Assembly: GCF_040807025.1 (NCBI RefSeq)
Contig: NC_090981.1
Location: forward strand, 68,333,645-68,397,644
Direction: 5' to 3'
Source: Struthio camelus
Taxonomy: Eukaryota > Chordata > Aves > Struthioniformes > Struthionidae
DNA: 64,000 nt
In this document: in pieces, positions 1 through 64,000 of the stretch
How the letters are laid out: every line of letters begins with the position of its first letter
How positions within the stretch are numbered: position 1 is the stretch's first letter
Program-made: the position numbers and the translations under genes
Notes under the pieces: model-generated
Told to the model about the DNA's origin: nothing
The model's input: only the letters and a program-made list of their open reading frames with translations
Databases searched by the model: none

Positions 1-656
1 CTAGAAAGAAGAAGGGCAGAAAAAGGACAGAGAAGGGAGAGTGAGAGAGTATGTTTACATTTGTGAATATCAGTCAATTCACAAAGATAAAGAGGTGAAA
101 AGGGAAGCTGAAATGTAAGGGTATGAACAGAATTTTCCTGCCAGGAAGAGCTACCAACTTCAGGCCGAAACAGTGATTCCATATTTACTTATTCCATTAT
201 AACAACTGTTACTCAACATTTAATTTTCATAGCACATTTGAAAACCAATTGGGAAATCCATCTCTTCGCTATTCCAGGACTGTGACTGACACTGTGCAAC
301 TATAGCACAACATCTTTTCTAGAGCCAACAAATTTTAGCTTAACAGTTTTCAGAAGGATAGATTATGATTAGTTTTTCTATTCGAATCTTGAGTGTCACT
401 CTTAAAAACTGAAGTGTATATTCATTACAATGAGAAGCAAAATATAAATACTTACATGTTTCCTGAATACTCTTTTGAAGGCTTTGAAGCAACTGTAATA
501 TTTTTCTCAAGAGAGAAGAGGAAAATAGTAAGTCAGGAGTTGATAAAAAGCATTCAACTAACTTTTAAAGCAAAAAGAAATTGTAAACACTTTTTTACAA
601 CACAACAGATTTAATAAAAACAACATCATGAACAATATTAACTAGTATTTTCTTAC
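1..656 (-). other. STARD6: STARD6 intron (downstream of first coding exon)
   Basis: AT-rich sequence that follows the first coding exon of STARD6 on the minus strand. I looked for a continuation of the START domain on the minus strand and found none, so the next STARD6 exon must lie beyond the left edge. The short plus-strand open frame around 393-614 has no supporting features. Confidence 0.6.
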
Positions 657-746
657 TGAAACTTTTATCACTCTCCATCCTGAAGTATCTTGGTTGTATG
701 ATAGAATTTTTGTAGAAACTTCATCCGTAATTTTCTTATAGTCCAT
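657..746 (-). CDS. STARD6: STARD6 first coding exon (START-domain lipid transfer protein, 5' end only)
   Basis: Read on the minus strand, an acceptor (CAG at 753-751) opens an exon at 750, an ATG follows at 746-744, and 30 codons run to a strong donor GTAAG whose GT is at 656-655. The peptide starts MDYKKIT and contains SYNQDTSGWRVIKVS. This corresponds to the start of mammalian STARD6, which as I recall begins MDFKAIA and contains GYNRDTSGWKVVKTS with an exon boundary at the same place. STARD6 is a small START-domain protein of the STARD4/5/6 group, thought to bind sterols and expressed mainly in germ cells. Only the first 30 residues are in the window; the rest lies off the left edge. Head-to-head placement with LAS2 is the same as in human, which independently supports the call. 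The match is by eye and recall. Confidence 0.85.
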
Positions 747-750
747 TTAT

Positions 751-1090
751 CTGTAAAGATTTAAGAGCAATTTATTGGCATATTGATAAAAGCACTTCTC
801 AACGAGCAAAAAGCATAGGGCTCATCCTCCCACAGGCTTTAACGAACCTTTACTGAGTATTTCTATCGAATCAACTACTTCTTATCCGTCATATACTGTT
901 TCAGAAAAAGAGAGTCCTTATTTAAACAAAACCATAAGCGGTTTCCATGCATATTTTGCCCTGAGAAGTAGCTATTGGAGCAGGTCTTAAGACTGAACAG
1001 CCTCTCATGTGACGCGCTCCTCACTCCACACTAAATCCAACGTTACCGCACGTTAAAACTACCTCCCCTGACACAGTTTACCACCCGAGG
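751..1090 (-). other. STARD6: STARD6 5' intron
   Basis: Non-coding sequence between the acceptor at 753-751 and the CpG island. Candidate minus-strand donors for the upstream untranslated exon lie in the island, with last exon base 1148 (CAG|GTGATG) or 1339 (GAGAG|GTGAGA). Confidence 0.5.
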
Positions 1091-1332
1091 CCCCGATGCT
1101 GCAAAGGTTTGCTGAGGGCGAGCAGATCTGCGGCCAACTCACATCACCTGAAACGGCGGCGCGGCTCACGAGCAGCCGGACAGAGGCTTCCCCCCACCCC
1201 AGAGCTCTCCCCCATCACCTTTATGGGCGCTGCAGTGTGCAAGCTGCTGGGCAAGGCCTGGCTCAGGCAGACCGCGCAGGCCGGGCGGCCGCCCGGACCC
1301 TCGCCAGCGCCGACACGGCCCTGCCGGCCGCT

Positions 1333-1339
1333 TCTCACC
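1333..1339 (-). other. Candidate splice donor of a STARD6 untranslated exon
   Basis: On the minus strand GAGAG|GTGAGA gives a strong donor whose last exon base is 1339. A second candidate, CAG|GTGATG, ends an exon at 1148. Either could join to the STARD6 acceptor at 753-751. Confidence 0.35.
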
Positions 1340-1604
1340 TCTCCGCCCTCTCCTCCCGACGCGCGCGGTATCTGCCTGGCAGCCCTCGGTCATAAGAAGT
1401 TTTTATGGCGGTTCTAAGGTCAATAACGTCGTCGAGCACTTCTGGACTCGTCTCTTGCGCACGCAGTTGGCTTCAGACCGCGCAGCGGACGCCGCGACCC
1501 CGCCGCCGCCCCCGCGCTGCTTCGCACCCACCTCAGAGCAGCGGGGGCGGCGGGTAACGACGCGACCCTCCCCTCCCCCCCCCACCCCCGGCCGCCCCCG
1601 CGAG

Positions 1605-1623
1605 GCACGCCGGGAGCTGTAGT
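1605..1623 (-). promoter_or_regulatory. ZNF143/Staf-type binding site
   Basis: On the minus strand this reads ACTACAGCTCCCGGCGTGC, close to the ZNF143 consensus ACTACAAYTCCCAGCATGC. It faces away from the second site at 1665-1683. Confidence 0.7.
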
Positions 1624-1664
1624 CCCGATGTGCGGCGCGGCGCGGCGCAGCCCGCCCCGCTCCC

Positions 1665-1683
1665 ACTACAACTCCCACAAGGC
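1665..1683 (+). promoter_or_regulatory. ZNF143/Staf-type binding site
   Basis: Reads ACTACAACTCCCACAAGGC on the plus strand, close to the ZNF143 consensus. Together with the minus-strand copy at 1605-1623 it forms a divergent pair in the shared promoter. Confidence 0.7.
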
Positions 1684-1708
1684 CGCGCGGCCGCCGCTGC
1701 GCCCGCGC

Positions 1709-1721
1709 GCCGCCATTTTGG
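1709..1721 (-). promoter_or_regulatory. YY1-type site
   Basis: GCCGCCATTTTGG, the complement of the AANATGGCGGC core of YY1. Such sites commonly sit at or just downstream of transcription starts of TATA-less promoters, so the LAS2 start may be nearby. Confidence 0.55.
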
Positions 1722-1910
1722 AGAGCGGCGCGCTGCTTTCAAACGATTGCACGGCAAGTCCGAGCGGGCTGAAGCCGGGGCGGTGGCGGCGGTTCCCGGC
1801 GGTTCCCGGCGGTTCGGAGCCGGGCGGAACGGTGCACCTTTCATGGGGCTGTGCTCTTTTGGCTGCTTCCCTCCCATCCGTACCCCCCCGCTCCCTGCTT
1901 GTTGTGAGGG

Positions 1911-1920
1911 AAATGGCGGC
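1911..1920 (+). promoter_or_regulatory. Second YY1-type site
   Basis: AAATGGCGGC in the right half of the CpG island matches the YY1 core ATGGCGGC. It lies just after a possible splice donor (GTGAGG at about 1905), but neither use is proven. Confidence 0.4.
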
Positions 1921-3144
1921 GGGGGGCCTGTGGGGCGCCTGCCGTGGCCGGGCCTCCGCGGGCCTCTGTGGCCACCGCCGCCCTGTGCCCCTGGAGCCCG
2001 AAGCCCAGCCCGGCTCCTCGGCTTTTCGGTGTGTGGGGGGGGCCCTCCTCGGCCTTAGGCGCAGCGGGGAGGGGCCCGCGGCTGCGGAGGTTTCGAGGTG
2101 TCCGGGAAGTTACGCCATAGCTTGTTACCAAAACCTGCGTTGATTGAGAGTGTTTGCCCTCGTTCCTTTGTGGTGTCCTTTGCGCAGCTGATTCATATAA
2201 ATCCTTATGCTGTCTTTGCACAGTGCTGCTCATGTGTGTGTAATGCTACTGTAATAAAACTACTAATCTACTTCCTTGTTGTATCATCTCTCTCTTAACA
2301 CCTTGGTGGATTATTTCCAGGAAGGGGATTTTACCTACTGGAAGGAAATGGACTACCCAGTGTCTTCCAGTGGCCTTGAGAACCCTGACTGCAGCATTTG
2401 GAACTAGCCTGCGCTTACAACTCTTCAGTTTACAATTCACGGGGCTACAAAGCCAACTCGCGTTGGCTTGACTGTTGATTGCACAGATAAAGCAATTTTA
2501 AATGCTGCTATGGGTCACACTCCATGTAAGCCATCCATGCATCCTGTCAGATTCTTTGATACGTATTCCCATTCTGGTTATATAAAATATCTGCCAGAAT
2601 AATGGCTTCCTACTCTGTTATACTCAACTGGCAATTTTTTTTCTTTTAGTAGTGTCTATGCTTTTTTTGCTTACTTCTATTTTTGTGCATGAGCACTAGC
2701 CTTTTGTGCTGGTTCTGAAATCAAAGGTTATGATATTCCAGCCTATTTTTGCTGAATTGTATATCTGGCAACAAATGTCAGCAATTCCTATTGTGAAATG
2801 CCATTCTTGCAAAAACAGGGTAATGAGGTTCCTCTAGCACTGGCAAGGAGCTAGATTTTTCTTGCTCTTTTGTTACATTTTTTGCCGCTATTACAGTGTC
2901 AATATGGAAGAGCCTCCCGAGTGTTATCTTTGTTTTCTGCCTTTTACTTTTCCAGCGAAACACACGTAAGTGACTAACTTAATTGAAATGCAGCAAGCTG
3001 AGAAGCTAAATAGTAATTTTTAGGAAAATAATAAATCTTGCGTAAAAATAAAAGTCACAGGTGCTTTACAGTTAATGAGAAGGAAATTCAGTGACACTGA
3101 ACATTTACACTTTTGTTTCTTTTCAATTTAGACTGCTTAAAAGG

Positions 3145-3222
3145 ATGAGTGGAGATTCTAATAGAGATCTGGATAAAAACTATGGCAAGCTCCATAAAAA
3201 AATTCAGTGTCAGCTCTCCTGA
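3145..3222 (+). promoter_or_regulatory. Upstream ORF overlapping the LAS2 start codon
   Basis: In the first coding exon of LAS2, an ATG at 3145 with A at -3 opens a 25-codon frame that ends with TGA at 3220-3222. It is out of frame with LAS2 and overlaps its ATG at 3182. In the LAS2 frame a TGA at 3146-3148 sits directly upstream, so LAS2 cannot start earlier in this exon. Scanning ribosomes would meet the short frame first, so it may lower LAS2 translation. Confidence 0.5.
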
Positions 3223-3461
3223 CTCAACAGTATCTTCTCTCCTAGCAAGCTATGGCACTGACAGCAATAATCCGTGCTCAAACAATGTGATTTGCTACAA
3301 GGACAAGCTTTACAGCTCTGCATCTGAGGCTCTGGAGGCATATATTGAAGATTTTGATTTAAGCCTCATGTCTCCAGAAATAAGCACTGGAAAAATCTGC
3401 ATAAGTCAAAGCACTCCCAAACATACTGAGTTTTCCAAGTACCATGCCAAAGGAAGATATG
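3182..3461 (+). CDS. LAS2: LAS2 coding exon 1
   Basis: The exon begins at 3132 after a TTTAG acceptor, with 50 bases of 5' UTR before the ATG. It codes residues 1-93 plus one base of residue 94 and ends at donor ATG|GTACGT. Confidence 0.93.
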
Positions 3462-6400
3462 GTACGTCTTCTACAAATATATCTTTTAATAAGGTTTGGT
3501 GTTTGCTGTTTGTCTTCTTGTCGTCGTTGATGGTATTGCAATTCCTTGCCTCGTATCAGCTGAATCTTAGTGAAGGAATGTTTCCTGCACAACTGCTTGC
3601 AAGAATATATGTGGCATAGTAAATGATGTTTAGTCATGGCTAGCGATATTTGTCATTCTCTGATTCTTTTTTGTAAGTAGTGGATTGGTGAAAGTTACAA
3701 AAAGTTACAGGAAGTGGCAGCGTTCATGACCACACTCATATATGCCATGATAAATTCCAGAGTATGGAACAGAGAATGTGTTTTCTATATGTGAATGTAT
3801 GCTAAAAACAATATAAATCATGAATTAAGCTTGAGTCTTGACAAAAATCCCAGTTCACTTGCCAGACCAAGTAACACCGGAATCTAAGTAATAGAAGGAG
3901 CTCCCATAAATCCTACTTCAGGAATTAGAACAAAATTTGCCCCTTATTTATTGTTTTATATTTATGTACTCTTGGATCCGAAGTCTAAACTAATTGGGCC
4001 TAAGAACAAACTTATATGGGTTTGAATTGCTTTTACAATTATTAATTGGCTTGGATTAATGGATCTTTAATTAACTATATAAGCTTATATAAGAAAATCA
4101 AGGGTAGATAACTGTGCCTGAGCTAATTTATGCTGCAAATGCTTTGTCCACTACATCCAAAATAGCAATGCCCTAAGCACAGGCAAACTTTATACCTGAA
4201 AAAGGACATTTACCAAAGTTGCGTTGACAGGGACAGTTTTGGTAGCATACTTGTATTATTCAGGGTTTTTTTTCTCTTCTCCCTAGCCTATAATCTTCTT
4301 CTAGCTTCACACCTTTCCCTTCTTCCTTTCATCGACATAGCTATCCAAAGAATGATTTTGTAACATCAGTTTGACGATAATCCAAACAAAAATAGATATT
4401 CTGGTTATTACTGAGAAACTGTTATGTAGAAGATGTCATCTCTTCACACGTGACACTGAAGCTTCTCTGTTACTGTTTTTTCCTGAAGTCTCATTAGCTT
4501 TATTCCTGTGTTAGCTAGCTGCATGTATATTTTGTATATTATAGAAGCCTGTTGTATACAAATTTATCTTTGTGATGAGAAAGTGAGAAAAAAATAACTT
4601 CCAGCTAATAGCTAAGGAAAACCTATTTTTATGAATCAAAGTGTATTCGGTAAAAATAAGGATTTGTTGCTGTACTTCTTCCCTTAAAAACATCCAAGTC
4701 TAATCTTATATAGCATGTAAGTTTCTGCAGGATCACAAAATGAGTCTATAGGCCCATTAGCTCACTAATTGCCTTGCAAGCTATTGCTTTTAGTTGTCTT
4801 TTTCTATAGTAAATTCACTGTGTTTACATATGTAGAAAGTTGTCTCTAACATTACTATGTGGAGGGAGTATCACTACTAAGACTGAAAAGTTAGGGACAT
4901 ATTTGCAAAATACACAGTTCCACATGTGCAACTAAAAATAGATTGTAGGATGCTAGGGTTTTTTTTTCTCCATAATGGTTTTCACCATAACCCAGCGGTA
5001 CTGACACTATCAAAGTTCTTGTGAGGAGTTGTCATACGACTGTAGAACTCCATGTGTATGTGTTGTCCAACATAAATCATACTGATACATGATTACATTT
5101 GCTAGAAATTTGCTTCTTTGATATTCATCCTTAGAATGTTAGCTAAGTTGCCAGACCAAGGGCAGTTATAAAATTACAAATGAAATTGATAAAGTTGTTT
5201 AATTAACCTTAAAAAAGTTATTTATCTTGTAATAGTAATTTGATATGCATTAAAGACAAAGTAATCAGTTGTACAAATCACCTTTGTATCTAAAAGCAAG
5301 GTTTCAGAAAAATGACTGGTGTTCCACTTCAGGAAAAGCACTTTTTTATTCATGATATATCAAAGAAGTTTCTTATCTCGGGAAGTTGGTTTCCTACCTG
5401 CAAATAGACAATTCAGATTTTCCAAATGTGTGTGTGATTATAAGAAGAAAATGTTGGAATGCTCTGGGGGGGTAGGTAGCTTGAAGATACTTGGGTTCTT
5501 GATTTTTAACATGACATTTATAAGTATAACTGCATCAGGATCAAATAAAGAAAAAGACATTGAACACTTAAGATTAAGATGAAGTACAAATACAGTACAA
5601 ATAGAAGATATTAAAAGCTTTAAATTTTTGAGTACTGTGAAAGGAGGGGTAAGCTTCAGCAGATAAGTTTTTCTCATGATTCTAATTAGAAAAGGAACCA
5701 CTCTTGCAAGAACTGGGATTCAGTACCCCTAGGTAAATAATGCAGTCAGACTTTAAATTGTTGCTTCACTTTTGATCTTACAAATGTATTGTTTTGGTAT
5801 GCTTGAAGTTTAGCAGTTCATGTAAAATGTCTTTGTTTTTCAGTATTGGAGGACTTTAATCATCGTGCAGGATTAGGTTCTACTGCTTCATCCTGTAGAA
5901 GGAGGACTGAGTGTGACCCAGACTTGATTAGCCTCACAACAGATGACCTATTGGCTTTTCCAGCAGATGGATCTCAGCCCTTTGTCCAGCGCCCTCCTTT
6001 TAAAACAAGGCATCAAAATAGTGAGTGCAGCAGGCGGTCGCTTAAAAAGTCTACTTTCTACCCTTACCAAACCTCATCACTTGATATTGAGAAGGATTTC
6101 TGTCTCCAAGAGAATGACAAATCTCTTGCTAATCAGAAGTTACACAAGAGCTTCTGCAAAAAGAAGCACAGCATATGTACGTCTCATAGGTACGGTTCTG
6201 TCTCTTGTAAAGGAAATCCAAGAGCCTTGTCTTTTGAAGAGAACTCTAATGCTTTTCCTGTTAAGAATTATCCAAGATGGCTTACTAGTGGGAAGCCTGA
6301 CTTAAGCGTGTCAGGGATAAGTAGTATTCCAAATTTTGACTACCCAATCTGGCTTAACAGTCATAACCTTTTTTCTGATTCAGCTAATGAAGGTGATGGT

Positions 6401-9400
6401 CAAACTTTTAATATGCGACATGAAACTTCCTCTTCACAAACTTCCGAGATCCTGAAAAGGAGACACTCCATGGATAAAGACAATTCTAATTTTTTTTTTG
6501 AACACAATGATTGCCTGGATCTAATAGGTGATAACGAAATAGCAGAAAGTTGCAACTATGACAGTCCGGATTCATGCTTCCAATTTGGTAACTCCTTTTC
6601 AAGACACACCAAAGAGCCATTTAGAGGTAACTTTATTTCACAAAATTTGTTTTTGAATTTTTTAGGATGTGTATAAATAAATTAAAGAAGTGTTCATTTT
6701 TTAAATCGCAACACGAGCTATGTTAGTTGAACTGCACCGGATAGTAGATTTATTTACTCCCATCTTTGACAAATGATTAAAAGCGCTAACCAGTATTTGA
6801 CCAAGTTAAACAGCTGCTATACTTCAGATTTTCATATATAAATTAATATTTAAGCATTCCTGTATCGCAAAGAATATTTGTTACAGTGTTATATTTAGCA
6901 CCTTACTGCCCGATAATAACAGTAATTCCAAATATTTTAATAGAATTTCAAGCACTGAAGTAAATTATGTGAAGTGTAGACTTGAAAGAGAGAGATTCCT
7001 AAACACGATGTAAATGAATCTGCCAAATTGTTAAGAAGTATAATTTATCATGCAGTCTTTTCTCCTATTCTACACAGCAGGAAAAATTTGTAACCCGTAA
7101 ATTTGGGTTATCTAATGCCCTCAATTTATATAAAGACTTTGTGTGAGACTCTCTCACGTAGCTGCTCTGTGTAGCAGGCGATTGCTTTTCAGCAGCGGGC
7201 GATTCTGCCATGTGGAAACACTGTCTTGTCTTTGTGTCGTGAAATATCGGTTAGATTTGCGTTAATATCGGCAATTAACAACTCTTAAGTATTAATTACC
7301 TTCACTTCTCTCTAGTTCTCCTCATTTAAAAATAAAAACATCTTTTCTTTGTTATGCAAACCATAACAATTGATCTCTCCCCTTTTCCCAGAAGTTATAT
7401 ATAAAAACTAAGTTAAACTATTATTTATGTTATGAATTCAAAGTTACAAAAAGCCTGATTTGCGAATATCTGTAAGCCCCTTACCTAGTGTGTAAGGGGC
7501 ATGAGGAGCTGGTTTCAATATGTGGTTACGTCCTTTCTTTCACCCAGAAATTTTTATCAACTATGAATAGGATAGATATAAAAATAGATGAGAATGTGTC
7601 TGTCATTTTGAGTGCTTGTCTCAACCTATTTTTAAAGGTGAATTTTGTATGTGGTTATATGTATGATATGCATGTAGATGTTTGCATGATTTCTCTCCCA
7701 GGTATCTGTAAAAGCTCATATTAGAAAAACCTATATAAAATACCAGGAAAATTGACCAATAGATTTGCAGTATTGATAGGCAACATTTCACTCTGTTTTG
7801 TGAAATAGTCTTAATTGTATTTTGTACAGCATGAAAGCACTAGAAAAAAATAAATAATTTTGAATGCTGTATGTGATATTTGTATTAAATAAGTTAGGAA
7901 AAGAAATGCTTGACTACTTTAGACACCCTTCTGTCAAGAACCTTTCAGATCCCACTTGGTACAGATGATTTACATGCCATACTGTCGTACTGAGATAAGC
8001 AAAGGGGCTGTATTGTGGCTACCGTATCTGTAAAATATGTGCAGTGCTTTGTAACTCATCTGTAGTAATTTTCTTTGAGCAGTCCGTACAATTGAAAGTA
8101 GTGTGGAAATAATGCCAGCTTGAAGGGGGTCAGATGCATCGTATCTTTATTTTTTAGAAGATCGGCTTGAGCTACTTACCTTGAAGACTGAGAAATCTCT
8201 GGAGACTTCAACTGAAGATTTGTCAAATTCTCTGAAAAATGATGACAGTCCTTCTACAACAGATATCCTAGAAGCAGAAAGATCATGGGAAAATATTCCA
8301 GTTGCTTTGTAAGTCAGCTTAGATTTTAAAATATTTTTTTCTTTTTTTTCACGTAGTTACTTTTGTATATGTAGACTGTAAGTAACAGAGCTGTGGTATA
8401 TACATAAAAGGTTTATATTTAGATTTTTGTGAAGTACAAAACTTTTGCTATTTCAAGGTCAGGAGATTCATGCACTACTTTCCCCTTTTCACCATCTCGA
8501 GAAGAGTACTGTCCGTATTACTTACTGTTGCCTTTTAATAATGTTTCTTGTATGCTGTATCGTTAACATACAAAGATATTACTTCAAGAAAAAAATATTT
8601 AAGGGAACTTAAATTGTTAGCTTTAACATTTTATGGGTTTCCTGGCTAATAGTTGTGGGAAGTGTGCTTTAAAAAAGCAGTATGGCCTTGAGAAATTTTG
8701 GAGTGCTCCGGGGAGTGAAATTTCTATTGTTCAGGAAGTGGAAGGTATATGCTAGAAATCAATACTAGAAGTTTCTACAGCTTTAGTCATTTTTAAGATG
8801 AAAGAAGCCATTTGTGGTTATTTGCATTGTCTATCTGCCAGTTTCCCTTTACCCAGAGGATTTTGAACCATTGGTTAATTTTGCTAATATTTAACAGATG
8901 AGTAAAAATGTCAAAATACAACATTCTTGCAGGATGTTTTTGTTTGTTTGACAATAGAAGAGGTACTATTAATGCTTCTCCTGAGAGAGAGGATGACAAT
9001 CTAACCCCCTGCTAGCCACCAGAATATTCACCTAGGAGAGCACCTTTGGAAATCAGGCTTCATTAATTTCTGATTCCATGAAACTACTTGTTTTTGAGAC
9101 TGTAGAAGGATTAAAGGTCAGCAAGGATAAGGAAACTGTTTTTCTTTGGATGTTGAATACTAATGCAGGAATAGCAGGTGTAAGAAAAACATCCATGTGT
9201 ACTAAATTATGGCTAGGTTTTAAAGAAGCTCCAAAGCGTTAAATACGTCCTTATATCACCTTTTTTGTTCAGTTGCTTTGTTATGGCTACCAAGGTTTTG
9301 ATTATACTGGCAAAACTGGGAAAAACAGTTATGTGGTTCTATTGCAAGCACCAAAGTGCTGACAGGACTACTCAGTGCCACGCAGTGTTGCGTTGAGGCA

Positions 9401-12400
9401 GTATATCTGGTTCCATTGTAATGACTATATCCTAAAACAACTCTTACAATTTATAAACCTGTTCCCCATTGCATCCGTAACGTGTCTTTAGCAAATCACC
9501 AGTGCCTGTATGCTGTGAGGATGAGGAGAATACTCTACCATTCCCTAAGGCAAATATAGTTCATGAGTTCTTCGAAGACTGTATAAATGACACAAACAAG
9601 GTCAGTAAAACTGAGTATTTGTTTTTGAGAGTGCCCAAAACACATCAGACCAGTAAATAATAAAAGGGAGAACGCCTGTAAATTGGTTGTCATTCTTGCT
9701 GAAATGTATAAAACAGAAAGTCAAACTGCACTAATTTAGTCATATTTCAGCGTGCTGAATTCTTTCAATTATTCAACCCTATAATCTAATTCTAAAATTA
9801 TGAATAAAAACCATCCAACTAGAAAATGCTTTGCTTAGTAGTGGTTTTACTCTTACACTCTATATTTTGTTTAAATAATAATTGTCTTGCCTCAAGTAAA
9901 GGAAGAAAGGCTTTTGTCATTAAATGTATTAAATGCTACTAAGTCCATAGCCTTATTGATGTCATGTAGATTATGCGTCAAGTTCAAGAGGTAAGTTATG
10001 TAATTTATTTCTTATTATTCCTGCTTTTGCCTTGGAACTGGATCATAGATTCAATTTACTGTCTTTAGATTATTCATTATTTCTAATCCCATTCTTTAAT
10101 ATTAATCACTTTCCTGGTACTTTTGATATTATTCACTTTTTCATTTTAATTATATGAACCCTTTCTATTTCTCTTATCCTGTTTTGAGACAGGGAGACAA
10201 ACACTGAACCCAGTATTCTAGTTGAAAGGCATACTATTAATTTGGTGCGTTTCCTTTATTTTCTGCCCTATTGTACTTGAATCTCAACTGCTCTAATACT
10301 CTGTTTTCCCATCCTGTAGAAGGCATAGTATTCTTTTAGCTTTTCTGCTATTGCACATACTTCTGTTTCCCTAAGGAGTTAATTGACGCAGAACCTAACA
10401 ATATGAATGAGACAAAATATTCTGTCTGATGAATGTTGCTTTACTGTATTTCATCCTTCATCTTTCCCATTCTTTTGGTTCTGCTATATCACTAGACATT
10501 TCTAAATATATGCAAGTATTTATGGATTATCCACGAGTTTTGTCACCTTGAATTCATTTGCTGTTTTTGATTATTCAATTAATAGCTATTATATAGTTGC
10601 TAATTATATGACTAAAACCTATGTGTATTATCATTAACGAAAGTTACTTGCTCTGTCAGTTACAAAATGTTAAAACATGTTCTACCAGTGTTCTCATAGC
10701 CTTACAAGGAATTGACACTGTCGGTCTTACTATTCTTGAATTATTTTACATAAACCAGGGCTGAGGGTTTTCTGTAATTCTTCAGATTTTCCTAAAAACA
10801 TATGTATTCACAGTGACTTCACTGACCATACAGTGGCATAAACTAAGACAATCTAGTGTAGCATAGCAGCATGCATGTGCAATTTGTAAAGAGACCTTTA
10901 AAAAAAAGGTAGCAGAAAACCCTCATAGAAATTAGCCTTTAAATTGTTTCAGGGAAATCTCAGAGGCATTTTTCTTTGTGTGACAACTGTCAGTGCACTG
11001 CAAAATGAGCAAAATCTTTGGGTTTTGATCTAGGAAAATACCTTTTCTGGAGGTAATCATCATGGACCAACTGAAACTTTAAAGCTAATGTTGTTTAACC
11101 TTCAAGCAGTTCATGAAAGTTTAAACCAGAATAAAATTACTGAAGAAAAGGAAGAGTTTGAAAAAGTAAGTGGTCAGTTTCCTTATATTGTTTCTCGTCA
11201 ATACTGATGTACCGTTTACCTTTCTGATAAATATTTTTAGTCTTTTTATGGGCTAGGATTCCAGTCAGCTTACAAAGAATACTGCGACAGGATTGAACTC
11301 AGTTTGAATCAGGGACATACGCTCAAGATTGCCATGCCCTAAACCTAATACATCCGTTTTGTTGTTGTTGTTGTTGTTGTTGTTGCCGTTGTAAATGGGA
11401 GGCTCTGTGCTATGTTATGCTATAATCTGTCCCATTTCCCCTTGGCATTTTATGGCAGGTCAGTAACATTGGTAGATGGCCTCAGCTGTGCTGCAGCAAG
11501 TAGTATTTGTAATCCAGAAGATGGCGACATTACAAGCAATTCAGTCAGATGCTAGAAGACTGAATTGCAGTCTTCTGGATGAGTTGTCTTCTGATAATAT
11601 CCCAACCCATCCTAGGTTTTAAGGGACATGTAGCAATTTTTAGAAAAAAAAGACATTCTCAGATGCATTATCCTTGCCTACTTCAGAATCAATGAGTTTG
11701 TATTTTGTGGTCCTTTAGTTTCAAAATGATTTCATTGACTTTATTATCTCTTTAAAAGTTTTTTGTAATGTTGCTTACAATGTGTTCCTAAATCATATGT
11801 ACTTTGTAAAGCTTATACTAGGTAGTGAATGAAATGATCCACGTATATGGATCAAGTGGGCTGGAGGAATGGGCCAACAGAAACCTCATGAAATCCAACA
11901 AAAGCAAATGTAAGATCTTGCACCTGGGAGGAAAAAGCCCCTTGCAGTACAGACTGAGGACTGCCTGTCTAGGGAGCAGCTCTGTTGAAAAGTCCTTAGT
12001 AGTGTTAGTAGCTTCAAGCTGAACATGGAGCCAGCAGCGCACCCTGGCAGCAAAGGCCAGCAGCATCCTGGGCTGTATGAATACGAGTGCAGCCAGTACA
12101 GCAAAAGAAGTGATTGTCCCTCTGTATCCCCCAGCGCCCATTAGCCACGTCTAGGATATTGCATCAAGTTTTGGGACCCCCGCTTCAGGAGAGACATCAA
12201 TAAAGTGGTGGAGGGCCACCAAGATGGTCAGGGGCTGCAGCACTTGCCTTGCAATGGGAAGCTGAGGGAACTGGGCTTGTTCAGCCAAGAAAAGAAAAGG
12301 TTTTGGGGGGAGCTAATAACAGCCTTCCAGTACCTGTGAGGAGCGTATCAAGAAGACGGAGCCAAGCTCCTCACAGTGGTGCATGGTAGAAGAATGAAAG

Positions 12401-13834
12401 ACAACAGGCATAAATTGAAACAAGAGGTTCAGACCGGACATGGGCTGACAATTTTTTCCCTATGAGGACCGTCAGGCAGAGGAATAGAGTTGCTGAGCAG
12501 TCTCCATCCTTGGAGGTTTTCAAGACTTGATTGGATAAAGCCCTGAGCAACCTGATGTGACCGCAGAGCAGCCTCTGCTCAGAGCAGGAGACTCGAGCGG
12601 AGACCCAAACTGAATTACTTTATGATTGTAGAATATAGAGTTGTTCACAATCCAATGAAAAGTGCTATAAGAATTCCATGCTTACTATCATATTCAGTTA
12701 GCTTTCTTTTCCTCAATTAGCTTTTTTTTTTTTCAAGCTTTCTGAAAAAGCAGATGCTGAATTAGAAGTGTGTGACAGTGAGATGATCCCTCTTACTAAT
12801 TCTCTTCAGAAGTAAGTGACCGTTGGTGTTCTGACTTTCCACTCAGTTTCAGAAAGTTGTGCCTGGAGAAAGAAGGATAAATTAGCTGAGAGAGTGGTCA
12901 TGTGATTTGAAAACTTTGTTGAATAAACCAGTAAGGAATAACTAAAAACATGGGAGTTCACAGAGCAGAAAAATATGTAATGAATCATTGCAGAGATTAG
13001 CTCTGTTAATAAACCTTTGTATCTTCTGTATTGAAATAAAATCTGCACACCACAATAAATTGAGTATTGCTACACATAGCTGGACTTGAAAATAATCAAA
13101 CTTGGAGAAGCTTGTAACATGGGACAAAATATTTTTTTACCTTTTTTTTTTACTGCTTCGAGAACAATAACTGATAGAAAACATAGTCCCTATATGAAAT
13201 CAGCAGAGTCCTAGTGAACAATTGTAAGTGAATAAAGAAATAATAATTTTAAGAAGATGCCAAATGGAAAACAGATGTTGATTATATAGCATATTTACTT
13301 CAACAGATCTCAACTAGATCTCTAGTTCTAGACTGCAATATTAAAAAGAAGTTTTTTGAATTTTAAAAAATAAACTTTTAGTATTGATAAGCTGTTTTCT
13401 GACATATTTTGCAGCATTTAAAATGCTGTGTGAAATAACGCATTGCTGTAATAATTTTAACAGAAACTGCATGTTTGTGTGAGCACCTGCATTTGAGAAA
13501 ACATATTTGAAATTTCAGTTTTGAAAAGGTTTTTTTGTTTTAATCTTAGTGTATTTTATAATCTCTAAGATAGAATGAACGCAACAGTTAGACTTGGAGA
13601 TGAGAACTGTATCTAACACCATTCAAACTGTTAAACTGTTACTAAGAAATCAACATTTTCTTAATGTAAATAATTATGTGTACAGTGTTATGAAAGTATT
13701 TTTCCTAATCTAGGGCTTTACACCATTTGTCTCGTCTTAAAAGTCTTGTTGAAGATAACAGTAACAAGCAAGAGCAAGCTGATGATCACCAAGAAGATAA
13801 ACAAGAAGAAAGCAAGAGTAATCCGTGCAGCTGA
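3182..13834 (+). CDS. LAS2: LAS2 (C18orf54 homologue), lung adenoma susceptibility protein 2, seven coding exons
   Basis: Joined exons 3182-3461, 5844-6626, 8158-8308, 9492-9600, 11034-11165, 12738-12811 and 13714-13834 give 1650 bases, 549 residues plus TGA. All junctions are GT-AG and keep frame. The N-terminus ([20 protein letters not shown]) and the C-terminal region around residues 390-485 are what I recall of vertebrate LAS2/C18orf54; the C-terminal part corresponds to a LAS2-specific Pfam family. The protein is Ser-, Asn- and charge-rich, with no membrane segment, signal peptide or catalytic motif visible, so it is probably soluble and largely disordered. Its molecular role is poorly known; the name comes from a mouse lung tumour susceptibility locus. 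The start is the ATG at 3182 (A at -3, G at +4) with an in-frame stop just upstream. Head-to-head with STARD6, as in human. Confidence 0.93.
3462..5843 (+). other. LAS2 intron after coding exon 1
   Basis: AT-rich intron of 2.4 kb. I see no exon, recognisable repeat family or structured element in it. Confidence 0.7.
5844..6626 (+). CDS. LAS2: LAS2 coding exon 2 (large exon)
   Basis: Acceptor TTTTTCAG, donor AGAG|GTAACT. It codes residues 94-354 and one base of 355, almost half the protein. It is rich in Ser, Asn, His and basic residues. The first split codon (G|TA, Val) restores frame. Confidence 0.93.
8158..8308 (+). CDS. LAS2: LAS2 coding exon 3
   Basis: Acceptor TTTTTTAG, donor TTT|GTAAGT. 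It codes residues 355-404 plus two bases of 405 and includes the motif [15 protein letters not shown] across the junction. Confidence 0.92.
9492..9600 (+). CDS. LAS2: LAS2 coding exon 4
   Basis: Acceptor TCTTTAG, donor AAG|GTCAGT. It completes Phe405 and codes residues 406-441, ending in phase 0. Confidence 0.9.
11034..11165 (+). CDS. LAS2: LAS2 coding exon 5
   Basis: Acceptor GATCTAG, donor AAA|GTAAGT. Symmetric 132-base exon, residues 442-485, with a helical-looking segment [15 protein letters not shown]. Confidence 0.9.
11358..11385 (+). repeat. (TTG)n microsatellite
   Basis: About eight uninterrupted GTT units in the LAS2 intron after coding exon 5. Confidence 0.9.
11512..11580. other. 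Two-tier stem-loop in a LAS2 intron
   Basis: Outer arms ATCCAGAAGA (11512-11521) and TCTTCTGGAT (11571-11580) are perfect complements. Inner arms GCAATTCAGTC (11536-11546) and GACTGAATTGC (11558-11568) are also perfect complements around an 11-base loop. The arms are separated by 14 bases on the left and 2 on the right, giving a bulged 69-base hairpin. It could be a small decayed palindromic transposon or a folded intronic RNA. Confidence 0.6.
11815..12640 (+). mobile_element. CR1 LINE, truncated 3' part
   Basis: The plus-strand sequence carries the end of the CR1 reverse-transcriptase frame (frame around [20 protein letters not shown]) and then the CR1 3' UTR with its typical text: cttggaggttttcaagac, ggataaaGCCCTGAGCAACCTG. 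The remnant of the terminal TATGATT repeat is near 12625. The frame is broken by substitutions, so the copy is dead. It sits wholly within the LAS2 intron between coding exons 5 and 6, in the gene's orientation. Confidence 0.85.
12738..12811 (+). CDS. LAS2: LAS2 coding exon 6
   Basis: The acceptor follows a long T tract (TTTTCAAG); donor AGAA|GTAAGT. It codes residues 486-509 and two bases of 510. Confidence 0.88.
12812..13713 (+). other. LAS2 last intron
   Basis: 0.9 kb of AT-rich intron with no recognisable element. Confidence 0.65.
13714..13834 (+). CDS. LAS2: LAS2 coding exon 7 with stop codon
   Basis: Acceptor CTAATCTAG. It codes residues 510-549, an acidic Gln/Glu-rich tail ending SNPCS, with TGA at 13832-13834. 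Confidence 0.9.
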
Positions 13835-14100
13835 TATCTAGAAATCTTTCAATACTGTGTAATTGAAATAATGTGATGTCCTGTCCTTTAGTCAGAATGT
13901 TTTTTGGAAGCTGTACCAGCGCATGTTCTCAGAAAGTGTTGCTCAGTATTTCTATACATATTCATTATTTGCATGCATTACTTCAAAACTTAATTATTCG
14001 TGGTTCCAGTAGGGTCTAACAACATATGACGAGAGAGATCTTTTTAAAGAATATTTAATTAATGTGAACGCTTTCGTGGAAGAAGCTTTGTCTTTATAAG

Positions 14101-14106
14101 AATAAA
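14101..14106 (+). terminator. LAS2 polyadenylation signal
   Basis: AATAAA, 267 bases after the LAS2 stop codon. It is the first canonical hexamer in the 3' UTR and suggests a UTR of about 290 bases. Confidence 0.65.
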
Positions 14107-16212
14107 AACTCTAAATATTAAATTACTTGGTCAGTTTTAGTCACCGCTTAACTGCACAGATCATGAGAAATGGGGAGCTGATTATCATGTGTAAAGTTAA
14201 ACAGGAAGTTAGCAGTTATTATGCAAGATGTTCAGTGCTCTTCTTTCTAACAGGGCTTGAGTTGGTGTAATTGTGTGCTCCTTGTTCTGCCAACTACACA
14301 CTTGTCAAATATATTGTATCCAAAAGCGTCTGAAGTCTTTTTCATTGCCCCCCTTTCGCATCCTAGTGAGGCCTGGTTCTTTGGGTGGAGGAGGTACTCA
14401 TTTGGAAGCATCCTATTCAGGAGCAAAGAACAAGTTACAGCTGAACTCATCTTCCAGTGGATTGCTACTGTTCGTGGCAAGTCCTAATCTCCCTTCTGTT
14501 TTCCTTGGCCTTGTTCTTGGCTTTGGAGCTCCCCAAATCTTTCACTGGGCCTAAACAGGTAGAAAAGTATTTTTAGCTGCGTAGCTGAATAGAATCAGCT
14601 CACCAAAGCCACCAGTAAGCACTGGAACTTGTGCAGGAGAGAGGGGAATAGGACTTAGCCCTTCTTGGAAGTAGCAAATTGAAAGAGAAGGAGAAAAGCT
14701 GTAAGTGGTAGAGTTGTGGCTTGAAATGTATTGACAGAACGTTTTGAAAGAAGCCTTTTGTACCTCTTCTCTGGCTTACGTCTAGCATTTTATGTTCTCA
14801 GTAAACAAAATCTGCATGGCAAAATGCTTTTCTAGTAAAATATTTATTTTTAATCTGGCTATATACAGGTATACATGAGAAAAGATGTAACTGAGCGTGT
14901 GCTGGTTTTGATGAATGAAAATCAAACCGAAAGAAAAAGTGGAAGGAAGATTAGCTGTGCATTCCTCCCACCTTCCTGTTAAGAATTAGTAAGTAGAGAC
15001 CAGTAGTAATAATGACTGTTCTGTGACTACTGTCTCAGGATCATGAGTTCTACAAATTTATGTATTTCAGACACACAGATTTCATCAGTCTGTTTCCAAA
15101 ACAGTGAGAGCTACATCTGAAATCAAGAGTACAGAAAATGAAATTACTCTTCTAGAGCACTTTTTTGCAGAAACTTTTATAAAGCATCACACTGCTGGGA
15201 CAAGAATAGACAAACCAACTGATACTGCTGTGTAACTGTTAACTGCGTAACCGTTGTCTGTATTAAAAGAGAGGTCATTTTAGGGAAGGAACTCAAAGGC
15301 GGAAGGAAAGATAACAATTTTTTTCGTGACATCATGCATATCTCAGCATAGATCACAGTGAATTTGCTGTACTTTTGCGCTAGCCTGAATGCTGTGTGTA
15401 TGCGGTTACGCACGGCATGTGTATGCTGCGTAGCTTGAGCTAAGACACTGCAGACTGTCAGCGCAGCTTACTAGTGTGGCACTGCCTGAACTATCAGCTC
15501 TGCTGTTTCTGAGCTGGAGCAGGTTTGTGCCTATCCAGCTCACAGTAAAAACATACATTTATTCATGCAAATGTGCAGATGCTCCTTGGGGGGCTGGTAG
15601 CACAGGAGAGGTGTGCTCAAAGCAAGACTTGATGCCCTAAGAGTACTTAGATGTTTTAACACACAGAGTCTCCTTGTATCCTGCTTGCAGGGTTATATAG
15701 GACAAGATACACGAGACATCCCCGACTTTTCCCTTGATGTTGAGGCAGAGCTCTAGTTTGCTGTTTGAAAAACCTTTTTCCATTAATTCCCCTTTGGAGA
15801 GTCTTCACACCTGGCCATTGCTGTGCAGTGCCTCGTTTTCTGGGCATTTTAGTAGCCCAAGAGTCATTTATTCTCTCTCCTGTGCCTCTAGATACCTCTT
15901 TTTTATCTGTTTCTATTTAGTGACACAGCTTTCAGTCCCTAATTCAGTTGACTTTGGTGGGGTGTTTCAGCAGAACTTTTTCTCAGTTTTTATGGCAGAC
16001 AGACCTAAGTAACAACACCAAAGAACTGCTGCTAAGTTGACATTGTTGAATGCTAGTATTTATTAGCTTTGGATTGGTAAGGTATGAAAGGCCTCGGTTA
16101 TGGACAGGACGCATAGTGTGAGGTAGGATAGTGCACAAGATAAAAGTACCTTAAGTATGTGTAACTAAGCATCAAACAAGTGACGCTTGCTAGTTATAAA
16201 TTATAGAAATAC

Positions 16213-16240
16213 AAAAAAAAAAAAAGAATAAAATAAAATA
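16213..16240 (+). repeat. A-rich simple repeat
   Basis: A run of 13 A followed by AAATA-like units. Confidence 0.8.
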
Positions 16241-18697
16241 TAATACTAATAAAGCAGCACTAGTCAGTAAGTAGAGACAACTTGTTTCACATATAAAGTT
16301 ATTTTAACACGCTACCAAGATTTTTATGGCTATTAAACAGTATTTTAAAGAACAATTTGATCCTTTACATATCAAAATAAAAAAGTAACTTTCTGAATGT
16401 GTACACTAAGTGCTTCTTGCAATTCTAGCTAGAATTTGGTTTGCTTAGAAGTTAGAATAAAGAAGCTGCCACTCAGGAAAAAAAAGTGAGTATGTAAATA
16501 AAGTGCTGAACAGAGGTAATAGGCATTTTCAAGATGATGCCACTGATGTTCTTAGTGTTGAGGCTATGTCAGAGGACAGGAATTTTATTGAACTATAATC
16601 TTCTGTGGTGACAGTGGGGGAAAAAAATGACAGGCAGAAAGATAAAGACAAGGATTTGGAGGAAATACTAAATAAAGGATCTGGGCTAGTTTAAAGGAAG
16701 GTCATTGTTTCTCAGCAAGTTGCCAGAACTATTTGTTGAGGATATACATGAATATTTGTGATTGTGTGTATTTGCATATACAGGAAATGTTTTACGAGGA
16801 GAGCACTTCCTGAATTACAGTGTATATATATATCAGTAAATCTGACCTGAGAGATGTAAAGGCTTTGATGAGGAAAGCATCTTGCAGTTAGATCTTGTGA
16901 AGATCCTACCTGTGGTAAGAAAATGACTTGGCATAGTGGGACATGGTGGGAGGAGAATAGACAGGATTTTTGTCTGTTTTAGGGATTTTTGCCCTTCAAA
17001 TGCTTAATGGGAGAGTCCACTGTAATACTAGTTTTGAAATGGAATGACTGTACTCTGCAGTAATCTTTTCCACTGTAACAGTCCATCTGCAAATCTTTCT
17101 GCATCAGCGTATTCACACTGATACAAAAGAGGGCTGATATAGACAAACTGGCAGTTTCAGACTCCAAATAAGATGAAAGCTGGCTGTGCTTACAGTACAG
17201 ATTAATGTGGTTAGAGTTCATAGCCCTTTTAATCTGAAAAACTACAAACCCTATGGTCACTCATTATCAACCTGAGAATTTTTTTCCTATGTAACTATGT
17301 AACTCTGGCAGTGTCAGAGAAGCTTTATTATCCAAAAGATGCTTGTGGAGTCTCAGATATGTGTAACTATCTGGAGTGTGAAACTATTGAAAATCATGAT
17401 GGATATTTTCTTTCTTGTTCATCATGGATTCTATGTTAGTTTTTTACCATAATTTTCCATTACTGTGCGTTACCCAAAATATTTGGCCGACATGATCGTT
17501 GGAAGGTCTCACACTGTGGAAGGGGAAATGGGAAATTTCACAGGGAAATGAGAAAAACTTGTCATTGATTCTAATTGACCTGATGCTGCCAATGTGAATG
17601 GCTGAGATTTTCAAAGCGCTACCAGAACGGAACAGAGAAGACTGCTGAGGAGAGAAGAGCTCTATCTCATGGGGAAAAAAATATATAGATATTTTTTAAT
17701 TTAGGCTTACCAACTTAGGAGAGGAAGTCTTTAAACTAGGATTTGTGAGAACTGATGACAAAAGAATGTGAGTGAGTTTTAACAGTGGAAGGTAGTCAGA
17801 GGCACAGTAGCTGTGGAGATGGGGATTTTTATAAAAAGCCTGAAGCAGTACAAAAATTCAGGATAGTGAATGTGTCTGCTTAACATTTAAGATGTCTGTA
17901 TACTAATGCAGGATGTATGAAAACTAAATGGAAGAATGTACAAGTTTCCATATAAAGTTGTGTTTTATGCAACATAAATATTAACTCGGTGGGATATTTA
18001 ATTTGTTAATGAATTAATACAGAAAAAAGTAGCGGTGGTTCTCGAACAACAGTAGAGGGAAAGAGAAGATTTCGCTATAAATGTTTATCTCTGTTGAGAT
18101 AATCTCTACTGAAGTCTAGAATATAGGGGTAGATGACCTATTGAAAGTGTCTTGATCATAGTAAAGGGGGAAAAAAAACTGAGTGGTGTTATGCTGAGAA
18201 CCTATCATTAAAGATCACCGAACCAAGAAGATAAGACAGACATAACTTTTTTGTGAACAACTAACAATCATTTGACTCGATGAGATATTATTTAACCAAA
18301 TATTTGTCAGAAGAAGGGTAAATAGACCACAGAGTATCCAGGCTATTTTTAGAATGTGATGATGCCAGTTTTTGTTGCAGAAGGCGAAGATAAATACAAG
18401 AATTTTCTTACAGAAATTTCCTAATTTTTAAAATGGAAAAGAGGAAGAATAGGGAAAAGAGCACCTTAAAGAAATTAAGAGATCTGATTTGCAAAATCCA
18501 GTGAGAAACAGTCTAAGGAAAAAAGGCGCTCAGGAGTTTGGCAGTTCCTAAAATATGTATGTGATAAGATATATTTACAGGCTATACTGATATGGAACAA
18601 GGAAAAGAAATAAGTTTGGCTTGCACCCTTGAAAATTCTCCAAGAAGGAAAAATAAAGGAAATAGCTGGAATTGCTCCTAAACGTGAGTCACCATGG

Positions 18698-18734
18698 ACT
18701 TTTGTGCTTTTCGGAAAGTCCAAAGCACAAAAGT
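18698..18734. repeat. Perfect 13-base inverted repeat
   Basis: ACTTTTGTGCTTT (18698-18710) and its exact complement AAAGCACAAAAGT (18722-18734) flank 11 bases. It would form a stable hairpin in either strand. Confidence 0.75.
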
Positions 18735-18869
18735 GAGACACAAGTAGGAAGAGCTGTCAAAGATAATACAGTAACTCAGAAGTTCCTTATTGCTTACAGT
18801 ACTAAGTAACTATTTACTATATGTACATAAGTAACATAGCTGTAAGTAAGCCCTTATAGCTATAAGGAA

Positions 18870-20075
18870 GGACGAAGGAAAATCTTGGTCCATTACTCCT
18901 CTCCAGAGAGTAATAAATGATGTCAATAAAGGCATACCATTTATTTAAAACGTCAACTGCAATCAAACAGCTAACAACATCATTGAGAAGGGTGGTAGAT
19001 AAAGCTCAGATTACGACAGCGAAAACATGATTGAGAGGTCTTGCACAAGTTACCTGTGTTCAGCGGATCATGCCTACCGGAATTAACACTGAGCTTTTGG
19101 AGACCTGGCTGAAGCTCTCTTAAAGTTGTTAGCAGTAATGTTTAAGAATTTATTGTAGTTGCACAGGAGTCCAGAAGGCTACAAAAGTACAAATGCAGTG
19201 CCCGTTTTTAACAAAAAGTCAACTAAATGATGCCAAAGATTTATAGGCCAATAAGCTTAACTTCACTTTCCTAAAAATTCGGAAGTACATAATGAAACCT
19301 GGAAGATATGGAAATAAGAAAAAAGAAAGCCCACAGATTGTAATGAACACTGTGTATCAAACCAATCTAGTTTCCTTTTTATGACAGGGTAACAGACTAT
19401 GAGGACAGGGGAGAAGAAGTGTCATGTATCTTGACTTTAGCAAAGCTTTTGACGCTCTTTGTGTGCCTCCAAACAAGGAATCGTAGTCTAAATTAAAATA
19501 CATAAGTAAGCATGATTGGAAAGCCATACTTTGAGAACAGTTAACACTGAAGCCTATTGCTATTCATTATTTTCACTAATTTGATGGTTTTAGAGAAGGT
19601 CCAGAGGAGAGTGAGTGAGATGATCGAGGTGATCAAAGAGCTGCATAGCAGGGAGAGACTAAAAAGGCTGGAACTCTTCAGCTTGGAGAGGAGAACATGT
19701 GTTTGATGTTGCTCGAAGCCCACAGTGCAGAAGCTAGGGAGGACTTAATGAACCTGACAAGAGGTTTGTTTAGGATGGAGAAAGGAATGTTCTTTTTTTT
19801 AACCAGGAAGCAGTAAATTTCTGAGGTTAGGGGAATCAGCAGGTTCAGAAAGGACTTGGAAAAAGTTGGGGCCTTTTTTTATGGAATGAAATCTAAAGGG
19901 CTATTCCCTTTAGCACCCCTCATCCAACAGTTATGTGTGTTTGTAAAGTATGAAAAGAGTAGCTTGGAAGTAGTAGCCAGCCTATGCTGTCCCGCTTAAT
20001 ATCCTTTTGGAGAAAAATTACTGGGCTGGTTGTATTGTTGGTCTGACCTAGTAGGGCATTTTTCTATGTAATTAG
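18870..20075 (+). mobile_element. Old CR1 LINE, reverse-transcriptase part to 3' end
   Basis: The plus-strand text follows the CR1 reverse-transcriptase frame in decayed form: a segment around 19228-19260 resembles YRPISLTS, then CCAATCTAGTTTCC and TATCTTGACTTTAGCAAAGC, which encodes the motif DFSKAFD at about 19430. An internal deletion then leads to the CR1 3' UTR (ggtttgtttaggatggagaaa) and the typical end ggtctgacctagtagggcatttt. Many stops and indels mark it as ancient. The end type is that of older CR1 families shared with crocodilians and turtles. Confidence 0.75.
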
Positions 20076-20628
20076 TTCCACTGTGGGACAGACAAAATGT
20101 AATAGAGTTTAGTTGCAGCAAGAGTGATTTAGGCTTGTGAAAACGTTTTTAACAATAATAATTTGTAAGTGGTGAAACAGGTTGCCAAATAAGTTGTGGA
20201 ATCTCAATGTTTTTTGTGGTGTGTAAAAGCACATTACACAACATCCAGAAGGAATAATTTAAATATGTTTGGACCCTTAGTATAGGTGAAGAGACTAGAT
20301 GACCTCTGAGGATTCCTTTCTGCCTTTTTAAAAAGTATTTAATGGTTCAGCCTCTATCTCATTGCCATGTTGTGTCTTAGGGTTCGTGAATAACGTTAAA
20401 GCTGAATGTGGAAATTGTCGGGCCTTGCCCTTGTAGTTCAGTGAAGAAGAGGTTTTTTTATTGCAACACGTTGCCATACTAAGTTTCACTACTGTTACTA
20501 CACAAAAGATGATGAGTCATTTCCCTATGCTCTGTCTGTAACATAACTGAGAACATATTGGAATTAACATTCTTTCGGATCACTGTTTTTCTTGTCTTTT
20601 GTGGGCTAATCTATTTCAGCTTCACTAA

Positions 20629-20706
20629 ATGGATAACCAGGCATTTGAAATGCACGGAGAGAGCATACCAAGTTCTTCAAAAACAACAGAATGGCCAAAG
20701 AAAGAG
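20629..20706 (+). CDS. Bicupin gene, first coding exon (cytoplasmic tail)
   Basis: The acceptor CTATTTCAG ends at 20619, with 9 bases of UTR before the ATG at 20629 (G at +4) and donor GAG|GTACGA. It codes 26 residues, from MDNQAFEM to WPKKE, with an SSS cluster, in phase 0. It joins in frame to the next exon, which has no stop before the membrane segment. I rate it less certain than the cupin exons because it has no domain to confirm it, and an untranslated exon upstream was not located. Confidence 0.75.
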
Positions 20707-23700
20707 GTACGAGTCAATTTCAGTTATGATGCTATCAAAATATTATTAATAGAGAGTCAGTTAGAAGATTAAACCCTTGCTTAGTAAATATGATACAATC
20801 AGTTACTATTAGGAAGGTCCTACAAGAAAATAAAAGCTCTACAGGGTTGCTATTGCTATGGTCCTGAAATGGAGTGTCCTAGCTCCACGTGCGCTCACTA
20901 GGATCTGGACTGTGAGGTATGATTCTCCAGCCCCATTTTAGTTAATAGCAAAACTCCTATAACTACTGAATAGTTATCTCTGGAGGATTCCCCATTGATT
21001 TTAATGGGAACTGCTACTTAAAAGCTGATCTCATGGTAATGCTTAACATCTCTACTTAGTTATGTATTTGTGTTCTGCTTCCTTAAAAAAATTTTTTTGC
21101 CTTTGAGAAAAGTCATTCTCTATAATTTTCCCATTAAACTTTTGCTTCTTGGGGTTTGAATTAACTCCATACAATGAGGGCTGGTATATCACTCATAAGC
21201 TGTTACATTTGATTGCAGTCAGCAGTGATGCTTCCAGGCTGTAAATACACCTAGGCTAGGGATTCCTTCACAGCATAACTTGTTCCACACATTGCATTGA
21301 GGTAGAATGTTCTATATTAGTTATTATTATGTAATATGTACAGCAGTCTTTCTATTTTTAAGAATAATTATTGAATTGGTGCCACTGCTGTGAAAATGCT
21401 GTAAATTAAAGGTCATCCGAGTCTGAAAAGTGGGAATTTTGTATGCATTTGGGTCTGAAGCCTTGTTCTCTGGAACTGATGAGACTCTGTGTGGTTTGAG
21501 TGCTACTGTTATGATATTTAATTGAGCACAAGCTTTAGAAAAGGAATAATTTAAACTGTTAAAAGGATTATTACAGAATAGAATAGGGTGATATTTGGAC
21601 CACTTTTCTGCTGGCAAGGGAAATTTATTTGTAGAAGAGATTTTGTCAAATAGATTCATGAAAGAAGGTCATTTTGTTAAAATTGGTAGGTAATTTTCAA
21701 TTTTTTCCTTTCTGATTGTAGAGCTTAAGAAATGAGTATACATAGCTTGATTTTCAGGCACTCGTCATCTGAAAATCAGGCTTTTAAAGAAAGATCAAGC
21801 TGTGCACCTAGAATCGCGAGAGTTTTAAAATGTGGGCCATAGAATGCGGTTTTTATTCATCTGAAGCTGCAATTTGTAAGAAAAAAGATTAAGGGACAGG
21901 AAACTGAAAATCCTCACCAAAATGTTGCTTTGTAGTGCCAGAACACTGTCTACAATTGCAGGGTAGATTAAGAGCATTTTTAGTGCCTTGGCCATCTACA
22001 AAGAACTTCTGTCCTTATGTATGCCAAGGTGCTTCTCCCCTTCATCCTTCTCCAGAGGCCTGAATGTCCTCAGAGGAAAATTAGAGTAAAGAAATGATGC
22101 ATAGAGCAGTTTAATACAGGTGAGATTTCCTCTTCCTGCCCCATCTTCTCCTCACCAGGGAGCTGGGCCACTGAGAGCCTTCTGTGAGATGTGAGGTAAA
22201 GCAGACAGCATTTTCCTCCTCACCCCACAGGGAGACGTTTACCGTGGGTTGATGCGGCAGGTCTTTGGAGTTTTGAGATACAGATTAGAAACAGTAATGA
22301 AAAAACGTTAAGTGTTTGGAAGACCAGAGGATGAGGAAGATGTGCTTTTACTTGGCGGAATAATGAAGGGACAGCAACCATCTGATGTGATTCGATAACA
22401 TACTTTGTAAACAGTTTCCCTATGCTGAGCCCAGTAAGTTGGCTCAGAGTGTGTGTTCCTTTCTGAAAGGCTTACTGTTTTCATTACAAAGGAACTGCTA
22501 TGGTTTGTCCTGTTTGTTATAGCTGTTACTGATTTTTTTTTTTTTTCTAAAAAAGATATTTCAGGAAAGAAAGAGCTACTGCTCCCTAATGAAAATATTT
22601 CTAGTTTGTCTGTTGGCCTGTGTTATCACCACCACAATAGGAGTGCTGGCCCTGTCTTTCATCTATGCAGAAAACATTGGCTTTCTAAAACAGACAGATG
22701 TTAAAAACTCGGACACAACCCCCCCGAAAGCAGATGAAAAAGGAGTGGATATCAAATTCCGGTTCCTGAATCAGCTGGGAAAATCCAAGGTAAATTGTTC
22801 TTTTTGTGCAATGATATTCTAGCATTATATATAGAAATATAATGAATTCATCTCACCTACCTTTAATTATTTAAGCACTAGGTGTCCAGTTTAAGCCTGT
22901 CATCCAGGCTTCTTTTATAATCAATGAAGAGAGATACAAATCTCCAGACCGCAGTTCATTCCATTTCATAACAGATGTTGGAGGTGATACAGGACCACGG
23001 AGATTCCTCTGAGATAGCTAAACAGTTGCTCCAACAAATTCAGCTTGCAAGATAAGGCAACCATTTTATGCGTGATTCTGAAATTACAGGGTAGGAAATT
23101 CTGAGAAACATAAACAGAAAGCTCAAATCTAAATATAAGCTCAGTAACCCACTAACATTTTCCTTCTTATGACTGAATTCAAACAAACGCTTATTTTGCA
23201 AGAAGAAATTAACTCCATGGTCTTTTTTTCAGTGAGCTAAAGTGAATTAACTCACAATGTAATGAACCCTACCAATTACATTGTTTCTGTTCAGTTGTAT
23301 TTTCATACTTAGAGAAATGTATCCTTTGAACAAACTCTAAAGACATATTCCATCTTACAAATTTATCTTTACATAGAAAATGTTTTCTGATTAATTCTTA
23401 TTGCAGCTTTTCAGCGAAAAAAGAGAAAAGGATAGATTAGATAGTAGAACGCTTCAACTAATTACAACTCTTATACTACTTTTAGATGTTAGATTTAAGT
23501 ATGTAATACTCGTGAAACAAAGGTGTTTTTTAAGAGGAGAGCATCCCTTTTAATATGCTATTCCTGAGCGCAAGGTGATTTTTTCAAGTATAAAACATAT
23601 TCTAGAGACAGTACAAATATTGGGGAAGGAACAGCTTCAGATACAAATAATTTGCCACTGTTTCTAGAGCCTTAATTCAGGAAAATGTCTTACTCAGGAA

Positions 23701-26700
23701 ATTTTCTAAATGTTTTGAATCCAAAAATATAAGCATAAATATAACTGATTGCCTAAATCGGACTCCAGAATGACGTAAAAAGAGGAGCAGATAATTCCAT
23801 CCTTAATACCGCTATTTAGCTCTCATTTGTAGAAACAATACCATTACATCATAACAGGAGACAGTAATTGTGAAATGTGACTAAAATACATGCAGAGAGA
23901 ATTGTCACTGTGAAAAACAACGGGTCCCTTCAGTATTGCCCAGACTATGCATCTTCCAAAGTATTTTTGGATTGTTTGGTCACCGCTGTCCACAATTAAT
24001 AAAATTCTCTTTTGTCACTAACTTTACAGGTACATCGTTTCCCAGGTGGTGATATTCAGTGGGCAAGATTCAGGAATGATGTAAATGAATATCAAAGCGT
24101 TGAAGAAATGGAATTTGGAAAAAGTATCAATAACTTTCGCTCTAAAATGACTTTTGGAACCTTACGAATCAAGAGCGAAGGGCTTCGAGTTCCCCACTGG
24201 CATTTTAATGCTAATGAACATGGCTACCTGTTAAAGGTATTATCTGGTTATTTCAGCTCTCCCAATTGGATTTGCTGTTTAAAGCATCATGTATATATAG
24301 AAAATGTAAATATGTAAACAAAAATGTGTATATACATTATATACAAAAGTTAACTAGTGATAAAAGTAGAATTATCATTGATTCATGTATGACATGAGTT
24401 TCGTCACTTCAGATAACATTCTTGAACTGAGGTGCTTAAAACAGTCTATTTAATGTTGTTACTTGCAGAAGTGCCAAGCACTTGTAGCTTCCAATAAAGT
24501 GTAACAACTGAAGTCAGTGGAGATATGGATGCCTGCAACATGTAGAATTTTATCTATTTATCCAAGAGCTTACAATGATTTAGGTAGTTAATATTGTAGA
24601 ATCATCACAGAATCATAGATTTGAAGGACTGTTAAGGTTATTAAGAAAGCCTCTGCCTTCATCCTGTATATTGGTGCAGGATGAGAAATACCTAAGCATT
24701 TCTGAGAGCGCATTGAATCTGTTTTTAAAACCTTCCATGAAGGACCTATTACAAGGTCCGAAAATAGTTGTCTCCAGTGCTTTATAACACAAACCATTGG
24801 AAAGTTTGTGCTGCTGTACAACTCACGTTGTTGTTTATTGCAAAATATCTCCTTGTTTATCTCCAGTGGCTGTGGAGACCCTCTGATCATCTTTGTTTCT
24901 TACAACAACTGTTTATATGTGGAAGACTATTTTGTTCCCATGTAATCTTCTCTTTTCTAGACCAAATATCCCTCCCCTTTTTTCCCAAAAAACTCTCCTT
25001 TGAAAATGTTTGTCCAATCTCACCTTAGAGACAATTTTCAATTCTTTAAAAATAAATAAAGAAAATAAAAAAGATAAATACAAACTCACAGTGAGGAAAA
25101 ATTTGAGCTGGCATGTTAATCTGAAAAAAAAGATCTTTCTGTGTAAGCGCAGGTACTTAGATATATCTTGATTTTTGATTGTATTTCTAAGAATACTTAT
25201 TCATATTTTTATTAGAGTATAGCTGAACAGCTCCAACTGGATGGGGGGACATCCCTGGAGTGAGGCATTCCATAGACACCTAGCCCTCTCTCCAACTATT
25301 TTTGGTTAAAGATGGCTTCTTTATGGCTATTGACAGCCTCTTTAATAAGAAGTGGCTTAAATATGAGTAGTGTGTATTTGTCACACGTTCTCTAAACCTT
25401 CTCAAATTTCGTCAGTCAAAATACTACTCTGGATTCAGTTTCACAAAGGCTTGTTAGAGAGAGAACACTGGTATTGGTTTTCCCCTAACAGCCTTCAGAT
25501 TCCTTGCATTACTGATTTGTCATACACAGGTTACAGTAAATAAAGTCTCTGAGGAAACTTTCATTGCTATCGCTATGTTACAGGGTACTGCCTGGATTGG
25601 AGTAATTGATGCAGATGACAGCGTGGTTACCACATACAATGTCACAGCTGGCCAAGTGATCTTCTTCCCTAGAAACACTTTGCATTGGATAAAGAATGTA
25701 GGAAAAGAAGAGTGTATGTTCTTGCTGTTTTTTACAACACATGAAGAACTTAAGACCTTGGATGTAGATGATGCATTTTTCTCTACCCCAGAAGATATAG
25801 CAGCGAGAGCATTAAAGGTCTGTACAGTAGGATAGCTAGCCTCTATCTAGTCTTCTTGACATTACTATGTCAGGTCCAAGCTCTCTGTATCTTTTCTAGG
25901 GAGGTTCCCTAGCTCAGCTGCTCTCTTCAGTCCTACCAGCGTGGAAGGATGTGCAAGTGTCCCTTGTGCAACACTGTGCCACCTTGTGTGTTCTTTTACA
26001 AACACAGAGGAATAAATGACACAGTTTTCTCCAAGAAACTTTTTCTCCTCCCTTTTCACGCTTGTCCCAAACTCATGGAGGAGTCTCCACACTTCCAAGG
26101 ACAGAAGGGAAAATAACAAAGCGAAGTCCAAAGTACCTTCCCGGTAGCCTCTTAGTAAATTTTGTGCTATCAAGAGGCCTCATGGGAAACCATAGATAAG
26201 GCCATCTTCTTGCTGAAATGTCTCTCATTTGCACCGACCAGTTGCCAAGGTCCTTTGACCAAGAATATGGCCACAGAGCTTCTGCTCAGTCTGAGCTGTC
26301 CTAACTGAGAAGCAAGAGTAGAGCAAAGGAGCAAAATGAAGTATTCATAGGGGTAGGCAGTTAAAAAGATGAGGTATGTCCCCAGGGCAGGATTTGTCTA
26401 TCACCATGTATTAAGGTGGGATACTTGATGAAGTACAGTTTTGATTCCCCGGTTTGCTTTGTATATCTGTCAACTTAATATGTACTATGTGTCCTGCAGC
26501 CACAGGGTGGAGTTAACTTTATCAGAACATTCAAGAAACAAACAGAAGATCAAGCCATTAACCTCCCACCAAACTTAAAAGAGCTCGTACAGAATGCCAG
26601 CTATGTGCAATCTCCAGATAGCCTTGTATGGCGGTACTTCTACGACCTCAAAGGTATACATCTAAGCACTTTGTATGTAACAGGTTTTGGTGTTTACAGA

Positions 26701-29535
26701 GAGGAAGATCTGTAATTGGTTCACTGAAACATGCAATAAAAAGTATATAGAAGAGTGAAAAGAATTTAAGGAAGTAAAAAGAAGAAGAATGGAAATCTGT
26801 ACAGACTGGACCTGCTGATTAACAGGGAGCCCCGAAAAAAACATGACAGATGACAGAATTTAATTCTAAGTACCACCGTAAAAAACAAATACAGGTCCAG
26901 AGCTCCACATACAGCTGATGGAAGTTAGAAGAAATAGATATGTGACAGAAATCTTTACACTTGGGTCAACATGTTCTTTGACCTAATCCTCTTTAACAGA
27001 CAGCTAAGAAGTGGCCAGACTCTATGAAAGCCTCTTTATCTGGCCAGGACCTATATGCTTTCAGCAAGGAAGGCACAGCCCATGGGTGGACTTATTAGCT
27101 GTATTCTGCTTGAAGATCTAGCTATGCCAAGACAGTGCTTCAAGAGACAAATAGGCCAGGTTTGCAGCTTGTTTGCATTGGTGGTGCCTTGCAAACTATT
27201 GGAACACACCATTAGTGCCATAAAGGTTAACATGAGTGAATATGCTGAAACTTAGTGTGTTCTCTAAGTGTATTGTGACTGATAGTAATCATGTTTGTGA
27301 CAGGAGAAAATGCTGTGTAAAGGCAGATATCTGCTCATGCAAGAGATAAGTAATTTAAATTCAGGAAAAAATTCTAATATGTGATTTTTGTTATGGTGAT
27401 CTGTCTGTGCAAACATACAGTAAACTGGATTAATTGTTCCTAGTGTGCATAGCATCTAGTGCACAAAGGAATAGTAAGCTAAGTGAGCTTCCCTTTGGGA
27501 TCCAGAGTCTCATAAGATTTGCAGCCTGAAGTTTAGTACACAGTGATGATCTGAGGCTGGCCAATACACTAACAAGCAATGTTAACCAAACGTTGTTGAA
27601 AATGCTCATTTGTATGTCTCTCTGTTTTTTAGGGTCAGCAGAATACCCTTTTCCGGGAGGAATCTTCCAGTGGGCTCGCTACCGCATAAATGGAACTGGA
27701 CTGAACAAGACAGAGAAAATTTTTAGTGAGTCACTGAATAAGGTATGTGCTTTCGGTTGGATACTGTAGCTATTTTAACATAAGGCATAGTATGCAATGT
27801 GTGGGGGTTTGTTACTGCTTTGTTGTGTTTCAGGGATATAACAAACTTGAGGGACTTTCTGAACATTTTTGTTTTGCTTTTCAGCATGAAAATACCCTTA
27901 CCTTAGCAACTCTCAGAATATTCAGCAATGGACTGGGGCAGCCTCATTTCCACTTCAATGCTAATGAGATGGGTTACGTCATTAGTGGCTGTGGAAAGGT
28001 AATTTGTTACATCAGTGAGGGATAACTCACTGGAGTTTTGACTGTATAACAGTTACAGAGTTAATAACGGATTCCCATCCCTGATTATTAATAATATTAC
28101 AAAACTTTCAAGGTCTACTCAGTCCTTCTTCATACAAAATTTTTCTTTCCATTACATTTGTGGAAGTTTATCTAATCAAAATGGAGTTATAAAAAGAGCA
28201 GAATGGGCCTTAGCAAGCTGTTCAGCAAAAAATGCCCATGATAGGAATTCCCTCTCTCCTGGATACTGGGAGTATGAAATAAAAAACAGAAGAAATTATG
28301 ATTTAGTGCCTCTAAGGAACAAATAAAAACTTAGTGAGAATTAAGAATTAGAATATGATATTTTATTATGTGTCTTTCACTCAGTGCAAATTTGAAATGA
28401 AAAGGTAGCTGAGATGGGATGATGGAACTTCATAATGCAAGGAGTTACCATGTTCTTACTTAGGAATTTGCCTTGGACCCCTATAACCTTTCGGGATCTC
28501 TGTGAAAATAATGACTCTGCACTAGCTGATTTCAGTGCAATGTTGGGACTGTCGCTGAGTATTTATCCAATAATAGCACACTGACTATTGCTATTGAATA
28601 TTGCTATTTAACTTGCTATAGGTTGGGGTTATTGCATCTGATGTCACAGCCAACTTCAACATTGACATTGGAGATGTCATATTTTTCCCTGTTGGAAGCC
28701 AACATTATATCAAGAGCGTATGTGATGAGGATTTATTTTTGATTCTAGCCTACAGTACAGGCAACCAGGTGAGAATCCGTATGGACGGGGAGTAAAAAAT
28801 GTTCAACTGTGCACAAGCCTATGCTTTTTTTATGGATGTAAGCCTTATACTTTGGTGTACACCTCTCAAAAGAAATTCTAAGACTATCTGAAGTGCACTG
28901 ACAGTGAAAATTCTCTTCTGGGGTGCATGTCGACGAGTAACACCTACTAAAACTGTACTTGCGAACAGGAGGTGGGGAAGACAAGGGAAAGGTCTGTGGT
29001 AGGGAACGGTGTGCTTCTGCGTGTGTGCTTGTAGGTATGTGTGTGGAAGAGGGAGAGGGATGGAATTCAGATCATGCTTGTGCGTGATGTGCTATTGGTG
29101 TTTAAGAGACAGAGCTTGTCAGTGGGTGGACTGGACAGGCCGTGGCTCCTCACAAGCCCAGGGACCGCAAAAGGGGAGAGGTCTTCACAAGCCTCGAACA
29201 GGTCTACATGCTAGCAGCCAGAGCAAGGATATATTAAGCTGAGACTGTATGTACCTGGTGATATGTACCTGGCTTATAATGAGTTACTTATATATTTTTA
29301 TATTCATTCATATTCATGTTGTATTTGATATGCACTTCAATATTCCATATTATTAATCTTGTAAAAAAAAAAAAAACAAGTCATTGTGATTATTCTTAGA
29401 ATATTGTGTTTTTCTTTATAGCTGGAAACTCTTCGTATGAATGACTACTTCCATGCAACAGCAGATCATATCCTTGCTCAGCTTTTTTTCAAGGAACAGA
29501 ATGAGTTTAAAAAGATCCTACAGCCTTCTAAATAA
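20629..29535 (+). CDS. Type II membrane bicupin (oxalate decarboxylase/spherulin-2A-like) at the DYNAP position, ten coding exons
   Basis: Exons 20629-20706, 22565-22789, 24030-24236, 25584-25817, 26500-26653, 27633-27742, 27885-27998, 28622-28768 and 29422-29535 join in frame to 1383 bases, 460 residues. (That is nine coding segments; an untranslated exon upstream is likely.) Layout: Lys/Glu-rich cytoplasmic tail 1-36, membrane segment about 37-60, linker, cupin 1 about 103-248, cupin 2 about 304-450. Metal ligands are complete in both: His157, His159, Glu164, His204 and His357, His359, Glu364, His402. Each domain opens with a PFPGG/RFPGG..QWAR repeat, so they arose by duplication. Four N-glycosylation sequons (189, 280, 319, 324) fit a lumenal or extracellular location. 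Such bicupins bind Mn or similar metals in bacterial and fungal oxalate decarboxylases; the vertebrate substrate is unknown. The membrane exon resembles mammalian DYNAP (see findings). Confidence 0.93.
20707..22564 (+). other. Bicupin gene intron 1
   Basis: 1.9 kb intron. It holds a near-perfect 14-base inverted repeat at 21744-21782 and otherwise nothing recognisable. Confidence 0.6.
21744..21782. repeat. Inverted repeat with CTGAAAATCAGG core
   Basis: AGCTTGATTTTCAG (21744-21757) and CTGAAAATCAGGCT (21769-21782) are complementary except at one base, around an 11-base loop. The core TGATTTTCAG/CTGAAAATCA is familiar from old palindromic amniote repeats, so this is probably a fossil element. 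Confidence 0.55.
22565..22789 (+). CDS. Bicupin gene, membrane-anchor exon
   Basis: Acceptor ATTTCAG after a T tract; donor AAG|GTAAAT. It codes residues 27-101: a basic stretch ERKSYCS, then the hydrophobic core MKIFLVCLLACVITTTIGVL and on to about residue 60, then a polar linker. Basic residues on the N side predict N-in orientation. If the first exon were not used, translation from Met35 would give a signal-peptide-like start instead. Confidence 0.9.
22790..24029 (+). other. Bicupin gene intron 2
   Basis: 1.2 kb AT-rich intron; nothing else seen. Confidence 0.6.
24030..24236 (+). CDS. Bicupin gene, cupin 1 motif-1 exon
   Basis: Acceptor CTTTACAG, donor AAG|GTATTA. Residues 102-170. It begins VHRFPGGDIQWAR and ends with HWHFNANEHGYLLK, an HxHx4E metal motif (His157, His159, Glu164). 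Arg154 sits three residues before the first His. Confidence 0.95.
24595..24960 (-). mobile_element. CR1 LINE 3' end, minus strand, in a bicupin gene intron
   Basis: CAGAATCATAGAtttgaagg at about 24607 is the complement of the CR1 terminal repeat. Further right, the text around 24718-24750 (tttttaaaaccttccatgaa) matches the complement of the CR1 3' UTR in diverged form. The left edge is clear; the right edge is uncertain. Lies between the exons ending 24236 and starting 25584. Confidence 0.7.
25584..25817 (+). CDS. Bicupin gene, cupin 1 motif-2 exon
   Basis: Acceptor TGTTACAG, donor AAG|GTCTGT. Residues 171-248. It contains GQVIFFPRNTLHWIKN, which provides the fourth metal ligand His204, then HEELKT, where Glu225 may match the lid glutamate of bacterial oxalate decarboxylase, and a helical STPEDIAARAL linker. 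Confidence 0.95.
26500..26653 (+). CDS. Bicupin gene, interdomain exon
   Basis: Acceptor TCCTGCAG, donor AAAG|GTATAC (phase 1). Residues 249-299 and one base of Gly300. It holds a helical linker and an NAS sequon at 280, and ends in WRYFYDLK. Confidence 0.93.
27633..27742 (+). CDS. Bicupin gene, start of cupin 2
   Basis: Acceptor TTTTTTAG, donor AAG|GTATGT. Residues 300-336, including YPFPGGIFQWARYR, a clear repeat of the start of cupin 1. Sequons at 319 and 324. Confidence 0.94.
27885..27998 (+). CDS. Bicupin gene, cupin 2 motif-1 exon
   Basis: Acceptor CTTTTCAG, donor AAG|GTAATT. Residues 337-374, with HFHFNANEMGYVISG giving His357, His359 and Glu364. Confidence 0.95.
28622..28768 (+). 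CDS. Bicupin gene, cupin 2 motif-2 exon
   Basis: Acceptor TTGCTATAG, donor CAG|GTGAGA. Residues 375-423, with GDVIFFPVGSQHYIKS giving His402. Confidence 0.95.
29422..29535 (+). CDS. Bicupin gene, last coding exon
   Basis: Acceptor TTTATAG. Residues 424-460, a C-terminal helical tail ending QPSK, then TAA at 29533-29535. No ER-retention signal or GPI signal is seen. Confidence 0.94.
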   Translation: METLRMNDYFHATADHILAQLFFKEQNEFKKILQPSK

Positions 29536-30490
29536 CTGGGCAAATAACCTATCTTAGCGTTTAATCACTCCAAGTATTTTTCAAAATTGCCGTATTTCTA
29601 GCAGTACTTCTTGGTACCTTTCCTGCTATTTATCCAGAGATGTTCAGAAAACAGAAGAATTTCGGGTCATTACTTTTTATAAAAAGGTTTTTCTATTTGT
29701 ATTTTTAACTTGTTTTATTTATAGTGCAATGTAATTTTATTGTATATAAAAGTAACTTCTACCACTGCAATTGCCTTTTGCTCTGTATATTATCCATTAT
29801 CCCACTTTATCTCTTCCCTCACAGTACTGAAGTTTACATTGGTTTTCTGTACTGTTGACAGCACTCTATCTAGTGGTGTATATGCATAAATACAGCGTGT
29901 TTACATCACTCCGTCTCTCGCCTGAAGCCAGGTGTTGTTATAAGCACTGCATCTAATTTGGGTTGCAGGAATGAGCTCTTCATACATTCATGTTGTATTC
30001 ACTTTCCCTCCCCAAACTGCAACCCCTTCAGTGAGGCACTGTATAAGAATTTAAGACAAGTAGCTTCTTATTATGTTTTTGCCACTAAACTGCCATCTGA
30101 TTTTGAGCAAAATATTTGAGGCCGGATTCATAACAGAATGTAGACTCAGTAGCAGCTACGCTGTGTGCTGCGTGCCGATGCTCCCTCTGCAAAAGATGGG
30201 GAGCGTTTGGCCCCAAAGAATTGGGCTAGAAAGAAGCAAAGATAATTTGACAGACTGACATCTATGCCATTTTTTTGTGACCTTCAAGTTCCATTTCACT
30301 AGGTAATTATACCCAAGAGAATGGCTACAGCAGGGAGGCACAGAGATATTTTTCCATTTTCCGTGGATTAAGGCGTTTTTTCAGGGAAATGATCTCTGTC
30401 TTGGGAAAAACCTACTCGGGTCACATGGTTTAATTAAATCAGGGTCAAAGTGGTTTACTGATTTATTATCAACACAGAAGAAACCAGGAT
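29536..30490 (+). other. 3' flank of the bicupin gene, probable 3' UTR
   Basis: AT-rich sequence after the stop codon. No canonical AATAAA is seen in the first 500 bases; TATAAA variants occur near 29679 and 29747. The polyadenylation site cannot be fixed. Confidence 0.45.
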
Positions 30491-33400
30491 TCAGTGAAAT
30501 ATGCAGTCGGGATCAATTTCAGCAGTACCACAGATAAACCACAATCCTAGCCACTTACAAAATGTTCGTGAACACCTACAAACTTCTGAACACTCCTCTG
30601 TAACTAATCCCAGGAAGTTTTATTCATGCGCATCCACAGACGCAGTTGCTGTACACCCTCTGTCTGTCCTGGGCAGTGTGGGTCACAAGCAGCCCCCCTC
30701 CTGGGACAGGGGGTTCCCCTGTGTACACACACCACCAGTTGTAGGTCCTACAGCTTTGTGTGTACCCACGCAAACACCCTTTCAGACAGTTTTGGGTATT
30801 CCCCTTGCAGACAGTGTTACACTCCCGTTCCTGTCCCATCACCTGGGGTTGTCCAGGCCACTTTGCCAAGAGGAAGGGCTGCGCGGGCCCCCCCACAAAC
30901 CTCTTTCCCAGTTACAATGCAAAGGGGACATCTCTGTATCCCAGCTGAGTGTGTTGACAGTATAATAAGCTCTGCCTCCTCCTTGCCAAAATTTTGTGAA
31001 ACCCAACTGAGGGTTTATTCCCTGGACTGGACCACGCGGACAAGAGAGGAGAGGGAACGCCCAAACTATGGATCCTGATGGGGTAAAGCACAGAGCTGTT
31101 CACTGCCTTCAAGAAAAGATGGTTGCATGCATACCCAGGAGTAGAAATTTCGGCATCATGTAATTAACCTACGGCTCAGTGGTGGTTTTAACAATCGAGG
31201 GTTTTGAAGGGAAAAAGCAATAGTTAAATGTCTGAAATGGAAGTTAGACATAAACATCCCGTTACAGGCCTAACCCAGAATTCAGCTGCAATTTCTAGGC
31301 CTAGAAACTACAGAATTGGACCTAGAAGTCAGGGGTCCCGCAAGCAGCAGTTCTCCTGTGCCACATCCCTGCCAGTCACCACAGCCTGGCCAAGCCCTGA
31401 CACCAGCCCCGGAGGGCAGTGTACCAGGGCTGGACTTCACTCCGCAAGCACCATGTTTTGTACCACAGCCCCTGCCAGGAGGGGAGGTCCTGGCTGGTGA
31501 TTAGAGCATTAAGTGCTTCAAGGTGTTAGCAAGGTAATAGGCTCTGTTCATCAGGAAAATTTTATTCAGGTGCTGGTAATTGGCCCAGGGCTCTGATTTG
31601 AAACAGTTCACCCTAAAAAGGAGGGATTTGAGCCTGGGTGCTTGTTTCTTAGCTGAGACCCTTCTCAGGAGATCCAGCTGTACTCCCCAGGCAGAGGGGC
31701 TGCTCTTCCAGGTAGGAGAGAAAATGCAGCTTATTAAGGAACAGTGATGTGTTTTTGTTGTATGGTTTTGTTCTACTGTTGTTCTTTCCTTGTGTGGAGA
31801 ATAACAGATTGAAAAGAAGAAAAGGGTCTCTTCCTGTAGTAGCTGTGGTGTTTGTTGTCTTCTGTCCACCTGTGTGCTATGGTCCCAAGGCAGCATGTTT
31901 AGAGACCCCTTACAGGTACTCACCAGCTCATCTTGGTGCTTGTTTCAGTCCATGCTCCCAGTTGGGTGCTCCTAGGGCCTGGTTTGACCTGTGGGTTGCT
32001 ATAGGAGAAGCTTGTCTTGGCCTTCTGCTGTGCCTTGTTTTTACCTGCTGCTTTTTAATACATGTTTTATTTGACTTTAAGCTGCTCTTTAAAACACACT
32101 TTCAGAGATTTGGGCTCTCTACTCATTTGGATGCTGTTATTGCTGGTGTAGAGCAGGACTGTGACTACCAGTAAGAGACAGCAATTATGTTACTTTTGAA
32201 AAAGCTATAGATGTTGAAAGCCCTTATCTTCTAATTTGGCTTTGCAAGCTGATCTTTATGAATCTGCAAATACTGAGAAGTGTGAAATCGGTGTGTGTGT
32301 GCTACAGAAGCCAACTGGTGGAAATGTTTATGTAGAACCCTATCAACTTATTTAACCCTGTTAATGGCCTTGCTAAGACTTGCAAGCAGTGGCGTTCAGG
32401 GGTCAGCACTTCTGTGGGTATGTTTCTGGAGCCCTGTGGGAAATTTGGCCCTATCAGTCTATTCTCACTGGGCTATAAAAGTCATGCTCTGTCTCTTCTG
32501 CTTTACAGCAGCCAGGCTCAGGGTGCTGCTCTCTGGAGAAGCTCCTGGAGCGACTGTGAAGGGAAACACATTGCTGTCATTTATCATGCCATAATGAAAT
32601 GATCATTGCCTTGTGCGCTCAAATCAGTTGGTTTAATAGCCTGTGAAATGCATTTTCCGGAAGTGATTACTACCCAGTCAGCTGCTGTAACCATACCCTT
32701 GTGTTTTGTAAGCAGGCTGGCATTTATGAAGGGTGGGTGTTTTGTTTGTTTAGGCTTTTTTTAACTAAACAATTAGCATGTTCTTAGACTTATTTTTGAT
32801 TTTGGTTAAAGTTTTGGTCTATTAATTGCAGACCAGTTTTCCAGTTCAGTGAAGTGCTTGTCACTTAACTGTAAGCAGGTGTACTGGTGGGTTAACTTTG
32901 TCTGTTTTATAGATGTGCTGATTTTAATGCTTCTTTGATGCCCATGAGTAACGATGACCCAGCTGTTCTTTCAATAGGTTCTTTAGCTGCCTTTGATCGT
33001 TATTCAGTGTACTGGTCCCTACCAGAACAGGGATGTTTGTGTGTAAGAGTCACTCTTTGACTGGAGTTAAGGCCCAAAGTAAAAGCTTTTTTCTGTGTGA
33101 CTCCAGTCAACCATTTGATGGCTGCAATTAGTCTTTGTGTTGTCATTGATTGGGATTTAATATCCAGCTGTGTTTCTTGTCCTGCCTCTTGGAATCGGAA
33201 CCCAAACAAATGGCCAGATGGCCTGTGTCGGGTCTCTGTTTTTGTGTAAGTTGCCCAAATCGGTGAATGTTCATTAACTTTGGTGAGCCAAGAGCCTTAC
33301 CTAAAGACCTGACAAAGACAACAAAAAAGGATCTGGAGGCTTTCTACTTCAGCCCTGCATCGAGAGCTTGAAGCTGCTGCCTGCACAATATTCGAAATGC

Positions 33401-36400
33401 CAAGTGCAAGGTGGGCTGCGACTTCCTGCGAGGAAGCAGCGCAGTGAGCTGTGGAGGTACGTGCACGCTGTTACGGGGGAGCTCTGTCGGACACAACATA
33501 CCACCCTTGCTGTGTCCTGTACTGTGTTGACCAGCTGTCTGCACTATAATTTTGGGGCATTATTCCAGGTCATTAATATCACTGTTCTGCAAATGCAGTT
33601 TGCCCAGTAAAACTGATATATTCAATGAGTGGTGAAATATGCTGTCCTCTTTTGTTTTCCCTTGATTATAAATTAATTAGAGGATGGACCAAAGCAGTTT
33701 TAATCTTTCCTAATGCTGCCAGTCTGGGATGACAGACTAAGATGTAGTGTGGTCTTGTTGCTACATGTGAGAGACTCATCTCAAGACTCTCTTAATCCTC
33801 AACCCTCTATTTCCTTGGAGGAACTATCAGTCAGGTATTGTGCAAAAAGCTTTTCCAGCCATGGTGATGACAAGCTCTTTTAGCTGATGTGGAAGAGATG
33901 GACTCGAAACACATCTAACCATCTGTGGTGAGTTTGGTCAAAGCAGATCAGACCAAACTTCTCAGCTCCGCTCCACGAGGATGGAAAGGTTGAGTGCTGT
34001 TGGAGTCACTGCTGTTCGCAAGACTGTTTCTAATACAGATAGCTTCTCACATTGATTCAGTTCTGCTTTCCTGTTTCTTTTATCTCTAAAACCATCATTT
34101 TTATGTTCTTAATAAGGTGACACGGAAAGGCCTTGTGGTTGTGTGTGTGGTGTAAGGTGGTTTTTCTTCTGTGTGTGTATTCTTGCTCAGCTGGCAGAAC
34201 CATCCATTTTAATTCTAATTCCAGCTAATAAAAATATAGTATTATCTAACTCCTGTCTGAGACTTGGGATCTCAGGCTGACTATGTGCAATGCACATCCA
34301 TCCTAAATGTCCCTGACTTTGCAAGTTCAAAACGTGGGGAAAACTCTCAATTGACATGTGAATGGAAACTTGAACTGTCACTTTCTCCAAATACAACTAT
34401 ACTGAGGAAGTGTGATTCACTTGAACCTGGAGGTGTTATTCAACGCAACGATAAGTCCATCCCTGGGGGTTCTCTTGGAAATAACTGGGGTAAAACAGAA
34501 CAAGCCTTAGTTAAAGAATAAAGCTGTGTTGCCCCTTGTGAGAAATATGAATTATGGCAGATAATACGCCTATATAGCTTCCAAGTGAAGAAATATTAAA
34601 TGGAAGAGACCTCAGCATGTTTGGGTAATTATAATCAGAAGCAGTAATAAAATGGGTGGGATGCTATCAAAGTATTAATTAATGAAATGTCCCATGGGGT
34701 GTATTCACAGTGGATGATTTCTTCGGGGGTTTGTACCACACGTTCAAAAGAAGTGTGCAGTGTTTCCCAGCGGGTGAATTTCAGCTTCGCGTTGGGGAAG
34801 CGAGGTGATATCAGAAAAGCTAAAAGACACTTTATATGGCTTTTAGGCCAAATTATGGGGGGAGCCAGGGCTCAACAGAGGCTCCTGCAGATCCTGCTGC
34901 TGGCCGCACCTGAGCGCGTTAATGCGAGTGCATGCAAACGCACCCCGCTGGTGTCACCTGGGGCTGCACAGGCGCCTCGGCTCGCAGGGAAGGACTCGCG
35001 TGGGCGCTCGGCTCCTGCTCGAGCACGTCCCCGAGCTGAGACCTGCAGGACTGTTTCTCAGCCATGAGAAACTGCAGAGCTTAACCAGGAAGAACTTAGC
35101 GTTTAATGAATAGGAGGCTCAAACCCAGCTTTGCCTTTTTTTGTTGGCTGAAGAGGGATTCTTCTCGCCCCCTGCCTATCATCTCCTTGCCGCCCCGACG
35201 CAATATGTGCTGCTACCTCGGGGCAGGGCTGCGGGTTGGAAAGCAAAGAGAACCAGGGCGTCTTTGTGTTCCCAGAGGGTGTTTTTTTTGTTTTGTTGAG
35301 GCTTTATTAGCAGAGAAAGTGGAAATTCCCTCTAAGAGTGAAAGGCAGTAAACTTCAGCGGTTTGTTGGTCCTTCAGCCTGGAGTTCATCCAGAGGACGC
35401 CGAGGGCGTTTCAGAAAGGCGTTTTATGAGGCCGGGCTGCTTCACTGCCGAGGTTTTGAACAGGATAATTTGCAGAGTTGCTGGGTCCCTTGTGCGTTTG
35501 GAGACGTTTGCACGGCTGTTGTGTCCCGAGTGACGGCCTAACCACCGAAAAGACGTGGGAATGAATGAATCCATGCTGGACGTCCTGGCTTCTGCGGCAG
35601 CGAGCCTGTGCAGCTCAGCAGAGCCGTGAGCGCCGACTGGCAAAGGGCGAACGACAACCGGAGGGAAGTTCTGGGGGTGACGCTGGCTGAAGACGTTCCT
35701 GGTGCCTCGCTTAGGTTAGCAGAACATACTGCTCGCTCCTGACGGCGCAGCAGGAAGCCAGGTTGGCCCTGGTGGGACCCGGGGGCTGCTCCCACCACCT
35801 CCCCCAGCCCTGCAAAAGGATCGGTAGGTTCAGTGTGTCCAAGCAAAGCAGCTGAAGAGCAAAACGGGCAAAAGCACCTTTTTTGCAGGTCTGATTGAGG
35901 TGGCGAGTCCAACAGACGAGTACTGCTCGGCCTGTCGTTGGCTGCGTGAAGGGAGATGGAAAAGGCCCTCCGAAGAGAATTGGAACCACCAAGTTAATCC
36001 AAAATTTTTAAGAATGAGTGGAAAGCGAAGCACTGAAAGTGCCTCAGATGTCATTCTTGAGCAATTCTATTGCTCACCAGAGCAAACGCAGAGAGCTTTG
36101 AACTGCTTCCTTGTCCGTCCGGGGCATGTGCAACCTGCTCCGGAAAGGTCATCCCGGGGACAGCGGGTTCCTAGCAAGAGCACTTCACGAGCAGCACCAT
36201 CCCACCGTGATGCAGGACAGTTTCCTGAATGCTTCAGCTGTTGAGGGGAAATTCCCTCTCTTTAGTTGAAACCTTTCTTCCTTCCTTCCTCTGAAAGTGT
36301 GTGTAGGGAGTTGGGGGTCTTGTTGTGCTTCTTGCTCTCTGGCCTGAACTTTGCTTGTGCAAAGCCTCCTGCTCGGCTCTGGAGGTCGTTGGCAGCCCAT

Positions 36401-36650
36401 GTAAGCGTGTTGTGCAGGATCGAGTCCGTTTAGCGGAATGCCCAAGTTTGATGGGGAAAAGGCCAAATCCGGCACTGCTGTAATGAGGCGCTAATCTGGC
36501 TGGATCCGAGGAAGCGGCATTGAGTGCGGCGTTGGTGCTCTGAGCCCTGGGGGTGCGTCCCGCTGCCTGTGGCCAGCTCCAGCTAATCTCACCCCATCCC
36601 CGAGGACAGGAGCGTTTCACTCTTCCCTATTCTGGTACAATGCATCAGGG
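30491..36650. other. Intergenic region, no gene recognised
   Basis: The base composition turns more GC-rich and patchy. Open frames occur on both strands (for example around 30500-31080, 31750-32170 and 35540-36050), but they overlap each other and show no domain or splice support. No repeat family is recognised with confidence. Confidence 0.5.
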
Positions 36651-39600
36651 CCATTGAATCATGCACTTCTAAATTTCTTCTATTTTGTTTATACTTATGT
36701 ATTTTTTTAAAAATAAAAGGCAGTAAATGCTCAAAGAATAACTAGATACAGAACTTTTGTGCTATACACAATGCATTTACTGCAAGTCAAGTCTCCAGGT
36801 TTTTTTAATGTACTAAACTGTATTTAATGGCAAAAATGCATAGTACAGCTAAAACCCCAAGTGCCCTTTTTGCAGGGCCAGAGCCCCCACTCTGCCCTGA
36901 CATTTCCTTGACCTGAGCAGGGATGTACCTGTGCCGCGGGTGCTGCCGTACGGGGTGGCCATGCTTGTGGCCTGTGGTTCCCCTCTCATTGAGAGGCTCC
37001 CTTGGGCAGGGTGCCTAATGGGGCATTAAGCCAGCTTTTATAGCATAATAATACTTTTGAAAGCAGTTGCCATTTAAAAAAAAAAAACCACACACACACT
37101 TTAAGCATTCAATAAAACACTCTATGGCTTTTTTTCTGCCTCCTCCTGCTCAGAGGCATGCACTTGAGCTTGAAGTTGCTTACACTTTTCTAGGCCTGGC
37201 CCTGTGTATTATGCATGGTGCTTAAATAAAACCACATACGTTTTACAACCTGGCGAGCGTGGTTTCCTTGTACAGAATATTTGCATGGCGTTGCAGACAA
37301 AGAAGGATTAGCGCAGATTACGGCCCAGAATTGCAGACGTGGCCCAGCTACGCGGGTCTCGTGTCTCACCGTCCTGCTCGCCGGGAGCGTTTTACCAGTC
37401 ATGCGAGAACCCCGAAACTTTCACAGGCGTTACTCCTTCAGACCAGCTAAGGGACTGAGTGGTGAGCTGCAGCTGCTTTAGTGGGAGAAGAAATTCAGGA
37501 AGTGCCTCTTGACCAGGGGCAGCCCTTCCCCGGGGCATGGCGGGGTCTGCTCCCACCGGGAGCCCCTAAACCTCCCTCATGGCAATGGGGACAAGCACGG
37601 GCAGCAGGACGCAACGGAGGCAAATAGTAACAATTCATTGCCATGTGTATTTAAAAAAAAAAAAAGAAATCCATTGAAACTTGGGCTTTACTAATTCTTA
37701 AGCAAGTTTTGGAGATCTCGTGCTTTTGTGTGTGTACCCAGCAGCCCTCAGCACTGCTTGTACCCACTGTTCCCAGGCTTGCAGAGAAGGGTGCTCGGCA
37801 CCTCAGACTGAGCACAAAGGGAGTAACAAGGTTCCTTTGAAGGAAATGCACTTTTTTCCCACTATTTTCCAATGATTAACAAATAAATAGTGTCATCGTG
37901 TTCATATTACCTTGCTAATGAATAACCTATACAGTCCTTCTTGCTGTACAGTGCTGTTCTGCTGATCTTGCATCGTGTTATATGCCTCTACGCGCACATC
38001 TACCGCAGCATTTTCTGTTGAGATCTCCACCAGCTTAAAAAGCTTCAAGCCTGTTGACAATTCAGGTAGGATCTCAAGGGGACTTGATGCAGGATTATTT
38101 ATTAAACTTGCTTAGAAAAATCTCAGTCCTGCACCTTTTTTCTCATGTGAACGAGTCATTATGGCACAGGTGAGCTTTATGGAGCCCAGGAGACAAAAGG
38201 CAATTTCCTGGGCTTTGTTGTGTGTTCTGATTGCAATCACGTTTGAAATGTCTAGATATTTTATCTTTATCTAACAATGCAAATATAAGCAAACGGAAAA
38301 TCTAACCCACGCCTAAATCCCAAATAGCCCTCACAGGATTAAGTATTACTGGTTTGATTATATCCTTTGAAGGAAAGCCAATATTTGCTACTTTTGAGTT
38401 AGTTCTTGATGACTGCACTGCTGGAAGCAGTTGGCTTAGTTTTTACATTCTGATCTTACTAACCGTAAGGGTTGCAAATCTCTTCAGGACCCAAAGTTAC
38501 CCACTGTGTCAGGAGGGACCTTCTTAACACCCTCTCAAAGGTATAGGCCAGGGCAGGTAGGTCCTTGGTGGATTAGCTAGTTTGGACAAACAGGAAGAGT
38601 TCAGGATACATGAAGACAGTACATTGCTCATCCCCAAATTTGGAAGTAATGGGGATCTAGTAGGGAGAATAACGGGCGTTTCTGCACTGAGAGCAGTTGG
38701 TGGTTTCTAGGGACCAACATCCATCCCTCTGGGTTACTTCTATAGGGCCAGTGTTGACATATTGAGAAGAGGTTTACGCAGCTGGTGGCCGCAGAGGGAC
38801 TTCCTGCAGCGGGCAGGGGGGAGCGGTGCGAGCCGACTTCAGGGAGCCCTCGTCCCACCTCATGGCATGGAGAGAGCTGCACCCTGGTGAGCACCTACTT
38901 AGGCCTGAGACTGGTGGGTGGCGCGTTGGTCGAAGTCAGCAGCTGGTCCAGGAGCACCCAGGTAACTCCCACCTGGTCTGACCCTCTGGGGAAAAGGAGA
39001 AATTCGAGTGGCTCCGGGTTTCTGCCAAGTGTTGCTTCCTCGCAGCACTTGCAAACAGGAGCCGGGGTGGGCTGCCATGTCCTGCACCTGGACAGACAGA
39101 TGGACAGTTCCTGCAAGCCAGTGTGCACGCGCTCGCGCTCCACTCTCAATGGAGGATAAACGGTGTGAACGTTTTCATGTTGAAGGGGAGATGTCCTTCT
39201 CTCCTTAAATGCTGCAATAAAAAACAGGCTGGGCAGCACCCGCTCTTTGCGCAGCAATGTTTGCAGTCTTTTTGGACTCATGTGGAAGCAAACATAACTA
39301 AGCATAGACTTGCACAGGAGCCAAAATGTGGTTTTAGTTTGGGAGTTACCACGGATTTCCCTGCTTTCATGGCAGCAACCCTGCGCCTGCCATGGAGCTG
39401 TTGCACCGTGGACAGGTTTGTGATGCTAGTGGCGCTTGACAGGCCCAGGAAAGGGTGTCTTTTTTCTTTAACTAACAAATGAAGTGTGCATTTATTCCTT
39501 TTTGCTTAGTTGCTATTGTTGATTGCTTTCACTTCTAAAAGCCGCCCAAAGGCGAGGTTTGGGTGGTAGACACAGTCGCTGGGTGACACCTAGAGGAAAG

Positions 39601-42600
39601 CTGGAGATATCACCCCTTCCAGGAGGCACTGGGCAGTTACAAAGAGCTGACTGCTTTTCAAGCTTGCCTAGATCAAAGGAGATCGGCCAGCTCCTGCCTG
39701 AAACTCTGCAGCTCCCGGAGCCGATCCTCCACTGCAGCGGAGGGCCGGCAGGGTCCGGGCTATCAGATCAGAAAGTGGAAGCTACCCAACTGGCGAAGGC
39801 TGCAGGCCCCAAGAGGAAGGCTCCTGCTCCACCAGAAAATTCACCACTTGTTACTCATAATGAAGATGGCTGGATGAATTCCCACATCTGGCTGCCCCAG
39901 GCTCCTACGTGACTACTCCAGTGCAAACAGGATCCCTCGCTCCTGTCACTGTGTGTGAAACCTGCCCTAACTTCCCTACAGATGTCCCCTGTGCTGGCAT
40001 CTCCAGCTGCAGGAGCAGTCTCTACTGATGTCTCACAGGTGTCTTGTCTACGTAGAGGTGGTTAATTCTGCAGCAGGAACCGTTCAAAGGAGTTTCTGGG
40101 ATGGCCACATCCTCCACCCAGGAAGGGCTTCCCAAAGCGCACAGACTGGGAGAGCGCATGGAGAGACCTAAGCAAAGCAGGAGATGTCACGGGGAATCAT
40201 GAGGACCATTCAGAATCCCCCCTGGAGAGCTCTGGTGACAATTAGTCAAATGCTTTGCTGTGCTGGTGGCCAGGAGCTCAGTCAGTGACCCGGTCCACAC
40301 TCTGGGACCAGCCCTCATCTCAGGGCTGCAGAGACATGCTGGAGAGCTCCAGGGCCACCTGGGCAAGTCGTGACTTCAGTGCCCTGGGTGCCCCATGGGA
40401 CCTAGCTGCACCGCAGCTGCAGCGAGGGCACCAAGGGGACCTTCTCCCTGAGAGCCTCCTGGTGAGGCCAATCCCACCACACAGCCACAGCCTGGCTCTT
40501 GGAGTTAAGAAGTTCCTAACCCCACTGCTGTGTCCTGAAAACGGCTGCATGTCTGCCGGCCCTCGTGCCATCTGCCTCTCACCCACAACTGTTGTATTTC
40601 TTTTGGAGGACTTTCTTGCTGTGTCTCACAAGCCATAAGCATCCCGTTTTGCAAGCCACCTTGCCACCTGACTTCTGGTTCAATCAGCAATTTTGCTTTT
40701 AGCGGCTTCAGAAAGGGGGTTTACACCCGCCCCTGCACCCCTCATGCTTCCCACCTCCCCAGCGGCACAGTCGATGCCTCCTGATGGTGGCGGTGGCATG
40801 CCCACAGGCGGTCTGCTTTTATGAAAAGCATAATTTCATAGCAGGCTGGTTGCTTAAGGGCTTTAGGTCCTAACCAGTAAGCGAACTGGATGGAGCTGGG
40901 GGTCTCCCGAATCTTTGAAAAGCAGCATGATGTCGTCTTGGCTCCCATGAGCTCATCCAGGCACCTGTCCTGTCCTGGTGCCATGTCCCGTCTTTCACTT
41001 CTGTCCTCTTCTCTTGCTTTGACCCCTCATTATTTACTTATATGTTTTGTACTTTTTCTGTCTCTGTGTGCTGTCGACGGCCTCTGTTTGCTGCCGGGAG
41101 CAAGCGATACCTGCCCAGGGCACCAGGCCTCGGGAGCCCGCGCGCTGCCAAAGAGGGAGGTCAGCTCGCCCCTAATGTGGAAAAAGAGGGGCTCCCCCAA
41201 AACAGCTCTGTCAGGAGGGAGGCGGTGACATGACATCCCACAGCAAGGGCCTGTGTATGTCCTACCAAGAAACTCGTTGGCCCATCAGAGAGGCACAGAA
41301 AAAATCCACAGCATGGTTATGGGAGAGAGGCAACCGTAACCCCCTGGAGACCCCCGTGAAGCTCTTGGTCCTGGCAGACGTTGCCTGGGATGGAGCTCCA
41401 GGACCTGTCGGTGCCAGCGTGGAGCCGCAGCTGCCCGTGCTTGGACGCAGAGGAGCAGGGAGCTCATGCTGACTCGCTCCTCGCCAGGAAGCAGAGCGGT
41501 TGAGGCCGCCGGGGTAAGTGTCTGAGCGACGCGTTCGGATCAGGCAGCCAAAGCACACTCCCTATGGGATTTGAGCTGTTGGCGGAGACGTCTGGGGACT
41601 TGGTTCTTGAGAAGAAGGTAATTTAGGATAGAAAATGAGAAACTTCAGTTGAAAATTGAGCATTTCCCTTTAGAAATGCCAGCTCTGTATCTTAGGGATG
41701 TCGCTTTGTTTCGTGCGTTACCTCTTCCGCGCTTCCATGGGGCTGAACCCGGGGAAGAGCCGAGCGAGGGCCTGGAGGTGCCTGCAGGGGCCCCAGGAGA
41801 TAATCTTTGGCTCAGATGTTTAACAGAAGAGGTTACAATAGCAAGCCAAAGCAGATGCTCTTTTGCAGATACGATTTGCAACCAGATAATGGTTTAAGAG
41901 CTTCTTGACGGCCCTTTGTGAAGGGCCTCCAAAGACCTATGTTTTGGTTTGCATAGAGTCCCTACTGTCACTGCCTGTAATTTAGGTACCTGATGGGAAA
42001 GATGAATTTTAACTAGAGAGCAGTATATACCAGAAGCTTTTGCAATCCCCCTTTGCAGCTAGGATTCGAACGTTACAAACCTAGCCCATCCGTATTGCTT
42101 GCTGAAGCTGTATTTTACTGCCACTTGTTGATCAGATTATTCTGCAAGTGACTGATAGCACCAGGATTCTCTTTTAGGAACAACTCTGAGCTGTTGTAGT
42201 TTGATGTCAAGGTAGTCACGGGAGCGGGGCAGGGTAGTCTCAGTGCAAAAAGCGTGAGTCGTGCCTCTGCCGCTGGGGGCCAGTGCTCACCACGTGCCAG
42301 GGGGCCTTTCTCCTCCCTGGCATAGGGGCTGGATGGGGTCATAAGCAAGCAAGCTGCAGTATGAAATGGAATATTTTTCATTCCTACTGAGTGGCTGTTT
42401 GCAGCCAGGGACCTCTCCTTTTGTATTTTAAGTGGGTTTAGCAACGGTCATCAGCCAAGACAGCATCACGTGTTAGGACGCTACAAATGACCGTAATGCT
42501 CACTAGCAAAACAGGACTAGTGCATTTTATTTGTTTTGCTTGATAATTGTGTATTTTAAATGGAAGGTCACCTCCAAATCAAAGGCTGATTAAAAGAGGA

Positions 42601-45600
42601 GCAGTATTGAGAAATGCAAGAGTCCCATCCCGCCGGCCGGGGGCTGGCACAGGCTCTATGCAAAAAACCCAGGCTGCCTTTTAGCAGGGAACACTGTGGT
42701 GCTTTCATTTAGTTGGGCTTGACTACTGATGGCCTAGTTTAGTTTTACCTTCTGGTTTTCTATCCTTCCCTTTCTGCACCGTCGAGACACTGGTTCCCAT
42801 CTCCTCTCTCAGCCCTTCAGCTCTGCCCCCTACTTGAGCTCACTTCCCTCTCTCCTATGTGCATACGGTGTCGCGTTGGTTTCCCCCCACGTTTGGGGCA
42901 GTCTCACACTACGTATGTGCCACGTACTGTTACTCTCCTTCTCCAGGTCCCTAAAAAAGAGAAGTATTTCTTCCCATACAGGCAACAACTGATCGCTTCA
43001 ACAGCACCCTAAGTCCTTCTAATGAATCCCAGGGGGTCACAAATTTGGCTTTCACGCCCCAATTCTGTGTTGCATCTGGCTCCCATGAAAGATACAGCTC
43101 AAGTGCTCTTTATTTAAAAGATAGAGCTGTTTGCACCCACACAAAGTGCTCGTTGCAAGCAGCAACAGATTCTTGCAATCAGGTTAAAAACCCAGGCCCA
43201 GGACATTCTCCATGAAGCATTCACTTTTTGAGAAGTACTGGTCCTACCAGCTGAATACCGCCCTACAATAATGGAGTGCAGAAACCTTTCCAAAACCTTG
43301 GCATGGTGACAAATCACTTGATTTGACTATTTGTAAAGGTGCCCCCCCACATGCATTAATTTTTCCTTTTTTTCTTCCTGCCTTCGTGGCTTTTTGCTTG
43401 ATGCGGAAGGTGACTAAGCTCCTTGGAGGTGACTGAGCATACAGCAGCATTGCTCAGCACAGTTTGACTATATCAGGAAGTAGAGATTCATTCACCAAGA
43501 TTTTGTGGTCTCAGCAGTCACCACCCACCTAGCAGCTCAGTGATGCGTCTATGAAGTGCCAGAAACACCTTCACGACTGCACGAGGTATTACATGAACAG
43601 AACCTATGCATCATGTTTAAATGCCTCTCGTACAGGAAGCACATCTGTAATCCAGGCGCTCCTGTGGATCTGAGATCCTTTGCAGGTTTTCCTTGGGCAG
43701 TTTCTCAGTGACTTCGGTGGGAAATAGGGAAAGCAGATTTTAGCTTAGCATTTCAAAAAACCTGACTTCCTGAAATCTTCTCCAGTTAAGAATACAGTGA
43801 TGCCCAGCTGGGCCATGTGCTGCAGTAAATAAAAGCCAGCAAGCCTGCACTTTCTCCAATCTCTCAGCAAGTTTCTGCTTGAACTGCTTCACTATATTTA
43901 CAACCCCACACCCCAAAACAGAGATGGACAACACAAAGAACAAGGATTTGAAGCAATATGCCATTGAACAGTAACTATAACAAAAAAATACAGGAAACCC
44001 AAGTCCTTATGTACAGCTGAGAGGCCACAGTAACCTCTCAAGGAAAAGAAAAACCTCTTCTCGAGCTTCTTGCACTCATTGGAGCAGTGGTTCATTACCT
44101 GGAGGATCTGGGGACCATAGGGCATCCTCCTCAGCAGGACGTCTCTGCTCTACACCCCTCTGCGAGAGGATTTCCACAGGCTCCTCACTTGCTGCCTTCA
44201 GGAGATGACGCACACCTCGGCTGGTCGGTTGTGGACTGCCCTTTTGGGGAATCTCCCCCTGTTTCAGCGGGGCTAACTTGCCCGACAGCTTTGTTCCTTG
44301 ACTGATGTTGATGTGTTTGATTATAATTTAGATATTTTAACTACGTTTTACATCTGCATTACTACATAGCACCGAAGTGCCTGGTAGAAGTCCTTGCATA
44401 GGAAGATGACCATGCCAATAAAATAGCCAGTAGGTATAACAGCCCCTCTGGGCAAGGAGGAAAACCCCTCACACCTGCGGAATTATATCTGTCATGAAGC
44501 AAATTAAGGTCTCATTTTGGTGTTAGTGCATGGGAAAAATGGGGCAAGAGCTGCTTTTCTACCCTACCCCTGTGCCTCAGGCAGGGGAGCCAGGAGGTTG
44601 GAGGAGCTGCTCTGGGTGCAGCAACCAGCCAAGCTCTCCAGGCCCCTGTTGGAGACCTCCACAGCTCCTCCGTCTTCGTGGTGGAGTGCATGGAGACAGG
44701 CAGCCCCCAAAATGCCATTGCCTCCTCTGTGAGAGGCTTTGGATGCTCTCAGTAGCAGGTTGGCCAGAGGACTTTAAAGAGAAAACACTTTCATGCCTTA
44801 TGCAGAACTTTGCTTAGTGCAGCTGCTGCTGTGGTGTGCCTTTGGGAAGCCCTTGGAGGCCCTGTGAGGGACGCTGCTAACTGCCCTGGTGATCCGTCAA
44901 GGCATAAATGAAAGCAGCATTTCTGTGTGAAACCACCTTTGGTTTTCTTTTTCCTTGATTTCAGTGAGATCCTTAAAATGCAGCAAGCTTAAATGAGCTG
45001 AAGTCTTTGACTCAGGTACATGTGAGATAAACCCGTTGTTCCACAAAATAGTATCACGGAGCAAAATGCTGGCACAGAACAATACTTTCCCCCGAAAAAA
45101 GGGAGCAGGAAAATGTTGAGCAGGTGACACAGTGGAAGAGTGCAGGGCCAGCTCTGTCCTGGTTTCAATTATAACGGCCACTGTTATTCCTGTCACAGCA
45201 GAAGTATTTCTATATAACATGCCATCCAGTGGTAAATCATCAGGACTCTCCAGCATTGCTCACAGTACGTAGGTCGGAGCCTTTCCAGAGCTGTCGTCCT
45301 CTCCAGGATCCCGGTGATTCGCAGCACGCTGAGCGCAGCCGACACTGCGCCAGTCCCGCAGCCCTGCACCGCCTGCGGCCCCCTTGCCCCCCCCCCAGAG
45401 CCATTTTCTGTATGCACAGAGAATGCAAATGTTCATGCATATGTCAGTTTACTGTTGACATATGCATATGTCATATGACTGTTAAAGTACCTGCAGGATA
45501 TAAAGCTAAACCTACTGTTACTTCCTGTATACATATAGATTCGTGATTCTTTTTAGATATGTCATTGCAGGGTAAAACAGACTTCTCAAAAATGGAGATC

Positions 45601-45885
45601 TGTAAAGCTGGGTAGTACCTTGTATTACACCAGCAAATATAAGGGGGAAAGGACAGAGAAACTTCCCAGGACGCAGCCACGCTTCAGGTCTAAAGCAGAA
45701 CAGCAGCTACAAGCTGTGCAGGGGCTGGGGCTGAAGGAGCCCGTAAATGGCATGGGTGAGCTGCTAACGGCATGGGTACACTCTTGGTGAAGACACCTCA
45801 GTGCCTGTGGGCTGCAGAGCAGCAAGTGTGATGCCAATTTGCAAAGAAGGTTTCGGGGGGTGTAGAACAGAAAAGCTTGGGAAAC
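36651..45885. other. Intergenic region, no gene recognised
   Basis: Mixed composition with many overlapping short open frames on both strands and no protein family recognised. Short CA and poly-A runs lie at about 37075-37100. A tRNA-like B box on the minus strand near 42060 lacks the rest of a tRNA. Confidence 0.5.
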
Positions 45886-46429
45886 ACAGCAGGTCAAATG
45901 TCCGCAAGAACCAAAGAGCTGATGAGCACCTTGGAAGGATGCTCAGGCCATCAAAAGCAGAACAGTGAGGGAGTCAGTGGGGCCACTTGCTAACGAAGGT
46001 ATAAAAGGGGTGCCCAGGGTGATCATGACAGCGAAGCTCAGTGAATTCGTTGCATTGGCCTTCATTGCAGGAGCTGGTAGGGCAATTCCCACACCAAACC
46101 CGTTCTCTGTAGCTGGCAGAGCAGAAGACCTGGATCAATTCATGTAAAGAACCAGGAAATCTTAGGCCAAGGAGACAGGTTTGGTGTCTGGCAGGTGACT
46201 CTAGGAATGGATGGCATTCCCCCGAGTCTTGGGTTTTCCTGTGTGAACATGGAGGTTACTGCCTTGTCCAGCAGTTCTCCATGAGCGATATCTGCTGTGC
46301 CAGGGGCTGATGGCTGTCATCAGGAAAGGTGCCGAGAACAAAACTGAAAGGACCTCTTGCCCTGCTGTCCATCCCTGGAGTGCCGGTGTCTTGAGCCTGC
46401 AGTTCTGACACAGCTCCAGAAAGACCCGG

Positions 46430-46760
46430 TGGAGTCAGACGAGCAGAAGCCGCCTGGCAGGAGAGACCAAGAAGGCTGGGACTGTGGAGGGGGGAAACAT
46501 GTCTGATGTTTGCAAAGTCATCAAACTAAAAACAGGGAGGACTTATTGATCCCAGTAGGAGATCTGTTTAAGATAGAGAAAAGACAGGTTTTCTTATCCA
46601 TCAAAGAGTAAACTTCTGCGAGTTACTGGCACAGGAGGTTGTAGGGTCAGGTTATGGCACAGGTTCAAAAAGAGATTAGACAAACTCACCAACACCAAAT
46701 AAACCCTGAAGGAGGGAGGCAGACACGTCCCCTCTGAGATCCTCAATCTAGCGGCTATCA
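46430..46760 (+). mobile_element. Diverged CR1 LINE 3' UTR fragment
   Basis: The text around 46492-46760 (gaaacatgtctgatgtttgc, gggaggacttattgatccca, ggttcaaaaagagattagac) follows the CR1 3' UTR in decayed form on the plus strand. The boundaries are approximate. Confidence 0.6.
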
Positions 46761-46869
46761 CTGCGCAGAAGCGTGAGGGGCTCGTGCTCTCCCTGAATAA
46801 CGGCTCGCGAATAACTATGGTCAGAGATGGAATAGGGTGGGAGGGACCCGTGGTCTGGCCCAGCTTCCT

Positions 46870-47020
46870 GTCTTATCTGGGGAGCTAAAGGCCTGTAAGC
46901 CTGATGCCTGTGCTGGGTAAAGTAGTAGAAAATGAAATGATAACTTCTTTTTTTTTTTTTTTTTTTTTTTGCAGAAGGAAGTCTTCTGTTAAAACCTTTT
47001 GGAAATCTCTATGGGGATCA
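46870..47020 (+). mobile_element. Diverged CR1 LINE reverse-transcriptase fragment
   Basis: Plus-strand text near 46885-46930 reads in one frame like the CR1 motif (Y)RPVSLMPVLGKVVE, now interrupted by a 23-T run. It lies downstream of a CR1 3' UTR piece, the opposite of element order, so it is a separate insertion or a rearranged copy. Confidence 0.5.
46948..46970 (+). repeat. Poly-T run of 23 bases
   Basis: Uninterrupted T run followed by GCAG, a good splice-acceptor look-alike without a supported exon. Confidence 0.9.
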
Positions 47021-47024
47021 GAAG

Positions 47025-50000
47025 CAGGTGGATGAAGGGGAGTTAGCCAACATCCCAAGAAGGACCTGCAGAGTCCATCACAGTCTTCCATCCACGGCGT
47101 GTAAGTTGACTAAGCGCCTCTGACGTGAAAATGGTAACGGGTAAAAGGACAGGAAACGGAGGGTGGGAGTAAATGGCCAGTTCTCACAGTGGTAGGTGGT
47201 CACCACAAAACCACATCCTGCTCAGGAAGTGTGCTGAGCTGAAAAAGTTCACCGTTGAGAAAGTGCGAAGGAGAGAGAAGTCAAGGAGCTGGGTGGACTC
47301 TCTGGCTGGCCCAGTGCGGCTTTTCTTGCGTTCCTATGGGGGGAACAGTTCTCCTAAACGTGAATTTAAGGAGTTAGCCAGCTAGGCAAGGCGAGAGAAA
47401 AGGACAGGGAATACTGAAAGGGAGGAAGAAGGAGCTCCCAAGGTACTTCGCACATGTAGAATAAAAGTGATGGGGAGGAAAAGGAAACAAAGCTATTGCT
47501 CTTAGAGCAATAAAGGCTTGGAGGTCACATGCAGGAAAGACATGATGTGCCTAATAAAACTCCCAGGTAACTATCCAGCTAGCAGGAAAGCTGCAGCTTT
47601 GACAGGAAGTCCTTTTCTATGAACCACGATGTTGTCACGCATGGCATTGCTAAGCCTGGTTATGGAACTGGGATGCAAGGGAGGACTTTACTGGAAACAG
47701 AGCAAACGATGTTTTCTCAAGAGAAAATGGACTACGTGAGTAGAAAAGGAACGTCTTCTGTTTGCTAAAGCCTGGAGTAACAGAGAAATGGAAACAGAAA
47801 CCTAAGAGTGGTTTCTAAACTACTTGGCATTATCTTTTTGAAAACAAGAGAGCAAAGAAAAGAACTCAAGGAGTGAATTTTTTTTTCTCACCTACAACTG
47901 GCCTGTGAGTAAGAGGGAAATCACAGGTTTGATTGATTATGCTTCCATAACTTACTATTTCTTAATTTTTTCAAGTCCAAATGCTAACTATACGTATACC
48001 TGTAAGAGCAAAATATTGGTGGGTAACAATCAGAGCAGAGTAATTTGTTGCCATTAAAAACTGGGGCTCTAGAGGGTAAGAGCTGAAGAGACTTTGCTGG
48101 AGAGTGACGTATTATAATGACTCGGATGGATTAATTCAGTCTATTTCTAGTGCCTTGGTGCGTGATGAATTAGTTGTGACCTCTGAGGAACGAGTTTTGG
48201 ATATGGCATCCATGTGCCAGCGCCAGCATCCGTTCCTTGTACCACAGAGTGCAAAAAATCCCAGTGGAAGGGGAGCGAGAAAGCGGGCAGCTGCGTTGCA
48301 CCGTGGTCACTTGTGCAATGACACTGGAGGTTAGGAAGATAGTACAAGAAATCTCAATTTATATTGAAGTCAGCTCCTCCTTTGCACTGGAAAAGGCAGG
48401 AATCTTGCAGAGAAGTGGAGCGCGAGCACATCAGCAGGGAGTAGCTCGAGCTCGCTCCAGCATGACGTATTAAGGTTGCACAAGAAATTTGTATTTTTGC
48501 ATTTCCTGACATTTGACTGCTTGACGGGAAACTCGACTAATGAGGGTTTACCTGCGGGTTTTGTGTGCGCACGTAAGAAGCAGGCAACGCTGTCTTCTAG
48601 ATTTCGGGCAAGCTTTGGTCTTCCTGGGTTAAATTCTGACTGAGAAAAAATTGTATTGACATGGGCAATTTTGAAAGTCTGGAACTCTGTTCCACGTTGG
48701 ATCAAAAAGGAAATATTGAAATAGTAGTTTTCTTTCCAGAAACCCACTATTTTCCTGGTCGTTCTCATTTTTATAAGTATTAGATTTGAGGGTTTTTTTT
48801 TTTTCCACTGTCATTGCTTAAAAAACAACCAGAAACTGCCGCTGCGGGAGGCTGTGAAACTCTCCAGGCAGCGACGAATTGGGCTGCCCTCATCTCTGAC
48901 GTAGCTCACCCAAATTTCAGGCAGATCTCTGAACGCATGAGTTGAATGTAAAACTCTGTTTAAGCAGAATCGTGGCCACGAGCCGGGCAGAGGCGTCTGC
49001 AGAGCGGCTTGGCCCAGGATGTGGGTGAGAGCCCGCGGGCCGGGGAGGTGCAGCGAGTCCTCCTGAGCTGCCCCGACACAGCCCTGAGGGAGCTGGGTAA
49101 AGACTGAAGTATCTGCATTTCCAGGTTAGTGTTTTGATCACGAAACCCTAGAAAAGGTGATTTGAAAAAATAACGTTAACGTGGCGTTTCCCTCCCTTCT
49201 GGCGAGAGACTCGTTTGCAGCTGCTTTTGAGTTATTTTCAGGTGTTTAAAACGTTGCTTGGACAAAACGCTCTTCGGAGCACAGGCCACCTGTCGCGTCT
49301 TAGGTCATGACGCATCCCACAGGTTTGCTTCCACTTTCTAAAGAGATTGCAGATATATTTTTAACAGGAGAACAATAAATGAAAGCAACCGTGTATTCTC
49401 GGATGCAAATACCCAAAGGCCGAGGTCCGGACGCCATAAATGAGGTCCTTGATGTTTTGAGTTTTTTCCCATCTGTGGGGAGCGAGGTGGAGCCGAGCAC
49501 GGTGACACCAGGGACCCCAGCACCAGCCAGGGCTTTGCACCAGTCGTGCACCTCCAGGAGCCTTCGGCGCCGTCAGCTTGCAGCACAGCCCTCCGGAAAA
49601 GAAGCAGGCGCAAAGGGGAGCGAGCCTCGGTGCCATCCGCCTTTCTAAAAAAACACAAAAAAAACCTTCCTCGTGAGAAGTGGAAAGACCTCAAACAAAA
49701 ACTTTGTCAGTCAGGGTCCAATAAAACCCCTTTGCGGGGCTGCAGCAGGAGAAGCAAACCTTTCCCAACGCTGCCTGGGCTCCGGTTCCTGCGGCCGGGG
49801 CGGCTCTCGGAGGAGGTGTTTCTTCTCCGCTATTGATAAGAATCATTTGATTTGCTCCCAGAAAAATTCAAGGCATATTACGACGCCGCACTTTGTAATT
49901 GTGTACTTGAAGGAAATCCCACTCCAGTATTTAAAAGTGGCCTATCTCAAAAGCCAGCAACTTGTTTTTTTTTTTTTTTTAAGGACTAAAACTCATGATC

Positions 50001-50200
50001 AAGCAGCAAATTCTCAGCAGAATCAACATAGTAATCTCATTCCCTGGTTTGCGACACACTCATCATGATTTCACTGGGGCAAGGTCTAAATAATAGTATT
50101 TTTTTGCATGAAGGAAGACAAAGCTAGATGTTCTCTGGGAAACTGTTAGTACTTACCCATTTGTCTTGACGGGACATTAGCCAATGAGTTAGATAGTAGT
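47025..50200. other. Intergenic region, no gene recognised
   Basis: Mixed composition with no supported exon. A T run lies at 49965-49980. Confidence 0.5.
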
Positions 50201-50214
50201 AACAAGAGTATGAG

Positions 50215-50241
50215 AGTGTGTGTGTATGTGTGTATATATAC
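50215..50241 (+). repeat. (TG)n/(TA)n microsatellite
   Basis: Imperfect TGTGTGTATGTG tract running into TATATATA. Confidence 0.85.
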
Positions 50242-50479
50242 ATATTTGTATCTTTAAGCCACATTTCAGTGGAGGGATGTATTGGGATATACGGACTTGA
50301 GACTCAGCAACTCTTTACTAGGTCTTCTCTTCGGCTAATAAAATAGCCAGGACCCTTCGGAGACAATACAAGGAGAGATCCCATCTTCTGCACTGTCTGC
50401 ACCTCAAACCGTGTCTGCAAAACCGGAGGAGAAGTGTCCTGACCTGGATCCGGGTTTCATTGGTATCTTAATCCCTGTC

Positions 50480-51520
50480 CCTGTTACCTGGTAAGGATAA
50501 GCAGCCGGATTGTATCCGGGGAGGGGGTGCTTGGTTGAAAACGAAGTTTATGGTGCCTCCTGCTAGGCTGAAGGCCAACGCGTTGCTGCCCGGTGCACGG
50601 CGTACGCTTGGGCGTTTCGCTAAAAGTAAATAGGAAGAGGAACTGCGTTAAGTTTTGTACCCAACTGGAGGTCGGGAGGAGAGAAAGGACGGGGGGAAGG
50701 TTTGTGGTGGGGGGCCGGGGGACAGCCGGGGCTGTCCGCGTTGCAGGGGGGCCGTGCCGGGCTTGGGGCCGGCGCCGCAGGAGCTCTGCAAACGGAGCCA
50801 AGCGTCTCGCCCCGGCTCTTCGTTTGCAAATTATTCCTGCGCGCTGCAGCAGAAACCGGCGTTCGCAGGCGCCGAGCAGCTCCCGGGGCTTTTGCTCCAC
50901 CTTCCCCGAGGTGCAGTAACGGAGCGGCTCACGCCGCGTGGCGGCAGTTTTGGCAGGCTGTACTGTGCTGCTTTATTTAGCCAGCTCTGCGTTTGCCTTT
51001 TCGGGGATCTGGCTTGCACCTATGAAATGTAACGAGTATGTCGGCTCTCGAACGAGGTCCCCCTAGTTGACGAAACTACTTTCTAAAGGCAATTTTTGAT
51101 ATTAGCTAATAGTTCTGCCAGTCACAAGTGCTACAAATTAAGTCTCAAAAGCTCTCCGTTCCCCTTTTTCATCAGGGCTCACGACGGTATCCAAAAGCAA
51201 GTCATTTGCCCTGACCGTAACTATTAAGGCGACTGAAATCTCCTTTCTGCCTCGTCTACCCAACCTTACGCACCCTGCGACCGTGCAAGCTGGCCCTGGT
51301 GGGGCTCCTCGGCGAAGCTAACGGCGGACGCAACCCGCCGCACGGCGGGCGTATGTACGGGAGAAACGTTAGAAACCACTTGGTTTCCTCTTCGTTGCGC
51401 TCTTTACAGACCGACCCGTTCAGGTCGTGGGGGTGAACTCGTGGCGAGCGTTGGCCACCCGCCGGTAAGCGCTGGGCATCGCTTGGTCTGGCCCGACGCA
51501 AGGTGCTAGCGCAGCCTCCC
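50480..51520. promoter_or_regulatory. CpG-dense block, possible CpG island
   Basis: GC-rich with frequent CpG, densest at 50690-50960 and 51240-51510. Overlapping open frames on both strands are the by-product of high GC. It could be a promoter of an unseen transcript, for instance a distant untranslated exon of the next gene, but no exon can be defended. Confidence 0.45.
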
Positions 51521-52479
51521 GGGCTGGATCTCTTTACCTACCGCCGAGAAAATACTAGTGAACAGATGCAAGTATTTTGGCACTTGGGAGAAATGGCATG
51601 TTTAGGATAATTGTGTTTTCGTAGGGTAGGTGAGCAAGCTGGCGAACTTCTTTTCCCATAGATCATTAAAGCGCTTTTTGGTAGGAGAGCAAAAGGAACC
51701 GGACGTTGCAGAATCTCCCAGTGAAATTAATGCAGAGGGTTTAAAAATTTTGCCCGTGAGTGCGTTGCTCAGCTGCAGGCTGTAGCAGCATCGGGATTTT
51801 ATCAGCAGAGCCGGTTATCGCGAAAGGGCGGATGGAGCCGTTTTGGGCAGCGTAACCTCTCGGTGCGGGAGGCTAAAGGTGCGCGTACGTCTGGAGGTCG
51901 TGCGTGCCTGGAGGCTTCCTTCGGCTGGATGTACCAGCATCCAGTTATGAGCTTTCATTTCAGAGCTCTGCTTCATGCAATTGCATCCCGCAACGCTTTT
52001 TGTTCCTGCAAATTCACTTCTCCAGCACCTTTGGTGGCTTTCGAGAAACTTTTTAAGCACGGCGCCCACGCCGAGGTTCACCTCGCCGCTCGGAGCGGGG
52101 AAGGCGCTGCCGTGTCCGAGAGCAGGAGTCAGTTTTGAAATGGACCTTTGAGATAAGGTCACTTTTTCTGCTTTCTGTTTTTGCTTCCTTTTGCAGTCCC
52201 ATCTGTAGCACTAGCTGGCTCGGTGCTTCCGATTCGGTCCAGGTGCCCTGGGCCGTCGCTGCAGAGCTCGCCCAGCGTGCTGCTGCGCGCAACCAGAACT
52301 TGGTGCTTTTGCAGCGTTCACGTTTTCTGTGCCGGCTTCTTACGCAGAGGCTGAGAAGATCACGCCCAGGAATGGTGGCTGCCTCACGTAACCGGTGCAC
52401 GTGGCCATGCCAAGCGAACCGTGCCCCTAGGGAGCGGCGTGCGTCCCGAGGCGAGAGTGCCGGCGGAGCTGGTGGGATG

Positions 52480-52790
52480 CTCGTGGACGGGCATGTGGAG
52501 GGGCTCCTGGGTGGCTCCTGGATGGGTTCATAGATGGGCTCCTGGATAGCTACTGGATGGGCCCATGGATGGCTCCTGGACAGGCTCATGGATGTGTCTG
52601 TGGACAGGTTTGTCGATGGGTTCGTGGAGGGGTTCATGGACGGGCTCCTGGGTGGCTCCTGGCGGGCTTGGGGATGGCTCCAGGACAGGCTCGTGGATGT
52701 GTTTGTGGACAGGCTTGTCGATAGGCTCGTGGAGGGGTTCATGGGCAGGCTTTTGGGTGGCTTATGGGATGGGCTTGTGCAGGCCCTCAT
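52480..52790 (+). repeat. Minisatellite with 105-bp higher-order period
   Basis: Degenerate repeats built on units such as GGCTCCTGGATGG and GGCTCGTGGATG. A long unit beginning GGATGGCTCC at 52567 recurs at 52672, a 105-base period that keeps the same order of sub-units. Since 105 is a multiple of three, long open frames with repeated Trp/Gly/Met or Pro/Ser/Thr text appear on both strands; they are not evidence of a gene. Confidence 0.85.
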
Positions 52791-52799
52791 GAAACTCCA

Positions 52800-53510
52800 C
52801 CACTGTGGGGGGAGGGACACTAGGAAAAAAAAAAGCGCAAAAACATGCGTTTTGGGGAGCGCATTCATTTCAGCAGTTGAAAATTAGAGTCTGTGTCCTT
52901 CATTGTCATGAGGATGTCTCTGTTTTCAAATGCTTTTGGTGCACAGCCAGAGGCAGCTCTTGGCTATGTTAGCGGAGGGTGTTATGAAGAGTGACACAAT
53001 ACTGTGACGTTATTCCCTTGCTTTAACCTCATTTACAATGGGTTAATTCCCATATTCTTCAGCTCTGTGCCGACTCCCCTCCCCAGCTCACTCTCCGTCC
53101 TTTTTATAGACGTGCACCTAGCTTTAAAGTGTGTTTTTAGAGCTGTTTATTAAGACGAACGAGCGTTTTAGCTCTGCGCAGTCGAGATTTCTGCAGAGTT
53201 CAGTGCTCTGCCCCTCACGTTGCTATTTGACCAGCAATATTTGTAATATTCTTTCATTCATCCATGTTGCACTGATTATTGGGTGACCGAATATTGCTTC
53301 ACTCTGCTGCCTACTTTTTTCCATCTTGCTAACCGAAACAACTTGCACCTGGTTCTGCTCAGGAACTATTGGAGTAAATATGGGGAAAAAAATGCAGAAC
53401 CCCCCCCCCCAGTAAGCTTCAGGTAAACCTCTGTCTATTAGGCTGCAGCAAACTGGAGGTGATGAAGCAGCAGGTGATGATGATGCTGTATTTTGCATCT
53501 GGCTGCACAC
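52800..53510. other. Intergenic region
   Basis: AT-richer gap between two GC-rich blocks. It contains a 10-C run near 53401. No gene recognised. Confidence 0.5.
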
Positions 53511-53519
53511 GTCAGCAGA

Positions 53520-53760
53520 CCGTCTTCGGCGTCGTGCTAATTACGCTCAGAAAACTTGTCAGCGAGGTTACGTCCCGAGGAGTCCTGGCCCGCTTCAGCA
53601 GCGGGAGCTGGTCCAACAAAAGCGCTCTGAAGCCGAGGGAGGACTAGGAGAGCGAGGGGAACGGTGCGCGGTTTCGCGGAAACGCTGCGAGGGGCGGGAG
53701 GCGCAAGGCCCTTGAGTTGGCGCATGAGAAGGAGAAGCGTGGAAGCCGTTTCAGGGGGAA
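53520..53760. promoter_or_regulatory. Short CpG-dense block
   Basis: About 240 bases rich in CpG and GGCGGG-like text (GAGGGGCGGGAGGCGC near 53690 resembles an Sp1 site). No exon seen. Confidence 0.35.
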
Positions 53761-54096
53761 GGAAGTGCAAACTGTGGAAATATTCCTCGAGCTAGCGGAG
53801 AAAAGCTGAACCGGGAGCAACAGCCAGAAACGACAGGCGGGCAAGTGAGAAAGGAGCTATCGCTATTTATTGCAGGAGGGCGGCTGGGAAACCTTTTGGA
53901 AAAACTGTCAAGGTCCTTAACACCTTTGGAAGGCGTTGGGTGGAAAGGATCGTCCTAAAAACTCTCCTTTCGTCAGGCAGAAGTTTGCACCGAGCGACAG
54001 GCTACCAGGGCGAAACGCTGCTAGCTGGGTGGCAGAGGTGATCGGGTTAGTAAACTCAGCAGGGTTTTTTTTCTGTCTTTTAAATCTGTCAATCTC

Positions 54097-54128
54097 CTTT
54101 TTTCTTTCTTTCTTTCTTTTTTTTTTTG
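54097..54128 (+). repeat. (TTTC)n and poly-T tract
   Basis: TTTC units followed by a T run. Confidence 0.85.
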
Positions 54129-54922
54129 CTTTGAGCAACAAGGCTCAGAAACATAAACTTTGATTCCTATTTCTACAAAGACTCCTTTACATCTGACGAT
54201 AAGATAAGGTCAGAAAGGAGAAAAAAGGGATCCTGGATGCACTGATCATCAAGTGCTCAGTCTGTAGAGCAGTCAATAAATATTACTTTAAAGTCCCTTG
54301 AATTGAATTCTGCATTTTTCTCAAGGGAAAAAAAAGAAATGCCAGGGAGTTGATAGCAATCTTGTTTGAGAAGAGCAACCTGTGTTGGTCCTAGTACCCA
54401 GAAATACCGGCAGGGAGCCAGGCCCAGGCAGGAGGCTTGGACCAACGCAGTCAACAGGCTACATGTTGTTGCAGGGCCTTTGCACTAAATCCTTTAGTAT
54501 TTCACCTCTGAGTTCAGTGGCAGCCAACTGCTCTTTAAATTCCTTCTGCGTTTCATGGCAGGAAAGGAAAACGCCTGGGCTGCGCTCAGCCTCGTGTTTA
54601 TAGATGTTCCCTTAGAAAGGTCTGTGTGAGACCAACCTCGGAAAGCCAGAGACAATAAAGCTCAGATGAGAGAATACTCCCATTATTTTACTCCGAGTCC
54701 TCGCAGTGGTCATTGTCCCTTGCTGTCGGTGGTGACAAGTAGCAGTTATCCACCTCCTTCATTTTGAGCATGCGCCCTAATGGGTGGGGGCATTTTCCCA
54801 CGCAAATGGACTTATCCGCAGCAGCAAGTGCCCGCCGAAGGGAATATTAGGCAACCCATAAGATTTCGCAGAGTAACTTCTGCCTTGTGAGATTAGACTT
54901 GATGTTACCCTGTCATTGATTT

Positions 54923-54936
54923 CCCCCCCCCCCCCC
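54923..54936 (+). repeat. Poly-C run of 14 bases
   Basis: Uninterrupted C run. Its length is likely to vary between reads and individuals. Confidence 0.85.
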
Positions 54937-55770
54937 AGATATTCCTCTAACGCCTAGAAAACAGCAAAGGTAGGCTAAAAAAATTCTGTGGGATGCATTG
55001 CACTGAGATATCTAATTAGTCCTCGTAATTCTGCAGGTAAGGGGGAAATAATTATGCTCCTTTGATGTCTTGCATTGAAAAGAGGGGGAGGAAATTGGAG
55101 AGGAAAGCCAAAAGTCCATGAGAGAGAGAAGTGGCTGTGAAAGCAGGATTTAACAAGTTCTTCCAGTTAGATATGCCTCACTACTTCGCCATATCCCGTG
55201 CTCCCTCAAACGCAATTCAACACAAAAAATCTCCTCCCTCGCTACATGACCCTCTCATCTAATACAAGCGGCAATTACAACCTGCAGAGCCGTCAGGGAG
55301 CCTCATCCTACGGCATCATCTTTCAGCTGAAGGAATCATGCTCTTGGACAAATTCCTGCATGTAGTTATTTAATGAACTTTTATAGGCCAGACCTGCCCT
55401 TGAAAGCAGCCAAGAAGTCTCTCTGCCACTTGTTCCAACTTGTCAGCCCCCAAAAAAGTCACACAACAAGTATTCCTATGGGATAACAAGAGTTGTCACA
55501 TCATTCATATATTTTATTTTTATCTGGAATTGCATTTGCTGTGCTGAGTCTCCTCATGCAAAAGTCAGGCCCTGTGATCTTAAAATGTTCTTCAGCTCTT
55601 TCAAAAGTGCTCAAGAGGTTTAGAGCAGATTTGAGCTCTAAAGAAATAATAGTAGACCTAAAAAGGAAAGCCTAGAAGTGCCAGTAGCTACAAAAGTATT
55701 TGTTGCTTCTTCTATTGCTGGTTTTGTCACGGGTGTGTTGATAGGCAATAACCTTTTCCAATTTGTGACA
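54937..55770. other. Intergenic region
   Basis: No gene or repeat recognised. The open frames around 55493-55770 run into a CR1 element and are not genes. Confidence 0.5.
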
Positions 55771-55775
55771 TTGCA

Positions 55776-55975
55776 TCACAGAAGGGTTGAGGTTGGCAGG
55801 GACCTCTGGAGATCATCTAGTCCAACCCCCCTGTTCCAGCAGGGTCACCTAGAACACGTTACCCAGGATCGTGTCCAGATGGCTTTTGAATTTCTCCAGA
55901 GAAGGAGACTCCACAACCTCTCTGGGCAACCTGTTCCAGTGCTCTGTCACCCTCACAGTGAGGGTGACTTCATGT
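55776..55975 (-). mobile_element. CR1 LINE 3' end, 5'-truncated, relatively young
   Basis: The plus strand shows the complement of the CR1 3' UTR with little decay: GGTTGGCAGGGACCTCTGGA, GATCATCTAGTCCAACCCCC, then TCCACAACCTCTCTGGGCAA and CCTGTTCCAGTGCTCTGTCA. Short 5'-truncated copies ending in this text are characteristic of bird genomes. It is far less diverged than the copies at 18.9 kb and 46.4 kb. Confidence 0.93.
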
Positions 55976-55989
55976 GCTCTTTTATTTAG

Positions 55990-58900
55990 GACCTACAGCT
56001 TCAAGGTTTTGGGCTATATGGTTTGAGACCTGCCAGTAGGAATCTGCTTCTCTTAAGAACAGCCGATTCTGAGACCAGCAAACCCAAAAAGTGCCCTGGT
56101 GAGAGGTGTTTTTTGTGCAACGTCCTAGGCAACAAAAAAGGACAAATCAGTCATTTCCAGATGTTTTTTATTCTTTCTCTTCTGCCCCTTCCAGTCATCT
56201 CCTTATTGTGTTGCTGCTCATGAAACGTTTTTTCTGTATGCCCTTTCTCTTCTCTGCTGCCTGATGCGGTCTAGCGCCATTATCTTTTGGCATCTGCTTG
56301 CCCATTACAACCTCGCCATCATGCTTGGTTCTCCTCCTAATCTCGACTTTTCCTTCTCTGACCTCAAGGTTGTTGATTCCCTCTTTCCACGCCATCATCT
56401 CTCCCTACCTCCACCAATGTCTAATTTTTTTTTAAGGTGAACAAAAGGCACAAAAACATTATGATGCAGCTCTTCCTATGCGACTCCCGCTACGCTCCCT
56501 GAGGTCCTCAGCCCAGTGCAAGTGGCACGATGATGTGAGGGTAGCAGTTGTCTGTATTTTCTCACTTTCTGCCGAGGATGAAAAATGCCTTGTTATCCAG
56601 GCTGAAAACTCCAAAGGACGGAGGAAGCAGCTGGGAACCCAACACAGAATAGGGGCATAGAGGTGGGCTCCTGCATGGCTTTCCTTGAGCACCTTGGAGC
56701 CCGGCCAAGGAAGCAGAACCAGCCCTGGAGGGATGGCAGCAGCGCTCCTCCCTGCCCGAGGTCTGGAGAAAAGGTTTGGAGTGGGGAGATAAGAGGCAGT
56801 TTGGGGGTAATAGAGGCATAATAAGCGCAATAAAAATCCCAGACAGATGTGATTAGCTGGTTATTCTCCATCCTGGCCCACGGACTGGAGCACAAGAAAT
56901 CAATAAGAGGCGGCTGCAACCGCAGCGCAGGTGGTGTCGAGAGGAAGGCATGCGAGCACACAGGGGAAAAATGGGAGAGGAGAAAAATGCGGATCGATAT
57001 TAAAATGAAGGCTAAACAGACTGTGAAGGAAGACAAAATCAATTATTCATTTATATTTGAAGAGAAGGTTAAATGAGACCGTGAGAGCTCTTAGCCCGCA
57101 AAGTGCATTTTGCACTGTTCAATGAAACTTTTCATCAGAATTTACAAGCGAGATCAAGCCAAGTGGTGATGGAAACAGAAATAAGTTTTCAGGAGTCAGA
57201 ACAAAAGGAAAATGACCTAAAATGACTCCCGGCTCTGGGAGCGGGAGGGGCGGCCGGCAGTGCAGTGACGTCCCCAGTCCCCAGCCAGGGGACGTGGCTG
57301 CAGCTCACTCTCATGACGTACGTATCCCTCTCGAGCAGCGATGAGCTCGTGGCATCCCCCAAATACCCAGTTGTTTATTCTCTGTTCATCAGGAGGGTCC
57401 GAATCAGCCCATATACCCGTCGCATCCTCTCCTCCCTTTCCTTACTGAAGTTCACCATGTGATAGGACATGGTGTGCATAACCTCCTGATGTTTTCAATT
57501 TTCTGATTGCGTTTCCCTGCCGCCACCACCATGCTGGTAATTAAATGGTCACGCTTAAACATCACTGACAAATTTTTAAGTGATCAGATTTTTTCTGTCC
57601 TAACTCCTTGTGTGAATCTGAATATCGAGGTGGAGAGATGAAAAATGCCTGCCGTCCCCGATCATCTACCTCATTCCTCCGGCAGTGTGGGTTCATTCGC
57701 TACTACTGTATGTCTTGCTAACACATTAACTAATCTAATTTTATATGTTTCTTGCTTCTGTAGCAGCTAAAAAGTATAACTCCTGAGTAAATCTTCTCTA
57801 TACAATAGCTCTGCACAAGTTGTAGACCATATTTGCAGTGATAGGAAGCAAAATAAGGATTCTCCAGGGAAATAATGTCTTTATGGCTGTTTTCAAAGAA
57901 CCACAAGGTACTTCTGAAAATACGCGCTGCGCAGTGGGGTAGAATAGCTCAGCTAGCGTTAAATGAGCAAGAGCAGGTGTCAAGGGCCTGGTCAGTGCCA
58001 GGGCCGAGCTCCGGCCGTGCCCATACCGGGGGCTGTTCAGGTGCCTTTGCACTGCGACGCAGCATGGTCGGGCCAGGCAGAGGGGTGCTGGAGAGGATTT
58101 TGAGAGCCCCCTGAGCCCATCACCAGGCACGGGGGAGGGACCTTGGACCACTGCACCACCCAAGCTCTTCTCAGAAACTTCCAAGGTGCCCAAGCCTGTC
58201 TAGGTATCCTGTCCCAGTGCTTCCCGACATGGAAGCTATTTCCCCCTCCAAAACCCCCCAAATCTGCACTTCTCCTATCCTTAGATGAAGCTAACTTGTT
58301 ACCTATATGCTACCCGCTGCTATGCACCGGCATGGTCCTGGCTTAGGTCGATAGCCAGACGTGCTCGTTCGATGCTCCTCTTGCATTCGAGAGTTGAGAC
58401 TATGCGAGTATTTACAGTTTCCCCAGATCTTTCCGTTCTCCTACGTAAAATAAAATTAGTTAAAACAATGGCAAATTCCTGAATGCATTTCTTATTCAAA
58501 ACACTTTGGTGAGTCATATCTGCACACCCCCTCGGGCAGGTTATGCTTACTCATAAAAAGCTTTTGAAGTTTGTTGATATTTTAAATACAAACCAAACAA
58601 GCAGTGACAAGCTGCTGCTCTGCTAAAATCAGTTCATTTGGGAATTTGATCCCCTGCTCTTCCGTTCCAGTTGCCTGACTGGGCCCAGAGAAGACCATCT
58701 GTGGTTTCTAGCTAGGACAGGGTTGTAATACAACAATAAATACTGAAGCCCAGAGCGCATGGACTCCTTTTCCTCCCTGGTATATAGGAGTAACTCTTAC
58801 ATTCAGGTTTCTGCATGTGCCAGCTAGTTGCTCGTTCTCCGGAGCCGTGCTGGACCTGGGTTTGGAGCCGGGGTTCAGGTTGGCTTCCTGCCCGCTCTCT

Positions 58901-59380
58901 CCTGTAGCGTGGCGTCTCCATATACGCTTTAGTTTGACTTTCTGTGATAATCTTTGGCGACGTGATGTGCAGTAGCAGTTTTAAATGCCCTCGTCAACGT
59001 TTCTGTGTGTTTTAATTGACTCAGGAGATGTAGGACATAGAATAAATGGCAGGTTTTAAATAATTAAGGTGCTGCTAATCCTCAAGAAATGTCAGAAAGT
59101 CCCTAAGAGATACCGCATGAGAGCCTCTTTCTTGTGAATCGGCTAATTAAAGAGCTCCTTTTCACTGAAAATAAATAACCGTATGAGGCTGTCATCTACA
59201 GCACGCTTAGCCTGAGGAAGGAATGGCTGCTTAGGAGATTAACAATGTAGTATTTTGGTTTTAGAGGTAGAGGTGTTTAGACATAAATCATAAGACTATT
59301 TTTCAGTAGTGTAAATAATTAGCAGTAGAGCCAGTAATCGGAAGAGCAGCGTGTTGGACTCGAGATGGCAGCGAGAAGGT
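55990..59380. other. Intergenic region, no gene recognised
   Basis: Pyrimidine-rich text around 56170-56410, otherwise mixed sequence. No supported exon or repeat family. Confidence 0.5.
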
Positions 59381-59389
59381 CTCGGAAGC

Positions 59390-60660
59390 TCCTGGCAGGC
59401 GGCAGGTGAGTGGCAGACCGAGAAAGAGGGCTTGCGGCTGCCTCTTCGGGCCGTGGCCGAGGAGCCGTGGAGCCAGCGCTCGCCCCTCTGCTTGGGCCTA
59501 GGCGAGCCGTGCCTCTGCGTCCCCCCGACCTCGCCGCGGGTCTTCACCCCCAGCGCAGGGCCGGGCTGTGAGAGACGTCCGCTCGTACGAGCGAGAGGCT
59601 CGCCAGATCTCGCGGGGGAGCCCAGCCAGGTCTGGGCTGCGTTGCGGGACTCGGCGGGGGTGGCCAGGAGGCGCACAGAGCTCGCTGCAAGCAGGTCTCA
59701 CATACCCGTGTCTTACCCGTCACCGTGCCTGCTCCTTTGCGCGTTTTTCAGAAGCGGCCTGCGTTCATTGATAATGCCAGGAAAACCTTGCTGGGTTTTG
59801 AATGTTAGTTTCTGACAGTCATGACTATAAACATGAGCTGAAAAATGGGGGGTGAGGGGATAGGAGCTAACAAATGGATAATTTTAGAGACTGCAGAATT
59901 TGGGCTTTAAGGTATTTCGCTAGATAAAAAGTGAGGGGTTGAGGAAAAACAGATTCCCTTTGAGATTAGCGCTTTTCATCGAGAGAAGCAACAGACATTG
60001 CGGACAACGATCCAACGGCTTTGCAGTCTTGGAGCCTGCGGAAGAGGAGAGAGGCCAAGAAGCAGCGGGTTGCGTCTTTCCCTGAAGGTATCTTGGGGGA
60101 ACCTCGACGGCGCCAGCTGAGCCGACCAGGAACGCAGGGCCAGAAGAGCCAGCGCGGGTCCAAAGGCGGAGCGATGCCCTGCCGATACTCCTGCGGCGGG
60201 AAGCGGCATCTCCAGAAGCAGGGCTGAACGAAAGCCAAACTCTTCCGCCTAAGCCTTTTGCTGAGGAAAATCCCCCAAATCGTGCTTGCCTGGAAGCTGC
60301 ACTACAGCAAAGTGGAAAGCACTGGAAGAAAACACAGCAGCAGAGACATCCCAAGGCGAAAGGCTGGCAAAGCTGGGTACGGGGAGAGCGCTGAGAGCGA
60401 TGCCGAGGGCAAAGAGAGCCAAAAGTGGCCCAAAGCCAGCGAAAGCGGCACTTGATTGCGGTGAATCCACCCAGCCGGTGAAAAACACCCAAAGGGCCCT
60501 ACAACCCTATGGAGGGCACAGGGAGCCGGTGAAAACTAGGCAAAATCAGAAGAGAAATGGGAAGGTGTTTTCCGAGGCCGAGCCTCGCGCCCGGGGCCGC
60601 GGACGAGGAAGCTGCTCTCCGGCTCCATCCGTTCAGCTCCCTCACGAAACCGTTCCCGGG
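59390..60660. promoter_or_regulatory. GC-rich, CpG-containing block
   Basis: Two CpG-dense segments (about 59400-59660 and 60050-60620) with long overlapping frames on both strands. I recognise no protein. Possibly a CpG island or degenerate GC-rich repeat DNA. Confidence 0.35.
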
Positions 60661-61585
60661 GATATTTTTGAATGCTTTCATCTGACAAGCACATGGTTAT
60701 TTTAGGGTGCGCTTACGTCAGCGACGTCCCTTTTCTATAAAGAAAAGAGTGCAAATGCTGTTTTTGTGTCAGTTCCCGCTGTCTAAGCGCAAGTGGCGGC
60801 ATCGTAACCGGAATCCAGCTGCTCCATCCCTTGACGTTTTGCTTGCGCTTAAAATTATCTTTGAAGTCTTCCCCTCACCCCGCACGCGTGTGCTTTTAGG
60901 GGAAGAAATATACAGTGCAGGAGGGTGGGCCCGGTCTAGCGGATCCTGGGGGCAATTCATCCGGAAAGCGAGAGCCAAGCAGGCCAGTTCCTTGGCCATA
61001 GACAGGGAGCAAGAGCAAGCGCAGTTCCTGGTCCCGGTGGGAAGGAAACTTTGCTCAGCCTCTGAGCCAAAGTCTGATTTATTGCATTTATTCAGCAGTG
61101 TTCAACGCAAGACACAGGAACAGGCTCGGGGGAAGGCTGGTGCCCAGCCCTGGGAACGGCTGCAGCGGGTCCCTCGTGCTTTTTATCCCTCCTGCTGCCC
61201 GATGCATCCTGGAGCAGATGTGCAAAGCAGCAAATGCGTGAACCTGGAGCAGAAGCGAGATTTTTTTTTTTTTCCCTCCTGCTCCTCTCATGCAGTGTTT
61301 AAAATCCTTCCAGCAGCCATGCGCAGCGGCGTCCGGCACGTCTTCACAATGGAAGGAAGTACACGGGGCTAGAGAGGAGGGTGCTTCACTCCTCTCTCGC
61401 CTCTGCAAAACACGTATCACTGAGCCGCGGGGAACAAGAAATCAGCAGAGACGCTTGCTGTACCGACGCGGTAGTGAAACGGGTCCCTTGAGACACCTCC
61501 GAAAACCGTATTTCTTTGGGAGTGAGGGGAATAGGAGGCAGGAGCTGCTGAGCTGCTGGTACCTGGCTGTTGGCAGGCTGACCTG
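60661..61585. other. Intergenic region
   Basis: Mixed composition with a T run near 61261. An open frame of 221 codons on the plus strand (from 60707) shows no domain and is not supported by codon pattern or context. Confidence 0.45.
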
Positions 61586-61857
61586 GAGCGATCCCAAACC
61601 AGAGTGGTCCCAAACTGGAGTGGTCCCAACCTGGGGCAATCCTGACCGGGAGTGATCCCAGCCTGGAGCAATACTGACCCAGAGCGATCCCAACCCAGAA
61701 TGATCCCAAACCAGAGTGGTCCAAACCAGGAGCAATCCCGATCCAGAGTGGTCCCCACCTGGAGCGATCCCGATCCAGAGTGATCCCAAACCGGAGTGGT
61801 CCTGATCCAGAGCGATCCCCACCTGGAGCCATCTCGACCCGGAGCGATCCCGACTCA
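61586..61857 (+). repeat. 16-bp minisatellite, 17 units in exact register
   Basis: Seventeen consecutive 16-base units, each beginning GAG/GAA/GGG and having the form GAGCGATCCCAAACCA or GAGTGGTCCCAACCTG, span exactly 272 bases with no length change between units. Sub-unit variants (GCGATCC, GTGGTCC, GCAATCC) alternate irregularly. Because 16 is not a multiple of three, all three frames read through it as a 16-residue periodic peptide, which explains long minus-strand frames here. Confidence 0.95.
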
Positions 61858-62160
61858 AAGCCTCCCCGCTGCCGAAATCGGATCCGTCGTGCCATGGTGG
61901 TAGACGACGGCACATAAAAGCCGGCAGAGACGGAGCAGAAGTCGCAGAGCGAGAAGCGAGCGGGTGCAGAAATCCCCTGGCAGCCGCCGGGCCCGGCGCG
62001 CGAACGCGCTGCCAAAAGCTAAAGCATACCTAAGGCTGGCGGGAGGCACGTCCTGCTCCTCCCGGCTCCGTTTTATAAGCCCGGCCACCATCAGCTGTGC
62101 GCTTCTGCCCTTCAGCGTGCCGAGGGCAAGCAGGACGCCGGGAACGACCGTCTGGAGACG
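61858..62160. promoter_or_regulatory. CpG-dense block next to the 16-bp minisatellite
   Basis: High CpG text with TATA-like stretches on the plus strand (CACATAAAAGCC, about 61911) and on the minus strand (complement of TTTTATAAGCC, about 62071). It looks promoter-like, but no transcript can be defined. Confidence 0.35.
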
Positions 62161-64000
62161 TCAGTAACCGTGCAGGAATTAGGAAATGGTAGGCTCAAGA
62201 CCTTAGAAAACAGGGCAATGCTGCATGCACTGGCTTTAATATTTTATACAGTAAGAATAAATTATTGCTTAGAAGTTGGAAAACGGCACAAGGCTGAAGG
62301 AGAATTAAACTTGAGTTACATCTCTGGTAAGTGGATTTATTTTGCTTCATAGCATTATGTTTGGATGTTATTTGGTTTATTAATTTGGATTCATATGAAG
62401 TTTCTTATCTGAGAAAGATAAGCAGGGAAACGTTATATTAAAATTGATTCAGTGATTTATGATGTTCAACCTTTGCTTCCGTTGTGCCGTATAGGAAGTG
62501 GCTTTAAATGCATCTCTCTCCTGTTAAAAATGTTCTGTTTTCATGAAATACGGCGGAGTGAGTGTTTACTTAAACAAGATGCGGAGGGGTTATAGATATC
62601 ACAGGTAGGCTGTGAGAGAGAACGTTTATTGGCCTTCAGGAGCTATGGTGTCTCTGTGCTGATTTTGTGCGTCTCCCAGGGTGACTTATCCCAGCACCCA
62701 GCTACAATCCCACAGCTGTTTCCGAAAAGTCTGTGTTAAGAGACGCGAACTGCTTTATATGCAGACGCGTTTCCCTTTCGAGCCCGCGGAGGCAGTGGGA
62801 AGCCTTTCGGGGGGAGGCGCAGAAACGCCGCTTCATTGACTAAAGCGTGACTTGCCTGAAATCTGCGTGTCTAAGCACGAAGAAAACCCTCGTGCTGCTC
62901 CTGCTCATCCTCAGCGTTCATCCAGGCGTCCTAAACGTGCAAAACTAGCCCGTTTCTTCGTGGTCCAGCAGCGCAAGGACGGGATGGGACAGGATGGGAT
63001 GGGGGGCTCTCCTTGCAACGCCGTGTGATGGTTTATGTGCAGGCATTTTAATTGCTTATCTCAAAGCAAAATTTGTCCTGGATTAGTACTGAAACAGTCA
63101 GTGAAGGGAGCAGGCGAATAAGCGCAGCGGCAGCCCGTGCGGCAGGTGCCCGCCGGGAGCAGCGGTCAGTATTGGGCTGAGACCGGGCGTTTAGATGGGC
63201 AGAGGTGCGGGAGGCACCGAGATGGGCTAGGCTGCACCCAACGGCCGTCACTGCCCTGCGAAGCAGGCTTGATGCTCCGATGAGGGGCACCTGCTGCTGC
63301 AGCTGTTGCCAGCAGCCAGGCGGGGGGGAAATAGCATAGCAGAAAAGGTCCAGGCTCCTTCCTTGGGCTGGTGTGCCCGAGGGAGGCTTTCCTCCCCGTC
63401 CCCGCTTTCCTCCTCCTCTTTCCTTTCCTCCCGCTGCCTCTCCACCCAGCAGAACTAGTTTTTCAGGTTAAAGCCGGCAGAGTTGGTGCTGACAAGCAAA
63501 TAGGACAAACCTGCAGGATTGCTGAGTAACTGCATTAACCTTTTCTTTTAATTTCAGGTCTTTGAGCAGGGGCTGCCGCCGCATGTGACAGCCAGCGCTC
63601 GGGAGGTTTGATAGGGAAATAGGTGCCGAAACACGAAGGAGGAGCAGTAGGGAGCCCGTGCCGGGCTCTGCCTGCCCTCGCCGTGGGTGCACGCGCCGTT
63701 GGCCCGCTGGGGTCTGTGTCTGCTGCCTGCAGCTGGGCGTTTTGTGCGTGTTTGCTGGCAACCAGCACTAGCCAGGCTGGAGCTCTTGATGCCGAACGGC
63801 TCTTGCAGCTCGTGATTTGCAGCCCGGAGGTCCCGTCTCCCAAGAAGCGTCGCTCCACCAAGGCGCAACATTTTTTTAGGAGGCGTCTTCCCTAGTGTCA
63901 GGATGGGCCGTTGCCATCGCTTTAGCAGTCTTGCAGTATCTGCGGAGGGGTTCCTCGGGGTCTCCCTCACTGTCGCGCTTTTCCGCCCCTGCACACGTGC
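62161..64000. other. Intergenic region to the right edge
   Basis: AT-rich to about 62740, then GC- and CpG-richer to the edge, notably 63090-63460 and 63570-64000. No exon recognised; no RAB27B coding sequence seen. Confidence 0.45.

Follow-up and report, generated by a model that had tools for sequence, protein, structure and literature searches.

Is the gene for a two-cupin protein that lies between C18orf54 and RAB27B in the ostrich the orthologue of mammalian DYNAP, and if so, on which branch did the cupins come or go? The stretch of DNA analysed here (the window) comprises 64,000 nucleotides of the Struthio camelus genome (NC_090981.1, positions 68,333,645 to 68,397,644, forward strand). 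A preliminary description of this DNA had proposed orthology, in which DYNAP kept the N-terminal tail and the membrane exon of the bird gene, lost both cupin domains and gained a Ser/Thr-rich exterior. Human dynAP (dynactin-associated protein) is a type II membrane protein with its C-terminus outside and is reported to bind dynactin and to promote Akt phosphorylation; work on human cells has dealt with it as a transforming protein, its physiological function being described as undetermined (PMC8329785). If the bird DYNAP orthologue is a membrane-tethered bicupin, the history of the gene becomes testable as that of an enzyme of which the mammalian line kept only the anchor, and the common name DYNAP may cover two very different proteins, one in birds and one in mammals.

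A gene for a membrane-anchored bicupin

The gene occupies positions 20629-29535 of the window on the + strand; in the spliced model, its nine coding exons encode 460 amino acids in an unbroken frame, arranged as a short N-terminal tail, a single membrane segment and two cupin domains. The first coding exon (20629-20706, +) encodes the tail, MDNQAFEMHGESIPSSSKTTEWPKKE, and its 3' end is in phase 0. Within 20610-20628, an acceptor-like AG lies 9 bases 5' of the ATG and an in-frame TAA directly precedes the ATG, and at least one untranslated exon is therefore probably located further 5'. The membrane exon (22565-22789, +; 225 nt, 75 amino acids) is flanked by the acceptor tatttcag and the donor gtaaattg (GT-AG) and is in phase 0 at both ends; its translation begins ERKSYCSLMKIFLVCLLACVITTTIGVLALSFIYAENIG, in extended form ERKSYCSLMKIFLVCLLACVITTTIGVLALSFIY, and the cupins follow. 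The earlier reading of this exon as a hydrophobic run followed by IGVL is confirmed, and the stretch that the protein has in common with DYNAP by alignment, YCSLMKIFLVCLLACVITTTIGVL (YC to IGVL), lies at 22577-22648 (+).

Cupin 1 is encoded by two exons, of which the first (24030-24236, +) contains the metal-ligand motif HWHFNANE with an Arg at -3, and the second (25584-25817, +) supplies the fourth metal ligand, His204, and, by alignment, the lid residue Glu225. A linker exon (26500-26653, +), whose 3' end is in phase 1, leads to the start of cupin 2 (27633-27742, +). The HFHFNANE motif and the fourth ligand, His402, of cupin 2 are carried by the next two exons (27885-27998 and 28622-28768, both +), and the final coding exon (29422-29535, +) includes the stop codon. 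Elsewhere in the window, between 35000 and 46000, long open frames are numerous on either strand in the stop-to-stop list, as would be expected for G+C-rich DNA.

Pfam assigns two stretches of the full protein to Cupin_1 (E 1.3e-33), and the closest solved relatives are bacterial oxalate decarboxylases (OxdC, E 2.6e-16). Both cupins match the HxH...E...H metal-site pattern, and their predicted ligand sets are complete, with His157, His159, Glu164 and His204 in cupin 1 and His357, His359, Glu364 and His402 in cupin 2. Arg154 and Glu225 of cupin 1 align with OxdC Arg92 and Glu162, which we take to be the active-site arginine and the lid glutamate, respectively. In cupin 2, Gly354 stands at the position of OxdC Arg270, and an equivalent of Glu333 is absent. 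As the arginine and the lid glutamate are kept in cupin 1 and the Arg270 and Glu333 equivalents are absent from cupin 2, we favour a single working active site, in cupin 1, with a small carboxylate as its putative substrate. Cupin 1 would then work as a Mn-dependent enzyme, with oxalate as an example of such a substrate, and the role of cupin 2 would be structural. The OxdC lid SENST is aligned with EELKT, with matches at the Glu and the final Thr and nowhere else; because the lid sequence differs, the protein, judged by its residues, is not classed as an oxalate decarboxylase. Regardless of any relation to DYNAP, the gene product is unusual as a vertebrate bicupin that has the OxdC metal ligands and, in cupin 1, the Arg and the lid Glu, and it draws attention to an oxalate-decarboxylase-like protein of vertebrates that has been little noticed. 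Our literature search found no paper containing both whole words DYNAP and cupin, and the matches listed described neither a vertebrate bicupin nor a link of DYNAP to one.

The membrane segment shared with human DYNAP

The Pfam family CLLAC (PF15675), which takes its name from this membrane motif, has a model length of 30 positions and a curated cut-off of 25 bits. The membrane exon alone matches it with 55.2 bits (E 5.1e-15), and in the full protein the match spans residues 32-60 (E 6.7e-14). Besides CLLAC, the sole family listed for the membrane exon is CD20, below its cut-off (E 0.021). None of eight copies of the exon with a shuffled membrane stretch matches CLLAC, and four of the eight give one weak sub-cut-off match each, to other families.

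The human dynAP sequence used for comparison (210 residues) is presumed to be correct. Data printed in PMC8329785 support its length, its residues 92-100 and 206-210 (both by primer translation) and the published start of isoform c, MEYQLL (read by a third primer); the membrane stretch lies outside this support. The presumed human protein itself matches CLLAC with 63 bits, covering all 30 positions. Its exon 3 aligns with the window membrane exon at a score of 93, which none of 5000 membrane-only shuffles reaches (mean 32.4, sd 6.1, maximum 66); a background of 71 membrane-like ORF segments, taken from the window and the other loci examined, attains a maximum of 40. From YC to IGVL, 18 of 24 aligned residues are identical, a 4-residue gap being uncounted. 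A tblastn comparison of the whole presumed human protein with the window retrieves the membrane exon at E 1.3e-6 and no other match better than E 0.12.

The preliminary description had held that the agreement exceeds what chance hydrophobicity would give, and it does: the alignment clearly surpasses that of shuffled membrane segments (93 against a maximum of 66), and the CLLAC match disappears in all eight shuffled copies. One could still suppose a chance or convergent hydrophobic resemblance at a position that coincidentally matches, given that the homology is short and hydrophobic and that the human membrane letters are presumed ones. However, with 0 of 5000 shuffles reaching the score, 0 of eight matching the profile, all other CLLAC scores in the genome at or below 20.9 bits, and phase, position and strand in agreement (see below), such a coincidence is extremely improbable. 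As for chance hydrophobicity as the cause of the resemblance, it is rejected on the basis of the shuffles, the background segments and the genome-wide CLLAC scan.

The shared part is short. Human residues 138-172 align with the post-membrane part of the window protein no better than shuffles do (a fraction of 0.65 at or above the observed score), and the products of human exon 1' and exon 2 behave likewise against the window tail (fractions 0.52 and 0.17); the best among the tblastn matches listed for counterparts of these two exons in the window have E values of 0.25 and 0.17, respectively. The proposal that DYNAP kept the N-terminal tail thus finds no support in these shuffle-like alignments, and that of a kept membrane exon holds for the membrane stretch, with its 18 of 24 identities. 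Since both the tail and the post-membrane parts align no better than shuffles, the membrane stretch is the one part that has demonstrably been kept, and demonstrable homology, as far as alignment indicates, is limited to about 30 residues comprising this stretch with its Tyr-Cys.

Locus, copy number and splice phase

Upstream of the bicupin gene, a LAS2 domain match at 8154-8264 (+) covers model positions 37-73 of 74 with 32.1 bits (cut-off 27); we take LAS2 to be the C18orf54 protein, and hence this match to mark the upstream neighbour. At E up to 0.01, LAS2 matches in the genome are confined to the window locus and its counterpart on a second contig, C41. Downstream, the coding exons of RAB27B start 76.7 kb beyond the bicupin stop, also on the + strand. 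The RAB27B query, a presumed human sequence, gave 104 genome matches; five of them on the contig of the window (C40), ordered on + within 8.4 kb, cover residues 1-218 at 60 to 100% identity, with 52/52 identical residues in the first exon. The highest score of this query belongs to a Rab-like frame on C1 that is uninterrupted and 40% identical, and its match on C12 is probably RAB27A. Passages of PMC4868023 give the human order as C18orf54, DYNAP, RAB27B, CCDC68 and TCF4, and their description of a breakpoint places the DYNAP promoter on the low-coordinate side, which puts human DYNAP on +. The window gene sits between C18orf54 and RAB27B with all three on +, matching the human arrangement in position and strand on both sides.

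The CLLAC profile was also run across the Struthio camelus assembly (1.45 Gb, 262 contigs; 67 candidates scored). Two of the 16 matches listed at E up to 10 exceed the cut-off, namely the two homologous copies of the membrane exon (C40 and C41), at 56.3 bits each, and the next-best score genome-wide is 20.9 bits. As this score is below the cut-off, no separate DYNAP gene visible to the profile, whether beside the bicupin gene or elsewhere in these 1.45 Gb, was found. The C41 copy of the gene is intact, with 99.83% identity across 9338 bp and two amino-acid differences. That C40 and C41 form the only near-identical pair among the genes seen suggests that they are the sex chromosomes; DCC, a member of the same gene block, is described in passages of PMC5327424 as Z-linked in birds and autosomal in other sauropsids and in mammals. 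A search of viral contigs for the membrane exon gave 19 pattern matches, none of them confirmed.

The two genes also agree in how the membrane exon begins. The window exon starts in phase 0, as the human one does, and opens four residues before the Tyr-Cys pair; the human exon presumably opens three residues before it. In all isoforms, human exon 3 encodes the membrane and Ser/Thr-rich regions; exon 1' closes with a complete codon, and the skipping of exon 2 costs isoform b 55 residues (PMC8329785). It follows that the phase at the start of exon 3 is 0 and that its first residue is 101. By our arithmetic on the same paper, the printed products of 497 bp (isoform b) and 319 bp (isoform c, primers 0-10) fit this start, whereas the 649 bp printed for isoform c does not, 662 being expected; the 649 bp figure may be a slip. 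The intron phases proposed as a check therefore agree at the 5' end, both being 0, and admit no comparison at the 3' end, since in human no exon follows the membrane exon.

Taken together, the CLLAC segment, the position and strand, the 5' splice phase and the lone locus in the genome make the window gene a well-supported sauropsid orthologue of mammalian DYNAP, as had been proposed. A hidden paralogy, in which two tandem genes had the same membrane exon and birds kept the bicupin one and mammals the cupin-less one, would be compatible with a single CLLAC locus, the twin having been lost; nevertheless, it calls for a duplication and two reciprocal losses at one spot, and a single orthologous gene accounts for position, strand and phase with fewer events, so that we regard paralogy as quite improbable.

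The orthology assignment itself is not new and is already built into bird annotation, since two papers of 2017 on DCC in birds call a bird gene in this block DYNAP. According to passages of one (PMC5327424), in which synteny is compared among human, mouse, platypus, painted turtle, alligator, ostrich, duck and other birds and the region is described as highly conserved in amniotes, DYNAP lies between STARD6 and RAB27B and is one of the genes that the block lacks in Galliformes and Passeriformes. In passages of the other (PMC5327406), a duck orthologue is found for each gene of the human locus, and DYNAP is reported in the examined Galliformes and some Passeriformes; as far as these passages go, the two papers conflict on DYNAP in Galliformes. 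Duck DYNAP is also named among right-ovary genes in a passage of PMC10332064. From position and uniqueness, we infer that the published bird DYNAP genes are this bicupin.

Direction of change and comparison with known proteins

If the genes are orthologous, either mammals lost the cupins or sauropsids gained them. A search of the genome with the bicupin protein found no bicupin paralogue among the 20 matches listed: 18 of them correspond to the gene's nine exons in its two copies (C40 and C41), the other two being one weak pair (E 0.85). One scan for a prokaryotic source, reaching close relatives only, gave 14 pattern matches with none confirmed. A gain in sauropsids, starting from a short DYNAP-like ancestor that acquired the bicupin exons by shuffling or by fusion with a neighbour, would be eased by the phase 0-0 membrane exon, which is readily combined with other exons, and accords with the membrane stretch alone being demonstrably shared. 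Yet several introns interrupt the cupin part, the genome holds no other bicupin that could have served as donor, so that the donor would have had to vanish, and the close-relative scan of prokaryotes confirmed 0 of 14 matches; we consider a gain unlikely. Three observations lead us to infer loss in mammals rather than gain in sauropsids: introns divide the cupin part, no donor bicupin is seen in the genome, and prokaryotic relatives are unconfirmed in the close-relative scan. The explanation as a whole, namely that the window gene is the bird orthologue of DYNAP and encodes a membrane-anchored bicupin whose cupin exons were lost on the mammalian branch, is one that we hold with good confidence.

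The membrane segment is the same as that of type II human dynAP and is preceded by a basic KKEERK stretch, for which reason the cupins of the window protein probably face the lumen or the outside. The window protein would accordingly be of type II, like human dynAP. In the proposed history, the exons 3' of the membrane exon would have been lost on the mammalian branch, and the membrane exon would have become the last exon by read-through of its former donor site into newly acquired Ser/Thr-rich sequence. What remained would have been a membrane peptide free to assume the functions that human dynAP is reported to have with dynactin and Akt. The human Ser/Thr-rich stretch presumably starts near residue 172, and the human position equivalent to the donor would be about 178 by our own arithmetic, which assumes no other length change in a region that does not align. 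On balance, we think that an ancient OxdC-like bicupin of vertebrates, anchored in the membrane, probably survives in human as a de-catalysed remnant, DYNAP, whose Ser/Thr-rich exterior would have arisen by read-through of the donor.

Compared with known systems, the window gene resembles human DYNAP (C18orf26) in its CLLAC segment, in the phase-0 start of the membrane exon and in its position between C18orf54 and RAB27B. The two differ in that human DYNAP encodes 210 amino acids, with the membrane exon last, a Ser/Thr-rich exterior at the end and no cupins, whereas in the window gene the first coding exon encodes 26 residues and the membrane exon is followed by seven coding exons for two cupins. 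The window segment scores far above the cut-off of Pfam CLLAC (PF15675), whose 30-position model spans the membrane segment only and is silent on the cupins. The bird DYNAP genes of PMC5327406 and PMC5327424 belong to the same block as the window gene, their domain content being unmentioned in the passages concerned. Two cupins, both metal-ligand sets and, in cupin 1, the equivalents of Arg92 and Glu162 are common to the window protein and B. subtilis OxdC (1j58). The window protein differs by its N-terminal membrane anchor, by a cupin 2 that lacks counterparts of Arg270 and Glu333, and by a lid in which most of SENST is not kept.
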